A DNA stretch of 64,000 bases from Monodelphis domestica (taxonomy: Eukaryota > Chordata > Mammalia > Didelphimorphia > Didelphidae): contig NC_077227.1 in assembly GCF_027887165.1 (NCBI RefSeq), positions 546,339,189 through 546,403,188 on the forward strand. Reading direction: 5' to 3'. Positions 1-64,000 of this stretch are shown here, one piece after another. The notes beneath the pieces are model-generated. The model ran no database searches. It was not told the DNA's origin and was given only the letters and a program-made list of their open reading frames with translations. The position numbers were made by a program, and so were the translations under genes. The stretch's first letter is position 1; every line of letters begins with the position of its first letter.

Positions 1-59
1 ACCATATGTCTCAAAATAGGTCAACCATATTTTACTCTTCACCATGTCCCAACTATATA

Positions 60-170
60 AATTATTTTATTCTTTTTTCCTCCCTGTTAAAACATAAACT
101 CCTTAAGAGCAGGTATTATCTATATTTTTTGCTTTTTATTCCCAGTGATTAAAACAGTGGCTATAAAATA
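60..170 (+). mobile_element. L2 3' tail
   Basis: aactccttaagagcaggtat and attcccagtgattaaaacagtg match the L2 tail (ctccttgagggcagg, tatccccagca). Confidence 0.45.
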
Positions 171-537
171 GTATGGCCATATAAGATTTTTGTTTTTGCA
201 TATTTGATTTCCTTGGGATCTATGCCCACTAAAATCCCTAAAAAAGTATGGACAGTTTGATTATTTTCCCTGAAAAAAAAATCATTTTAAAATATATGCT
301 ATTTATTTAATTAAATATTTTAAATTGCATATAAAAATATTTTTAACATTCATTTTAGGAAAATTTAATTCCAAATTCTCTCCCTTCCTCCTACCCTTCT
401 CCCACCCTATGAGAAGGGAAGAGAAATATAAGATTAAAAATTAATATCCAATACTCCAAGTATTCTTAATAATAACTTGAGGTAGAGGAAAGTGATAGTC
501 TTAGTAAAGAGAAACTTCCAGGACCATGCAGGCAGAT

Positions 538-580
<43 letters not shown>

Positions 581-1139
581 CAGAGTTATACGCAACTTTA
601 TCTATAGATATAAGGTAAAAATGTAACATGGGGACCAAGTGAAAGGAATTCTGGGAAATATAGTTCAAGGGCACAAAATTCTATTTACACAAATATGATA
701 TCGATTATATGTGAAAATTCACGTAAAACATATTTCCATATTAGCTATGTTCCTACATAATTCCAAATTGAAATTCAGAATGATTGATATATTTCAAACT
801 TCCATTAGCCATGCATTAATATGTCTACCTCTCCATTGTCCTTCTAATACTGATTGTTTCTGTTTTCTTTTTCTGTTTTTTTCTTCTAATTTGTAGGCTA
901 GAAGGTACAATTTTAGTGTGTTTATTTTTGGTGGTTCTTTTAATATTTATAACTTAAAGTATGTTTTCAAATGACCATTTATCATTTATAATTTTCTTAT
1001 GAATATTTTTCATACTTTTTTGATGAATCTTATATTGAGGAATGGCACAACTTTGAAAATCTAACCTTTAACATTTGATCCATTTAGTCTGAGAAGTACT
1101 TCTTAGAACACAAAGGAATATTTTCCTAATTTTTTTTTC
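171..1139. other. Unassigned AT-rich DNA
   Basis: Apart from the (GA)n at 541-579, no gene or repeat could be named here. Confidence 0.5.
541..579. repeat. (GA)n microsatellite
   Basis: About 19 GA units, uninterrupted. Confidence 0.95.
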
Positions 1140-1440
1140 TTTATTGAGGAAAATATCAGCCTAACCAGTAAGTGGTGCAGGGACTAGAAATTGATGAAGC
1201 TAGAATCAGGAAGTATGAAGTTTAAATCTGACCTCAGATAGTGTCTAGTTGTATGACTTTGAGTAAGTCACTTGGCTTTTGTCTTCCTTGGTTTCTTCTA
1301 TGCAAAATTAAGATAACAACACATAACTCCAAAAGTTGTGATGTCCCAGTAAGATATTTATAAAGTATTTGGCACTGTGCCAGGGAAATAGTTAAATACA
1401 ATGAACACTAGCTATGATTATTGCTTTTTTGTTAATATTA
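1140..1440 (+). mobile_element. MIR/THER1-type SINE
   Basis: tRNA-like head with tttaaatctgacctcag, then gtatgactttgagtaagtcac, and a body ending taaagtatttggcactgtgcc and gctatgattattgc. Confidence 0.7.
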
Positions 1441-2479
1441 TTGTTATTACTATTAGAAATTCTGATTTGTAAATAGCTTGAAATAAACTGGTCTTTGCTT
1501 ATTTTAAATACTTTCAGTTTCATAGATGACAGCAGAGAAAGAAGCTGTCCTATTAGTTCTAGAATATCATATTTTTGTAATGATGAGATATCTTATTTCA
1601 ATTATTTGATCTTTAAAAAGGATCTTTGGGAAATAAACAGATTACAAACTGGAAAACTATTTCAGATGTTCAGAAGAAACCTTCCTGTCATTTTCCTAGA
1701 AATAAGAAAGTCTATGGTTTGAGATACAGGCGGGTAAAAATGTCTAAAATGTTTATTTTTTTTTCCTTTTTTTGTCTTTTTTAAATGATTCCCATGATCC
1801 AGGTTAAATTGTTTAACTGTCATACATCCTGTGATGCTTATTTATAAAACAAGTGAACATACTCTAACAAGACTTTGGAAAGAAATTACAAAAAGAAATC
1901 AATGTAAGGATGCTATAAATATGAAATACTATTAAACTACATCATTATTATCACAGTGATGATCGCTCATTAAATACAGTATAAAATATCTCACCAAAAT
2001 GTTAGTTTTAGGGAACTTGAAATAATGGGCAACAAAAGACTAATAGAATTTAGTTTCTTGACAAAGTGAAAAGCTTTTTCATTACAAGTCAAACAGTTGT
2101 TGGAAAATGTACTTCCAGTGAACAAAAATAAAATATGAGATAGCTCACATTATGTAAAACTTATTACAATCCCCTTTAGCAAATTAGTTTGTCCTGCAAG
2201 AAGAACCTACTGGATTTACAGCTACTTTACTGAGGGGAGCAGAGTCAATGATCTTGTAATTACATATTTATAGGACAGAAAGACCCTGGGGACATGGCTG
2301 GGAATGTGAATTGTTTAGACTCTTTGAAAGAATGTAGTTCATTTTTATGTAGATGCTTCTGTGTTTTGTAATTTGTAGGCTACATGCCTTCAAGGATGTT
2401 CCTAGTATACCCAAATTAGGCAGGTAATTTTAAGATTTTAGGAGCTTAGATTGAGTGCTGAAAAGGGTTTAAAATGCAG
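1441..2479. other. Unassigned noncoding DNA
   Basis: A 75-codon frame at 1495-1722 has no family likeness and no splice context. Nothing else was seen. Confidence 0.5.
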
Positions 2480-2690
2480 CAGGATCTTGGGAACATAGAC
2501 TAAAGGATGGAAAGAGTTCTGGATGTCATTTAATCTAACATCTTGCTTTTATTATTTTACAAAAGAGAAAACCAAGGCCTAGAGAGGTTCTGTGAGCTGT
2601 CCAAGGCCAGATAGTAACAAAGAGAACCAGGAATCATACTCTTTTCTTCTAAAGTCAATTCCATCTTTCTTTCCACTGAAACATTCTGCC
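2480..2690 (-). mobile_element. MIR/THER1-type SINE
   Basis: Reverse copy: tcatttaatctaacatcttgc, gagaaaaccaaggcctagagagg and a worn tRNA-like head at the right. Confidence 0.6.
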
Positions 2691-2708
2691 TCTAGGGACT
2701 ATTGATCT

Positions 2709-2722
2709 TATATATATATGAA

Positions 2723-2755
<33 letters not shown>
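2709..2755. repeat. (TA)n microsatellite
   Basis: Interrupted AT dinucleotide tract. Confidence 0.9.
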
Positions 2756-2814
2756 GCTTTTCATGAAATAGCTGTAGTAAAACAATAATCAACTATACTG
2801 AACTAATTGGAGCA

Positions 2815-2935
2815 ACTAGGAAATACAGTGGATGGAGTTCTGAATGTGGAATCAGAAAAGACTCCTCTTCCTGAGTTCAAATCTAACTTCAGACACTTAC
2901 TAGAAGTGTGAACATGGTCAAGTGAAGATATAAAA
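2815..2935 (+). mobile_element. SINE head fragment
   Basis: gagttcaaatctaacttcagacacttactag is the tRNA-like B-box region of a marsupial SINE. Confidence 0.55.
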
Positions 2936-3112
2936 GTGTTTTGAGATTTGGACAAATAGAGAGCTCATGATAATTAGACTTGATTGCCTCAGTAAATTAG
3001 AAAACCAGGACATCTGCTGAGAAAATGGTGTGGAGATGACATAGGAGGCTTGAAGAAAGGAGGGAAGTGTGGACACATTCACTGTCAGAATATAATAGAG
3101 TAAGACAGGAGA

Positions 3113-3300
3113 ACAGTTAGGTGCTTATGGATAGAGTGCCAGGCTGAGAGACAGAAGGTCTTAGGTTCAGATCTGGCCCCTGAGACTTCCTAGCTATATT
3201 ATCCTGGGCAAGTCACTTAACTCCAAGTGCCTAGCTCTTACCACTCTTCTACCTTGGAATCAATATTTACTATCAATTCTAATACAGAAGGTAAGGATAT
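3113..3300 (+). mobile_element. SINE1/MAR1-type SINE
   Basis: Same order as the intact copy at 58970: ttaggttcagatctggcccc, ctgggcaagtcacttaac, ctcttaccactcttctacct and acagaaggtaaggat. Diverged. Confidence 0.75.
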
Positions 3301-3605
3301 TTTTGTAAGTGTCAGACAGAGATATAAAACAAATTACTGTGAAGCCAAATGGACCCTCTTAGTAAGCTTGTAGGACTTTGTTTAATGGTGTTCAATAACA
3401 TGGACACACAAATAAGAAATGGGGCTGGTAGGTTTGAAAGAGAACTGAGGTCTGAAAAATTATAGATAATAGTACAAAATGGGCACTGTTGGTTCAGTGT
3501 TAGTTATAATTAAATTGGCAAAATATACCTATCCAAAAAGTGCCAATTTGTAAGAGGGAAAAGTTATGAAACTGGCTGTGAATTTATTTTATTGATAGAT
3601 AGGAG

Positions 3606-3629
3606 AAGAGAAGGAAGGAAGGAGGGAGG

Positions 3630-3667
<38 letters not shown>
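3606..3667. repeat. GGAA/GGGA/(GA)n simple repeat
   Basis: Purine tract moving from GGAA through GGGA to GA units. Confidence 0.9.
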
Positions 3668-3670
<3 letters not shown>

Positions 3671-3929
3671 CTTAGAGAAGTTAATACCCTAATCTAGCTT
3701 CTTTACTGTTCCACAGCAGCCATGTGGACTCTCCAGTCCACTCCAACAAAAAAGATCTGACCCCCAAAATCTGCTCTTGCCTCAGTTTATCAGACTTTTT
3801 CTCTGTCTAGTCACTCTCACAGGAAATGCCTAGTGAGCCAATTAATGAGGCCAGCAAACCATCCAGCATACAGGACAGGCTTCCTTCCTATCTTGTGATC
3901 CTTAACCTCAATTGCTGGCCTTTCTGGCT

Positions 3930-4735
3930 TACTTCAAGAAAATGATAAATGTTGAAGGAGATATAGAAAAGTTGGGACACAATACATTATAGGTAAAACT
4001 GTGAACTGATATAACTATTCTGTAGAGTAATTTGGAACCATGCCTGAAATCCATCAAACTGTGCATACCCTTTGATACAGCACTCTCATTACTAGGCCTG
4101 TATCCCCAAGAGATAAAAGATAAGAAAAGGATCTACTTTTAGAAAAATATTTTATATCAACCTTTTCTGTGCTGGCAAATAATTGGAAATTAAAGGGATG
4201 TCCATCAATTGGAGAATGACTGAATAAGTTGTGCAACATGCTTAAAATGGAATATTATTGTGCCATAAGATATGACAAACAAAATGATCATAAAAAACTT
4301 TGAAATCTTCATATGAACTAATTCAAAGTGAGGTGAGCAGAATCAGAACATTGTATGTGGTAACAGCAATAAATATGATGATCATCTATGAATGACAAAT
4401 ATTATCAGCAATTCAAGAATTAAAGACAACTCCAAGAGACTCATAAAAAATAGAAATCCACTGCCCCAGAAGGAAAAGATGAAGTCTGAATGAAGATTGA
4501 AGCATACCACAATTAACTTCATTTCTTTCATGACTTTTTCTCTAGCATAAGTAATAGATGCCTTTTGTCACAATATGTCAAATAAGGAAATAAGCATTGT
4601 ATAATAAAATATGTAAAATCTATATCATATTGCCCTCCATCTTGTGGAGGGAAGAGAGAATATGATTTATAAAATACCAGAAAACGACTATTAAAAATTT
4701 TATCAATGCATAATCTGGAAAAAATAAAAAGTTAC
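3930..4735 (+). mobile_element. LINE-1 3' end
   Basis: A LINE-1 3' part: ggcaatttgg-like segment at about 4024, TTTGATACAGCACT, tgtatccccaagagataa, tgtccatcaattgg and a long 3' UTR ending aaaaaataaaaag near 4735. Reading frames are broken. The part upstream of 3960 is uncertain. Confidence 0.8.
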
Positions 4736-5199
4736 AAGTCTATAATGTGAGTGAAACTAGGCCATAGTAGAGGTAGGAAGGGGCTAGAGTTTACATTAAA
4801 AAAGAATAGGTTTAGGAGTGAGTTTGAAAAAGAGAGGGAAAGAGAATTAATACAGAGAAGAGAATTTCAATGTTTGACAGAATGTGAATGGTATTCAACA
4901 GAATATAAGTTCTTAGAAAGAAAAATAAGAAGAAAATAATGAAAAGTTATGGTGTGAAATTATAATTATTAACTTGACTCAGAAGAAGAAATATCAAAAG
5001 GCAGAGGTTAGAGACAATGAATGTGGGGCATCTTTTGTTCTGGGTTAGATTTCCTAAATGTTTTTGTCCTTTACTTTTCATTTGTTGGTAGAAGGGATTG
5101 CTCTCTGAAAGGAAAAAGAGAGGAATATGATGGGAAATAAAGGTGATATGAACACAGTCAGATATATATTATATATATATATACATGTATATTTAATAT

Positions 5200-5335
5200 T
5201 TCTTAAAGGCAGGGACTATTTTAGTTGGGGTTTTTTTGCTGTTGTTTTTTTTTTGTCTTTGTATTCCCAGGAACTACTCTAGCACAGTGTTTGGTGCACA
5301 ATAGGCAAATGAATGACTATTTGTTGCACTGAGTT
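5200..5335 (+). mobile_element. L2 3' tail
   Basis: taaaggcagggactatttt, gtattcccaggaactactc, agcacagtgtttggtgcac and aatgaatgactatttgttg. Confidence 0.65.
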
Positions 5336-5348
5336 TATTAGTTAAGTG

Positions 5349-5349
5349 A

Positions 5350-5403
<54 letters not shown>

Positions 5404-5468
5404 ACATACATATATGTATATATGTACATTTATATGTGTTTATGCATATATACATATACATGTATATC
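5349..5468. repeat. (TA)n(TG)n and AT-rich simple repeat
   Basis: TA to 5367, TG to about 5401, then a tacata-rich tract. Confidence 0.9.
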
Positions 5469-5624
5469 AAACTACTTCAGAGAGGAGGGGAAATAACCAG
5501 TATTCAGGAAAATTAGAGTGAGATGAATCTGGAGAGAGTGATGGAGAAGGATGAAGTGAACCCTAAAGAAGGAGAGATTGCACAGGAAGAGGAAAGAGGT
5601 AGAAGCCTTGTTGGGAATCAACTG

Positions 5625-7010
5625 AAAGTCAACTACTAAAACTGCATCTAAACAATTGGAAAAACATTAACTGCTCATGGGTAGGATGAGCTAACATAAT
5701 AAAAATGACCATCCTACCAAAACTTATTTACTAATTTAGTGCCCTACCCATTAAACTACCAAAACCTATTTTTACTGAATTAGAAAAAAAAAACACAACA
5801 AAGTTTATTTGGAAAAACAAAAGATCAAGGATATCAAGGGAAATAATGAAAAAAATACAAGGGAAGGTGACCTTGCAGTACCAGATCTCAAACTATACTA
5901 TAAAGCAGTGGTCATCAGAACAATATGGTACTGGCTAAGAAACAGAAAAGAGGTTCAGTGGAATAGACTTGGGGTAAGTGACCTCAGCAAAACAGTCTAT
6001 GATAAGCCCAAAGATCCCAGCTTTTGGGTCCAAAATACACTTTTTGTTAAAAACTGCTGGGAAAATTGGAAGACAGTGTGGGAGAGATTAGGTTTGCATC
6101 AACATCTCACAACCTACACCAAGATAAACTCAGAACAGGTGAATGACTTGAACATAAAGAAGGAAACTATAAGTAAATTAGGTGAACACAGAATAGTATA
6201 CATGTCAGATCTTTGGGAAAAAGGAAAGACTTTAAAATCAAGCAATACTTAGAGTAAAAAATCACAAAATATAAAATAAACAATGTTGATTACATCAAAT
6301 TAAAAAGGTTTTGTACAAACAATACCAAAGTAACCAACATTAGAAGGGAAGTATCAAATTGGGAAACAATCTTCATAACACAAATTTCTGAGAAAGGTAT
6401 AATTACTCAAATTTACAAAGAGCTAAATCAATTTAAAAAAAATATCAAGCCATTCTCCAAATGATAAATGGGCAAGGGACACGAATAGGCAAATTTCAGT
6501 CAAAGAAATCAAAACTATTAATAGCCACATAGAAAAAGTGTTCTAAATAACTTATAATCAGAGACATGCAAATCAAAACTACTCTGAGATTTCACCTTAC
6601 ACCTAGAAGCTTGCCTAACATGACAGTAATGGAAAGAAATGAATGTTGTATGGGATGTGGCAAAGTTAGGACTTTAATGCATTGCTGGTGGAGTTGTGAA
6701 TTGATTCAACAATTCCGCTGGGCAATTTGGAACTATGCCCAAAGGACACTAAAAGTCTATTTGCTCTTTGATCTAGCCATAGCACTGCTGGGTTTGTACC
6801 CCAAAGAGATAATGAGGAAAAATACATGTATAAGAATATTCATATCTCTGCTCTTTGTGGTGGCATAAAATTAGAAAATGAGGGCATGCCCTCCAATTGG
6901 GGAATAGCTGAACAAATTGTGATATATGTTGGTGATAGAATACTATTGTGCTCAAAGGAATAATATACTGAAGGAAATCCATGGGAACTGAAACAACTTC
7001 CAGGAAGTCA
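5625..7010 (+). mobile_element. LINE-1 fragment, C-terminal part of ORF2
   Basis: This stretch matches the main copy downstream (about 10480-11870): aaaccattaa-like start, the KFIWKN region, the FWVQNTLFVKNCWENWKTVWERLGL segment and a W..C-rich C-terminus (about 6640-6870). Two frames (5809-6252 and 6566-6868) stay open for 147 and 100 codons but are only LINE remains. The usual 3' UTR and poly(A) are missing where it abuts the next copy near 7010. Confidence 0.87.
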
Positions 7011-10000
7011 CTATACTAAGATGGAAATAAATATGAGGGGGAGTAATGGGAAAGGAAGTAACATTAGGGAGGGGAAAGTGGGGAGACTGACTAAAAGAGA
7101 AAAGTTGGAGGGGAGAGTAAGAGGGATAAGAGAAAAGGAAGAATCTAAGGAGGGAGTCAAAATGGAGAGGAATACACAGACAGTAATCATAACTCTGAAT
7201 ATAAATGGGGCAAAGTCACCAATAAAAAGGGAGCTGAATGGGTTAAAAACAAGAACCCTACCATATGTTGGTTCCAAGAAACACACTTGAGACAAGTAGA
7301 CATACATAGGGTAAAGTTAAGAGGGTGGGGCACAATTTACTGGGCTAAAACTGAGACAAAGAAGGCAGGAGTAGGAATTATGATTTTAGACAAAGCTAAA
7401 GCAAAAATAGATGTCATTAAAAGAGACAAAGAATGTAATTACATCTTGATGAAAGGCAATATAAATAATGAAGAATTATCAGTACTCAATAAATATACAC
7501 CCAATGGTATAGCATCCAGATTTCTAAAGAAGAAATGAAAGGAACTTAAGGAGGAAATAGATAGTAAGGCAATACTACTAGAGGACCTTAACCTTCCTCT
7601 ATCAGAAGGAGATAAATCCAACCAAAAAATAAATAAGAAAGAAGTAAGGGAAGTGAATGAAATGTTAGAAAAATTAGAGCTAATAGTTATCTGGAGAAAA
7701 ATAAATAGGGATAAAAAAGAATATAGCTTCTTTTTCAGCAGCACATGGCACATATAACAAAAACTGACCATATACCAGGGCATAAAAACATTATAAACAA
7801 ATGTTGGAAAACAGAAATAATGCAAATATTTTCAAACCATAATGCAATAAAAATCATAATCAATAAGGATTTTTGGAAAGGCTTTTGGAAAGACAGATTT
7901 AAAATCAATTGGAAACTAAATAATATAATTCTTCAAAACTAGTAAGTCAAAGAACAAATCAAAGGAACAATTACTGATGTCATTGAAGAGAATGACAATG
8001 GGGAAACAACTTATCAAAATCCATGGCATGCAGCCAAAGCAGTACTCAAGGGGAATTTTATATCTCTGAGAGCATATATCAACAAATCAGAGAGGGAAGA
8101 GATCAATGAATTGAGCATGCAATTAAAAAAAAAAAACTAGAAAGAGAACAAATTTTAAATCCACAGATAAAAACTAAATTGGAAATTATAAAAATCAAAG
8201 GAGAAATTAATACAACTAAAAGTAAGAGAACTATTGAACTAATAAATAGGACTAGGGTCTGGTATTTTGAAAAAAAGAAACAAATAAAATAGAGAAATTA
8301 TTGGTTAATTTAATAAAAAAGAAAGAATAAAATCAAAATAATGGTATCACGATGAAAAGGGAGACCCCACTTCTAATGAGGAGGAAATTAAGGTAATTGT
8401 TAAGAACAATTTTGCCCAAGTATATCACAATAAATACGACAATCTAGGTGAAATGGGTGAATATCTACAAAAATATAAATTGCCTAGATTAACAATAGAG
8501 GAAATAGAATATTTAAACAATTTCATCTCAGAAAAAGAAATTGAAGAAGCCATCAAGGAAATTCCTAAGAAAAAAATCTCCTGGGTCAGATAGATTCACA
8601 ACTGAATTCTATCAAACATTTAAAGGACAACTAATCCAACTATTTGGCAAAAATAAGGAAAGAAGGAGTTTTTCCAAATTCCTTTTATGACACAAATATG
8701 GTACTGATTCCAAAACCAGGAAGACCATAAACAGAGAAATAAAACTATAGACCCATCTCCTTAATGAACATATATGGAAAAATCTTAAATAGCCTACTAG
8801 CAAAAAGACTCCAGCAAGATATCATGAGAATTATTCAGTATGATCAGGTTGTATTTATATCAGGAATGCAAGGATGGTTTAATATTAGGAAAACTATCCA
8901 TATAATTGACCATATCAACAACCAAACCAAAGAAATCATATTGCTTTCTCAATAGATATAGAAAAAGTCTGGCAAAATACAACACTCATTCCTACTGAAA
9001 ACACTAGAAAGTATGGGAATAGATGGGCCTTTACTAAAGATAATAAACATTATATATTTAAAACCATTCAGTAAGCATTTTCTGCAATGGAGATAAGTTA
9101 GAATCCTTCCCAATGAGATCAGGAGTGGAGCAAGGATGCCCATTACCTCTATTATTTACCATTGTACTAGTGTGACAAGGAAATCACTTTAAAGACTGAT
9201 ATATATTAATTTAAGGTCGCCAAGGAATTCCGTTATGTAATTCCTAAATGAAAACTCAAGTCAGCCGTCAATCTTTTATGGAGTTTAATTACAAACAGGA
9301 GGAAGAAAGGAATTAGAGAGAGAGAGAGAGAGGGAGAGAGAAAAGGGGAGAGAAGGGAATAGGGCTTAAATACCCCTTCTGTTTAGGCTGGGCCAAAAGG
9401 CCCAAGCCCTTAGATAGCTGGGGCAAAGAAAAGAGATCAGTCCCTATTACTCACCTGACCAAAATGGAGAAACAGTCTCAGAGGCCTCCACCTCCAGCTT
9501 CCTTCAGAGCAAGCTTCTCAGAGCACACTCCAACCACTCAGCCAAACTCCTCAACCACCTCCTTGAGTCTTCACACCCCTCTATCTTTAAGGAAACCATC
9601 CAAGTTCCCTCCCCTCAGTTCTCACATCTACCAATCACTGTCCATCAATTTCCCTGTGCCAATGGAGGCTCTAGCTTAACTCAGGACCGCCCAGAGGTCT
9701 CTGGCTTTGCACATGTCTGTTGAAGGTCATATTTTCAAATAATTAAATCTTTGATCCTTTGCTACAGCCCTTCCTAAATCCTGTTAACCTGAGTAGGGTA
9801 GAGATTAGAATAATTAAATTTTGATCTATGCTGCAGCCCTTCCTCAATCCTGTTAGGACTGAGTAGGGTGGAGATTGATTCCAAGTATCTCCATTGTATC
9901 AATTCTAAAATCAATCATGACTCAAAGAAATTCCTGTTCTATGCTTAAGCATAGGTCAAAGTCCTTTCCATTGTTCAGCAAAAGGTTTCTGTCCTAAAGT

Positions 10001-12291
10001 AATCTTAAGAAGGGAGGAGGAGGAACCTCCCATGCCAATGGGGTTCACATTCCAATAGACTATCAGTAAGAAATTTTCCAAGTATAAAATTTCCCAATGG
10101 TGAAATTTCCAACATTTATAAGTCTAAGGAATTTTAAGGTTTACACTAGAAACACTAACAGTAGCATTTAGAGAAGAAAAAGTGATTGAAGAGATTAAAA
10201 TAGGCAATGAGGAGACGAAATTATAACTCTTTGCAGATGATATGATGGTCTACTTAAAGAATCCTAGAGAATCAACTAAAAAGCTAGGGGAAATAATCAA
10301 CAACTTTAACAAAGTTGTAGATACAAAATAAACCCACATAAATCATCAACATTTCAATATATTTCCAACACAACTCATTAACAAGAGTTAGAAAGAGAAA
10401 TTCCATTTGAAATAACTGAAGGCAATATATAAATTTTAGGAATCTATTTGCCATGATAAATACAGGAACTATATGAACACAATTACAAAACACTTTCCAC
10501 ACAATTAAAACTAGATCTAAATGGTTGAAAAAAAAAACCATTAATTGCTCATGGGTAGAACAGCTAATATTATAACAATGACAATCCTACTCAAATTAAT
10601 TTAATTTTTTAGTGCCAAGAAATTTTTTATTGAATTATAAAAAAATTATAAGAAAGTTCATTTGGAAGAACAAAAGAACAAGAATATCAAGGGAACTAAT
10701 TAAAAAAAAAAGTGAATGATTGGGACCTAGCAGTACCAGATTTTAAATTGTACTATAAAACAGTGGTCATCAAAGCAATATGGTACTAGCTAAGAGAGAG
10801 AAGGGAGGATCAATGAAATAGACTTGGGCTAAATGTCCTCAGGAAGATAGGGTACAATAAACCTAAAGATCTCAGCTTTTGGAACAAAAACCCACTAGTT
10901 GACAAAAACTTCTGGGAAAATTGGAACACAGTATAGGAGAAATTAGGTTTAGATCAAAATCTCACACCCTGCACCAAGATAAATTCTGAATGGGAAAATG
11001 ACTTAAATATAAAGAAGGGAATTATAAGTAATTAGGTGAATATAGAGTAGTATACCTGTCAGATCTATGGTAAAGGAAATAATTTAAGACCAAGTAAGAG
11101 ATAGAGTATATTACAAAATATCAAATGAGTAATTTTGATTACATTAAATTAAAAAGGTTTTGTGCTAACAAAATCAATGCAATCAAAATTAGAAGAGAAG
11201 CAACAAATTGGGGGAAATATCTTCATAACAAAAACCTCTGACAAAGGTCTAATTTCCCAAATCTATAAGGAGTTAAAACAGTTTTACCAAAAAAAAAAAA
11301 GAATTATAGCCATTCCCCAATTGATCAATGGGTAAGGGACATGAATAGGCTTTCCTCAGATAAAGAAATCAAAACTAGCAATAAGAATATGGAAAAGTAT
11401 TGTAAATCTCTCATAATTAGAGAAATACAAATCAAAACAACTCTGAGGTATCATCTCAAACCTTGCAGATTGGCCAATATGACATCATAGAAGTGTAATA
11501 AATATTGGAGGTGATGTGGCAAAATTGGAACACTAATACATTGCTGGTACAGTTGTGAATTGATCCAACCATTCCAGAAGGCAATTTGGAACTATGCCCA
11601 AAAGGCTTTAAATGACTAGCTGCCTTTTGGTCCAACCATACCACTGCTGGTTTTGTACCCCAAAGTTATAATAAGGAAAAATACTTGTACAAAAATATTT
11701 ACAGCTCCATTTTTTGTGGTGGCAAGAAATTGGAAAATGAGGGGGTGTCCATCAATTGGGGAATGGCTAAACAAATTTTGGTGTCTGTTGGTGATGGAAT
11801 ACTATTATGCTGAAAGGAATAATGAACTGGAGGAATTCCGTGTGAACTTTAAAGACATCCAGGAATTGATGCAGAGCAAAAGGAGCAGAACCAGGAGAAT
11901 GTTGTACACAGAGACAGATACACTGTGGCACAATCAAATATAATGGATTTATCATATAGCAGCAATACAATGATCCAGGACAATTCTGAGGAACTTGTGA
12001 AAAAGAATGCTATCCAAATCCAGAGAAAGAAATGTGGGAATACAAATGCAGAAGAAAAACATATGATTGAAGAAATGGTTCGATGGGGATATGATTTGGG
12101 ATGTTGACTTTAAATGATAACTCTATTGAAAATAGTGATAATATAGAAATAGGTTTTGAGCAATGATACATGTAAAACCCAGTGGAATTGCTTGTTGGCT
12201 CTGGGAGGGGGTATTAAAGAGAGGAGAGGATGAATATGAATCATCTAATCATGGAAAAATATTCTAAATTAATTAATTAAATAAATATTTT
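7010..12291 (+). mobile_element. LINE-1, 5'-truncated copy with ORF2 remains and 3' UTR, split by an LTR
   Basis: Main LINE-1 of the window, about 4.3 kb without the LTR. The endonuclease start is readable at about 7182 (VIITLNINGAKSPIKR), followed by ETHLRQVDIHRVKLRGW and KKAGVGIMILDK; 7010-7165 is probably the inter-ORF spacer. The reverse transcriptase reads [18 protein letters not shown] (8757-8812), [14 protein letters not shown] and [13 protein letters not shown] (about 9123-9160). After the LTR it resumes with a LFADDMMVYL box near 10230. The C-terminal and 3' UTR parts run to about 12291 and end in an A/T-rich tail. The frame is broken by many stops, so the copy is dead. It follows the partial copy 5625-7010 directly. 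Confidence 0.9.
9171..10145 (-). mobile_element. Solo LTR of an endogenous retrovirus, inserted in LINE-1
   Basis: A 975-bp element bounded by TG...CA and by a 4-bp duplication CTAG (9167-9170 and 10146-10149), which interrupts the L1 frame at the reverse-transcriptase region. Read on the minus strand it begins TGTAAACCTT, has a TATA-like GGGGTATTTAAGCC (about 9365-9378), then a CT-rich run, an ATTAAA signal (about 9280) and ends CCTTGTCACA. That order fits U3-R-U5. A 4-bp duplication suits a class I (gamma-like) retrovirus. No internal region is present, so it is a recombined fossil, younger than the L1 it split. Confidence 0.82.
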
Positions 12292-12329
12292 TTTAAAAAG
12301 AAAGAATTGATGGAGTCTAAATGCATATT

Positions 12330-13020
12330 GAAGAATCTTAAAAAAAAAAAAAGAATGTAGACCCTCCTGTAAAGGATCATAAAATAATGGAGAGGACCTA
12401 CTTGCACAAAATTATTTATAGAAACTCCTTTTGTGATGGCAAAGAATTGGAAATTGAGAGGAAGTAGGTCAATTGGGGTATGTCTAAACAAATTGTGGTA
12501 TTTGATCGTGCTATAAGAAATGATGAGAAAGATGATTTCAGAAAAAGCCAGGGAGATCTGTGTGAACTGAGGCAAAGTGAAATAAGCGGAACTGGGAGAA
12601 TATTATACACAGATATGGTAATATGATTTGTTGCATAAGCTTTGCTGCTCTCAGAAATAAAAGGATCTCTAACAATTCTGAAGGACTTTTGACAAATAAT
12701 ACTATCAATGTTCAGAGAAAGAACTATTGGAATTAGATGTAGATCAAAATATCCTATCTTTCACATTAGTCTATTTATAATTTTATTTTGGGGTTTTGTT
12801 TTCTTTTTCTCTTACAAAAAAAAATGATGACCAATAGGGAAGTATGTTTTTTATGACAAAGCATATGTATCACCCAGATCAATTTGCTTACCATCTCTGC
12901 AAGGAGGGACAGAAGGAGGGAGGGAGACAATTTGGATCTTATAATTTAAGAAATGCATGTTGAAAATTGTTATTACTCATAATTGGGAAAATAAAATCTT
13001 TAAGTAAAAAAGAAAATTAA
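12330..13020 (+). mobile_element. LINE-1 3' end, older copy
   Basis: The words tgatggcaaagaattggaaattg, caaattgtggtatttgat and gaaatgatgagaaagatgatttcag match marsupial L1 3' ends. The piece closes with aataaaatctttaagtaaaaa. It differs clearly from the copy ending at 12291, so it is a separate, older insertion; 12292-12330 holds more decayed L1-like bases. Confidence 0.8.
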
Positions 13021-13789
13021 AGGGTACAGACCCTCAAAAACCTCTCATGGCCTGAAGCTTGGAGTCACAGATAAAATTACTTGGGATTTGCCTGAAGTAT
13101 CTCATTTGCAATGCTTTAAACATCACATAAAGGCTAGCTGCTGTTGTTATTAACCTCATTATTACTTGAAAATATCCTTTTCAGTTCCCAAATGCAAACC
13201 ATCCTTGGCAATATGTTGCAGATTTCTTAGACCTACTACATATCTTTTCATTGCCTTTGTGTCACTTGCTGCTATCATCTTCTAAGACCTTGATGTTCCA
13301 AGATTTGCAGCTAAATAGCATCCCCAAAAGAACATGAAGCTATGCAAAAAAAAAAATTGTAACATTAGCATCTCTCCATGTGGGAATTCCCACTTCAACA
13401 GATATTACAACATTTTTATGAGTTAGAAAATTAGTTCTTGGGTTAGACTTTTGGTTCAACTCTTATGCAACAAGTGAAGATTTATGGTTTTCTGATACTT
13501 GAGAGAAAGTTTGAATAACAAGTATAATTTAGCTGGCTAGAAACCACAGGCTTCACGTACCAGGTCATGGTCTTTAATTTGGATGCAGAAAAATATTAAT
13601 ATTCTAATGTTTAGTTAAAGATTATAGCATTATATAGAACATTTTACTTTAGAATTTTTTTAAATATATACTTTTCCCTTTTGCATGTATAACTTTGTGC
13701 ATATACACACATTTTATTCATGTATGTGCATATTTCTGAGTCCATATAATAATGATCATGATAGTAATAATAATAAAGCAAATAGTATT
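13021..13789. other. Unassigned noncoding DNA
   Basis: No recognised repeat or coding frame. Confidence 0.5.
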
Positions 13790-14010
13790 CATGTTGGGCT
13801 TTAGATATGGCAAAGCATTTTAAAAATATCTCATTTTATCCTCATAACCACTTTGGGAGATAGGTATTATTGTCTTCATTTTACAGATGAAGAAACTGAG
13901 GCAGACAGAGGCTAAATAAGTTGCCTAAGTGATACAGCTAGTTAACATGAGTCCACATTTGACTTCAGATCTTCCTTACTCCAGATATACCACTATATTC
14001 ATTGTACCAC
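13790..14010 (-). mobile_element. MIR SINE
   Basis: tctcattttatcctcataacc, attttacagatgaagaaactgaggca and cttcagatcttccttactcc, the reverse of MIR. Confidence 0.75.
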
Positions 14011-14011
14011 C

Positions 14012-14135
14012 TATTAGAATATAAATTCCTTCAGTGTCAAAATTGTTTTTGTGTTTCTCTGTACCCACTGGACTTAGCAGAGTATCTAGCACATATTAAT
14101 CACTTAATAAATATTTGTATACTGACCAACTGACT
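14012..14135 (+). mobile_element. L2 3' tail
   Basis: aaattccttcagtgtcaaaa, gtacccactggacttagcag and cacttaataaatatttgtat, an L2 end that abuts a MIR. Confidence 0.6.
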
Positions 14136-16096
14136 AAAAAGGGATAGAAAGGAGATAGACTATTCATATGGCCATAGCAAAAGGTAACAGATGCTTATCT
14201 TCATTACTGCATCAGGATTCATGGAATTGTAAAGCCCCAGTGGAGTATCTCCTGTTTATTGTGTAGCTCATTTATAGAAGGTTTCAAAATGAATTACAAA
14301 GGTAACTGAAAGAACACATAGATTCTCACTTTTACCAGGAAATCAAGTACCTATTTTGATGAGCTAATTTAGCCATAAGGAAATGAAACATTATTCCCAA
14401 CACTTAAATGATTTGTTTTTACAATGCCAAGAAGTAGACTATATCAAGAAACAAAAATCAGAAGTAAAGAGAAAATGTGTTAGTACTTTTACAAGAGAGT
14501 AGGAATAAATCAGTTTTTTAACTTCATACAAATAACTGCTGCCATTTTGTTTTGTGTCCATTTCATGATTGAACAGTTTAGTGTGGCTTATTTTTCTCTA
14601 AGTTGATTTTCAAAAATAAAGTAATCTTTGTTTGGTATGACACAGGAGTATGACTATAATATTAAACAAAAGATTTAATATATTGATTAAAATATGTGGA
14701 CCAAGAGATAAGAAAGACCAGTGAGGGAATTTTTTATTAAAAAAAAAAGTAGTACACATTTTATCATTAATTTTGAAATAAATTACCAGTCAAATGATGT
14801 GGTAAATTACTTTAGGAACACCCTGAGACTGCAAAGCATTACCTCAGACTGACTCATTTCCTACAGAAGGTACTCAAGTAGCAGTGCTGATGTGAGGAGA
14901 GTGTTGACTGACAGAGACTTTCCAGATGATCAGCTCAGAGGGAGACATGAGCTCTGCCTGAGCAAGGAGAGAAACTTGTTGTGAGTCTTCTATAAAACCA
15001 AGTGTAAGTCACAGATTGGTGTTTATTCCAAAAGGACATTTTTTGTTAACTTTGATGAATAAAGACTGATTACATGCATTGAGAAATGGAAATTTATTAA
15101 TGTCACATGATATACTAATACTACTATATTTACTAGTATAATTCTATAATATATACTAATACTAGTTAGTATAAACAATTGTAACTCAGCTATATGTGTA
15201 TACAGTACATTCTAAGAGCATCTCCAACATTTAAAATCAAATCAGAAGTCTCTCTTCTAGTTGTTAACTTTACTTTCATGATTTAATGTCTGGGAATTTA
15301 GACATTAATGTCCTTTTAAAAATTATTAGGTACAAAAATAATGATGGAGCTTGTCCAGAATCAATATTTATAATCAAAATCAGATATGCTTAAAGTATGA
15401 GTATTAAATACTGGGATTAATTTTGAGAAGCTTTCTCAGCTGGAATGAAGGAAAAAGTCCTTTGTTTTACCTTCTACTTTGTCATATAAACATTATGACT
15501 CAGGGTCTAATATTCATAATAACATCTTTTATTTATTTCATATCTTTGCTCCCAGTGGACCCCAACATTGTAAAGAAATGAAAGTTGGTCTTTTTTTTAA
15601 CCAAATTCTGGTTATATTTATAAATTGTTCTCATTCTTTTTAATAGCCTCTGGGCACAGACAGCCCTATCATTATATCTCTAAGTCTAAGGACATCGGAG
15701 CACTTAGCATACATGCAATCATGCACAAATCATTCCCTCACAATTTCAAAATTTTGAGGGCAAACAGAGGTGAATATGAGAAAGATAGGAAATAGATACA
15801 TGCAATAACTACCTTACTTCCTTTGTAATTCCACAGGTGGTAGTTAATAGAATTAGCAATTACTGAGCAGCTGATGATGGTCAAGGGTTTATTAAATGTA
15901 TAGGAAACTTCTGAGGTGAAGACCTCATCTTTGCCTGAAAGGAAATAATAACCTAATTCAATTCAAATCAGAGCAAATCTTTTTTTATTTCCATAAATTA
16001 CTATCCAATGAGTTCAGAGTCTGCTTGTCTAGGATATGGGAAGGAGAAAATTAAATTAAATATGAAACAATCCTTACATTCACATAGATTAGAAAT

Positions 16097-16146
<50 letters not shown>

Positions 16147-16244
16147 AGATTAGGCAAAGGTCCACTGAAACATTAGCTCTTGAATTGGAATTTAAGAGTT
16201 GTAGTAATATCTTAAATGGAATTTTCATAAGATCATCAATTTAG
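14136..16244. other. Unassigned noncoding DNA
   Basis: Mostly plain AT-rich DNA. At 14860-15010 a less AT-rich patch ends in tcttctataaaacc, a TATA-like string that could be a worn LTR promoter, but it has no partner in the window. Confidence 0.4.
16099..16145. repeat. (GT)n microsatellite
   Basis: About 23 uninterrupted GT units. Confidence 0.95.
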
Positions 16245-16420
16245 AAATGGAAGGAAATTTTGAAGTCATGCAGTTTACCACATCATTTTAGAAATAAGTA
16301 AACTGAGGCCCAGAGAAGTTATTTCTTGCTCAAAGTTACACAGGTAGCAGAATAAGAAAGCTAAACTTTGACCCAGGATCTTTGATTTCCAAATCAGTTC
16401 TTTGCTACATGTTTCACCTT
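16245..16420 (-). mobile_element. MIR/THER1-type SINE
   Basis: aaactgaggcccagagaagtt, caaagttacacaggtagcag and gacccaggatctttgatttcc. Confidence 0.7.
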
Positions 16421-18629
16421 TGTACAATCACAACTCATGTACACAATTTCATAGATTCTGAAGTTTGTAAGGCATATCAGAAGTCATTTAATTAATTCAT
16501 AAAAAAGGAATCACTAAGAAAGTGGGACTTGCCACCTCTAAAGCTACCATCTGACAATACCTTTCCAATACTATATTTTGAAGTTGATTTTTAAAAAACT
16601 GAAACATGGAACTTTTCCATTGAAACTATTAAAATTAGTCTTACTGAATCAAGTTATCACTTTGCTCTGTCAAATTCTTTTCATATGTGTTTAGACAGAC
16701 AGTGTCTTACCCATTTCACCTACCTTTATGATAGCTGTAAATATGTTAAATTTTTACCCATTTATGTCTTTGGAAAATAAGCACTAGATAACACAGAGTC
16801 AAAGGCATATTACCAGAAGACTCCTGTAATGATATCTTTCCAAGAGTACATTGATTAATTGGTTAATGGCCATTGTGGGGGGTTATTTTCAGAATCAATG
16901 TAATTTGTTATCTTCTAGTTCATGTAAACAGAGCTTTAGACAATTTTCCCAACTCTTCACTAAAATAAAACAACTGCTGTGCCTCTTGATTATCACTTTC
17001 CCTTTATAATAGTCATAAGCTATATTCCAGAATTTTATGAGAAATTAAAGTCAAGATGATTGGTCTAATGTCATAGAATCTATCCTTTTCTGTGATTTGA
17101 GTATGTGGTCCACATCTCTGTTTTCCTAGTCTTATGGTGAAATTTGTTAAAACTTCTAAAGATCTCAAATAGTATTTCAGTAATCAATATCTACCAGGTT
17201 TTTTCAGCCTTCTGAATGTAATTCCACTGGGTCCTCTTGAATATATCACCGTCAACTAGATATTCTCCTACCATCCTAACTTCTTTGGTTTCAGTTCTTG
17301 TTAGTGAGTTTCCTCTATTATTTCCAGACTAGTGACCATTTTCCATGGCAGAGAATAAAAGCAAAATATGAATATGTAATGAAGGCATGTTACTCCAATC
17401 CTGAGGACATGCTCTGAAATGAAGAGCCCCTTCATTCCATGTTATCATAAACTAGCATATTTACACTCTCAGACTTAGGTTTTCATTGGTAACATCCACG
17501 CGTGGTAAGTCTGCTCCTCTGCTTTATAGCATGCTTCTAAGATTGGGCCTTAATTGGATAATCACTACCCTACCCCTTTACAAATGTCAATCATTAACCT
17601 TCTTTTTCAAAAAGAATTATAATTCATGACATTTCTAATTGTGCACTAAAAGGCTAAGTGAATTGTTTAAAGCATAGCATTAATATTTGGTAAAAAGATT
17701 CATATAAAGCACCTTTGAAATCATTACAAGCCAAGTCAGATTGGCTTGACTCTAATGTTTCTGAATTTGGATTACTTATCTAGGAAGTCAAACAGTATGT
17801 TGAGGTTTTGTTTTGTTTTAAATTTTATTTTAAGCCACAGTTATTTAAAAACGTAATAAGCAATGCTATGTAATAGTTGAGTTTAGGACTGTCATTGTTT
17901 CTATTATATATTCAATTCATCAGGAATTGCAATTAAGCAACCTCACAAGTCCTAAAAGCATTGATAAACAGCTTTTAAATGCTCCACCTGAAACAGTACT
18001 TTGAGATACTAAATTATAACAGTCCTCAGAAAGAAAAACATGGCACTCTATGAGCACAGGTGTATTCACACGTACCAGAAAATTGAAATCCAATTCAGAA
18101 GGCAATATTGGAAACAATTTGAGCTGGAACACAATCCTGCCATGGCTGAAATAACACTAGAAATGACTTTGAGGTTGATTCTACCATTTTTTCAGTTCAT
18201 TCTATATGACTGAAGCCATCAATATGGACTGAACTGGAAAAGTCACATAAAATTCATGACATGTCATTTCAGTCAAAGCATAGGCTAAAAGGTATTTCAA
18301 CTGAAGTAATTTAAATAAAACATCATGCACAAAAAAAGCATTATGGAATTGAATTATGAGACCATAAAACTCTGTATTCTTTGATCTATAAAAAGGGAAG
18401 GGCCCCCCAAAATACCCAATGATTTTCTTTTTTATATTAAATATGTTTCACTTGAATATTATTTCATATTAGTCATTATAATTAAGTGAACTAAAAATAG
18501 GTACTTTTGAATTAATAAAATATTGATAGTTCTAAAATGTTCTATGTGTTTTAATTTTTAAATGAATTAAATCAAATAAATATTTTGTAAATTCTATTAT
18601 TAATGGAAAAAATGGTGGAGGAAATGTTA
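16421..18629. other. Unassigned noncoding DNA
   Basis: No gene. The palindrome cacgcgtg at about 17498 is a rare CpG pair in a CpG-poor window. Confidence 0.45.
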
Positions 18630-18735
18630 GACTTGGAACCAAGATGGCCTAGATTGATATCTTCTCTATTACACTAGTTGTGTGGTTTTGGAATGGTCAC
18701 TTAAGCCTTTCTGGGCCTCAAGTAGCTATTATGTT
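18630..18735 (+). mobile_element. SINE fragment (MIR type)
   Basis: cacttaagcctttctgggcctca follows a worn tRNA-like head. Confidence 0.45.
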
Positions 18736-19084
18736 AAATTATAATCACTTATGTCATTGTTCCATCAATGAAATCCCAGATAATTGAAATATGTATGTAT
18801 AACTGCGGGGAGGGCAGTGAAGGGAGATCAGCTGAGTTTGCCCCATCCTAGTTGATGGAAGTACAAGGCAAATATGTAGGAAAATATGTTTTTAAAATGA
18901 AAATAGGCAGATAATAGGGACATGAGAGGTATTGAGATCTAAAAAAAAAAATAAAGAAATCTTTATATATCATGACACCTTTAATAAGAAGGAAGGAATT
19001 CTTAAATCAATATAATATATAGTTTTAAGTCATTACTTAGTTGAAGAATGAGCAACATAATCATCACTAACACACAATACCACT

Positions 19085-19600
19085 TAATTTATCTTTAATT
19101 TTTTTTCAGATTACATATTCTCTTCCTTCTTCTGGCCTCTCCTGTCTCCCCAAGAAGGCAGCTAATTTGATATAAGTTGTAAATATATTACCATATAACA
19201 CATTTCCCTATGCATCTGTTATAAAACAAAACACATATTGCTTACACTAGAGAAAAATTCATTGAGGAAATAAAATGAAGAATGAAAGCTTCAATCTCTT
19301 CCTTCTTTGGTAGTAGATATTCTTTTTCATCATGAGTCCCTTGGAGTTGTCCTGCATCCTTGACTTATTGATAATTAACTTGATCAACATATATTCATAT
19401 TTTTACTGTGTGCAATGTTCTTCTGTCCATTTCACTTTGCATCACTCCATGTAAGCCTTTCCAGGTTTTCTAATCATCTTAATTGTCCTTTTTATGTAAC
19501 AATAATATTCGATTATTATCATATGCTACAAATTGTTCAGTCATTCCCCAACTGTTGGACATCTCTTCAGTTTCCAGTTCTTTGACACCATAATTAAAAC
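19085..19600 (-). mobile_element. LINE-1 3' end, reverse orientation
   Basis: On the minus strand it reads ggaaactgaagagatgtcc, aacagttggggaatgactga and gcaaagtgaaatggacagaag, the same landmarks as the plus-strand L1 ends elsewhere in the window. The 3' end lies toward 19085. Confidence 0.75.
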
Positions 19601-20083
19601 AGAAAAGAAAAGAAATATCATTACTTAATAGGAGATAGTCTAAGAAATTATTGAGAGGAAAGTCATCTTAGTAGTCAAAAAGACAGCTTTTCTTTTTCCT
19701 CCCTTTTCTTTGAATATGATCCCGAAAAATGTTACCTTTGGAAAAAGAACTTAGTTCTAAAGAGAAAATCATACTTTACTTTTCCCTTTACAAATCTACT
19801 GTGAATTCATTAGGAGATGAAGGTAAGGGATTTCCTTCTCTCCCATCCTCATCAAAAATGGCACCATGCTATTCACCCAAGATATGTCATACCCAGCAGA
19901 TAGGAGGCCCACAGAATCCATTTGTAGATACAATGGTTGAGCTATTGAGAGTAGAAGTCCTAGTTAGTTAAAGATTTGAAGCATTCTTCCCAGAATTGAT
20001 CTGTATAAGCACAACTCAGAAAGAGAAAGGTCAGAGGGACCTTGCAGTATCAGAGACAGGAGTAGCCTTGGTCATATATGGTT
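19601..20083. other. Unassigned noncoding DNA
   Basis: An 80-codon frame (19729-19971) has no recognisable domain or splice context. Confidence 0.45.
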
Positions 20084-20968
20084 TCGTAAGGGGGAAAAGT
20101 GGTTTAATTTGGAAAGGGTTGGACTTGATTATTTTAGAGTGTAGTTGCCAGGAATTTAATTAATTCCAAAGAGATTTTATTTGCAATTTACTTTAAAAGT
20201 TTAGAAATAGTGAAGCAAGAAATCAGAGAGAGGATAAGGTAAGATATCTAGCCTGAGCCCAAAATAATTTACTCCTAGGCAGGGAGAACTAGTTTCAACT
20301 GGCCTCAGCAAAGCCAAGAAATCAGGCAATTTCTCAAGAGGATAGGTCTTTCCTGAGGCTGGTGTCTTCAGAGAAAATCCAGCAGTTAAGAGTCAGCTTT
20401 TTCACTTACCATGTGTCAGTCTAGTCAGCAGATCCTTCTGACCTTCTTCACTAGCCTCAACTCAAAAGCATGAAGAATTGAACTCTAGCAGAAGTGGAAG
20501 GCCAAGTTGAACTTCACTCCAAGAAATTCCAACTCTGTGTAGAACTCTCTTTTTTAAAGGCATTTTCTCTTGTGTCATTTCCCCTAATTTCACATCTACC
20601 AATCACAGCTGAAGCTCTGCTCTAGGACTGCCTAGAAGGCAGTTAGTCAATTCTGATTTGTTACCCACTGTTGCACAAATGGGTCACAAACCTCCCACTT
20701 CATGATTAAGTGGAATATTTGAACTTTTGGTGATTAGATCTATAAGGGAATATCTTCATATTTAACTTTTAAGTACTGTATTTGTACTTTTTGTGATTGA
20801 ATCTAAAAAATAGGCAGGTCTCCATGCTTAACTTTTAAGTAGGGTATTTACACTTATGAGTTTTAAAATCTAAAAATAGAAATGAATTACAATTTAAATC
20901 TTCACAATCAGGGAAGAACTAAGTACCTTCATTTTTATAATCAGGGGAGAGCCAAATCCAATCTTTAT
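20084..20968 (-). mobile_element. LTR-like fossil, second family
   Basis: It matches 24063-24931 over nearly its whole length: ttccaaagagattt, aatcagagagagg, cttttcact.accatgtgtcagtc, ctaccaatca, aggactgcc, cacccactrttgcaca, ataatcaggggagag. The ends are worn. Orientation is inferred from the better copy. Confidence 0.7.
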
Positions 20969-21139
20969 AATTTTTTGTATTTAGTGTTCCTATAATAAAC
21001 TCTGCCTATGTTCCTAGAGCTAATAAAGTAGTCATGTATATTGTTTCCACTATATATTTAAGTTGTATCATCATAATAAGTCTTTCACTGCAGCAAGCTA
21101 ATCAAGATTCTACTTACTATAGATGGTTCAAATCTCAAG

Positions 21140-22660
21140 CTTTCCATGGAACCTCATCTCTCCATTCTTTCTACTAAAGCAGATTATATACTTCCAAAAC
21201 AAATGAACAAAAAAGACCATATATTGAGCGTTTCATCTACTCCTCACCCCCTTTTTCTCACATTGGATGTTTTACCCACTATCTCCCCTATCACAATAGT
21301 CCCTGATGAAAAGATTACCCTCTTTCTTGATAAAAATGATGCCATTATAGATGTCATCACTCCAATTCCCTCATATCTCCATAAAATTGCCCTCACTATC
21401 ATTTGTACTCTCTATCTTCAGTCTCTTTTTACATGTTCTTCACTACAAACATGTGCCATTGCTTCCTCTCCAACATTGAAATAAAATCTAAACAAAAAAT
21501 TTCACTTGATCCCACAATCTATACCAGTTTTATTCCTTTTCTCCTCTCTTTAGGCAAACTATTTGAGGAAGCCAACTTACTCCTCTTCCTCTCTCACTCT
21601 CTATTACACCTTGTACAATCTGGTTTCTGGTTGCCCCAATAATCACTTAATAATGTAGTCTTAGTTTGCCAAATTCAAAGATCTTTTCTCAATATTCATC
21701 CTTCTAGACGGTTTTGTAACATTCACCTCTAATAATCACCTTTATTTCCTAGATAACTTTGCTTCAATGTCTTCTTGAAACATTTTATTTCCTGGTTCAT
21801 GGTGCTTTGGAATGCTTGTTTCTTCTCAATCTCCTTTGTTGGATCCATATAATAATTGTCAGTATATTCCAAGCTTCTTTACAGGTCCCTATTCCATGAT
21901 CTTCCTTAATGATATTAACAACAACATTTATTTCATTATTATCTTTGCAGGTGATTCCCACATCAATAAATTTAGCCTTAGAATGTCCCCTGAGCTACAG
22001 TCCTAGATTATCGACTACTTTATGAACATTTCCAACTGTATGTCCTATAGACATTTCAACTTAAATATACTCCAAAGAGAAGTCATTTTCTTTTTCCCTA
22101 AAACTTTCAACTTTTACCAAATTTCCCATATCTATTAAAATTAGCTATCACCTAGGCCTTCATTACCTCTTTACTTGCCTGTTACAATCACTTTCAAATT
22201 CATTTGCTAGCCTTGAGTTCTTCCTGAGACCAATCTGTTCCCCTTCCAAAGTGATCTTTTTCTTACAATGTCACAGTCTTCCCCCCTACCTCTCGATCAA
22301 CAAATTTTATTTACTTCCTATTCCCTCTTGGAACCTGTATTAACTCTTCTATTTTGCATTTAAAATTATTCATAATATGTAACCTTTCTACATTTCCAGT
22401 GTTAGTGCATTTTACTTCCCTCCCTATAAACTAGAATGCAAGATACTGGCCTACTTGATATTCCAACCTAATGACACTCCATCTCCTATATCTGCACTTT
22501 TGCTCTAGCTGTCATCCATGCTTACAATATTTTTTCATCCTTATATCTCTCAGAATTTCAGACATCATTCAAGACTTTGTTTAAATGCCATGATCTACAA
22601 AAGATGTTCTTTTGTCCAACCAACTTTAGTGTCGTCTTCTATAGGGTTCATTGACTCTAT
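21140..22660 (+). mobile_element. L2 LINE, long fragment with readable reverse-transcriptase remains
   Basis: About 1.5 kb colinear with L2 ORF2 and 3' UTR. Landmarks: tgccaaattcaaagatc, ttctcaatattcatccttct, ttctcaatctcctttg, then peptide words FAGDSHINKF and LRMSPELQS (compare the L2 YADDS and LSPELQ words), NISNCMSYRHFNLN, and the noncoding end with ttcagacatcattcaagac. Frames are broken. L2 is ancient, so a piece this long and legible is unusual. Confidence 0.75.
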
Positions 22661-22861
22661 GTATTTGACATGTTATGTTTCCCATTAGAACATTCTCTCT
22701 TTTTTTCCACTTTAAATTGTTTCTTTTTACATCAAATTTGCTATGTATCTATCTATCTATATTCCTATCTTTCTATTATCTATCATGAATGTTTCTATAT
22801 TTCCATTCTTTTTCTGCAGTTGGACAATCACGGTTGTTTTTCAAATATTTTGTTACTACTG

Positions 22862-23009
22862 TGTGATATTGAAATCACTTTAAAAGGCTGATATATATTA
22901 TTTTAAGGTCGCCCAGGAATTCACTTATGTAATTCCTAAATGAAACACTCAAGTCAGCTGCCAACTTTTTTTATGGTGTTTAATTACAAACAGGAGGAAG
23001 AAAGTATTA

Positions 23010-23095
<86 letters not shown>

Positions 23096-23600
23096 AAGAG
23101 AGAGAGAGAAAGTGGAGAAAAGGAAAGAGGTTTTTAAATACCCACTCTGCTCAGGCTGAGCCAAAGTGGCTTTAAGGCCCTGGATAGCCAAGGCAAGGAA
23201 AGAGATGAGTCCCTATCACTCACGTGCCCAATCTGGAGAAAAACAGTCCACGGACTCCTACAACTCCAAATACCAGCCTCTAACTCCCTCTAGCCCTACT
23301 CACAGGAAGTCACGAGAACTCCAGAGGTTGTTCTCTACCTCACTTCCTGTGTCTCACATGTGCCAATGGTGGCTCTAGCTTGACCTCTTGACCTAAGACC
23401 TCCCAAGTTCTGTCCTTTTTTGCACATGTCTGTTGAATGCCATATTCTCAAAATAATTAAATCTTGAGTTTTGCTGCAGCCTGTCCTAATCTTGTTACCT
23501 TGAGTAGGGTGGAGATTGTAGTTTCCAAGACCTGATTCTGTTATTCCAAGTATCTGTATTGTTATTGATCAGGAAATAGCAATATCCAGTCTTCTAAAGA
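22862..23600 (-). mobile_element. Solo LTR, same family as 9171-10145
   Basis: The first 125 bases (tgtgat..., aaggtcgcc.aggaattc, gtaattcctaaatgaaa, aattacaaacaggagg) match the LTR at 9171. So do the TATTTAAA stretch (about 23136) and the later gcacatgtctgttga part. The plus-strand right end is diverged and its limit is only approximate. Its R-region purine run has grown into a 98-bp (GA)n tract. Older or more worn than the first copy; no internal region. Confidence 0.75.
23013..23110. repeat. (GA)n microsatellite inside an LTR
   Basis: 98 bases with few interruptions, at the place where the sister LTR has only a 30-base purine run (about 9315-9345). Confidence 0.95.
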
Positions 23601-23704
23601 ATGGTCTGAATAGGGTGGAGTAGTTTTGAAATTCACAATTGTTAATGCTATATCAAGGAAATGGTTTACTTTGAGACAATTTTGTCAATTGACTTATTAC
23701 TGAA

Positions 23705-23835
23705 GGTAAATAAATGTTTCCTCTTTCATTAAGTGGCAAAGTCTTTCAGGGCAAGGACAATTTCATTTAGTTTTTCTATCCCCAGTGCCTGAAAAATACC
23801 GGTTACTTAGTAATTACTGTTGATTTAATTTCTAA
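23705..23835 (+). mobile_element. L2 3' tail
   Basis: gtctttcagggcaaggacaa, tatccccagtgcctgaaaa and ttactgttgatttaat. Confidence 0.6.
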
Positions 23836-24062
23836 TTAATTTATGAAATGATGAAATAGACCACTATGCCCAGTCCTTCGGGTATTTTCCAGGAAAATGC
23901 ATGATGGCAGTAGGGATTGTGGCTGCAATCACACATTAAGGCACAGAATCTATGAGTACAAATGGCATAGACAGTATAGTGACAAGTAGCAAAAACAATA
24001 GAGTGAAGATAATGGTGTGGAGACAAGGGATAAGATAGTGGAGGAAGGTAGGCAATGGTTAG

Positions 24063-24931
24063 TGTAAGGGGAGAAAAGGAGTTAATTATATAAAAAGGAT
24101 GGACTAGATTATATTTAAACTAGGGTCACCAGTAATTTAATTTATTCCAAAGAGATTTATTTACAATTTATTTACAAAATATAGAAAGAATGAAGTAGGA
24201 AATCAGAGAGAGGATAGAATAAAATATCTATCCTAAGCACTAAGTAATTTACTCCTGCCCCTGGCTCACCCTGGGCATGGAGAGTTGGTCCTTAGCTGGA
24301 GAGGCCTTGGCAAAGCTGAGGACCTGGGGAAGTCTCGCTCAAGAGGTAGGTCTCTCCTGAGGCCACTTTCTTCAGAAAATCCAGGGAAGGAGTCAGCCTT
24401 TTCACTCACCATGTGTCAGTCCAGAGGAAGAGATTTAAGAACAGCCTTACCAGGAACAGGGTCTCAGGTCCAGTCAGTAGATTCTTCTCCAGTCTCAACT
24501 CCAAAGAATGAAGAACTCCCTCTCACAGGAAGTTCAACTCCAAGTAGAATTCCAAGTAGAATTCTCCCAAGATGTCCTCCAAAGATCTCTGAAGATTTCT
24601 GAAGTATCTCCCACAAATCTCAGATGAATCTCAGATGAATTCTCTCTCACAGAAAGTTGTAAGTCCCTTTTAAAGACACTTTCTTTTGAGTCACTTCCTG
24701 TGCCTTCCCCTAATTTTTATGTCTACCAATCAAAGTTGAAGCTTTGCTTTAGGACTGCCCAGGGGTAGTCAGTTTGATTCTGATTCATCACCCACTATTG
24801 CACATGTGGGTCACAGTCCTTCCCACTCAACTTTAAGTAGGGTGTTTACAATTTTGATGATTCAATCTGAAAAATGGGCAGGGGAATTAGTTTAGTTTTA
24901 TAATCAGGGGAGAGTTAAGTTTTATCTTCAC
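24063..24931 (-). mobile_element. Solo LTR, second family
   Basis: On the minus strand it begins TGTGAAGATAAAACTTAAC and ends CCCCTTACA. U3 shares the words CCCCTGGGCAGTCC and TTTGATTGGTAGACAT with other copies, then comes a TTTTAAAAGGGAC TATA-like site (about 24668) and AATAAA signals near 24130-24160. Related to the LTR at 57329-58056 and to the arms of the element at 29129-29382. No flanking duplication was found. Confidence 0.72.
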
Positions 24932-26599
24932 ATGTGGAAGTAGAGTGGGAAAGGCAGAGAGCTATTCATGTAACCATGAATTAGACTTTGGAACCCTTGG
25001 CAGCATGAACCCAGTGGAGAAGAGGTCAGAAGTAGGGGTTGCTTTATAGGAGAATGAGGTCTCATTTCACCGAATTTGGAAGGAACAGATTATATCTTCT
25101 CTGTGGTTCCTTGTATCAAAAAAACCTAATGTAAATATATCCACATAATTTCTAAATTATCAGCACCATTGGTAATCTGCTGGTCTTCTAGAATTTATCT
25201 AAGATTTACATATCGTAGGACCATAACAAAGTCATTATGGCTTCAAATGCTACAAGTACTCAGCCCATACTTCCAGGAAGTGATTTCTGGTTAATGTCTG
25301 GTACAATATACATTATGGTCCTTTTATCTCTGGGATGGTCTATGTATGATTTGTAGGTTCCTCTTTACAACGATACTTCCTATAATTTATACATTACACT
25401 ACTTTTAATCTTATTATACTGACTAACTGATGGGAAATGGTTTGATCAGTGGAACCAGAACAAGATGCAACTTCAACACATTCATTAATAAATTCATTGA
25501 TTTTCACAAAAAAGAAAAAAGTGACCAGAGGGGTAGCTACAACTGAACCAGCCATACCTAGATATGCCATTAAAATACCTGGGCATGAAATATCCACTAG
25601 GAAGCCAAAATGGCAAATTTCTTGGGATCAAGGAGCCAAAAATATATGTCAAATTATTTGTTCTTACTGTTCTCTCAGGAATTTGTCAGAGACCAGATTT
25701 GAACCACCTCTCCCAGCTCAGCAATCTTTCCAGAATGATGAATTACATTCGTTTTCATATATTTCTCTAAGTCTTCCATTCACTGATCTTCTTCTACTTG
25801 TCATGGCTTAAATAGTAAATGACTTAATAAAATACTAATTTTCTCTCTCAGTATACATACCTGTGAACTCTGACTTGTCCTCAAACAAACCTGCAAACAT
25901 GCATACACACAGACACACACAGTTCTATCAACCAATCAAAGAAATAAAAGTTAGGGAACTGTTATAATTAAAATTAATATATCTACCAGTTATTATTTTT
26001 CATAAAGTTTATTAATAGGAAAGGTAAATCAGTATAGATTTAAATCTCATTCTTTAAACTCTAATTTCTCAGACCACATGTGTCTATACTATCTGAATCT
26101 TACTTTGCTCCCTCTTCTGTCTCTTCAGCCCTATGTCTTTCAAAAAAAAAAAAAGAACAGAAAAGACCTGTCCCCTTTCTTATATTGATGTTCAGGATGT
26201 TCACAGATGTTCACAGACAAAAACCCTGGGGCAACTGTAGTATTTGAAACATTTTGATGCACAGGTCAGCAATCCAGGAAGTGGAAGGGATAAATTTCCC
26301 CCAACACAGAACAAAGTGAATTCACCATGAATATAAAATTCCTCTTGATGCTGTTCATTGGTTCCAGGCTCTTATTGCCTAACTTCCTAAACTATGGGTG
26401 CTGCCTCCTGAGATCTTAGAGAATTGTTCCACCTGTCTTGACTGAGGTGCCACTATTGATATGGCCCATGAATTGGGATATCCAGTGAAATTGTCTTGAA
26501 ATGACATTCAACTGAGTAATTATTATAATTCTACATTCATGGAAAATCAATGGAACTTGGTCATAAAAAATAGAAGATGGTATTATTTAATGCCTATCA
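24932..26599. other. Unassigned noncoding DNA
   Basis: The 120-codon frame at 25449-25811 has no family likeness. A 30-codon frame at 26326-26418 looks like a signal peptide and is listed as a finding. Confidence 0.4.
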
Positions 26600-26745
26600 G
26601 TATTCTCCTTGTTTTCTCATTGCCTTAAAAAACTAGGCACAGTGACCTTCTCAAGGTCATAAAACTAGTTAAATGATCACCTTGGTAAAAAGTGACAGAG
26701 TTGGGTCTTGAACCTAGATTCTCTGGCACCAAATTCAGCACATTC
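26600..26745 (-). mobile_element. MIR-type SINE fragment
   Basis: tctcaaggtcataaaactagtt and gacagagttgggtcttgaacc. Confidence 0.55.
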
Positions 26746-27472
26746 AGAACTATATTCAAATCTGCCTTAATTTGTCTATGCTCTCAACTAATTAAGCCAT
26801 GAATTTATTTGAGAATCAGATCCTTGAGAGAGCAGTTGTATGATGGTTAAATCTTTATGTTGGAGATTACTAGTCCTTCAGCACAATTGACAGATGGTAA
26901 TTTTACCACTTTTCCTCCCTTTGTCTTCTACATCAATGCGTTGTTGAAATGACATTGAGTATAAAAAATTCAGGAAGTTACCTTTCCTACACTTTCTTGC
27001 TTCAAGTAATTCTACAACTGAGCACATCAATGACATGAGATTCCTGCTACATTAATCAGGCAGAAATTATCTGAAGATATGCAGTACTGTTCTTAGTTTT
27101 GGAGCAAATAGCTCAGTGAATCAATGACTATGGTCATCCTAATCATCTCACAAGCTGAATACTTTAGATTTCAAATCCAATAAAGCCTCACTTCAGCACT
27201 TCTAAAAATTTGATGATGAATTCCAGAAAAATATTCTATTTAATTTTAAAGTTGTCATAATGATATTCTCCTTCACAAAAAACAAATCTTATATCATAGC
27301 TGAAATTTATGTAATAGTTCAAAGTTTACAAAGTGTTTTATACATACACATATTTGTACATGTGTATATTTACTCATACATACATATAGATGTAGGCATA
27401 TATGTTTATATATGTAGAGAGAGAGCTATATCTGTAACCATAAAGAGTTTAGTGTATAGATTGTTGGTTGGT
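26746..27472. other. Unassigned noncoding DNA
   Basis: AT-rich, with a loose tacata/tatgta simple repeat at 27335-27425. Confidence 0.45.
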
Positions 27473-27698
27473 CCATTGGTTGTTGTTGTTTGTAACAGAA
27501 GAGGACCAAAATGACATCACTAGTGATGTATTTTGACTTGTTCAAAATTTGAATTTAAGTGAGGCAGAGTTGACGAAGTCATTAGCCTCACTCAGCTAGT
27601 CAAAAAAGTCATGTGCAAGTCAAAAGTCAATACCCCTGGTGATAGCTCTAGATGCAGTGAATGATCTTAGCATCTTCAGTAGCTAAACCAGCTCTCCA
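27473..27698 (+). mobile_element. Dispersed marsupial-type repeat, name uncertain
   Basis: gaagaggaccaaaatgacatca, gtgatgtattttgacttg and gaatttaagtgaggcagagtt recall a repeat that is common in marsupial genomes. I cannot name it, and it occurs once in the window. Confidence 0.45.
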
Positions 27699-27699
27699 C

Positions 27700-28290
27700 A
27701 GCTCAAAAATCTTCCGTGGCTCCCTATTGCTTCCAGGAAAAAATAAAATTCTTCAGTTTAGTAGTAAAAAGTCCTCTATGATTTTGTTCTAGCCTAGTGT
27801 TATAGGCTTATTTCAAATTGTGACAACCCTGCTAAGACACATACAAGCACATGCATAACAAATAAATAAATGGTTCAATTCATTAAAGAAATGAAAGCAC
27901 TTCTTACACACTATATTGTAAAGTATCATCCTTACTATTATTCAAAATCAGCCTTTCATTCTCTACTACCTTTTTATAATCCTGGAATGGACTTCATCTT
28001 TACTTCTTCTTAGAATTCTTTTATCTTCTTTCAAAGTGTTACTCTTCTGCTACCTTCTAGTTATTACCTTTCCAGATTCCTCTAACTATAAGTGTGCCTT
28101 CCTCAGACTACCTTTTGTTTTCTAATCTGTTTGTGTTTTGTGTCTTCCAGAATAATTTAACATCTTTGTGGACAAGGATTGCTTTATTTTTTGTTTTTAT
28201 AAACCCAACACCCAAAAACACCTAGAAAAGAGCCTTATACATAGCAAACTGCTCAAGAAATGTTTGTTGAATGAAAATGAATGAGGAACA
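27700..28290 (+). mobile_element. L2 LINE 3' end
   Basis: tggctccctattgcttccagg, tcctctatgattttgttctagcc, then the tail gtggacaaggattgc, cacctagaaaagagcc and aaatgtttgttgaatgaa, typical of L2. A foreign AT-rich patch lies around 27825-27960. Confidence 0.72.
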
Positions 28291-29124
28291 ATTTTTCAAT
28301 AATTTTATGAATTAAATAAGCCAGCTGGGAGATTACTTGGAATATAGGGGGGAAACATGCACTTTGTTCTTCCTTCCTTCAAAAGTAGGCAATTTTCATA
28401 TGCTATTTAGTCTAGAAAAGCAGTTTTTAAAGGTACAGATGGTGGGATGCCTCAAAAACATGAGGACATTTTTCAAAGCTCATGGATATTCAATTGCTGT
28501 AAATCTGAAATTGGAAATGATTTAATAGACTACATTGCAGGAAATGTATTCAAAAACGTCTAACTTGCCAACAGAATGGTTGACAAATACTCACAGTGTT
28601 TAGAGCTTGAAGGGATTTGACCCAAGTCCTATAGGTAGGACTAAAAGGAACCCCATTTTTCTTATTGCTTATTCAACTTTTGTTATCTCATGTTGCCTCT
28701 GGGGGGAAAGGTTGCCTTGAATAGCAATTAACTTAGGTTTAGTTTATGGAAATCTAACATTTTCCCAAAAGAAGTCCCATATCTGTTTAAGGAAAGTACA
28801 CTGTGTGAAAGCTCAAACTTGCAAGAAGATAATTTAGTGGCTAAATATTCACATTATCAAAGACTTTTTTTCAGAGGTTTTATCGTAGGTTTTGCTAAAC
28901 TAAAACAAATAAAACAATTTAAAAGAGAAAAAGATTTGTCTATATTCTTCAAAACAAGATTCTGTAAGGAAAAATAACTTTGTAAATACATGAAAAATAA
29001 ATCTTAATTAAATGAAGTGTGCAAATTCCATCCTTATTTCCTTGAAGAACTAGAGAACTATGGCTCTGGAATGTTTCAGATGCTATCAAATATATTCTGC
29101 TAATAGCTTTCCACAACTCTTTTC
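28291..29124. other. Unassigned noncoding DNA
   Basis: Nothing recognised before the inverted-repeat element. Confidence 0.5.
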
Positions 29125-29128
29125 CAGC

Positions 29129-29382
29129 TGTGAAGATAGGATTAACTCTCCCCTGCCCACTTTTAAATTTAATCATCAGAAGCCTATACACCCCACTTTA
29201 CAGGTGAGTGGGGGGAGGTCTATAATCCATGTGTGCTGTGACAAATCAGAAATGAATGACTTCCCCTGGGCAATCCTGAGAAAATTCTAAGACTGTGATT
29301 GGTCCATGTAAAGTGGGTTGTATAAGCTTCTGATGATTAAATTTACAAGTGGGTAGGGGGGAGAGTTAATCCCATCTTCACA
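29129..29382. mobile_element. 254-bp element with long terminal inverted repeats made of LTR sequence
   Basis: The ends are inverted copies of each other over about 75 bp at roughly 90 percent by eye: left TGTGAAGATAGGATTAACTC, right end reversed TGTGAAGATGGGATTAACTC, both continuing through TTTAATCATCAGAAGC and CCCACTTTACA. A 4-bp duplication CAGC flanks it (29125-29128 and 29383-29386). The middle (cccctgggcaatcctgag, gtgattgg) matches U3 of the second LTR family. It has no coding capacity. Confidence 0.75.
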
Positions 29383-29451
29383 CAGCTTTATCTTACAATA
29401 AAAACAGTGAGTAGGAGAAGGGAGTAAATATAGATATTAATGTTTAATTGC

Positions 29452-30034
29452 TGTCAACTGTGTTTTTTGAAACCCCAACTTTGCCCCTTGTCCTTTAGGA
29501 ACTTGCCTTGGAGGAAGTCCCTGACTGACCTGACTAACTTAGCTCTAGACTGAACAATAGACTTTGAGGTACTTAATGATCCTAGTTTAGATAAGATTAG
29601 TGTGCAATCAAGTATTAGATACCTTTTTTGTTTTAAAAGCTTACCACCATTAATCAGATACCCCTCCCTAGTAGTCCAGTCCCTGGCTTGAAACATCTTT
29701 TCATAACTAGTGTAAAGCATCAGCCTCTTATGGTCAGTCAAGCCCTGGGCTCCTCATTTCCTTGTACCCATTGTTGAGCTAATAATCATATTTCCCTGCT
29801 CCTTGTTCCCCCAAAAGGTATATAAGACCCCCAATTCTGTTACTCTTTAGAGAATCATCTTTGGTGGTGCATTTTCCCAGAGGCACTGTTCCAAGAGTCC
29901 CAGAGCTTTGGCTCTGTGTGGTATTTAGAGCTTGACTGTGTTGGTGGCCAAATATTAAGAACTTGTCTCTTATCCTGATTAAAGACTTGATTTTTCAGAC
30001 TATGAGATTGGTTCTATGTTTTTCCAAGTAGACA
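29452..30034 (+). mobile_element. Solo LTR, third family
   Basis: Starts TGTCAACTG and ends AAGTAGACA, short inverted ends. TATA box GGTATATAAGACC at about 29818, then a R-like stretch and an ATTAAAGACTTG signal near 29979. Flanks ttgc and tagc would be an imperfect 4-bp duplication. Related to the LTR at 35521 by its TGTCAAC start and GATTAAAGACTTG. No internal region. Confidence 0.72.
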
Positions 30035-30054
30035 TAGCCCTCTATTTCAAAATA

Positions 30055-30260
30055 ATCAAGGAAAGAAGAAAAAGTCCTATATGCACAAAACTAGTTATAG
30101 TAACTCTTTGTGATGGTGAAGACTTGAAAACTATGAATATACCCACTAATTAGAAAATGAAGGAACAGTTTTCCTATATATTTGGATGAAGTAAAATACT
30201 ATTATGCTCTAACAAATGATAAAAATGAGATGATTTCAGAAAAATTAGAATGAGAATAAC
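30055..30260 (+). mobile_element. LINE-1 3' fragment
   Basis: Short L1 3' piece: acaaaactagttatagtaactctttgtgatgg, then tactattatgctctaacaaatgat and gatgatttcagaaaaat. It starts just after the LTR that ends at 30034. Confidence 0.6.
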
Positions 30261-30261
30261 A

Positions 30262-30440
30262 ATTAAAAACTAGCATTTATAAAGAACTTTAAGGTTAACA
30301 ATGCATTTTACAAGTATTTTATTGTAACCTAAGAACAATCCTGAAACATAGATCTTAATATTATCCCCATTTTACAGATGAGGAAACTGCTATAGACAAA
30401 AGTAAATTGAATAGCCCAATCTGAGAAAGTTCTGGAACAG
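30262..30440 (-). mobile_element. MIR SINE
   Basis: tagcatttataaagaactttaagg and ccccattttacagatgaggaaactgc. Confidence 0.7.
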
Positions 30441-31479
30441 GTAATGTCTAAGGCAGTCCCTGCAGAGAAGTGAGGGAAAATTTCTAGGGCAATTGCCAGG
30501 GACTGACTCAGAAAGTCACTCACATGAGGACCCCCAGAGCCTTCCCTCTATGGGAGATACCCAACATACATTTAGTGAATACTAAAGAGTTATCCAGGTG
30601 GTTCAGATGAGAGTGTGAATTGTACCTGTCAATCAAGGAGCTTTTGAACCAAGAACAGATGCTACATTTCTTCTTATAACTGAGCATACTTCAGCCATGG
30701 ACCCCTGAAAACTGCAGCTCTAAGTTCACCTTCCCAAAAAGCTTTCCACAGTGGTCACAGTGGTCCCCTTTCATTTCTCTCTCTCTCTCCCTACTACCTA
30801 TATTGTCTGCACCCTTCAGAGACTGCCTTTTAAAGCAATCAAAAAGTATTTATTGTTTGCTTTTCAAGTACTAAATACCAAGGATACTATGCTTAATGAT
30901 TCCTGGAGAAGTGGGCAGTTGTTGTGGCAATGCAATAGGCAGGGGGCAGGGAGGATGGTCACTATGATGGTACAGATGTCAAGAGTACCTGCCTTTGAGA
31001 CTTCTTGGATACACCGAGATGGCCTCTGGGATTTCCCTAAGCACCCCCTTCTGTAAGTACTGTGCAGTACTACATGTGTTCCTCTTTTTCTCTTGGGGAC
31101 TCCTTTGGGATCTTTTTCACATCGGGTTAATAGGGGAAGAGGTGAAAGTGAGGGCATGTAACTTGAATAGCAACTTGCTTTTTGCTTTCAATTCTTGAAG
31201 CAAAAATATTTAGAACGGGTCATCAGCATTCTTTTGGTTTGAACATTGTAATTAGAAAAGTCAAAGAGAGTTTGTATCTTTGTAAATTTTGCAAGAAAAC
31301 ACATTATTTTCTAACTACAGGTCATAACCCTTGCCCTGGTCAGGTGCTATTCCCATGTATTCTCCAGAGCAAAGACTCTAAGAAAACATTGGAGAGCATA
31401 AGATTTGGAAAAAAGGGGGAAAGAATCCCGGTATTCTGTTATTAAATGAGGACAAAAACACAAAATTCTGATTATTAGC
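30441..31479. other. Unassigned noncoding DNA
   Basis: Overlapping 87-101-codon frames on both strands (30751-31445) lack any domain or splice logic. Confidence 0.4.
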
Positions 31480-31740
31480 CTCCCTTTGAATTCCAAGCTT
31501 GTCTCACATACATGTTCAGTCACTTTTTCAGTCCTGCCTGATTCTTCATGAGGGGTTTTCTTGGCAAAGATTCTAGAGTGGTTTGATATTTCTTACTCCA
31601 TCTCATTTTATAGATGAGGAAACTGAGGCAAACAGAGTCACACAGCTAAAATGTATTTAAGGCTACCTTTGGACTCACAAAATGAGTTTTCCTCACTATA
31701 GGCCCATCATTTTATCCACTACTCCACATCATCAACCCCT
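31480..31740 (-). mobile_element. Marsupial tRNA-headed SINE, reverse
   Basis: gaggggttttcttggcaaag, ctcattttatagatgaggaaactgaggca, then a worn head near 31730. Same family as 40480-40625. Confidence 0.65.
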
Positions 31741-33364
31741 TGGGGATTGATATTTCCCATTCTATTTTCACAGCCCAAAGACTTCATTGATTGTTTGACT
31801 CAGGTCATCCAGTAGTGGAGAAAAGATATCCCAGGGCCAAAGAAAGCCCCCAAATCTTAGAAAGATTTTAAGATTCTCATCTGATCTACCTCCTTACAAA
31901 ACACAAGAATTTCTTTAACAGGTAGAAATGACTTATAAACTCAATTTTTTTTTTTTGGTTTGCTTTAAGGTTTATCAACACTTTCCCTCTTAATAATAAG
32001 TGAGTCAGTAGAAGAGTGATGAATTCTAGATGTGGAGTTATGACTATTGAATTATTAAAGCAGACACCAAGGGCTTAATGCCAGCTATTTAAGAAGTCCC
32101 ACCAGACTAGGGATATTGGAGTGGGGCAGTAGATGACACTTGAGAGACCAGTGCTTATGATGAAGGACAATGAATAGATAATTTGATAATGGGGAAGAAA
32201 AAAAGGATAGGAAGTTGGGATCAGAAAATAGAATTTCAAAATTAGTATCTAGGATCATGATGTTTTAAGATTAAATATACGCTCTGATATATGATTGATA
32301 ATGGGCAGAAAATTTAGGCATTGGAATTTTAGACATGGAAGATTTGTCTGCTCAAGGGTTTTAGAGAAGTTACTAAATAAATGATAATGCTAATATTATA
32401 ATACTCCTCTTACTATACCTACTATTACTAGCTAGCATTTATACAGTGTTTTAAGATTTTCAAAGCTCTTAATAAATGTTATCTCATTTTATCCTCACAA
32501 CAACCTTGGGAAATTGGTTCTATTATTATTCCCATCCATGGATGAAGAAATAATCAGACATAGCTAGGAACTGTCATATGTGGGACTTGAACTCAGGTCT
32601 TCCTGACTAGACCCTGCAATCTATCTATTAATATCTGGGTTTTGATCTTCAATTACTATGTACAGTTTCTGCTAAATTTGAAAAATTTCTCTAGGTTAAT
32701 TTCATATAAAAAAGGAAGATTTGGAATGAAAGACTTAGATAATTCTAAACTATGAATATTCCTGTTGTGAGGAGTGCATAAACTCCATAATTGATCACAT
32801 AATAGTTTTTAGAGCTATTGATGATCTAGTCCAAAACCCTCATTTTTTAAAATGAAAAAATAAAAACCATAAGGAAAATCAGTCCTCAGATAAGGGAATG
32901 ACTTGCTCAAGTACAATTTATTTGTCAGAATGTCTGTTTAAAGCCAGGCCTCTTTGCCCTTACTTTGGTATTTCATATCATCTTGTCTTTCTAGGAATGC
33001 AGAAGTCGCAGTTTTATAGTCTGTAACTGAATATTTTTAATAATGAGCAGCTCACTAGTTTAAGGTTCAGTCAGTCCTATCATTAGTAATAACATACTTA
33101 TTTTAATAATGCTTCTTCTATTGGGTCAAAATCTGGTAATTTGTAATTTCTATATATTGGGTTTAGTAATTTCTGAAGTCCAACAGTAATTTTGTTCTAA
33201 CTTGACATGTCAACTCTTCAAATATTTTGCAGGCATTTCTCATGGCTCCACATTTCTTCTCTTCTCCAGGCTTATTTTCTTAAAGTGCTCATAACAACAA
33301 TAATATAAACTTATATTTATATAACTCTTTAAGATTTCTAAAACACTTTTAAAATCTTTTGTTA
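31741..33364. other. Unassigned DNA around one MIR
   Basis: Outside the MIR at 32425-32625 only AT-rich sequence was seen. Confidence 0.45.
32425..32625 (-). mobile_element. MIR SINE
   Basis: ctagcatttatacagtgtttt, atctcattttatcctcacaacaacc and gggacttgaactcaggtcttcc. Confidence 0.75.
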
Positions 33365-33620
33365 TAATAATTAACAGTTAATGTTTATATAAGACACAGA
33401 ATGTGAAAGACACTGTGTCAACTGATTTGTAATTATTATCTTAACTTAATCCTCTCAACCCAGAAAGGAAGGCCCTATTAGTATCCCCATTTTACAGATT
33501 AAAAAACTGAGGCAAGGGGGGATTAAGTGACTTGTCCAGGGTCAGACAACTAGGGAGTATCTGAAGCCAGACCTGCACCCTGATCTTTCTGACTCCAGGT
33601 CCAGCACTGCACCCTCTGCC
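33365..33620 (-). mobile_element. MIR SINE
   Basis: tccccattttacagattaaaaaactgaggc, agtgacttgtccagggtcag and gactccaggtccagcactgcac. Confidence 0.75.
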
Positions 33621-33724
33621 TATAGTAAATAGAATATTAAATGGCAGAGTCAGGTTTCAGACCCAGGCATTCTGATTCTCAAATCAGCATCTTTTCTCTA
33701 ATACCTTCCAGCATTTTCAAATGA

Positions 33725-33930
33725 AGTTGAGGATGATAGGTCTAGATCTGGAAGAGACCAAAAACCTGTCAAGTCCAGCCTCCTCATTTTACAGATAAGG
33801 AGACAAAGGACCAAAAAGAATAAGAGACTTGCCCAATACAACACAGATAATTAGCAATAGACATAAATTTGAACCCAGGTCCTGTTTCTCAAGAGTAACT
33901 GACCTTTCCTTTTGACCATGTTCTAGGCTA
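33725..33930 (-). mobile_element. MIR/THER1-type SINE
   Basis: caagtccagcctcctcattttacagataagg and atttgaacccaggtcctg. Confidence 0.65.
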
Positions 33931-34549
33931 CCTCTTACCACTAGACTTTATTCTTGGCACATTTTATAATAACTGTGATTGGTGAAAGCCATAGCTGTAG
34001 TAAAGGCAGAATTACAAGTTTTGTTTGTGAAAAGTCAAGAAGACAGTCTGGGGAATCCCTGCTATCATTAATAATCCCAAACTCTCTTATTCTTTAAAGA
34101 CAGTTCATTTTTTAAAGCTTGGTGTCCAATCTGGCAATAATTCACATACCTGAGGAATATGCCAGCATGGTATTAATTAATCAAACCGTGCCAGGCTTCC
34201 ACTAGCTTTAATGAGAGAGGGAAGTTTTCTGGACAAGTTATAATTTGCATGCCAAGAACTTTGTTTGTAAATTACACAGTAAAGGTAGATTTCTGGTTTA
34301 GTTTAATGCTTCTTTCCTTTTACCTCTTGCCCTACTCCCCAAACACATACCTAAAAAAAAACAAAAAAAACAAGACTACTTTTAGATTATATCTGAACCA
34401 ATGGCTTGGAAATTGATGAGGGTTTTGTTCCCCATTTTCAACCACCCGAAGCCTGATGATTAACATTTTATTTTTTTCTTGCTCATGAAACTCTACTAAA
34501 TGTAAGGACAATATCTCAATTTTAGCGAAAATAATTCAGCCCAAAATTC
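33931..34549. other. Unassigned; possible conserved noncoding stretch
   Basis: 34090-34300 is free of recognised repeats and has homeodomain-like strings (attaattaatcaa at about 34172, ctttaatga). Conservation is only a guess. Confidence 0.25.
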
Positions 34550-34702
34550 TATGCCTTTTTAAAAGTGCCTTCAACTGAAGTCTACCCAATACCAAGCCTT
34601 AGTTCAGTTCAGAGAACTTAATGACTCCTCATTAAATAACTGTTCAACTGGGAAGACTTGATGTTGGTAGACTCCAGTTGAAGGCACTTTTAAAAAGACA
34701 TA
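34550..34702. repeat. Near-perfect 37-bp inverted repeat with 79-base loop
   Basis: Left arm 34550-34586 and right arm 34666-34702 are reverse complements with two mismatches (35 of 37). Core AAAAGTGCCTTCAACTG. It may be a small MITE or the stem of a hairpin transcript. The sequence shows no clear target duplication. Confidence 0.8.
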
Positions 34703-35516
34703 TATTTGTGGGGAAGGGTTTGTTTATTGAAAAAAAAATAAAGAATCTGAGGTCCTGTTTTGTGTTTGTCATTTTACTTCTGTAATTTCTCTATACATAT
34801 GGTATGAGAGGTGGTTTTTTTTTTAATTTTTGGTTTATGGGGCATGATGCAAAACAAAAAAGGGTACAGAATGACCTGGACATTGGGGAGAACTAGTGTG
34901 GTAGTAATATAAAAGCCTAACATCACAGATGTATGCTTTTTATTATTAAAACATTAGAATGGATTTCCCAGAATTTACTATAGGTCTTTCTACACTTCAT
35001 AAATCTCATCACAATTTACCCATCCAAAGTGTTTTGCTTGTATTAAAATTTTACCTAACAAAAATGGAAAATGTGGTCTTGTGCTCTTTGATTCATGTAT
35101 GTGTAAATGTGCTTTTCCTTCATTTTTTTATTATGAGCTTCAAATTTTCTCTTGGCACTCCCCCAGAAATTTAGAAGGCAGTCCATATGATAATGAATAT
35201 ATATGTGAGGTAATGGAATAGAGGGAAATGTTTCTGTTTCATAGTCTTGAAGCTGAAAGACATATTAGAAGTTTTCTAATCTATCCGCCATTATCCAAAA
35301 AGAGATTGGGGTTAAATCTTGGTCCTTTGTTTCTAGACCAAAAAATTTTCTGTGTAAGGGTATAAAGCTAGGGAAGTTAGAGTGTGTTGAGAGATTATGA
35401 TGTAGCACAGTTTGACAAGATCCTGTCATTCATTGAAGAGAGCTATATAGGAAATGATATCATGAGGTGGTAGCAAACTGTAAGAGGCAATTTGAAATTC
35501 TAAAAGTAGTTCCTAG
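34703..35516. other. Unassigned noncoding DNA
   Basis: Nothing recognised. Confidence 0.5.
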
Positions 35517-35520
35517 GAGC

Positions 35521-36172
35521 TGTTAACTTGGAAATAACACAGAACTATTAAATGGTCAGAAAAACCAAGTCTTTAATCAGGAGAGGGAGAAGTCCAGTGT
35601 TTAATTCTTTACTCAGAGTCTGGCGCCACAACTTTTTCAGGGTATAAACCCAGGACTCTGGGGATTTAATCCACCGGAGTGCCACTATCCTAGATGAGGA
35701 CTCCAATGAACAAAGGAAGTTAGGGACCCTATATACCATTTGGGGAATCCAGGGGCAGGGAAAGAGGATTAATATTACAATAGCTACAAAGAAAATGGGA
35801 GTGTTCAAATAACAAGGACAGGATACAATCAAGCTAGAGGCTAGGGAGTAAGAGAAGGAGCTACTTATAATGGATACTAAAGGATGGTTCCAGCCCAGGT
35901 GTGGTTCTTGGGAAAGGGTCAGATACAATAGGGGAGACAACCTAAGACAAAGAGGGTCCTTAACATATGCTTATTTCCACTCAACTAGGATTGTCATTCC
36001 CCTGAGGGTCCCCCACTGAGTCTGAAACTGCTAGTCCCGGATTCCCTTCCAGGTAGATTCCCATGGGAACAGGGAAGAAGTACAAACTTTGGGGTCTCCA
36101 ACCTATAAGCTAGTCCTGAAACTTGGGGTTCATCAGGCCACAAGTTTGGGTTTCCTAGATTCCATGTTGACA
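35521..36172 (-). mobile_element. Solo LTR, third family, with target duplication
   Basis: A 652-bp element with a perfect 4-bp duplication GAGC (35517-35520 and 36173-36176). On the minus strand it starts TGTCAACATGG, carries GGTATATAGGGTCC (about 35730-35743) and CTGATTAAAGACTTGG (about 35568-35583), and ends CCAAGTTAACA. TATA and signal spacing fit U3-R-U5 of a class I retrovirus. A 130-codon open frame inside (35548-35940, minus) is not a gene. Confidence 0.82.
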
Positions 36173-36176
36173 GAGC

Positions 36177-37589
36177 TCAACTGATTAGTGACTGGGTCCC
36201 ATGCAGATATATATGAACAAGGGAAGGGATTTGGAAGGTAGCTTCATAACTGTTTTAATAGAACTTTATTTAGAAGATACCATTTTCTTCAATTGAAAAG
36301 GTTAGTCTCCACGATTGATTAATCATAGTCAGTTCTTGTGCTCTTTTTATTTAAAAGTAAGAAAATCAAAATATAGTGGACTAAGCACTATGCAGACATA
36401 TGCCAATCATGAAGACTTAAATTCATGTAAACAAATTAAATGAATTGAAAAACTGATGCAATGGGGATCCAGTTTTTAAACTGTGTTTGGACATGCCCTT
36501 TCTTGTGGATTATGCAGAGCATGTACAGGAATCCCCTGCCTGGTTCCAATATATAATGCGGAATTCGGGGGAGCTTGTTCCAGCCTTGACTGAGAAGCTC
36601 TTATTGTGGTAACAAAACCTTTCTACTTTCTGAGGAGCTGGAAGAACTGGTGACTGATTTAATGATTACCTGGCACTGAGTTCAAATACCAAAAGAGTCC
36701 CCTCCAGTCTCTAAGTTTCTTTATCTTCCTGAGAGTGAGGCATAAATACTATGAGTTGCTATATGGGAAAAGATGATTGCTCTATTTCTTACCTTAACTA
36801 CCACATATCCATAAATGTATGTCACTTTTGTTTCTTTTGTATTTATTCTTTCCTGAATATTTTTTCCATTCTCAGGTGAATGAGTACTGCAGAAGGGAAT
36901 GCACAGATGAGCATTAGAGCCTTTCAAAGTCTCACCAGTACTTTTTGTCAAAAAACTGAATGTACTTGAAAGTGACTTACACCAATATCCTTCTGTAAAT
37001 AGACATTGAAAGGAAGTTCTAGGAAGCTGAAAGTCCTAGAAGTCAGTTTTAGGGATGGTGCCTCTTCAAGACAGAGAAGACCATGGAATGCCCTGATACT
37101 CAGACCACTGAAAAGAACTATTGTCCAAGTGGAATTTCATGGCCTTCCCAGGAAGAAAGAAAAGGAATTTCTCAGTGAAAAGTGTAGAGGTATCTTTAAG
37201 CCCTCCTTTCATGTTCTCTACAGTGTCCTTAATTCCCTTTGTACATTAATTTAGAGACTGCATTCAGGTTTTAAAGGGGTTTAAAAGCTTAACAATGGGA
37301 TCCTAGAAGCAAATGGGAATCATTGGAGTTCATGAGTAAAGAAGTAATATAATCCAGTCTATAACTTAAGAAAATCATTTTGGAAACTATGGGAAAAATA
37401 ATCCAGAAGGGGAAAGACTTTTGATAGGGAGAACTATTAGACTATTGTAATACTTTAAGTGAAAAGTCATGAGAACTTTGTTTCAGATAACATGTACCTG
37501 AACTTGTGTAGTGGCCAAGTAAATAGAGAGACTAGGACAAATGCAGAGATGTTGGGGAGGCTGTATATCTTGCCTAATGAATTCCAAGT
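36177..37589. other. Unassigned noncoding DNA
   Basis: A TATA-like atatataatgcgg followed by an attcggggg string near 36550 recalls an LTR promoter but has no partner. The 76- and 82-codon frames (36721-36951 minus, 37006-37254 plus) look like chance. Confidence 0.35.
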
Positions 37590-37835
37590 TATCATTTAAA
37601 TAATAGCTAGTGTTTGCTATGCACTTTAACTTTCATGGCCTATATAAGCACTTTATTTCATTTGATCTTTATAACTACTTGATGAGCTAGGGGCTATAGA
37701 TATCATTACTATTCCTGTTTTACAGATTTATAAACTTAGATGCAGAGAATTGAAATAACTTTTACAAGATTAGCTAGTCTTAGGCAGAATTTTAGCATAG
37801 TTTTCTTGACATCAGATTCCAAGCTCTTTCCATTA
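37590..37835 (-). mobile_element. MIR SINE
   Basis: taatagctagtgtttgctatgcac, tcatttgatctttataactac and tgttttacagatttataaactta. Confidence 0.65.
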
Positions 37836-38839
37836 AAAAACAAAACAAAACCTCTATCTAGTGGAATATCCCAGTATCTAAAATAACCCATTAATGCAGG
37901 AATCAATAATTAATAAATATTTGTTGGATGTTAAAGAAGTGTACCTTATGGATGAGAATCTAGCATGACAGTGTCCTTAAATTGTATCCTTCTCTTAAAG
38001 GTTTTTGTTTCTTAAATGAGACACATGATTGAATGAAAACATTTTTTGCAAGTAAAATAGAAAAGAAACAAATGTTTACAAGGTCAAGCCTATGTAGAAA
38101 AAAAAGATGATACAACAAAGAACATTTTTAATATATTCTGCCATGTGAAAAGAAAACTGGAAGGTCAGTAACATTTTATCAGAACTTTTGAAAAAAATGG
38201 AAGAGGCGGGGCTGGTTGAATAAAGTAGGCAGCCCTTTGGAAAATATTCTATTTATTCTAAAAAGATGACTTCAAGAAGGCTCTGAGTTTCCTCTCTTCT
38301 GGAGTTTATAACTCTCTCTTAGGGAGCTCACTGTTCCCAAGAGCTCAGCCAATTAGAGGCTCCCTTGATTTCTCTTCTTGCCTACCCAGGAGCTGTAACA
38401 CCACCCAACAAGATCGATGAGAGAAGATCCTGGGAAAGGTAATTGATTGATATGTCTCATCTTCCTAGAAATACTTTTACCACAACATGCAGACTCTACT
38501 TGTGTACTGTTCTTCTGTATGTGTGTCCCTGGGCACCCCTGGGTGTACTTCCATGTGTTTCTTCTCCTCATGAGCTTTAACTCTTTCTTTTCCCAAAGTA
38601 TTTATAACTGCCCTTTCTCTGAACAGAGCAGGCCATGTCATTTATTGTTAGGATTTGATTTCTATTTTGAGACATGATGATTTGCTTAGTTGTCTTCAAG
38701 CTAAAATGACTCTAATAAATAGAGGTTGAATTGAATGGTGTGTGGAAAATATACAAACATTTTTATTTGTGATTACAGAATTGCATGAGCAGTGTTGAGT
38801 GCAGTCTGTCCAGGTGCATGGTTACCAGTATATAAATCA
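37836..38839. other. Unassigned noncoding DNA
   Basis: aataaatatttgttggatg near 37912 is a short L2-type tail. Nothing else is clear. Confidence 0.45.
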
Positions 38840-39030
38840 ATATATACTAAGAGATAGGGTTAATTTTGGAGAGATCTGTAGTCAGCAAACCTGAGTTCAA
38901 ATTCGGCTCAAATATTTATTACACTTGCCCTTGGACAAATTGTTTCACTGCTCTTTAGTACTTTCATCATTTGTAAAATGAGAAGACTACTTAATTACTC
39001 AGATGCTCCTCTTAGCTTTAACCTATGATT
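38840..39030 (+). mobile_element. MIR/THER1-type SINE
   Basis: cctgagttcaaattcggctca, acaaattgtttcactgct and catttgtaaaatgagaag. Confidence 0.65.
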
Positions 39031-39454
39031 TCCTATGAACAGATGCTCTGCACATGTGTATATATAGTATATGGATTTATTTAGGTATGTATAAACACAT
39101 ACAAATACTTATACCTCCATATGTGACTTTATCCACAAAGAGCAAATATTCTCACTTTAGGTCTCAGAAGTTGCTTTTCCCCCCTTCAATCAGAACTTTT
39201 AAAATTCAAGAAACTTCTATTAAGTACCTAAAATGTAAAAGCTGATATGCTAAATATTGGGGAGATTAGTCAAAAACCAAAACCATTTCTTGCTTATATT
39301 ATAATGGGGACTGTGGAGGAGTTAAAAATAACCTATAGATATGATTAAATTAAAATAAGTTTTAAAATAAGAAAGTAATTTAGGAGTGAATTGCGGGGAT
39401 CACTAACATGGGATCATGTAACAAGGAACTAAGGAAAGACATCATATAGAAAAC

Positions 39455-39600
39455 AACAGGCAGCTACTTGGCTCAGTGGATTGAGTGACAGGCCTAGAGT
39501 CAAGAAGACTCATCTTTAGAAATTCAAATCTGACCTCAGACATTTAGCTTTGTAACCCTGGGCAAGTCATTTAACCCTGTTTGTCTCTAAAAATAGCACT
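39455..39600 (+). mobile_element. Marsupial tRNA-headed SINE
   Basis: ggcagctacttggctcagtgg, attcaaatctgacctcagac and ccctgggcaagtcatttaacc: the SINE1-type head. Confidence 0.75.
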
Positions 39601-40019
39601 TGAGCCCTAGAGGGTTTAAGATTCCCAGACTAAGATTATGGAAGTGATCATATTCTATTAATGAGACAACTAAGGCAAAGGCATTGGAGGTAGGGGATGG
39701 GAGGCCAACTATGAGGACCCACAATTAGAATAATCTGGCTAAAACATATGATGGGGAATAATGTAATATCAGGCAAGAAATATAGGTTAGCCCAGATTGT
39801 GAAAGGCTAAAATCTCAAATAGGGGGTTGTATTTTTTATTCTGAAACTTCTTGAACAAGAGAGTAATGGTGACAGATACATGGTTTAGAAATGAAAAAAA
39901 AATGGTAGATATGTGATGAGTGGATTACAGACTGGAGAGATTTGTGGTAATCAACAAATACTTGAGTATTAAACAGGTAGGCTCTAAATGGAAGAGGTGT
40001 TAGCTAGATAATAAACAAG

Positions 40020-40320
40020 ACAGCCTCCTCTACTGACCCCAGTAATATCTGTCACTTCTCCACAACATATACACTCTCTTCTGGCCTACTTCCTAGGGAC
40101 TTACACAGTTGAACAGTCTTTCCTACTATTCCTCCCATACAGCATTACATTTTTTTTATAGAGCTATGTACAGACTGTCCCCCACACTGGAATGTTCTTC
40201 ACTTCCAGTCATTGGAATCTCTAGCTGCATTCAAGATTCAGTTCAAATACTACCATTTCAGACATACAGAAATTCCTTTCCTTGAGATTTATTGATATTC
40301 TGTACATGACAAATATCCCT
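40020..40320 (+). mobile_element. L2 LINE fragment
   Basis: cactggaatgttcttcacttcc and attcaagattcagttcaaatactacca are diverged L2 3' landmarks. Confidence 0.55.
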
Positions 40321-40479
40321 CATAGGGTGCACATACATGTGTTTTTTTCTCTGTGTGTGTGACATTTCATACATATAGTAGAAAAGAAAATTTTGTAAGT
40401 GAAATAAAATCCCCTTTGTGTGTATAAATTTACACACACATACACACATATACTCTATCCATAATTATATGTTTGTTTT

Positions 40480-40625
40480 GGGGTGTAGTCATTCCAATAA
40501 TTTTGTGACTCCATTTGGGGTTTTCTTGGCAAATATAGAGAAAGCTTTATCATTCCTTCTCCACTCATTTTATATATGAGGAAACTAAGGCAAATACAGT
40601 TAAGTGACTTGTCCAGGGGATTATA
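40480..40625 (-). mobile_element. Marsupial SINE, reverse
   Basis: tgactccatttggggttttcttggcaaat, tttatatatgaggaaactaaggca and agtgacttgtccagggg. Confidence 0.65.
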
Positions 40626-40664
40626 CATACATACACAAGTTATTTAACTACATATAGTTATATA

Positions 40665-40705
<41 letters not shown>

Positions 40706-40868
40706 TTAAAACTACATATAGCTATAGTAGTATATATAGTATACTTCATATCTATATGTAATATAGTATATTTTATATATACCATATATCATTATAGTGT
40801 ATATATGTATTTGTATTTATGCGTGTATATATATATATATATATGTGTGTGTGTGCATGTGTGTATAT
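40665..40868. repeat. (TG)n/(TA)n simple-repeat cluster
   Basis: TG and TA tracts at 40665-40706 and 40825-40868 joined by AT-rich sequence; similar AT-rich sequence goes on to about 41320. Confidence 0.85.
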
Positions 40869-41754
40869 TTTTTAAACGCTGTCATAGCTTTTAATTATGG
40901 GTACCTGGATATCAACAGGTATGTAAAATCTTACTACAAAAAGTTCTCCCCTTTTATCTTTAAAATCTGTACACACCCAATGCTATATATTCACAGATTC
41001 TTAGAAATATATCGTTTAGGAGGCTATTTTAGGAAGCATGTAGGGTGACTGTGGTTATACTATTAAATCCCATCATTATTAATACTATGCTTTTCATTAT
41101 AGTCATCCATCTGAGGCAAGGAACAGAAATGGTAGGTATTCACTGCACTAGGCTAATATCTCTATATATACAATAAATATATAATTAAGTGTTCATATAT
41201 ATGGTACATATAACATATACTACTATAACTATACTTTATACTAGTAAAACTATACTAATTATAAACATACCCACATATATACAAATATAGATATAGTTAT
41301 ATGGATATATATGTATAGTTAAATGACTTGCTTAGGGTCAAACACAGAGATATTATGTTTTAAGTTTATCCTATAACTTTGAAATTATTCTACTTATCTT
41401 TGCTCATTTCTGGTTTTCTTTCTGTAATTATTTTCTACATTTAAAAGATGCTTTAGTATCCTCTTTTATTTTTTAATTTCCCTATTCCTATACCCTCTGA
41501 ACTACCTATCACCAGCACTCCCTGGGAGAAATGAAAAGGATAGGAAAGGAAAATCATGAAAGGAAAACAAATTCCCACACAGGTTATGTCTGAAAATGTA
41601 TGCTTTATTCAACATTTTAAAACTATCACCTCTTTGTCCAAAGGTGAATGTTTTAGTCCCATGAGACATTGCTGATTCTCCAGCTTCTTGATCTTGCCTT
41701 AAAATTACTTTGCATTAATTTTATATGTACTTATATGGGTAAATGTTATCTTTT

Positions 41755-41880
41755 TTCAACACAGTGTTAGCTCCTTGAGGATGGGGACAATTTCAGTTTG
41801 GTCTTTTCTATCCTCAGGGACTACCATAGTGTCTGAGAAAGAGTAGATAATTATTAAATGTTTATTAATAATTGATTTGA
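41755..41880 (+). mobile_element. L2 3' tail
   Basis: ttagctccttgaggatgggga, tatcctcagggactaccat and attattaaatgtttattaa. A second scrap, ttaagctcccagagaaggac, is at 42022. Confidence 0.65.
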
Positions 41881-42544
41881 TAAGTCATCAATATAAAAAT
41901 TGCAACAATATAAAGTAGTATATAATAAATATTTGACCTCATATTATTCCCTTCTTAACTTTTTCTCTTCCAATTTGCATTATGCTGATCAGTGTCTTTG
42001 TTATATGACTCTGACTATATCTTAAGCTCCCAGAGAAGGACTAGTGTCTGACTCATTAATATATATATATCTGAAGGTCATCATTCCATTTGTTTTCTGT
42101 ATGATCTTGGGCAAGTTATGCTATTTCCCTGGCCATCAGTTTGTATCTGTACAGTATACTTATACAAATATATATATATATATATATTTGTGAAATTAAT
42201 GAATAACTGATAAATAAATAAATAAACCAATAAATATATTGTGTGGTCTAAACAGTTAAGTATACAAGCTCAGAACACTGAGAGATCTTCGTGATCAGAG
42301 TTGGCATGAGAGATTTTATAGAAATTTAAGGGTAAATGTGGCCACCATTTAAGCAATCTGAGAAGAGGAATTAGGGAGTATTGTGGGTAAGAATTTTGGT
42401 TCCTGCAAATGTTCAGAATTAGGAATATGCAAATTCCTATGTCCAGATATTGGAATATGCAAATACATTGGAGGGAAGGAGACTATAATGAGTAGAAATG
42501 TTTGACAAGGGAGAAAAGGGAAAAGAACATAGTGCCTTTAGAGG

Positions 42545-42690
42545 AGCACAGTATGGTCAAAGGAATGCCAGATGTGAGGTTGGGAGAGACTCAGCTATGC
42601 CTCTCACAGAGTGACTGTAGGCAAATCACTTTAGCTCTCTCAGCCTAGTTTTCTTCATATGTAATTCCCTTTAATATTCACAAAGGCTTA
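42545..42690 (+). mobile_element. MIR-type SINE fragment
   Basis: agtgactgtaggcaaatcactttagc and ctcagcctagttttcttcatatg. A related scrap (tgatcttgggcaagtta) lies at 42102. Confidence 0.5.
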
Positions 42691-43294
42691 CCATGAAGCA
42701 TATCTTATATATGTAGCTATTCTGGAAAGGGAGGTAGCAGTAAAAAGATATTAGGGGTACTTAAGGCAGTTGAGTTTATTCAAATGTTAATGGCGTGATA
42801 TTTTAAAGAGGACTGGGAAGTCTAGAAGATGAGTTATTAGAAATGATGACAATAATCTACAGATGAAATTATGGCCTATACTAGGAGGACCAGAGATATC
42901 AAAAAAAGTAAAATATAATGAGCATGTCAGGGATACAAATATCAATTCTAAAACCTGGGACATATACAGTGGTGGCAGTGACAGGGATATAGTCATTTCT
43001 CCTAGACTTGATGGGGAAATAGAATTTTTGAGAGACATCTACATATGAAAAGAACACATATCCAGAAAGGATTTTTAAAATTAAGGGTGTTTGCTAGGGG
43101 CTGATGGCTATGGGAAGCTTTGAAAGGGTCAGTAGGAACCAAAGAGGATACTGACTTTTCCCCACTTGCTTTATATGAAGGATATGAGATAAAGTCTGGC
43201 CAACCTTGGAGAGAATGACAAGATACTTATTGTCTTGGAGAGAAAATCAGTTTCTGTGATTACTAAAAGATTGAATGGATGAAAAAAAGAAGAG

Positions 43295-43480
43295 ATTAAG
43301 ATGACAAGATCATAGGTTTGGAGGTGGAAGGAACTTCAGACATCATCAAGTCCAAACACCTCATTTTACAAATGAGAAAACTAGTTCCAAAAATTTGTAG
43401 TGACATTCATTTCAGATAATGAAACTGACAACCAGAGAGTTATAATAACTTTACACAAAGAATAACAGAGGCTTTTTAGC
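43295..43480 (-). mobile_element. MIR/THER1-type SINE
   Basis: catcatcaagtccaaacacctcattttacaaatgagaaaac, with a worn remainder. Confidence 0.6.
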
Positions 43481-43821
43481 CTAGCTCTTCAAATTTGGTC
43501 TGTGGTGGCATAAATATTACCCTAGTGATTCCTGAATTTTCCCCCTCCCCACCCCACACTCCTTAGACTTGATTTTAATTAAACCTTTTAGACTATGTAT
43601 AATATACTTGAGGAGAAACACTGGTGCCCTGAAGGCTAAAAAGATTAGAAGATGGTTATAGTTTTCTTCTTAGATCAAAGAATTCATATAAAAAATATGA
43701 ACCACAAAAATGTTCCAGTGAGTTATCAAAGAATTTTGCATTGCTGCTTATGCCATAATTAAGTATAAAGGATGTATATGGCAAGAAGGAGCGGGTGGGG
43801 GGAGAAAAATATGACCCTTTA

Positions 43822-43868
43822 AATATTGGTGTTTTTTTTTTCACTTTCAGAATATTCATTGAAGAACA
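43822..43868 (+). other. Splice acceptor and 5' untranslated lead of the repeat-protein exon
   Basis: A run of ten T followed by a cactttcag acceptor ends at 43850, a textbook mammalian 3' splice site. The exon would begin AATATTC at 43851, 18 bases before the ATG of the 1086-codon frame. No upstream exon could be identified in the window. Confidence 0.55.
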
Positions 43869-46800
43869 ATGTTGCCCCACAAAAATTTTAGGAGTCCGGC
43901 ATTGTTGCTTCAGAGTAATTGTCCACATTGCTCATGGAAGGAGAGTGAACAGGCCATGTTACATGTCAATCATACACAGTCAGGCCAACAGAAATTATAC
44001 TCTGAAAGTCATGTCTGTGAATGTTCACATTCAGCTGAGATTCCTGTCCCTCAGGGAAAATCTGGCATATGGCCTCCACTATCAGATCCTGATAAATGTA
44101 CCCTTGAGAGTCTATCCTGTGATGATACCCAACAAACTGAGAAATCCCCACCTCATGGAAAAGTTGCCATCCAACCAATGCTATCAAGTCAAGGGAAATT
44201 CACTAATGAAAGTTCAGGTTACGAAAACTTACAGTCCATTGATTCTACCCTTCCTCATGGAAAAGCTACAATCTGGCCTCCACTGTCAAGCCGGGGAAAA
44301 TTCTGGGAAGACTCATACCAAATGGAGAGTGTCATTCCTCGTGTAAAGGCAACCATTCAACAGATTCCATCAGGCAGAGCAAAATTTACCTCTGAGAATA
44401 CAATCTGGGAAGGCTCACAATCAAATCAAACTACCATCTACCATGGAAAAAGTGGTGTCTACCACCCATCATTTGGCAGAGGGAAATTAATCCGTGAAAG
44501 TCCAGTTTGGGAAGGATCACGACCAAATGGGACTCCTCTCCAACTTGGAAAAATTGGCATCCAGAATACATCTGTAACTAGAGGAAAATTCAGTCGTGAG
44601 AATTCAGCATGGGAAGGCTCACAACCAGCTGAGATTTCCATCTCTCAAAGTAAAGCTACTATTCAGCTCACGCCATCAAATCAGGAGAAATTTACCTATG
44701 AGAACATAGTCTGGGAAGGCACACAAGCACATGATACTTCTCTATCCTGTGGAAAACCCCCTGTCCCGAATCCACCATTGATTCGAGGAAAATTAATCCA
44801 GGAGACTCCTACATGGGAAGCATCAAAACTACCAGAGACTCACTTGTCCCAAGGGAAATCTATTGTGCAGCACCCACCATTAGCTCGAGGAAAACTCAAT
44901 CATGACAATGCAGCATGGGAAGATTCACAACCAGTTAAGACCACCCTGGCTCATAGAAAAGCTGCACTCTGGCCTCCAAAGTCAAACAAAGGGAAATTCT
45001 CTTCTGAGAGACCAGTATGGGAAAGTTCACAATCAACTGAGGTTTTCCATTTGCATGGGAAATCTGTTGTTTGGCCCCCTCCTCCTCTAAGGCGAGGAAA
45101 ATTGACTTGTGAGAATCCAGGGTGGGAAGGGACACAGTCATCTGAGACCTCCATCTCTCATGGAAAGCCCACAGTTCAACCTCCACCATCAGGCAGAGGG
45201 AAATTCACAAATGATAGTCCAGTATGGGAAGATTCACAGTCATCTGAGACTTCCCACTCTCCTGGAAAAACTGTTGTTTGGCCCCCATCATTAGGCCAAG
45301 AGAAATTCAGTGGTGAAAGTTCTGGGTGGGAGGATTCACAAACTGATGAAAACCCCCAATCCACAGGAAAAGTTTCTGTTTGGCCCCCACCATCAGGTCA
45401 AGGGAAATTCAACGGTGAGGATCCACAATGGGAAGATTCACAGCCAGGTGAGATTCCCCAGCCTCCTGGAAAAGTAGCTATCTTGCCTTCAAGCAGAGGA
45501 AAATTTACTTATGAGAATCTAGGCCAAGAAGGCTCACAACCAGCTGAAAATAACCTCTCTCATAAAAAGCCTATTGTCTGGCCTCCACCACCAAACCGAG
45601 AAAAATTCATCTCTGAGAATATAGCTTGTGAAGGTCCAAAACCAGCTGAGACTACATATGGCCAGGGCAAGTCTATCATCTACCCATCATCATCAAGCCA
45701 AAGAAAATTATTGAATGACAATTCCATGTGGGAAGGCTCCCAATCAGGTGAAACTCCCTTTCTTAGAAAAAATGCAAATCATCCCTCACCAGGCCCAGGG
45801 AGATTCACTTGTGACAGTCCAAAGTGGAAAGGTTCACAAAATGCTGGGACTCCCCATCTTTTCAGTAAAAGTGGCACCAGAATCCCACAATTAGGCAGAG
45901 GGAAATTGAGCTTTGAGAAATTTCTATGGCAAGGCTCTCAACCATCTGAAATTCCTCACGCAAAACTTACTGTCAAACGTTCGCCATCCTGTTTAGGGAA
46001 ATTTACTTATGGTAAATCACTTTGGGAAGGTTCCCAACCAGGTGAGACTATCTTAACTCAAAGAAAAGTTAATATCAAGCGCTCACCATCATGTCAAGGG
46101 AAACTTGCTTATGATAAATCAGTTTGGGAAGGTTTAAAACCTGCTGAAGCCCCACTACAGCGTGGAAAAACAACAGTCTGGCCTCCACCACCCAGGCGAG
46201 GGAAATCATCCAGTGAAGTTTCATCATGGAAAGATAAAGAGTCAGCAGAGACTCCCCATTCCTTTGGGAAAATTATCACCAGAGGAAAATTCAACTGTGA
46301 GAGTTCAGGGATAGAAGGTTCACAAAATGCTGAGATTGCCTATGTTCTTGGAAAACCAGTGATCCAGACCCCACAGTCAGGCAAAGTGAAGTTAACTTTT
46401 GATGATCCTGAATGTGAAGGCACAGAACCAGCTGAGACTTCTCTCCCTCACAGCAAAACTACCATCCAACGCAGACAATCTTTTCTTGGGAAATTTACCT
46501 GTGAAAACCAAACATGGGAAGGCACACAATCAGATGAGAATGCCATCCCCAATGGAAAAACTTTAAGCTGGTCCCCACCAGCAGGACAAGGAAAATTCTC
46601 CTTTGACAGTTCAAGCTGTGATGATTCCCAAGTATTTGAAACTACCCACTCTCATGGAAAAGGTCCACTCCATCTCCAACCATTGGGCAAAGGGAAATGC
46701 ATACAGGAGAAACCAGGCTGGGAAGGTTCACAGTCAGCTGAATCCCCTCTTCCCATTGGAAAGTCTGCTGTTCAGCCCAAAACAGGAAGAGAGAAATTCA

Positions 46801-47129
46801 CCTGTGAGAATTCAGTTTGGGAAAACTCTCAGTCAACCAAACTTTCTCACAGAAAAACTCGAGTTCAGCACTCTGCATTGGTTCGAGGAAAATTCCGCAG
46901 TGAAAGTACAATCTGGGAAAGCACACAACCATCTGAGGTGCCTCTGCTTCAGGGAAAATCTGCTGTTTGGCCCCCACAATCATCCCGTATGAAATTCACT
47001 TGTGATAGTCCAGTGTGGGAATGTTCACAAAAAATTGAGAGTTCCCTCCATCGTGGAAAAGTTGCTTGGCAGTCTCCTCCATCAGGCAGAGGGAAATTTG
47101 CTGGTGCACACACATCTTGGGAAGGCTAA
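43869..47129 (+). CDS. Large tandem-repeat protein (1086 aa), family not recognised
   Basis: A single open frame of 1086 codons. After a head of about 40 residues, itself perhaps a decayed unit, the protein is about 31 tandem copies of a unit that is usually 34 residues (102 bp). The pattern is G-K-F/L, x2-3, E/D, x2-3, W-E-G/D-S-Q, about 8 variable residues, G-K, then often V-W-P-P-P and S-G-R/Q. Units diverge strongly, yet Gly-Lys, Trp-Glu and Ser-Gln stay. Shorter units (28-33 residues) and one of 35 differ by whole codons. No signal peptide, membrane segment, zinc-finger pattern or known catalytic motif is visible; the protein is basic, polar and probably disordered. The ATG has A at -3, and an in-frame TGA at 43860 closes the frame upstream, so any earlier coding exon would need another frame. 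It sits 18 bases inside a probable exon. Function unknown; a germ-line or structural repeat protein is possible but unsupported. A repeat-rich noncoding RNA is the main alternative. Confidence 0.72.
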   Translation: MLPHKNFRSPALLLQSNCPHCSWKESEQAMLHVNHTQSGQQKLYSESHVCECSHSAEIPVPQGKSGIWPPLSDPDKCTLESLSCDDTQQTEKSPPHGKVAIQPMLSSQGKFTNESSGYENLQSIDSTLPHGKATIWPPLSSRGKFWEDSYQMESVIPRVKATIQQIPSGRAKFTSENTIWEGSQSNQTTIYHGKSGVYHPSFGRGKLIRESPVWEGSRPNGTPLQLGKIGIQNTSVTRGKFSRENSAWEGSQPAEISISQSKATIQLTPSNQEKFTYENIVWEGTQAHDTSLSCGKPPVPNPPLIRGKLIQETPTWEASKLPETHLSQGKSIVQHPPLARGKLNHDNAAWEDSQPVKTTLAHRKAALWPPKSNKGKFSSERPVWESSQSTEVFHLHGKSVVWPPPPLRRGKLTCENPGWEGTQSSETSISHGKPTVQPPPSGRGKFTNDSPVWEDSQSSETSHSPGKTVVWPPSLGQEKFSGESSGWEDSQTDENPQSTGKVSVWPPPSGQGKFNGEDPQWEDSQPGEIPQPPGKVAILPSSRGKFTYENLGQEGSQPAENNLSHKKPIVWPPPPNREKFISENIACEGPKPAETTYGQGKSIIYPSSSSQRKLLNDNSMWEGSQSGETPFLRKNANHPSPGPGRFTCDSPKWKGSQNAGTPHLFSKSGTRIPQLGRGKLSFEKFLWQGSQPSEIPHAKLTVKRSPSCLGKFTYGKSLWEGSQPGETILTQRKVNIKRSPSCQGKLAYDKSVWEGLKPAEAPLQRGKTTVWPPPPRRGKSSSEVSSWKDKESAETPHSFGKIITRGKFNCESSGIEGSQNAEIAYVLGKPVIQTPQSGKVKLTFDDPECEGTEPAETSLPHSKTTIQRRQSFLGKFTCENQTWEGTQSDENAIPNGKTLSWSPPAGQGKFSFDSSSCDDSQVFETTHSHGKGPLHLQPLGKGKCIQEKPGWEGSQSAESPLPIGKSAVQPKTGREKFTCENSVWENSQSTKLSHRKTRVQHSALVRGKFRSESTIWESTQPSEVPLLQGKSAVWPPQSSRMKFTCDSPVWECSQKIESSLHRGKVAWQSPPSGRGKFAGAHTSWEG

Positions 47130-47260
47130 CAAGCAGCAGAAGCACCTCCATCATTCAGAAGATCAGCCTTCCAGATTACAACATCAAGTAAAGGGAAACT
47201 GTCCATTGAAGGTCAAGTTTGAGAAGGCTTTCCATTTCAAAAACCTTCTAACTGGTACCT
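43989..47260 (+). repeat. Tandem array of about 32 diverged 102-bp units
   Basis: The DNA is a tandem array with period 102 bp; recurring words are ggaaaattc or gggaaattc, tgggaaggctcacaa and tctggcctcca. Neighbouring units around 45970-46140 share the words KRSPSC and WEG and look like a late local duplication. The array passes the stop at 47127-47129 and fades by about 47260. Confidence 0.85.
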
Positions 47261-47360
47261 GGGGACTGTTTGATTCAAGAAAGTTTTCTATGGATGATTT
47301 TTACTACTCACTATTTCTTTTCTCTTGTCCTCCACAAGTAGTGCCAGTTTGGGGATAAAC
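47130..47360 (+). pseudogene. Decayed 3' continuation of the repeat-protein frame
   Basis: In the same frame after the TAA (47127-47129) the unit goes on as QAAEAPPSFRR, then SKGKLSIEGQV, a TGA at 47220-47222, then EGFPFQKP. The TAA sits where most units have TCA (Ser of WEGSQ) and the TGA where most have TGG (Trp). Each is one base from the consensus. The frame probably once ran further and the tail is now 3' untranslated or nonfunctional. Alignment fades after about 47260. Confidence 0.6.
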
Positions 47361-47869
47361 AATTTCCTCTTGAAAATTCTTATACTATTTTTATTCTTAG
47401 CTAGCATAAACCTACTCCTTCCTATCTCCATTATCCTTTGACACTGTTTTACTAACCCTTTATACTGAGTGTTGAAATCCCGCTTTAAAATTTTAATTTA
47501 AATTCCAGCTCATCAGGAATTTCTTTCTTTTATTATCCTTACTCCTCCCATTAATTGCAATGATTCATTCCTTTAAGATACCAAGTTTCTGGAAATCCTT
47601 TCAATTGCTGACTATCCCTTTTTCTAGTTCTCTGGACACATAGGTCAAGACCAAATTAATATTTTTATTTTTATCTAATGCCATTTCTGATCTTTTCTGC
47701 CATTATTAGTAAGCAACCTCTTTTCTTTTCAAAAGCATGCTATTTGACTGCATAACATCCACTTGCTGTCATCTTTCAATTTTACTTATTTTGAGGGACT
47801 GGCTGTTGGCTTATTGACTCTCTGCAACAAGCGTTGGCATTGTCCTTAATAGCCTTGTATTCATATTGA

Positions 47870-48240
47870 TGATCATTGATGCACCATCCCTGATATTGCT
47901 TAACTCTAATGACATTCATCTTTGTTCTAGTTCACCTAATTACTAAAGCAGTCATACCTATCATTTGAAATTGTTCTTCATCTAAGACTGGATACTGAAA
48001 TTTCCTAACAACCTCTTATCATTCCAACCTTACTACAACCTCAGTCTATCTGAACTTGTCCTTTGGTCTCATCATACTCTCTTGTTCAACATTCCTTCCC
48101 TTTTCTACCAGTTCACAATTTTCAAGATTCTCTCCTTAGGCCTCTCTTTGGCTTCATTCAATTCAACTAACTTCTTTTTCTACATTCTCTCCTTTGGTGA
48201 CCTCATCAGCTTCCATGACTTAAATTATTTTATCTTTGTA
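47870..48240 (+). mobile_element. L2 LINE fragment, reverse-transcriptase part
   Basis: ttctcctttggtgacctcatcagcttccatgacttaaat matches the L2 stretch just before the YADDS box. Upstream bases are C/T-rich L2-like but weak. Confidence 0.5.
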
Positions 48241-48249
48241 GCATACTTG

Positions 48250-48515
48250 GATTCAGAGGATCAGAGGGCCAGTTTTGAGACTGAAGAGATCTCAAAGGTT
48301 ATCTAGTCTAACCTCTTGATTCCATAGCTATTATTATATTGCACATTAATAGTCTGATGAGTCTGTAATGCTATTTGTGTGAGTAATCTCTCTACTGATG
48401 AGAGAGTTTAAATGATTTTGCCACAGAAATACAGGTAGCAATTAAAAGAACTGGAGTCCAAGGCCATGTTTTCTGACAACAAATCTAGTTCTTTCTACTA
48501 TTCCATGTTGACTTC
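48250..48515 (-). mobile_element. MIR/THER1-type SINE
   Basis: gatctcaaaggttatctagtctaacctc, then ccacagaaatacaggtagcaa and a worn head. Confidence 0.55.
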
Positions 48516-48789
48516 AAATAAGTTTCCATCTTTAGCTATTCCCTTTCCCACCATAATTCATACATTTAATGGTAATTTAATGAGCACCTACTTTGTGCAA
48601 AACACTATAGTGGTTAATGTTATTGCTGGGAGGAGGCAATACAGAAAAAGCCACTTCTATGTAGAATTGAGAAATTATTAAAAGTAATTTATAGTCCTCT
48701 ACATTTTATTCCTTTCTGACCTACTCTGAGGACTATAATACTTTCAAATTGTCCTCTATGATATAGAAACAATCTCTCTGATCTAGAAT

Positions 48790-48970
48790 TGAGCATGGTT
48801 TAGTAATAGGACACTGGACTCAATCTAGATTTGGGTTCTGATCCTACTTTCTAGCTTTATGACTGTTCAAATCATTTATACTCTCTATGCCTATTTCCTC
48901 ATCTCTAAAGTGAGGGATATATACTAATTGGTCTAATAAATTCCTTCCAGTTCCTAAAGTTATGACTAAG
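48790..48970 (+). mobile_element. MIR/THER1-type SINE
   Basis: ggacactggactcaatctaga, tttgggttctgatcctacttt and tatttcctcatctctaaagtgagg. Confidence 0.6.
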
Positions 48971-50884
48971 TGACTTCAAGAATCTGTGAGTTTTACCAGC
49001 ATGGGTTCCCCTAACATTAGCACAAATCACCAATGACTCTAACTCTTAAATAAGTTGTTCTTCAGGAGCTTATGTGACTAAGAAATTCTCATCTGTTGAT
49101 GTTCAAGCTTAAGGTGATGAACCCTCACAACACCAAATAAAGCTGGTCCTGGAACAACAACAACAAAAAAGACACACAATCCACTGCCGGACTCAATCTT
49201 GGAAGAACTTGGCTTTTGTAAGTTTGCAAAATTGGCATAGAGTAACTAATTATCACTTCTGTACTGCAGTGAAGGAACAGTGAAAGCTTCATGGAATTTT
49301 TCTGTTATAAATATGTATATTAACATAGAATTAGAAGATAATGACAGATGATTCTCCATGTCAATGGGAAAGGATCCCTTTATTAATTAGCAAGCACTTG
49401 TTGAGTAGCAGAGGTACTGGCTGTTTCTAGAAGACCTTTTTGCTAATGATTTTTTATGAGCAATTCTGCCACAAGTGGAAGAAAACAAATTGACTTATAG
49501 TTACGTAATGTTTTTCTCAGCCCCATTCAGTGTGAGAAATGATATCTGTTGTATAGTAGAAACTAGTAGACACTTTCAGCCAACCCAGCAGTTTTTATAA
49601 ATTGAGGGATTAGATTCTTCCCCCTAAGGTTTTGCTATGCCAAATTTTAGTCCCTTCAACTTTTTTAAGGGGTTCAACACTTTTAAAATTGATTTTGTGA
49701 GTCATGTCCTAGGCTTCAGAACATTGAAAATGATTAGAAGTTGACTTCTCCTTTCACTTTTCACATTTAATGCTGTTATTAACAAGATCAGAAAAAATGT
49801 TATTACATATAATTCAGAGAATAAATGAAGTTACTAAGCATGATAAAATAATATTAGATTAGAATACCTATATATTCATAGAATCATTGTGATACAATAT
49901 TTTGATGCAGGATTATTAGACAGGCCACTTCTACTAGAGGAAGAGTCATGGGCACATGGAGCCAGCAAGATTGATTGCTGAGGGTTCATGAGTATAGTCC
50001 CTGAGAGCAAAGATTTTGCTAATAAACCTTATTTTTTATGATTTTCTCATCTACTTACTAGTAGAGATCAAAGGTACCATATTGCAATTTCTAACACCTT
50101 TTTTTCTACTTTAACATAAAATTATATAAATGTGTAGAATAGAAGGAAGTATAGAATCAGCTGATAGTCCAGATAGAGCTATTTGAGATGTAGTTGCAGG
50201 TATGGCTTCATTTCCCAAAGCCACAGAGAAATTGGAATCTAAAATGGCAATTAGACAGATGTACATTTTTTATATCCTTATTGTTTAAATGGGCATTCCA
50301 CAGTGGTTTTTCTTCCAATCAATAATTTAATATGAGTGGAACTCTATCCCTGTTATAAAGAATTCTAGATGTGACTGACAAATTTATTATTCAGTTTTGT
50401 TGTTGATGACATTGTTTCTGTTTTTTTTTAATGACTTATTCTTTCCATTAACAAGCATTTACTTAGTCCAGTCTGGAAGCCAAGAATAGTGCACAAGTAT
50501 TATGGGAAATTCAGAAGCAATGAAAGCTATTGCTTTTGCCTTGACTTATGTTCTTGAAAAGTTTAGTATCCTCATCTTTTATCGTTATTAAAAGCATTCC
50601 TTAAAATTTAAACAAGTAAAGATGAATAGTAAAGTGTTACTCTGGATATTTCTTGTAAAAGCCATCACAAAATCTGAATATAGATGTTCAGGTTTCACTG
50701 ACACTGGGAAGCCTCCTGAATGAACCAAAGTAGCCTAGAAAAATCAGGAAAATAATATATTTCAAATTGCTGTGAAATCTGAGAAGCCCTAGAGAGTTAA
50801 AGGCATTATTAGTGCTAATTATTATTATCGTTACTTATCAGTTAAGTAGTAAATCAATGTTAGCTATAATGTGTTATGATGTAC
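48971..50884. other. Unassigned noncoding DNA
   Basis: gctaataaaccttatttttta near 50018 recalls an LTR polyadenylation region, but no boundaries can be set. Confidence 0.4.
49136..49141 (+). promoter_or_regulatory. Possible polyadenylation signal AATAAA
   Basis: A canonical AATAAA about 2 kb downstream of the repeat-protein stop, followed by ggtcctgg and CA-rich sequence. It is the first plain AATAAA I noticed downstream in this orientation. Chance occurrence in AT-rich DNA is likely. Confidence 0.2.
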
Positions 50885-51240
50885 CAGGAGTCCAAAATCA
50901 GGTCGTGGGTACTGGTTCTGCTACTTATTGATTGTAAGACTTTGATCAACTCACCTCATTTCTTTAAGCTTCTGTTTTCTCAAAAATAAAATGAAGTTTA
51001 ATAAGTTAGATGTATAAGAGACACTAGTGAAAATAAAGGACAGAAAGTGATATGCCCAATGTGATACATTCATTCATCACTAAATTCTGATCCTCTTATT
51101 GAAAAGGTAGTTATCTGTCTACCACAATATACTGATCTGCTGGCTTAATAGGTATTTTTCATAATAAATTAATGCATGTGAAATCACTTTGTAAAATATA
51201 AAGCACTGTGCAAATATACTGTTACTCTTATTATAAGGAG
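50885..51240 (+). mobile_element. MIR-type SINE with interrupted body
   Basis: ggttctgctacttattgattgtaagac and tctcaaaaataaaatgaag; the tail words taaagcactgtgcaaatat and gttactcttatta come 180 bases later. Confidence 0.5.
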
Positions 51241-53004
51241 GAAGAGGTCTGTAGGCCCATTTTTGAGTGCATCATTTGAGTAGTAGTATTTTTGTGAAAG
51301 GTAAGAATGTGTTTCCAAAGTTCTTCAAACTTTATTTCAATTTTGTAGAATAATGGGCAATGGAGGGAATGAGGGATAAGAGAAGAAATACTGGCATGAA
51401 ATAATAGCATGGTTAAAAAATCATTGTTTCGATGAGACATGGTCTACATATACAGATTTTCATGTCCATCATCAAACCCTTGGTGAGTCAGAGAGAAGAA
51501 GGACTATAAGTGGGAAATGGGGACATTGCTCCACAAGAATTTAGTTTTCCTCAGTTTAGTAAATTAAAATGATTCTTTGTCTTTTCATTTTTCCTTTGCC
51601 TTTTATCCATCATTAGAACTGTTTTCAAGCTAAATATAATAATACATGAAATATGCTTGTAGTGCTTTCCAGAAAGCTTATTAAATCACAAATTGAAAAA
51701 GAAATGCTTACCATTCAGACTTTGTACCTTATTTATTTCACTTCATGGTTGTGTTTTATTTGTGTGTGAGTGTGTGCATGAGTACAAGTGTGTGTAGGTA
51801 TTGGGAGAGAAGGTGGAGTAAGATTCGAGAAGCACAGACAATAAACAAGATATAGAAAAATGATAGTTCTTCATTGAAGAAATGAGATATGATATGTTAA
51901 AACAATATTACTATGGAATCATGACTACTGGTTTCCAGAATCACATGACTTGTTGTCAGGGGTCCCAAACACCACTCATCTAATAACATAATATCATCAT
52001 TTTCTGGCTCTTTAGCTAATTTTGTCTTAATACCTCAAGCAGCTTAAAATCCAGCACAGAGTGCAAGATATTCCCAAGGGACAGGCAAGAACCACAAATG
52101 CGGAGGTGGGGAAAATCATCAGATAACCAAACAACTCAGACACAATGCTAAGTAAAAAAAGAGGCCTTGTCTGACTTTCTCTTTCCTCTCAAGTCAACAG
52201 CCATGGAATAAGGAACAGTTTATCAATTCCATCACATAGGGCTGAGATTTTCCTGACTTTGCAGGTAGACTGCTGGTAGCTTCAAAGTAGAAGAGAGGCT
52301 AGAATCCTCATTACCATTATTTGTTATTCTCTATAAAAGTTGCCTTCCTTCCACTATGCTATAATCACCTTACTTGCTTATGTTCCCAATATGCAGTAGT
52401 TAACCTTTCCAGAAGCTTTTTAAGAAAGAGAATTTCTGGATAAAAAGAATGAAAAGTTTCAAACCTACCTTCTAACTGCTGTCACTCATTCATTCCATCA
52501 GTGAGCAAGCATTCATTAAGGACCTATAGATGTGCATATTACCCATGTTGATTTGCATTCTAGAAATAACAGAAAAATATGAGTAACAAATATGACTAGA
52601 AAAAGAGGTGGGTGAATCACATAGAGGAAATTAATTATAACATATGGATATCCTGGAAGCTAGTGCTGCACTGATAGCCAAAGGGTATTAGCATCTCCAA
52701 TGTCTTGAGTGGATCTTCAATGGAGGATTTTCAGAAACATGGACAAAAATCACACTGAATAAGAAAGCATGAATGAGCTCTGAATAACATCAGTAGAGAG
52801 ATTACTCAAACAAATAGCATCACAGACTCATTGGAGTATTAATGAGCAATATTATAATATAATAGACACTAGGAGAGATATTAGGACAAATAAGGAATAA
52901 TCTCTACTCAATGATTTTTAAGCTAGAAGGGAAGTATAAATCATATGCACAAATTAAAACCTACATGTGAATAAGTGGTCAGCAACAGAAGGTGATGTGA
53001 TCTA
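51241..53004. other. Unassigned noncoding DNA
   Basis: No gene or clear repeat. Confidence 0.45.
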
Positions 53005-53362
53005 ATGAAGGAAAATTTATCTTCAATATTTGTGTCATGCACAATTCTGAGGGACTTATGAGAAGGAATGCTATTCACATCCAGAGAAAGAACTGTGGAA
53101 GTAGAAACACAGAAGAAAAACAACTGCTCAATCACATGGGTCGGTGGGGATATGATTGAGGATGTAGACTCTAAATGATCATCCTAATACAAATATCAAT
53201 AATATGGAAATAGGTCTTGATCAATGACACATGTAAAAGCCAGTGGAATTGCGCATTGGCTAAGGGAGTGGGGACGGAGGAGGAGAGGGAAAGAACATAA
53301 ATCTCATAACCATGGGTAAATATTCTAAAACAATTAATTAAATAAAATTTTTCAATTCTAAA
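53005..53362 (+). mobile_element. LINE-1 3' UTR fragment
   Basis: Close match to 11960-12291: acaattctgagggacttatgag, atccagagaaagaactgtgg, gtcggtggggatatgattgagg, acacatgtaaaagccagtgg, then aattaattaaataaaat. It is a severely 5'-truncated insertion of the same subfamily as the main L1. Confidence 0.85.
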
Positions 53363-53479
53363 AGAAAAACATTTATGTCATACATCTTGAAAGATGTATG
53401 GTCCAAGCACAACTTTCTAAAACTCCAATGCTCTCATCCCACAAATAATTTTTTTTTTTTGAGAAACTTTCACCATCTT

Positions 53480-53652
53480 TCTTAGAATTAATTCTAAATA
53501 CTAGTTCCAAGCAGAAGTGTAGTAAGGAATAGGCAATTGGACTTGTGATTTGCCCCAGGGTCACAGAAACTAGGAAGTGTCAGAGGTCAGATTAAAGCCA
53601 GGCCCTCTCATCTCCAAACCTGGTAATCTACTTGAGCCACCTAGCTACCTTC
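53480..53652 (-). mobile_element. Marsupial tRNA-headed SINE, reverse
   Basis: cccagggtcacagaaactagg, agtgtcagaggtcagattaaagcc and a right end gagccacctagctacct, the reversed SINE head. Confidence 0.65.
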
Positions 53653-54039
53653 AATAGTCTATATTCCAGGGCCATATCTAAATCAAGATGAAAGAATGTA
53701 GGAAGAATTTAGTGGGAAAATAGTGATCATTTTTATTCTCCTAAAAACAAAGCTACCTAAGACTTTTGTTAGGAGGGTTTCCTCTAAACCCAAGAGTTGA
53801 AAAGGCAGGGAAGAATGGATTTAAATGATCCTCCCCACCCTCCAACAACTATAATTACAGCTATCAGCTACTTCACATACCAGGCATCCTTAATTTTGAA
53901 TAATGGAAAATTTTAACACCATTTTAATGTGATGTAGTTTCAAAGAACTGGGCAAGTCCTCATTTTAATATCCTCATAAACTTATGTCCAAAACAGAATT
54001 AATTATCTTTCATCTGAAAGATGTTCTTCTTCCCAATTT

Positions 54040-54715
54040 CCCTATTATTGCTATGGTGGGTATATCATCCTATAAGTTACCCAGGCTCACAAGCTAGGGT
54101 TCATCCTTGATTTATCAGTCTCATCCAACATATATGATCAACTATAAAGGATATTATTGCTCATACATGGCCCCTTTTATCCTCTGATACTGTCAGCATC
54201 CTGGTACAGGTCCTTATCACTTCACACTTGAACTACTCCAATAGTCTTCTGGTGTGTCTTTCTGTTATAAGTCTTTTTCTCACTTCGCCATTCTCTATCA
54301 GTCCATCCTCCCCTTAGTTGTCAAAGTGATTTGACAATATTATTTTTTGATTCAAGAAACTCCCCCATCTCTCTTTATCTATAGGTTCAAATATAAAATG
54401 ACCTGTTTGGCTTTTAAATCCTTTTACTAGCTGGACATTTCCCCTGGCTGTCCCCCATGCCTGGGATACTCTATTCCCTCATCTCACCCTTATTTCCCAT
54501 GCTTTCAGTTTCAGCTAAAGTGACACCTTCAAAAGAAGCCCACAATTTTTTTCCTTAATAGATCTTGCTTATACATAGTTATTTCACATTATCTTCCTGG
54601 TTAGACTAAGAGGTCCCCCAAAGCAAAGACATTTCTTTTTTGCCTTTCTTTGTAGCCACAGTACTTAACACAGCACATGTTACATAATGGGCATTTAAGA
54701 AATGTCAATTAAGTA
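54040..54715 (+). mobile_element. L2 LINE 3' part
   Basis: acttgaactactccaatagtct, gtcaaagtgat, tgcctgggatactct and agtacttaacacagcacatgtt follow L2 in order, ending with the gggcatttaagaaatg tail. Confidence 0.72.
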
Positions 54716-55279
54716 ACTGCTTGGCAAGTTAGTAGTATTTATTTTGTTTTTTTTTGTATATGAGAAACAATGATTTTGCCTTCATAAAAAAATTTAAGAA
54801 ATACTATGAATAATTTAAGCATGATAATTACTGCTAACATTAATATGTTACAGTCTCAGAGACTAGTCATATATTGACCTGTTAAGAAAAAAGTAAGAAT
54901 TTTTTAAAAAGCTATTATATAATTTCCTAATTATTAGTTTCAACCCTCTACTAGCTCTCACACTTTAGTTTATAGTGGGCAGTGGAATCATTTTTATGCT
55001 AATTTTTAGTGAGACCTTTGGGGGGGGAAAGGAAGTATTTGAAATTGCAGTATTATGTAACATTCTTCTTGCTTTTTCTTTAGGCTTTAAAAATGAAAGT
55101 AAAAGCAAAGATATAGGTCTTATTCTTTTAATCTATAGTTTTAGAAAGATTATATCATTCAAATTCTTCTAGCAATAGGGGAAATATTGTCCTGAATTAC
55201 TTTTGTTTGATAAATTCAAAACCACATTAAAACTTCTGTTCCCATCACATCAGTGATGTTTTAGTCTTTTATCCCTATT

Positions 55280-55720
55280 TTTGAACATGAGGCTTTCTAG
55301 TCTTCAGGCACAACTGGGGTCTTGTTACTTGTTCTGCTGACCCATATCAGCCGCCAAACTAAGATCAGAAATCTTCCAGAAATCCTGTCTCCTACCCAGA
55401 GGGGCAAAATCAATTAAATGTTGCTGCTAACCCTGGAATCTAGCTATCCAGTTGCTAAATCAACCATGCTTTATCCTTTTAGCTAGGCTATGACCTTGAA
55501 CCTAACTAACCTTTGAAGTCACCAAATAAGACCAGAATCTTACCATGTCTCTTGATATAAATACAGACAACTCACTCTTATGCCTGCTTCTATATGCTTC
55601 TACTTCTTTCTCATGGAAGAATAATCAAAAAAATTTCAACATTATTTCTGAGAAGTTTAGAATGAATCTTATGTCTATACTCTGAATCTCAGACTGTCTG
55701 GGTTTGTTCTGACACATTCA
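55280..55720 (+). mobile_element. Possible LTR remnant
   Basis: A CTTGATATAAATACAG TATA-like site (about 55551) followed by C/T-rich leader-like sequence and an end reading TTTGTTCTGACA at about 55720 recall an LTR promoter and 3' end. The left end is not defined and no second copy is in the window. Confidence 0.35.
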
Positions 55721-55724
55721 TCTT

Positions 55725-57020
55725 TTTAATTCTTCCCTCTCCTGAGTCCCTATCACATTCTACCACCTTCTTTCTTTGTGGTCTGTGGAACCCTCATTCT
55801 CTTATTAACAAATTGATTTCAATATTTATAACAAGAAATATACCTCTGCATGAAAACCACTATCCCTCATATAAGATGTCTCTCATGCCCAACAGTGTGC
55901 AGATAAATGTTTAGCAACCATTTCTATGAGAAAAAAAAAAATTAAGTACCTATGACACTTTAAAGTTTAATCTGCATTGTTAACATTTTTCCATCACTTT
56001 TTAAAGTCCGGATGATTAAATATTAAGTAAATTCATATTTAGTGTGAATCAATTTCTAAAGCATAAATATTCACACTAAAAAGTTAATAATTGGCTTTCG
56101 TGAGCTGGTTTGAACTGGTTTCAGCACAACTCTGCTCGTCTCCTGAAAAAAATGAGTGTATCTTGTTTCTTCTCATTGATACTTCTATTCCTCTCCTCTA
56201 CCACTCTCACTCAAGAACCTCTACTCTTTTACAGTTTTTTCAATAAAAATATCTCATCCTATCCAGATTCTGGCAGTTGTACTCTACTCTACCAAATGTC
56301 ATTCTCATAACTCTTTCAAGTAGTTCAATACCATGTCATGGTCATTCTATTTATTCCTACTCCTGTCCATATATTGGAATTTTCTACTAACATATAGATA
56401 TGTCTTCAGTTTCCTTATTTCCCAGTTTATCAAGTTCCTAAACTACCATGTCCTGTATTTGCACTCTAACCTAGCCTCATACAAAGATGTTCAAATCTTT
56501 GAAATCATAATCAAGTATCTTATCTCTACAGTCTCACATTCTGAAATTCCTTTATCTGATCATAACTTTCTAGCTTTCCATTTCTGTCCATGCCTCACCC
56601 TCCTACATCTATTTTCAACGCTGAGTAAATCTATAGACATTCCATCTATTCCTACTTTCTCATGCTTTCCCAGACTCACTTTCCTCTTATCAATATATTG
56701 GCCCTAATATTAGCTAGTTCAATTTCATATTATCTTCTAACATTCAGTCTCTCATTCCATGTCTTATAGAATTATTCCCAACATCCACTTTCTTCATTCT
56801 TTCTTATTTACTACTAAATGCTAAAGGAGAAATTGTTCAGCTATGCTAACTGAATCAGATACAAATTCATAATACATAATCTCAGTAAGGTTTTGATTAC
56901 CAATCTCTTTATTCTTTCCTTATTGTCTATTCTACTCCCTAAATTGATTGATCTAAAATTTTACTTCTATCCTTGAATCACATCCCCACCCTCCCACTTA
57001 CCTCTCATCAGATCTTTTGA
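55725..57020 (+). mobile_element. C/T-rich LINE-like stretch, family uncertain
   Basis: A long pyrimidine-rich strand with word use like the L2 coding strand. One frame (56333-56707) contains SDHNFLAFHFCP, loosely like the SDHNLL motif of LINE endonucleases. Too worn to place with confidence. Confidence 0.3.
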
Positions 57021-57328
57021 AACATAACTGATTATGGGATACATAATTCTTGAAAAAAATTTGAGGTGATTTTTGACTCATTCTTCTACTTAATTTTATA
57101 CTTGAATGATCTCAACATTACACCCTTATCTTTCAATTTTTCTTCTACTCTTGGGGGAAGAAGAGGCTTGACTTTGCCAATATGAACTCTTTTCTTTTGT
57201 AAAAGGGAATTCTTTTTTTCTCTTTGAGTTTACACTTGTGAAAGGGAATACTTTATTCCCTTTGTCTATTTTGAGTTAACACTTTGGTTGACAATAACTT
57301 AAGCATCTCTACTTAGTACCTCATTAGA

Positions 57329-58056
57329 TGTGAAGACAGGATTAACTGTCCTTTGTCTACCTTTTGATTGAATCAAAGCTTGAACTTGGTAGAGGAGCTC
57401 ACAAACCACTTAGAGAATTCACACCCTTTCAACTCAATCAGCCAGGAAATGAGAATTCATACCTCAGTCAGTCAGGAATCTGTAAACTCTTATGATGAGT
57501 GTTCACCTCTCCAGAAGGTGAGAAGTGGTTCCCACAAACACTGCCCTCTGGGCAATACTGGGAAATTTTGAAGCTGTAATTGGCCCTTTTGAAATGGGGA
57601 AGGGACAAGAAGCCACTATAAAAGTCCCTGAATTTCTGGGGCTAGGGGAGTCCATTCCAAGAAGGAAGTCAGCTTAAGGAAGAAGGTTGGCTCAAGGAAA
57701 AAAGTCAGCTTTAAGAGTCACCTTCAGCTTGAGTCATTGTCTTTACCTGCCTCTTGGAGGGAACTTGGGTGAGTGGATAGCTGACTTTCCCTTTTTGTCT
57801 TCTGGAGAGAGTTTAATTCCATTTGAAGGTCAACAAGCCCTAGCTGAGACAAGCTCCAGAGCAATATTTAGTTAGATAAGCAAATGTCTTATCTACCCTT
57901 TTGTATTTCTCTGCTTTCACTCTTTCCACCTCTTTTGTAAATAAAAGCTATTAAAGTCATTTTGACTTTGAGCAATAGTACTTTGATTTGGCAACCACCA
58001 CAATTATTTATAATCTTCATATATTTTAGTCAAACCATTAAAATTTAATTCTTACA
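57329..58056 (+). mobile_element. LTR of an endogenous retrovirus, second family
   Basis: Starts TGTGAAGACAGGATTAACTG and ends TAATTCTTACA. U3 has ctctgggcaatactgggaaa and ctgtaattggccc, a TATA box ACTATAAAAG near 57617, and an AATAAAAG signal near 57941. It shares its first bases and the CCAAT region with 24063-24931 and 29129-29382. No clean duplication flanks it and no viral coding remains adjoin it. Confidence 0.75.
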
Positions 58057-58079
58057 CCTTTGCTCTTGGTTTCATCTTC

Positions 58080-58800
58080 TATTTTCTCCTCTAGAGTTTT
58101 GTCTACTGATGTAAACACTGTTCCAGTTCAAGCCTTCATTATCTTTTAACCTGAACTATTGTAATAAGCCTCCCTTTCTTAAAACTAATTGGTCTCTCCA
58201 ACTAATACCTTTTCCCATTTTAATCTCCCCCTTCCACTCCACCAAACACAATTGCCTAATTGAGCTATTCTGACCAGATCATTTTTCTACTCAAAAACCT
58301 TCTATTGCTCTATATTGCCTCTAGGACATGTTTGTCTTTTAAAATTTCTCAAAGTTAGCTGCTAACCTGCCCTGGTGAACCAATTTCATTTTAACCCCAC
58401 TAATAGATTCTATCTCCCAGACAAACAAGCCTTCTTCTTGTCCTAGAAAATGATATTCCATCTCCTATCTCTTTTTCTTATTGTGGGTTGTTTATCATAC
58501 CCGGTACTTGATCTCTCTACTTATATCTTCCTTCTGAAACCTTGCTTAATTCTGAGGTTCAGATGAAGTGTCGCCTTCTTTAAGACATCTCTTATGATTC
58601 CAGTTTTTATTGTCACCCATTTCCAAAATAATTCTGTATTTCTTTTGTATATATAACCTGGATTTGAGTTGTTTACACCAACAGAATGAAAGCTCAAGAG
58701 GGTAGAAACTATGTTTTTTTTTTTTATTATTGTGTCTTCAATGTCTAATCTATGTATCTAGAATATATTAAGCAATTAATACTTTTGTTGAATTGAATTA
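58080..58800 (+). mobile_element. L2 LINE 3' end
   Basis: gaactattgtaataagcctcc, gaccagatcatttttctactcaaaa, agatgaagtgtcgccttc, atgaaagctcaagagggtag and attaatacttttgttgaattgaat follow the L2 3' end. It lies next to the LTR that ends at 58056. Confidence 0.75.
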
Positions 58801-58953
58801 AATTGAATTATTTTTAAAATAAATGGGTGCTTTGAAACTCAGAGGACATATTGAGGGTCATAGAAATATGAATTTTCATATTACAGAATCATGGAATCTC
58901 AAAATTGGAACACCTTTTAGAAGTCATCTGATGCAGTGATGTAAAATTGAAAT

Positions 58954-59190
58954 AGAAATGGGGAATTTTGGGGGCAGCTGGGTGGCTCAATGGATTGAGA
59001 GTCAGCCGTAGAGATGGGAGGTCCTAGGTTCAAATCTGGTCTCAGACACTTCCCAGCTGTGTGACCCTGGGCAAGTCACTTGACCTCCATTGCCTAGCCC
59101 TTACCACTCTTCTGCCTTGAAGCCAATACACAGTATTGACTCTAAGACAGAAGGTAAGGGTTTAAAAAAAAAAAAGAAATGGGGAATTTT
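58954..59190 (+). mobile_element. Intact SINE1/MAR1-type SINE with 16-bp target duplications
   Basis: Body 58970-59174. It starts ggggcagctgggtggctca, has the B-box tcaaatctggtctcagac, ctgggcaagtcacttgacc, the 3' acagaaggtaagggttt and a poly(A). The flanks agaaatggggaatttt (58954-58969 and 59175-59190) are identical. The cleanest and probably youngest insertion in the window. Confidence 0.92.
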
Positions 59191-60168
59191 AACCAGAAAT
59201 GAGGAAGCCTATGGAATACATATTGACTTGGAAAATAATATATTATGATCCATGATTTATTACATTTTTGATAATTTCATTAAATATTTCCAAATTCTAT
59301 TTTGATGTGCTTCAGGCCACATTTGGGAGTGTTCTGGGCCCAGGAAATCCATGGAATGGGTATTTTTTATATCTGATCTAGCTCAGACTCAAAGGATAGA
59401 ACAATTCTCTATATGCTCAAATTGTCAAGAAAATTCTACCTGAAGAATTCCAATGACTATGAACCAACTATTTTCTAAGGCATCTCATATTACCATAGAT
59501 GTTCATCTACACATATTTATATGCATATCTATGCATAAAACATACAAATATGTATATAATGTTTACAAACACAAGTATGTAATTTAGTAACTCATTCCTT
59601 TATCCTGAATTTTTCTCTTTTGAAAACCTTATTTCTTTTGATTCATAGAATAAAACTATTTCAGTGTACTATAACCTATTCATAATAGCATAATGAAGTT
59701 TTATCAAGTCATATTTGGACTGAATTTTTTTAAAAAATTGGACTCTCATTCATGAAATAAAACATCTCAGTAGTAAGCTTTCCATAACTGGAACTATACA
59801 CAAAGAGGTTAGAGAGCCAGTTTTCAGGGTCTCCCTAAATGACAGGCAATTTTTCATATATGACCTCTAATTTTCCTTTCAACTTTAAGATTCTATGTCA
59901 AAAGGAATCTTTTCAAACCCAAAACAATTAAATTATTTGAATATTGGCATTTTTTTTTATTTAGGAAGGAATTTAGCACCTAACTGAATTGAAGTGAGGT
60001 TTAATAAATATTACATTTTGACATGTTAATGGTAAAATCTTTCTCCTCTTCCTTTGTTCATTATTATTCTACGAAAATGTGTATGCATTAAAGAATTGAA
60101 CTGATCTCCTTTCATGCTAAGAATTGCCTTATCTAATGAATTTCTCTTTTACTATTTGTAAGTTACTT

Positions 60169-60235
60169 CCCTTTCTCCCTCTCTCCCTCCCTCCCTCCCT
60201 TCCTTTTTCTCTCTCTCAACCTCTCTCTCTTTCTC
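60169..60235. repeat. CT-rich simple repeat
   Basis: CTCC, CCTT and CT units. Confidence 0.85.
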
Positions 60236-62248
60236 ATAATTTTATACCTCATCTAAGCTTCCTTTACACAATTTTTTTAAATACTGAAATTATCATTTAT
60301 TACCTCTTTTCATTGGATATCCTCTACATCTACCTTCTCTTTTTTTAATGCTGCATTGTTCACTGTCTTTATCATCATGGTGAATTGTTTCTTCTCATTC
60401 CCTTTTGCTATGTGTGCTATTTTTCAGTGATAGCCACCTTTTATCTATTGCTTTCTTCTCCCAAGGAAGAAAACCTAGTGGGACCCATTACCAGAAACAC
60501 AATTGGAAAAAGAATTTAAACAAAATCATTTTTTTATTCTGATTGACCAAAAATCATTATCTCTATAGGCCTCTTATAACTTTTTTGAGTTTCAGTGAAA
60601 AAGAAAATCTATCAGAGCCTCAATTTCAGTTCCTAATGAATAATAATCATTAAGAATAGCTATCCATCATCTTCACAACTGGCAGTCTCAGATTAATGAG
60701 CTATGATACAGAAACCTTCTCACTCCAGCCATACAATGCAATGCTATTTATTTTTCTATAGTATCTCTCATATACAATATCAAAGAATGTCTTGTAGACA
60801 GGGTAGAAGAGAAGAAATAATGCTTCATAGCTCTGGAGATTGCGGCTAATATAGGTAGAAAAAGAAAAATGATTCTCCAAAAAGGGAGACAAGAAAAAAG
60901 GGGAAGGGAATCAGTTGACATTCAGAGATCATAAATATTCAGCAAGTGAAAATCCTTGTTTCTATACAACTGGGAGTAGAAGCATGTAATTTTTCAGGAT
61001 GTGTCCATGTGGACAATTATACTTTGTCCTAGATTCTCAGCTTTCTAAGTAGTATGGTTCATGAACATAAGGGAACTTACAATAAAGAATTACAACCACT
61101 TATTTGGAAGTAAAATTGCCATTATTTCACCATCACCTCAAAATTCAGCTGAATGAACCAGATATTGAAAAACTTCTTAAGAAAGTGATATCTCAGCTCT
61201 GAGTGTATAGGCAGAGGATTTACATACAAAGGTAATACTTTCATCCACTTGAAGAACCTTAGATAGTATCACTGGAAACCGAGATAGAGAACACGTTTAA
61301 TTTAGACTGAGGTGGATGTTTCATTGACATAGTTCTGTGTTTTCCTCTTCCAACAGAAAAGTTGTGGGTTGTTTTTTAATTTTTGTTTTCTCTAATAAGG
61401 CTGTCCTATTTCTTCTGAATTCTTAGATGACCAGAAATTACCTCAGAGTTTAGTAAACTAGGATAGAATAGTTAGAAACCTAGTTTTTATCTTATATATT
61501 TATGTCTCCAAGTGATGTTCAGAAAGTCAGCCTCTTTATCACTTACTACAAAGTAAACCAGTTCTAATTACTTAATCTGATAAAATGTATCATTTAGTGT
61601 TCAAAAATCCACTCAGAGATTCAGAGAAGGCAAGTAGATCTGAGAATGTTTATTCTTTTTATCAATACATTTTCAAGCATCCATTGAATCTGATATATAA
61701 TAGCCACAATAGAATTTCTATTCGCCAAGTACATTAATAATCATCTGTTGCTGTGATAGAAATATCTTGGTGATATAATAATGAATATAAATTATTATTT
61801 GAATGTTTCATCATGTTGTTGAAGTGATCCTGTGTTCTGCCAATAGAGAATAATCCCTGGCATATTCTGTTATGGTAGAGGGCTTCAACCATGACTCTGA
61901 CAACTGACTACATGCATTTTCTGAGGACAGTTTAGTACAGAGAGACTCATCATGCACAGAATAGCTGTTTGGTAATTACTTTATTCCTTGACTTTGGCAA
62001 CCCAAGAAACAAAGAAAAACAAAATGGTCTGGGTGTTCCATTTTTACAATTAAAAAAATACTTCCAATATGTTGACTATATCTCTTTTATCTCTTTTGTC
62101 ATTATATGAAGATATATGGAAATATTTTTTGAAAACCCCTGGAATTTTATTTGGTGTAGAGACTGTATGTTCTGATTTATGACATTAGCCATCTTATTTT
62201 CAATTTATACTGGTTTTTATCTCCCATATCTGTGTCTTTGCGCATAGT

Positions 62249-62250
<2 letters not shown>

Positions 62251-62289
<39 letters not shown>
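62251..62289. repeat. (TG)n microsatellite
   Basis: About 19 uninterrupted TG units. Confidence 0.95.
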
Positions 62290-62291
<2 letters not shown>

Positions 62292-62561
62292 CTATAAGGG
62301 CTATTAAATTTCTATAACTAAAAACTATATACACATCACACAGAATGTGGTCAGAAAGGTACTTGGGGAGCATCATTTACTCATTCGACAACTGTTATTA
62401 AATCTTATATAAAGTAATGCAAAATCTAGGTAAAGCTATTCAACTCAGATGATTATACCAATAGAGTAAAATTATACCAGAAATGTGGAACATGAAACTA
62501 AAGTGCGCCAAACTGGAAAAGCCACAGAAACAGGATCAATATGGGAGATTGAACTTTCAGT

Positions 62562-62646
62562 CATTTGACACTTTGCCTTGTAAATTAATACTTAAATATA
62601 GTTCTTCTGACCATGTTTCTTTCTGCTATGTAAGAAAGTCAAAATT
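62562..62646 (+). repeat. Local duplication, copy 1
   Basis: Pairs with 63522-63607 over about 85 bases (roughly 87 percent by eye), sharing tttctttctgctatgtaag and agaaagtcaaaatt. Confidence 0.75.
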
Positions 62647-62954
62647 TTCATAAACCAGACTTCAAATAAATATTTATTGAGTGTCTACAAGTCTAAATTC
62701 TTTCTATTAGAGATTGACCTGCTTCTACCTTAAGGACTTAGCAGTCTGCTATAACTTTAGGGATTGATCTATAGTCTACCTGAACATTTATGAATTATTT
62801 TCAATGGTATTTCCCATCTTTCTTATGCATGGGTCACAAAGGGAAACATAAGGCAAAAGAGATCATTTAGGACACATATGATGTATCCAATTATATGGCA
62901 GGAGTAAAGCATAAGGGGTAGAAGCAGTTGGGGATTTTGCCATGGATCAGACTG

Positions 62955-63130
62955 ATCAATCAGTAGCAGTGACTTGAGTTCAAATCCTGTCTCAGACACT
63001 GATTATATTTTGACTCCACACAAGTCAATTTCTAGCAGTCATGGTTTCCTCAATTATAAAATGAAAGAGTTAGACTTCATTGCCTCTAATTTCCTTTCTT
63101 CTTCTATAAATATCTGTGATCCTTGAAGGG
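62955..63130 (+). mobile_element. MIR/THER1-type SINE
   Basis: gagttcaaatcctgtctcagacactg, cacaagtcaatttctagcag and gtttcctcaattataaaatg. Confidence 0.65.
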
Positions 63131-63496
63131 AGAAATAATAATCAAGGTAACAGAGTAAGTGAACCAAAATAAATATCTTCCAAGTTAGAATTATTTCTTT
63201 CTGGATACTTGAAGTATTTTATTTAACCTGGAAATTAGATTTTAGTTATTATATTCCTGGGATTTTTCATTTTTGGTTTCCTTTCAGGAAGTGACCATTG
63301 AAAGATATTTCTACATTGCCCTCTTATTCTAAGAGAACTGGGAATTTTAAAAATTATTTCTGGAAACATGATTTCTAGGTTCTTTTATTATATTCAGATA
63401 TTCCAATGATTCAATTTATTTTTTTGCTATTGAATAGCTTATATTTTCTTCTAGTTTTCAGCCTTTTGACTTTTTAAAAATACGTTTTAATTGAAA

Positions 63497-63625
63497 TCCT
63501 ATTTCTTACATCACCTTCCGTTATTTGACAATTTGCCTTCTAAAATTAATACCTGAATGTAGTTCTTCTATCCTTGTTTCTTTCTGCTATGTAAGAAAGT
63601 CAAAATTCCTATTTCTTACATCACC
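63497..63625 (+). repeat. Local duplication, copy 2, with flanking 19-bp direct repeats
   Basis: The copy at 63522-63607 is bracketed by tcctatttcttacatcacc at 63497-63515 and again at 63607-63625, exactly 110 bases apart. Confidence 0.8.
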
Positions 63626-63864
63626 ACATTTTTTCCTTGCCAAGTCAAAAACAGTAGAAATGAATACTATATTGAAAAAGTCAAAATCATATTCAATGGG
63701 TAATATCTATGGACCTTGTAATTCCATGAGGAGTTGAGATATGGTGTGACCTATCACATCATTTTCCAAATCTTAGTTCTCATAAAAATGTTGCTTAATA
63801 CATTTTACTATATATGAGAACTTTCTCCTTATCATTAAATTCCTTGGGGCAAAAATACAGACTC

Positions 63865-64000
63865 CACATAATTTCAGATTGCTTTTCAAAATGGTTGTAC
63901 CATTTCACAGTTCCACCAACAATGTATTAATGTGTCTTTCATTCTACAACCCCTTCAACAATTTTTCCTATTTTTAGAAAAGCTTAAGTTTGTTTTTCTT
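63865..64000 (-). mobile_element. LINE-1 fragment, reverse orientation, cut by the window edge
   Basis: gattgcttttcaaaatggttgtacca, then tcacagttccaccaacaatg, is the reverse of the L1 segment that reads cattgctggtggagttgtgaa at 6679 and cattgctggtacagttgtgaa at 11540. It runs to the window end. Confidence 0.6.

Follow-up and report, generated by a model that had tools for sequence, protein, structure and literature searches.

A diverged array of 34-residue units in a long open reading frame of the opossum Monodelphis domestica, a candidate coding exon

Long arrays of diverged units encoded within a large exon are known from the repeat proteins ALMS1, MKI67 and FAM186A. The BRC repeats of BRCA2, each of which is about 35 residues long, also lie in one large exon, where they carry an F..A motif and are spaced from one another. 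Microtubule-binding repeats of the Tau/MAP4 type are slightly shorter at about 31 residues, number three to five per protein and include a PGGG turn, while the MELT motif of KNL1 takes the form M-[DE]-[LIVM]-[ST]. The MELT array of KNL1 is described as rising in copy number with degenerating sequence (PMC7292645), and S/T-Q clusters are defined by the presence of at least three Ser-Gln or Thr-Gln pairs (S/T-Q) within 100 residues (PMC10942620).

Here we describe a locus that invites comparison with these systems, located in a stretch of 64,000 nucleotides of Monodelphis domestica DNA (the window). An open reading frame on the plus strand extends from the ATG at position 43869 to the TAA at 47127–47129 (43869–47129), and comprises 1,086 codons without an internal stop; the corresponding stop-to-stop frame starts at 43863. 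The predicted protein has a mass of 119 kDa and a pI of 9.0. An initial annotation of this DNA had described the frame as filled by a 34-residue repeat, and this description is confirmed by a residue identity of 28% at lag 34, compared with a median of 6% over lags of 5–149. At the DNA level, the tandem array has a period of 102 bases.

Individual units were cut by motif, with one boundary placed by hand, and were then aligned to build a profile. This procedure yielded 31 units of approximately 34 residues each (44091–47126, plus strand), 30 of which are complete and the last of which is truncated by the stop, in keeping with the count of about 31 given in the initial annotation. The profile itself matches 32 units at 43992–47189, all in one frame, and its last match runs past the stop codon. 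The additional unit is located upstream of the 31 cut units, at 43992–44084 on the plus strand. Ahead of it, the N-terminal 41 codons (43869–43991, plus strand) include no recognisable unit, given that the first profile match begins at 43992. No match to the profile was found outside the array within 264 kb, comprising the window and 100 kb on either side.

When compared with the systems named above, the locus exhibits partial likenesses. As in ALMS1, MKI67 and FAM186A, a long diverged array occupies what is predicted to be one large exon, but the sequence of the unit is not known to be related to theirs, and our searches of proteins of approximately 597–6,037 residues returned no match of any kind. 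The BRC repeats of BRCA2 are similar in unit length and in residing in a large exon, whereas F-x-x-A occurs only once in the 1,086 residues and the opossum units are arranged head to tail. Predicted disorder, a basic character and a richness in Lys, Pro, Ser and Gly are reminiscent of Tau/MAP4-type repeats; in contrast to these, there are 32 units, PGGG is absent from the frame, and Trp is abundant (3.3%). As is predicted for the opossum protein, the KNL1/Spc105 MELT array is a disordered stretch in which a short motif recurs in many diverged forms, although M-[DE]-[LIVM]-[ST] has no match in the frame and no Pfam match was obtained. Finally, the protein resembles S/T-Q cluster domains in carrying at least three S/T-Q per 100 residues, a class that is compositional rather than a homologous family. 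A RAD51AP1-like W-x-P-P motif was also considered and was dropped, since just 5 instances of it occur among the 1,086 residues.

The consensus of the unit is GKFTCENPVWEGSQPAETPLPHGKATIQPPPSGR, and its conserved core can be written as K-[FL]-x-x-[ED]-x-x-x-W-E-[GD]-[ST]-Q-x-x-E ... G-K-x-x-[VI]-[WQ]-x-P-P. Exactly 34 residues are present in 22 of the 30 complete units, and the other eight range from 28 to 35 residues, with two of them deviating by 6 residues. The most conserved columns among the 31 aligned rows are K2 (30), K24 (29), F/L3 (28), E11 (26) and S/T13 (26), followed by W10 (24), Q14 (23) and E17 (23). The initial annotation had named fixed Gly-Lys, Trp-Glu and Ser-Gln positions. 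The recurring Trp-Pro-Pro that had been reported alongside them is indeed present, but it is weaker than claimed and represents a minority form: W-P-P occupies columns 28–30 in 8 of 31 units, and at column 28 Gln (11 units) is more common than Trp (9 units). Net charge per unit varies from −4 to +5, with acidic units at approximately 12–14 and basic units at approximately 18–21.

Codon choice sets one of these positions apart. Among the 26 units with Glu at position 11, GAA is used 25 times and GAG once, unlike Glu6 and Glu17, where GAG is preferred (14 of 20 and 16 of 23, respectively; Fisher p = 2e-6 and 1.5e-6 for the two comparisons with Glu11, calculated as if the units were not kin). The codon at Glu11 is therefore fixed beyond the needs of the residue, which a purely protein-level view leaves unexplained, and this bias may reflect either plain ancestry or a constraint at the nucleotide level, for example a splicing enhancer serving an exon of this great size. 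Lys2 gives no such sign, because its use of AAA (29 of 30) is statistically indistinguishable from that at Lys24 (24 of 29; p = 0.10) and AAA is prevalent across the whole frame (76 of 87 Lys codons).

Several lines of evidence indicate that, for most of its past, the array evolved as coding sequence. When the consensus was allowed to evolve neutrally along the tree of the units, a mean of 38.6 and a minimum of 16 stops accumulated in 2,000 runs, and a star model gave a mean of 37.3 and a minimum of 18 in 3,000 runs, compared with none observed. Across the DNA of the array, the five alternative frames contain 25, 80, 81, 40 and 46 stops, versus 0 in the open frame. A codon model fitted between units returned an omega of 0.634 (lnL −2663.02, versus −2673.51 at an omega of 1; twice the difference is 21), the pooled dN/dS is 0.57 when the 30 complete units are compared in all 435 pairings, and the length differences of the eight off-length units are all whole codons. 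Base differences among the complete units average 43%, with 42%, 40% and 46% at codon positions 1, 2 and 3, respectively. Given that this excess at third positions is modest, the stop simulation and the codon model were used as the stronger tests. The proposal that the frame is a coding exon is thus upheld in the sense that the array has been under purifying selection, with the proviso that selection measured between units reflects the entire past rather than the present state.

The units are also old. Pooled dS is 0.98 for all pairs and 1.05 for neighbours, and the corresponding values of dN are 0.56 and 0.55; because similarity is no greater between neighbours than between other pairs, the array shows no sign of recent local duplication. 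A dS of about 1 is close to the synonymous divergence of human and opossum genes, such that the array would date from near or before the marsupial-placental split, a figure that is rough because synonymous sites are close to saturation. The initial suggestion of a lineage-restricted gene, if taken to mean a young one, is therefore not supported as worded: recent birth misfits units this diverged, and a young, lineage-specific gene is a less probable reading than an old one that changes fast or was lost elsewhere. The array was also found at only one place in the genome. A search of the opossum's own assembly (3.59 Gb, 13 contigs) gave one match, which is this locus, with 42 of 110 candidates scored. 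In a second search, in which all 61 of 61 candidates were scored, 15 of 16 matches fell inside the array, and the sole match outside it (E = 0.11) contains a stop.

The initial annotation could match the protein to no known family, and this is also our result for the collections that were searched, namely Pfam, PDB sequences and proteins of approximately 597–6,037 residues. No Pfam-A match exceeded its curated cut-off, the only hit being DUF6663 (E = 0.25; 11.1 bits versus a cut-off of 27), and no PDB chain matched in sequence at E values up to 10. In a set of 5.8 billion proteins, no match at E = 0.001 was found in length ranges of approximately 597–1,900 and 1,898–6,037 residues; these searches require shared 5-residue words, use at most 100 words, and scored 5,463 and 3,083 candidates, respectively. 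As a control, a LINE-1 fragment from the window produced 81 matches from 97 candidates in the same set, 11 of which were named (1 from Monodelphis domestica and 10 from Sarcophilus harrisii), with the Monodelphis match reaching 80% over 75% of the query. Proteins of opossum and Tasmanian devil are therefore present, at least in part, in the set. A literature search on such repeat genes gave no title or abstract opening that describes this protein among the matches listed, and no RNA families were found within the window.

The predicted protein is rich in Ser (13.5%) and Pro (9.9%), with a GRAVY value of −0.90. An AlphaFold2 model of units 11–13, based on a 28-row alignment that included 27 other triplets, reached a pLDDT of only 52.7 and a pTM of 0.11 and exhibited no secondary structure, and we accordingly describe the protein as predicted to be disordered. 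A folded 34-residue solenoid of the TPR or PPR type was considered and is not supported, since no helix-turn-helix was predicted for units 11–13 and no TPR or PPR match was obtained from Pfam.

A predicted 3′ splice site on the plus strand (43832–43850), identified by sequence and matrix score, consists of ten T residues followed by CACTTTCAG, which would place the start of the exon at 43851. With a simple frequency matrix, this acceptor ending at 43850, the best one immediately upstream of the frame, ranks 51st among the 4,380 AG sites of the window, and a higher-scoring acceptor-like site is present at 44055, within the array. The ATG is located 18 bases downstream of the predicted acceptor, and the short 5′ leader between them (43851–43868, plus strand) carries an in-frame TGA at 43860–43862, which means that translation would start in this exon if the acceptor is used. 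Coding thus probably begins here, and exons farther upstream, if there are any, would be untranslated leader. A point against the proposed gene is that no CpG-rich promoter bin was found in the window, where more than 8 CpG occur in just one 1-kb bin, 44001–45000, which lies inside the frame. Donor-like GGTGAG sequences are present at 45414, 45447 and 46041, inside units where they form Gly-Glu codons, and could permit cryptic splicing within the array.

At the 3′ end, the TAA at 47127–47129 on the plus strand falls in the Ser/Thr column of the last unit, in which TCA is the most common codon. Translation of the region beyond it (47130–47230, plus strand) reveals the remainder of unit 31 and the start of a next unit, with the profile matching as far as 47189; this partial unit has a second stop at its Trp position, after which nothing is recognisable. 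A stop in this column with remains of the array behind it argues that the C-terminus has decayed and, as read from these remnants, the protein was evidently somewhat longer in the past. Such decay may mean that the gene itself is being lost. An AATAAA sequence at 49136–49141 (plus strand) is a candidate polyadenylation signal, and other candidates are found at 48441, 48677, 48935 and 49820.

On balance, this single-locus frame is likely the principal coding exon of a genuine marsupial gene that has escaped description, and we propose that its predicted-disordered product would serve as a multivalent scaffold, a combined reading to which we assign about an even chance of being correct. The protein would be a docking chain offering approximately 32 variants of one short binding motif, in which each unit may bind a copy of the same partner and the differences in unit charge may tune affinity along the chain. 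Tandem duplication probably gave rise to the array long ago, and the units then diverged without further local duplication. We favour a scaffold because a disordered chain that repeats an aromatic-acidic motif about 32 times resembles, in principle, docking arrays such as that of KNL1; the docking role itself we infer from this anatomy of repeats plus predicted disorder. A broader and more tentative proposal, which we consider possible while leaning against it, is that the locus represents an ancient single-copy mammalian family missed by annotation. Its disordered chain of approximately 32 Trp-Glu-Gly-Ser-Gln units would predate the marsupial-placental split, would have been lost or become unrecognisable elsewhere, and would still be expressed in a restricted marsupial tissue such as the germ line or early embryo.

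One alternative is a non-coding satellite that happens to be open, for which a tandem array with a 102-base period speaks. The stop counts, omega and the single locus rule out a satellite or chance frame for the history of the array, as do the codon-whole length changes, and we regard this explanation as extremely improbable. A serious rival to the scaffold reading is that a once-functional gene died recently in this species, leaving a silent exon whose frame is still open for lack of time. Consistent with such a death, a stop interrupts the array within unit 31 and decay follows behind it; translated through that stop, unit 31 agrees with the consensus at 12 of 34 positions, whereas the other 30 units average 16.9. 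The lack of a matching protein of approximately 597–6,037 residues in the searched set, opossum included, is likewise compatible with a gene whose expression has ceased. However, 1,086 codons have remained clear of stops and frameshifts, the acceptor and ATG are intact, and the stop may just be the present C-terminus. We consider recent death rather unlikely.

Two further rivals accept a functional protein and differ in what the unit does. If the protein bound a lattice, with each unit on one repeat of a polymer such as a microtubule or filament in the manner of tau or nebulin, then unit length would be a spacing rule. The 22 of 30 units of exactly 34 residues, the basic pI, the predicted disorder of the chain when alone and the two nearly invariant Lys residues per unit agree with such a role, but the eight off-length units, the two deviations of 6 residues and the swing in unit charge do not, and neither a tau PGGG, a nebulin SD..YK nor a Xin motif occurs in the frame. 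We regard lattice binding as decidedly unlikely. Still more improbable, we believe, is a phospho-array in which the Ser/Thr-Gln of each unit is phosphorylated by kinases of the ATM/ATR type, for example in meiosis, to recruit readers. S/T-Q is found at positions 13–14 in 22 of 31 units, and the total of 28 compares with 14.2 expected from composition and with 26 as the largest value in 2,000 shuffles; moreover, 68% of 100-residue stretches hold at least three S/T-Q (maximum 4), which agrees with the cluster rule of PMC10942620. Set against this, repeats enrich any conserved pair, and conservation is equal or greater at Lys2, Lys24 and Glu11. Many S/T-Q cluster proteins are not ATM/ATR targets, according to the same paper (PMC10942620), and neither a TQ.F motif nor a simple basic K[KR].[KR] nuclear signal is present in the frame.

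Should the gene be expressed, a 3.3-kb exon under selection and absent from the proteins searched would illustrate how a large coding gene escapes annotation, here by having no family plus, probably, narrow expression. Its approximately 32 copies, all of which are old and separately diverged, would provide a marsupial-side test case for the ageing of short-motif arrays. As a single-copy locus, it can be compared across marsupials and sought in placental mammals and monotremes.

The surroundings of the array agree with the initial impression that no other gene is nearby, since none was recognised among open frames of at least 110 codons across the window and its two 100-kb flanks, a listing that left out frames with more than 30% of one residue and would miss genes with short exons. 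The neighbouring frames that could be named are presumably only LINE-1, retroviral pieces and one processed relic. The latter, at 154889–155236 (window numbering), we take to be HELLS-like, and it is intronless with a broken frame, while the pieces at −11740 to −9636 (window numbering) are presumably related to retroviral protease and RNase H. A probe for a marsupial SINE had 0 matches, and other SINE probes had 5 and 1. An apparently young LINE-1 with frames of 1,339 and 351 residues lies on the minus strand at 66774–72318 (window numbering), 2.8 kb beyond the window.
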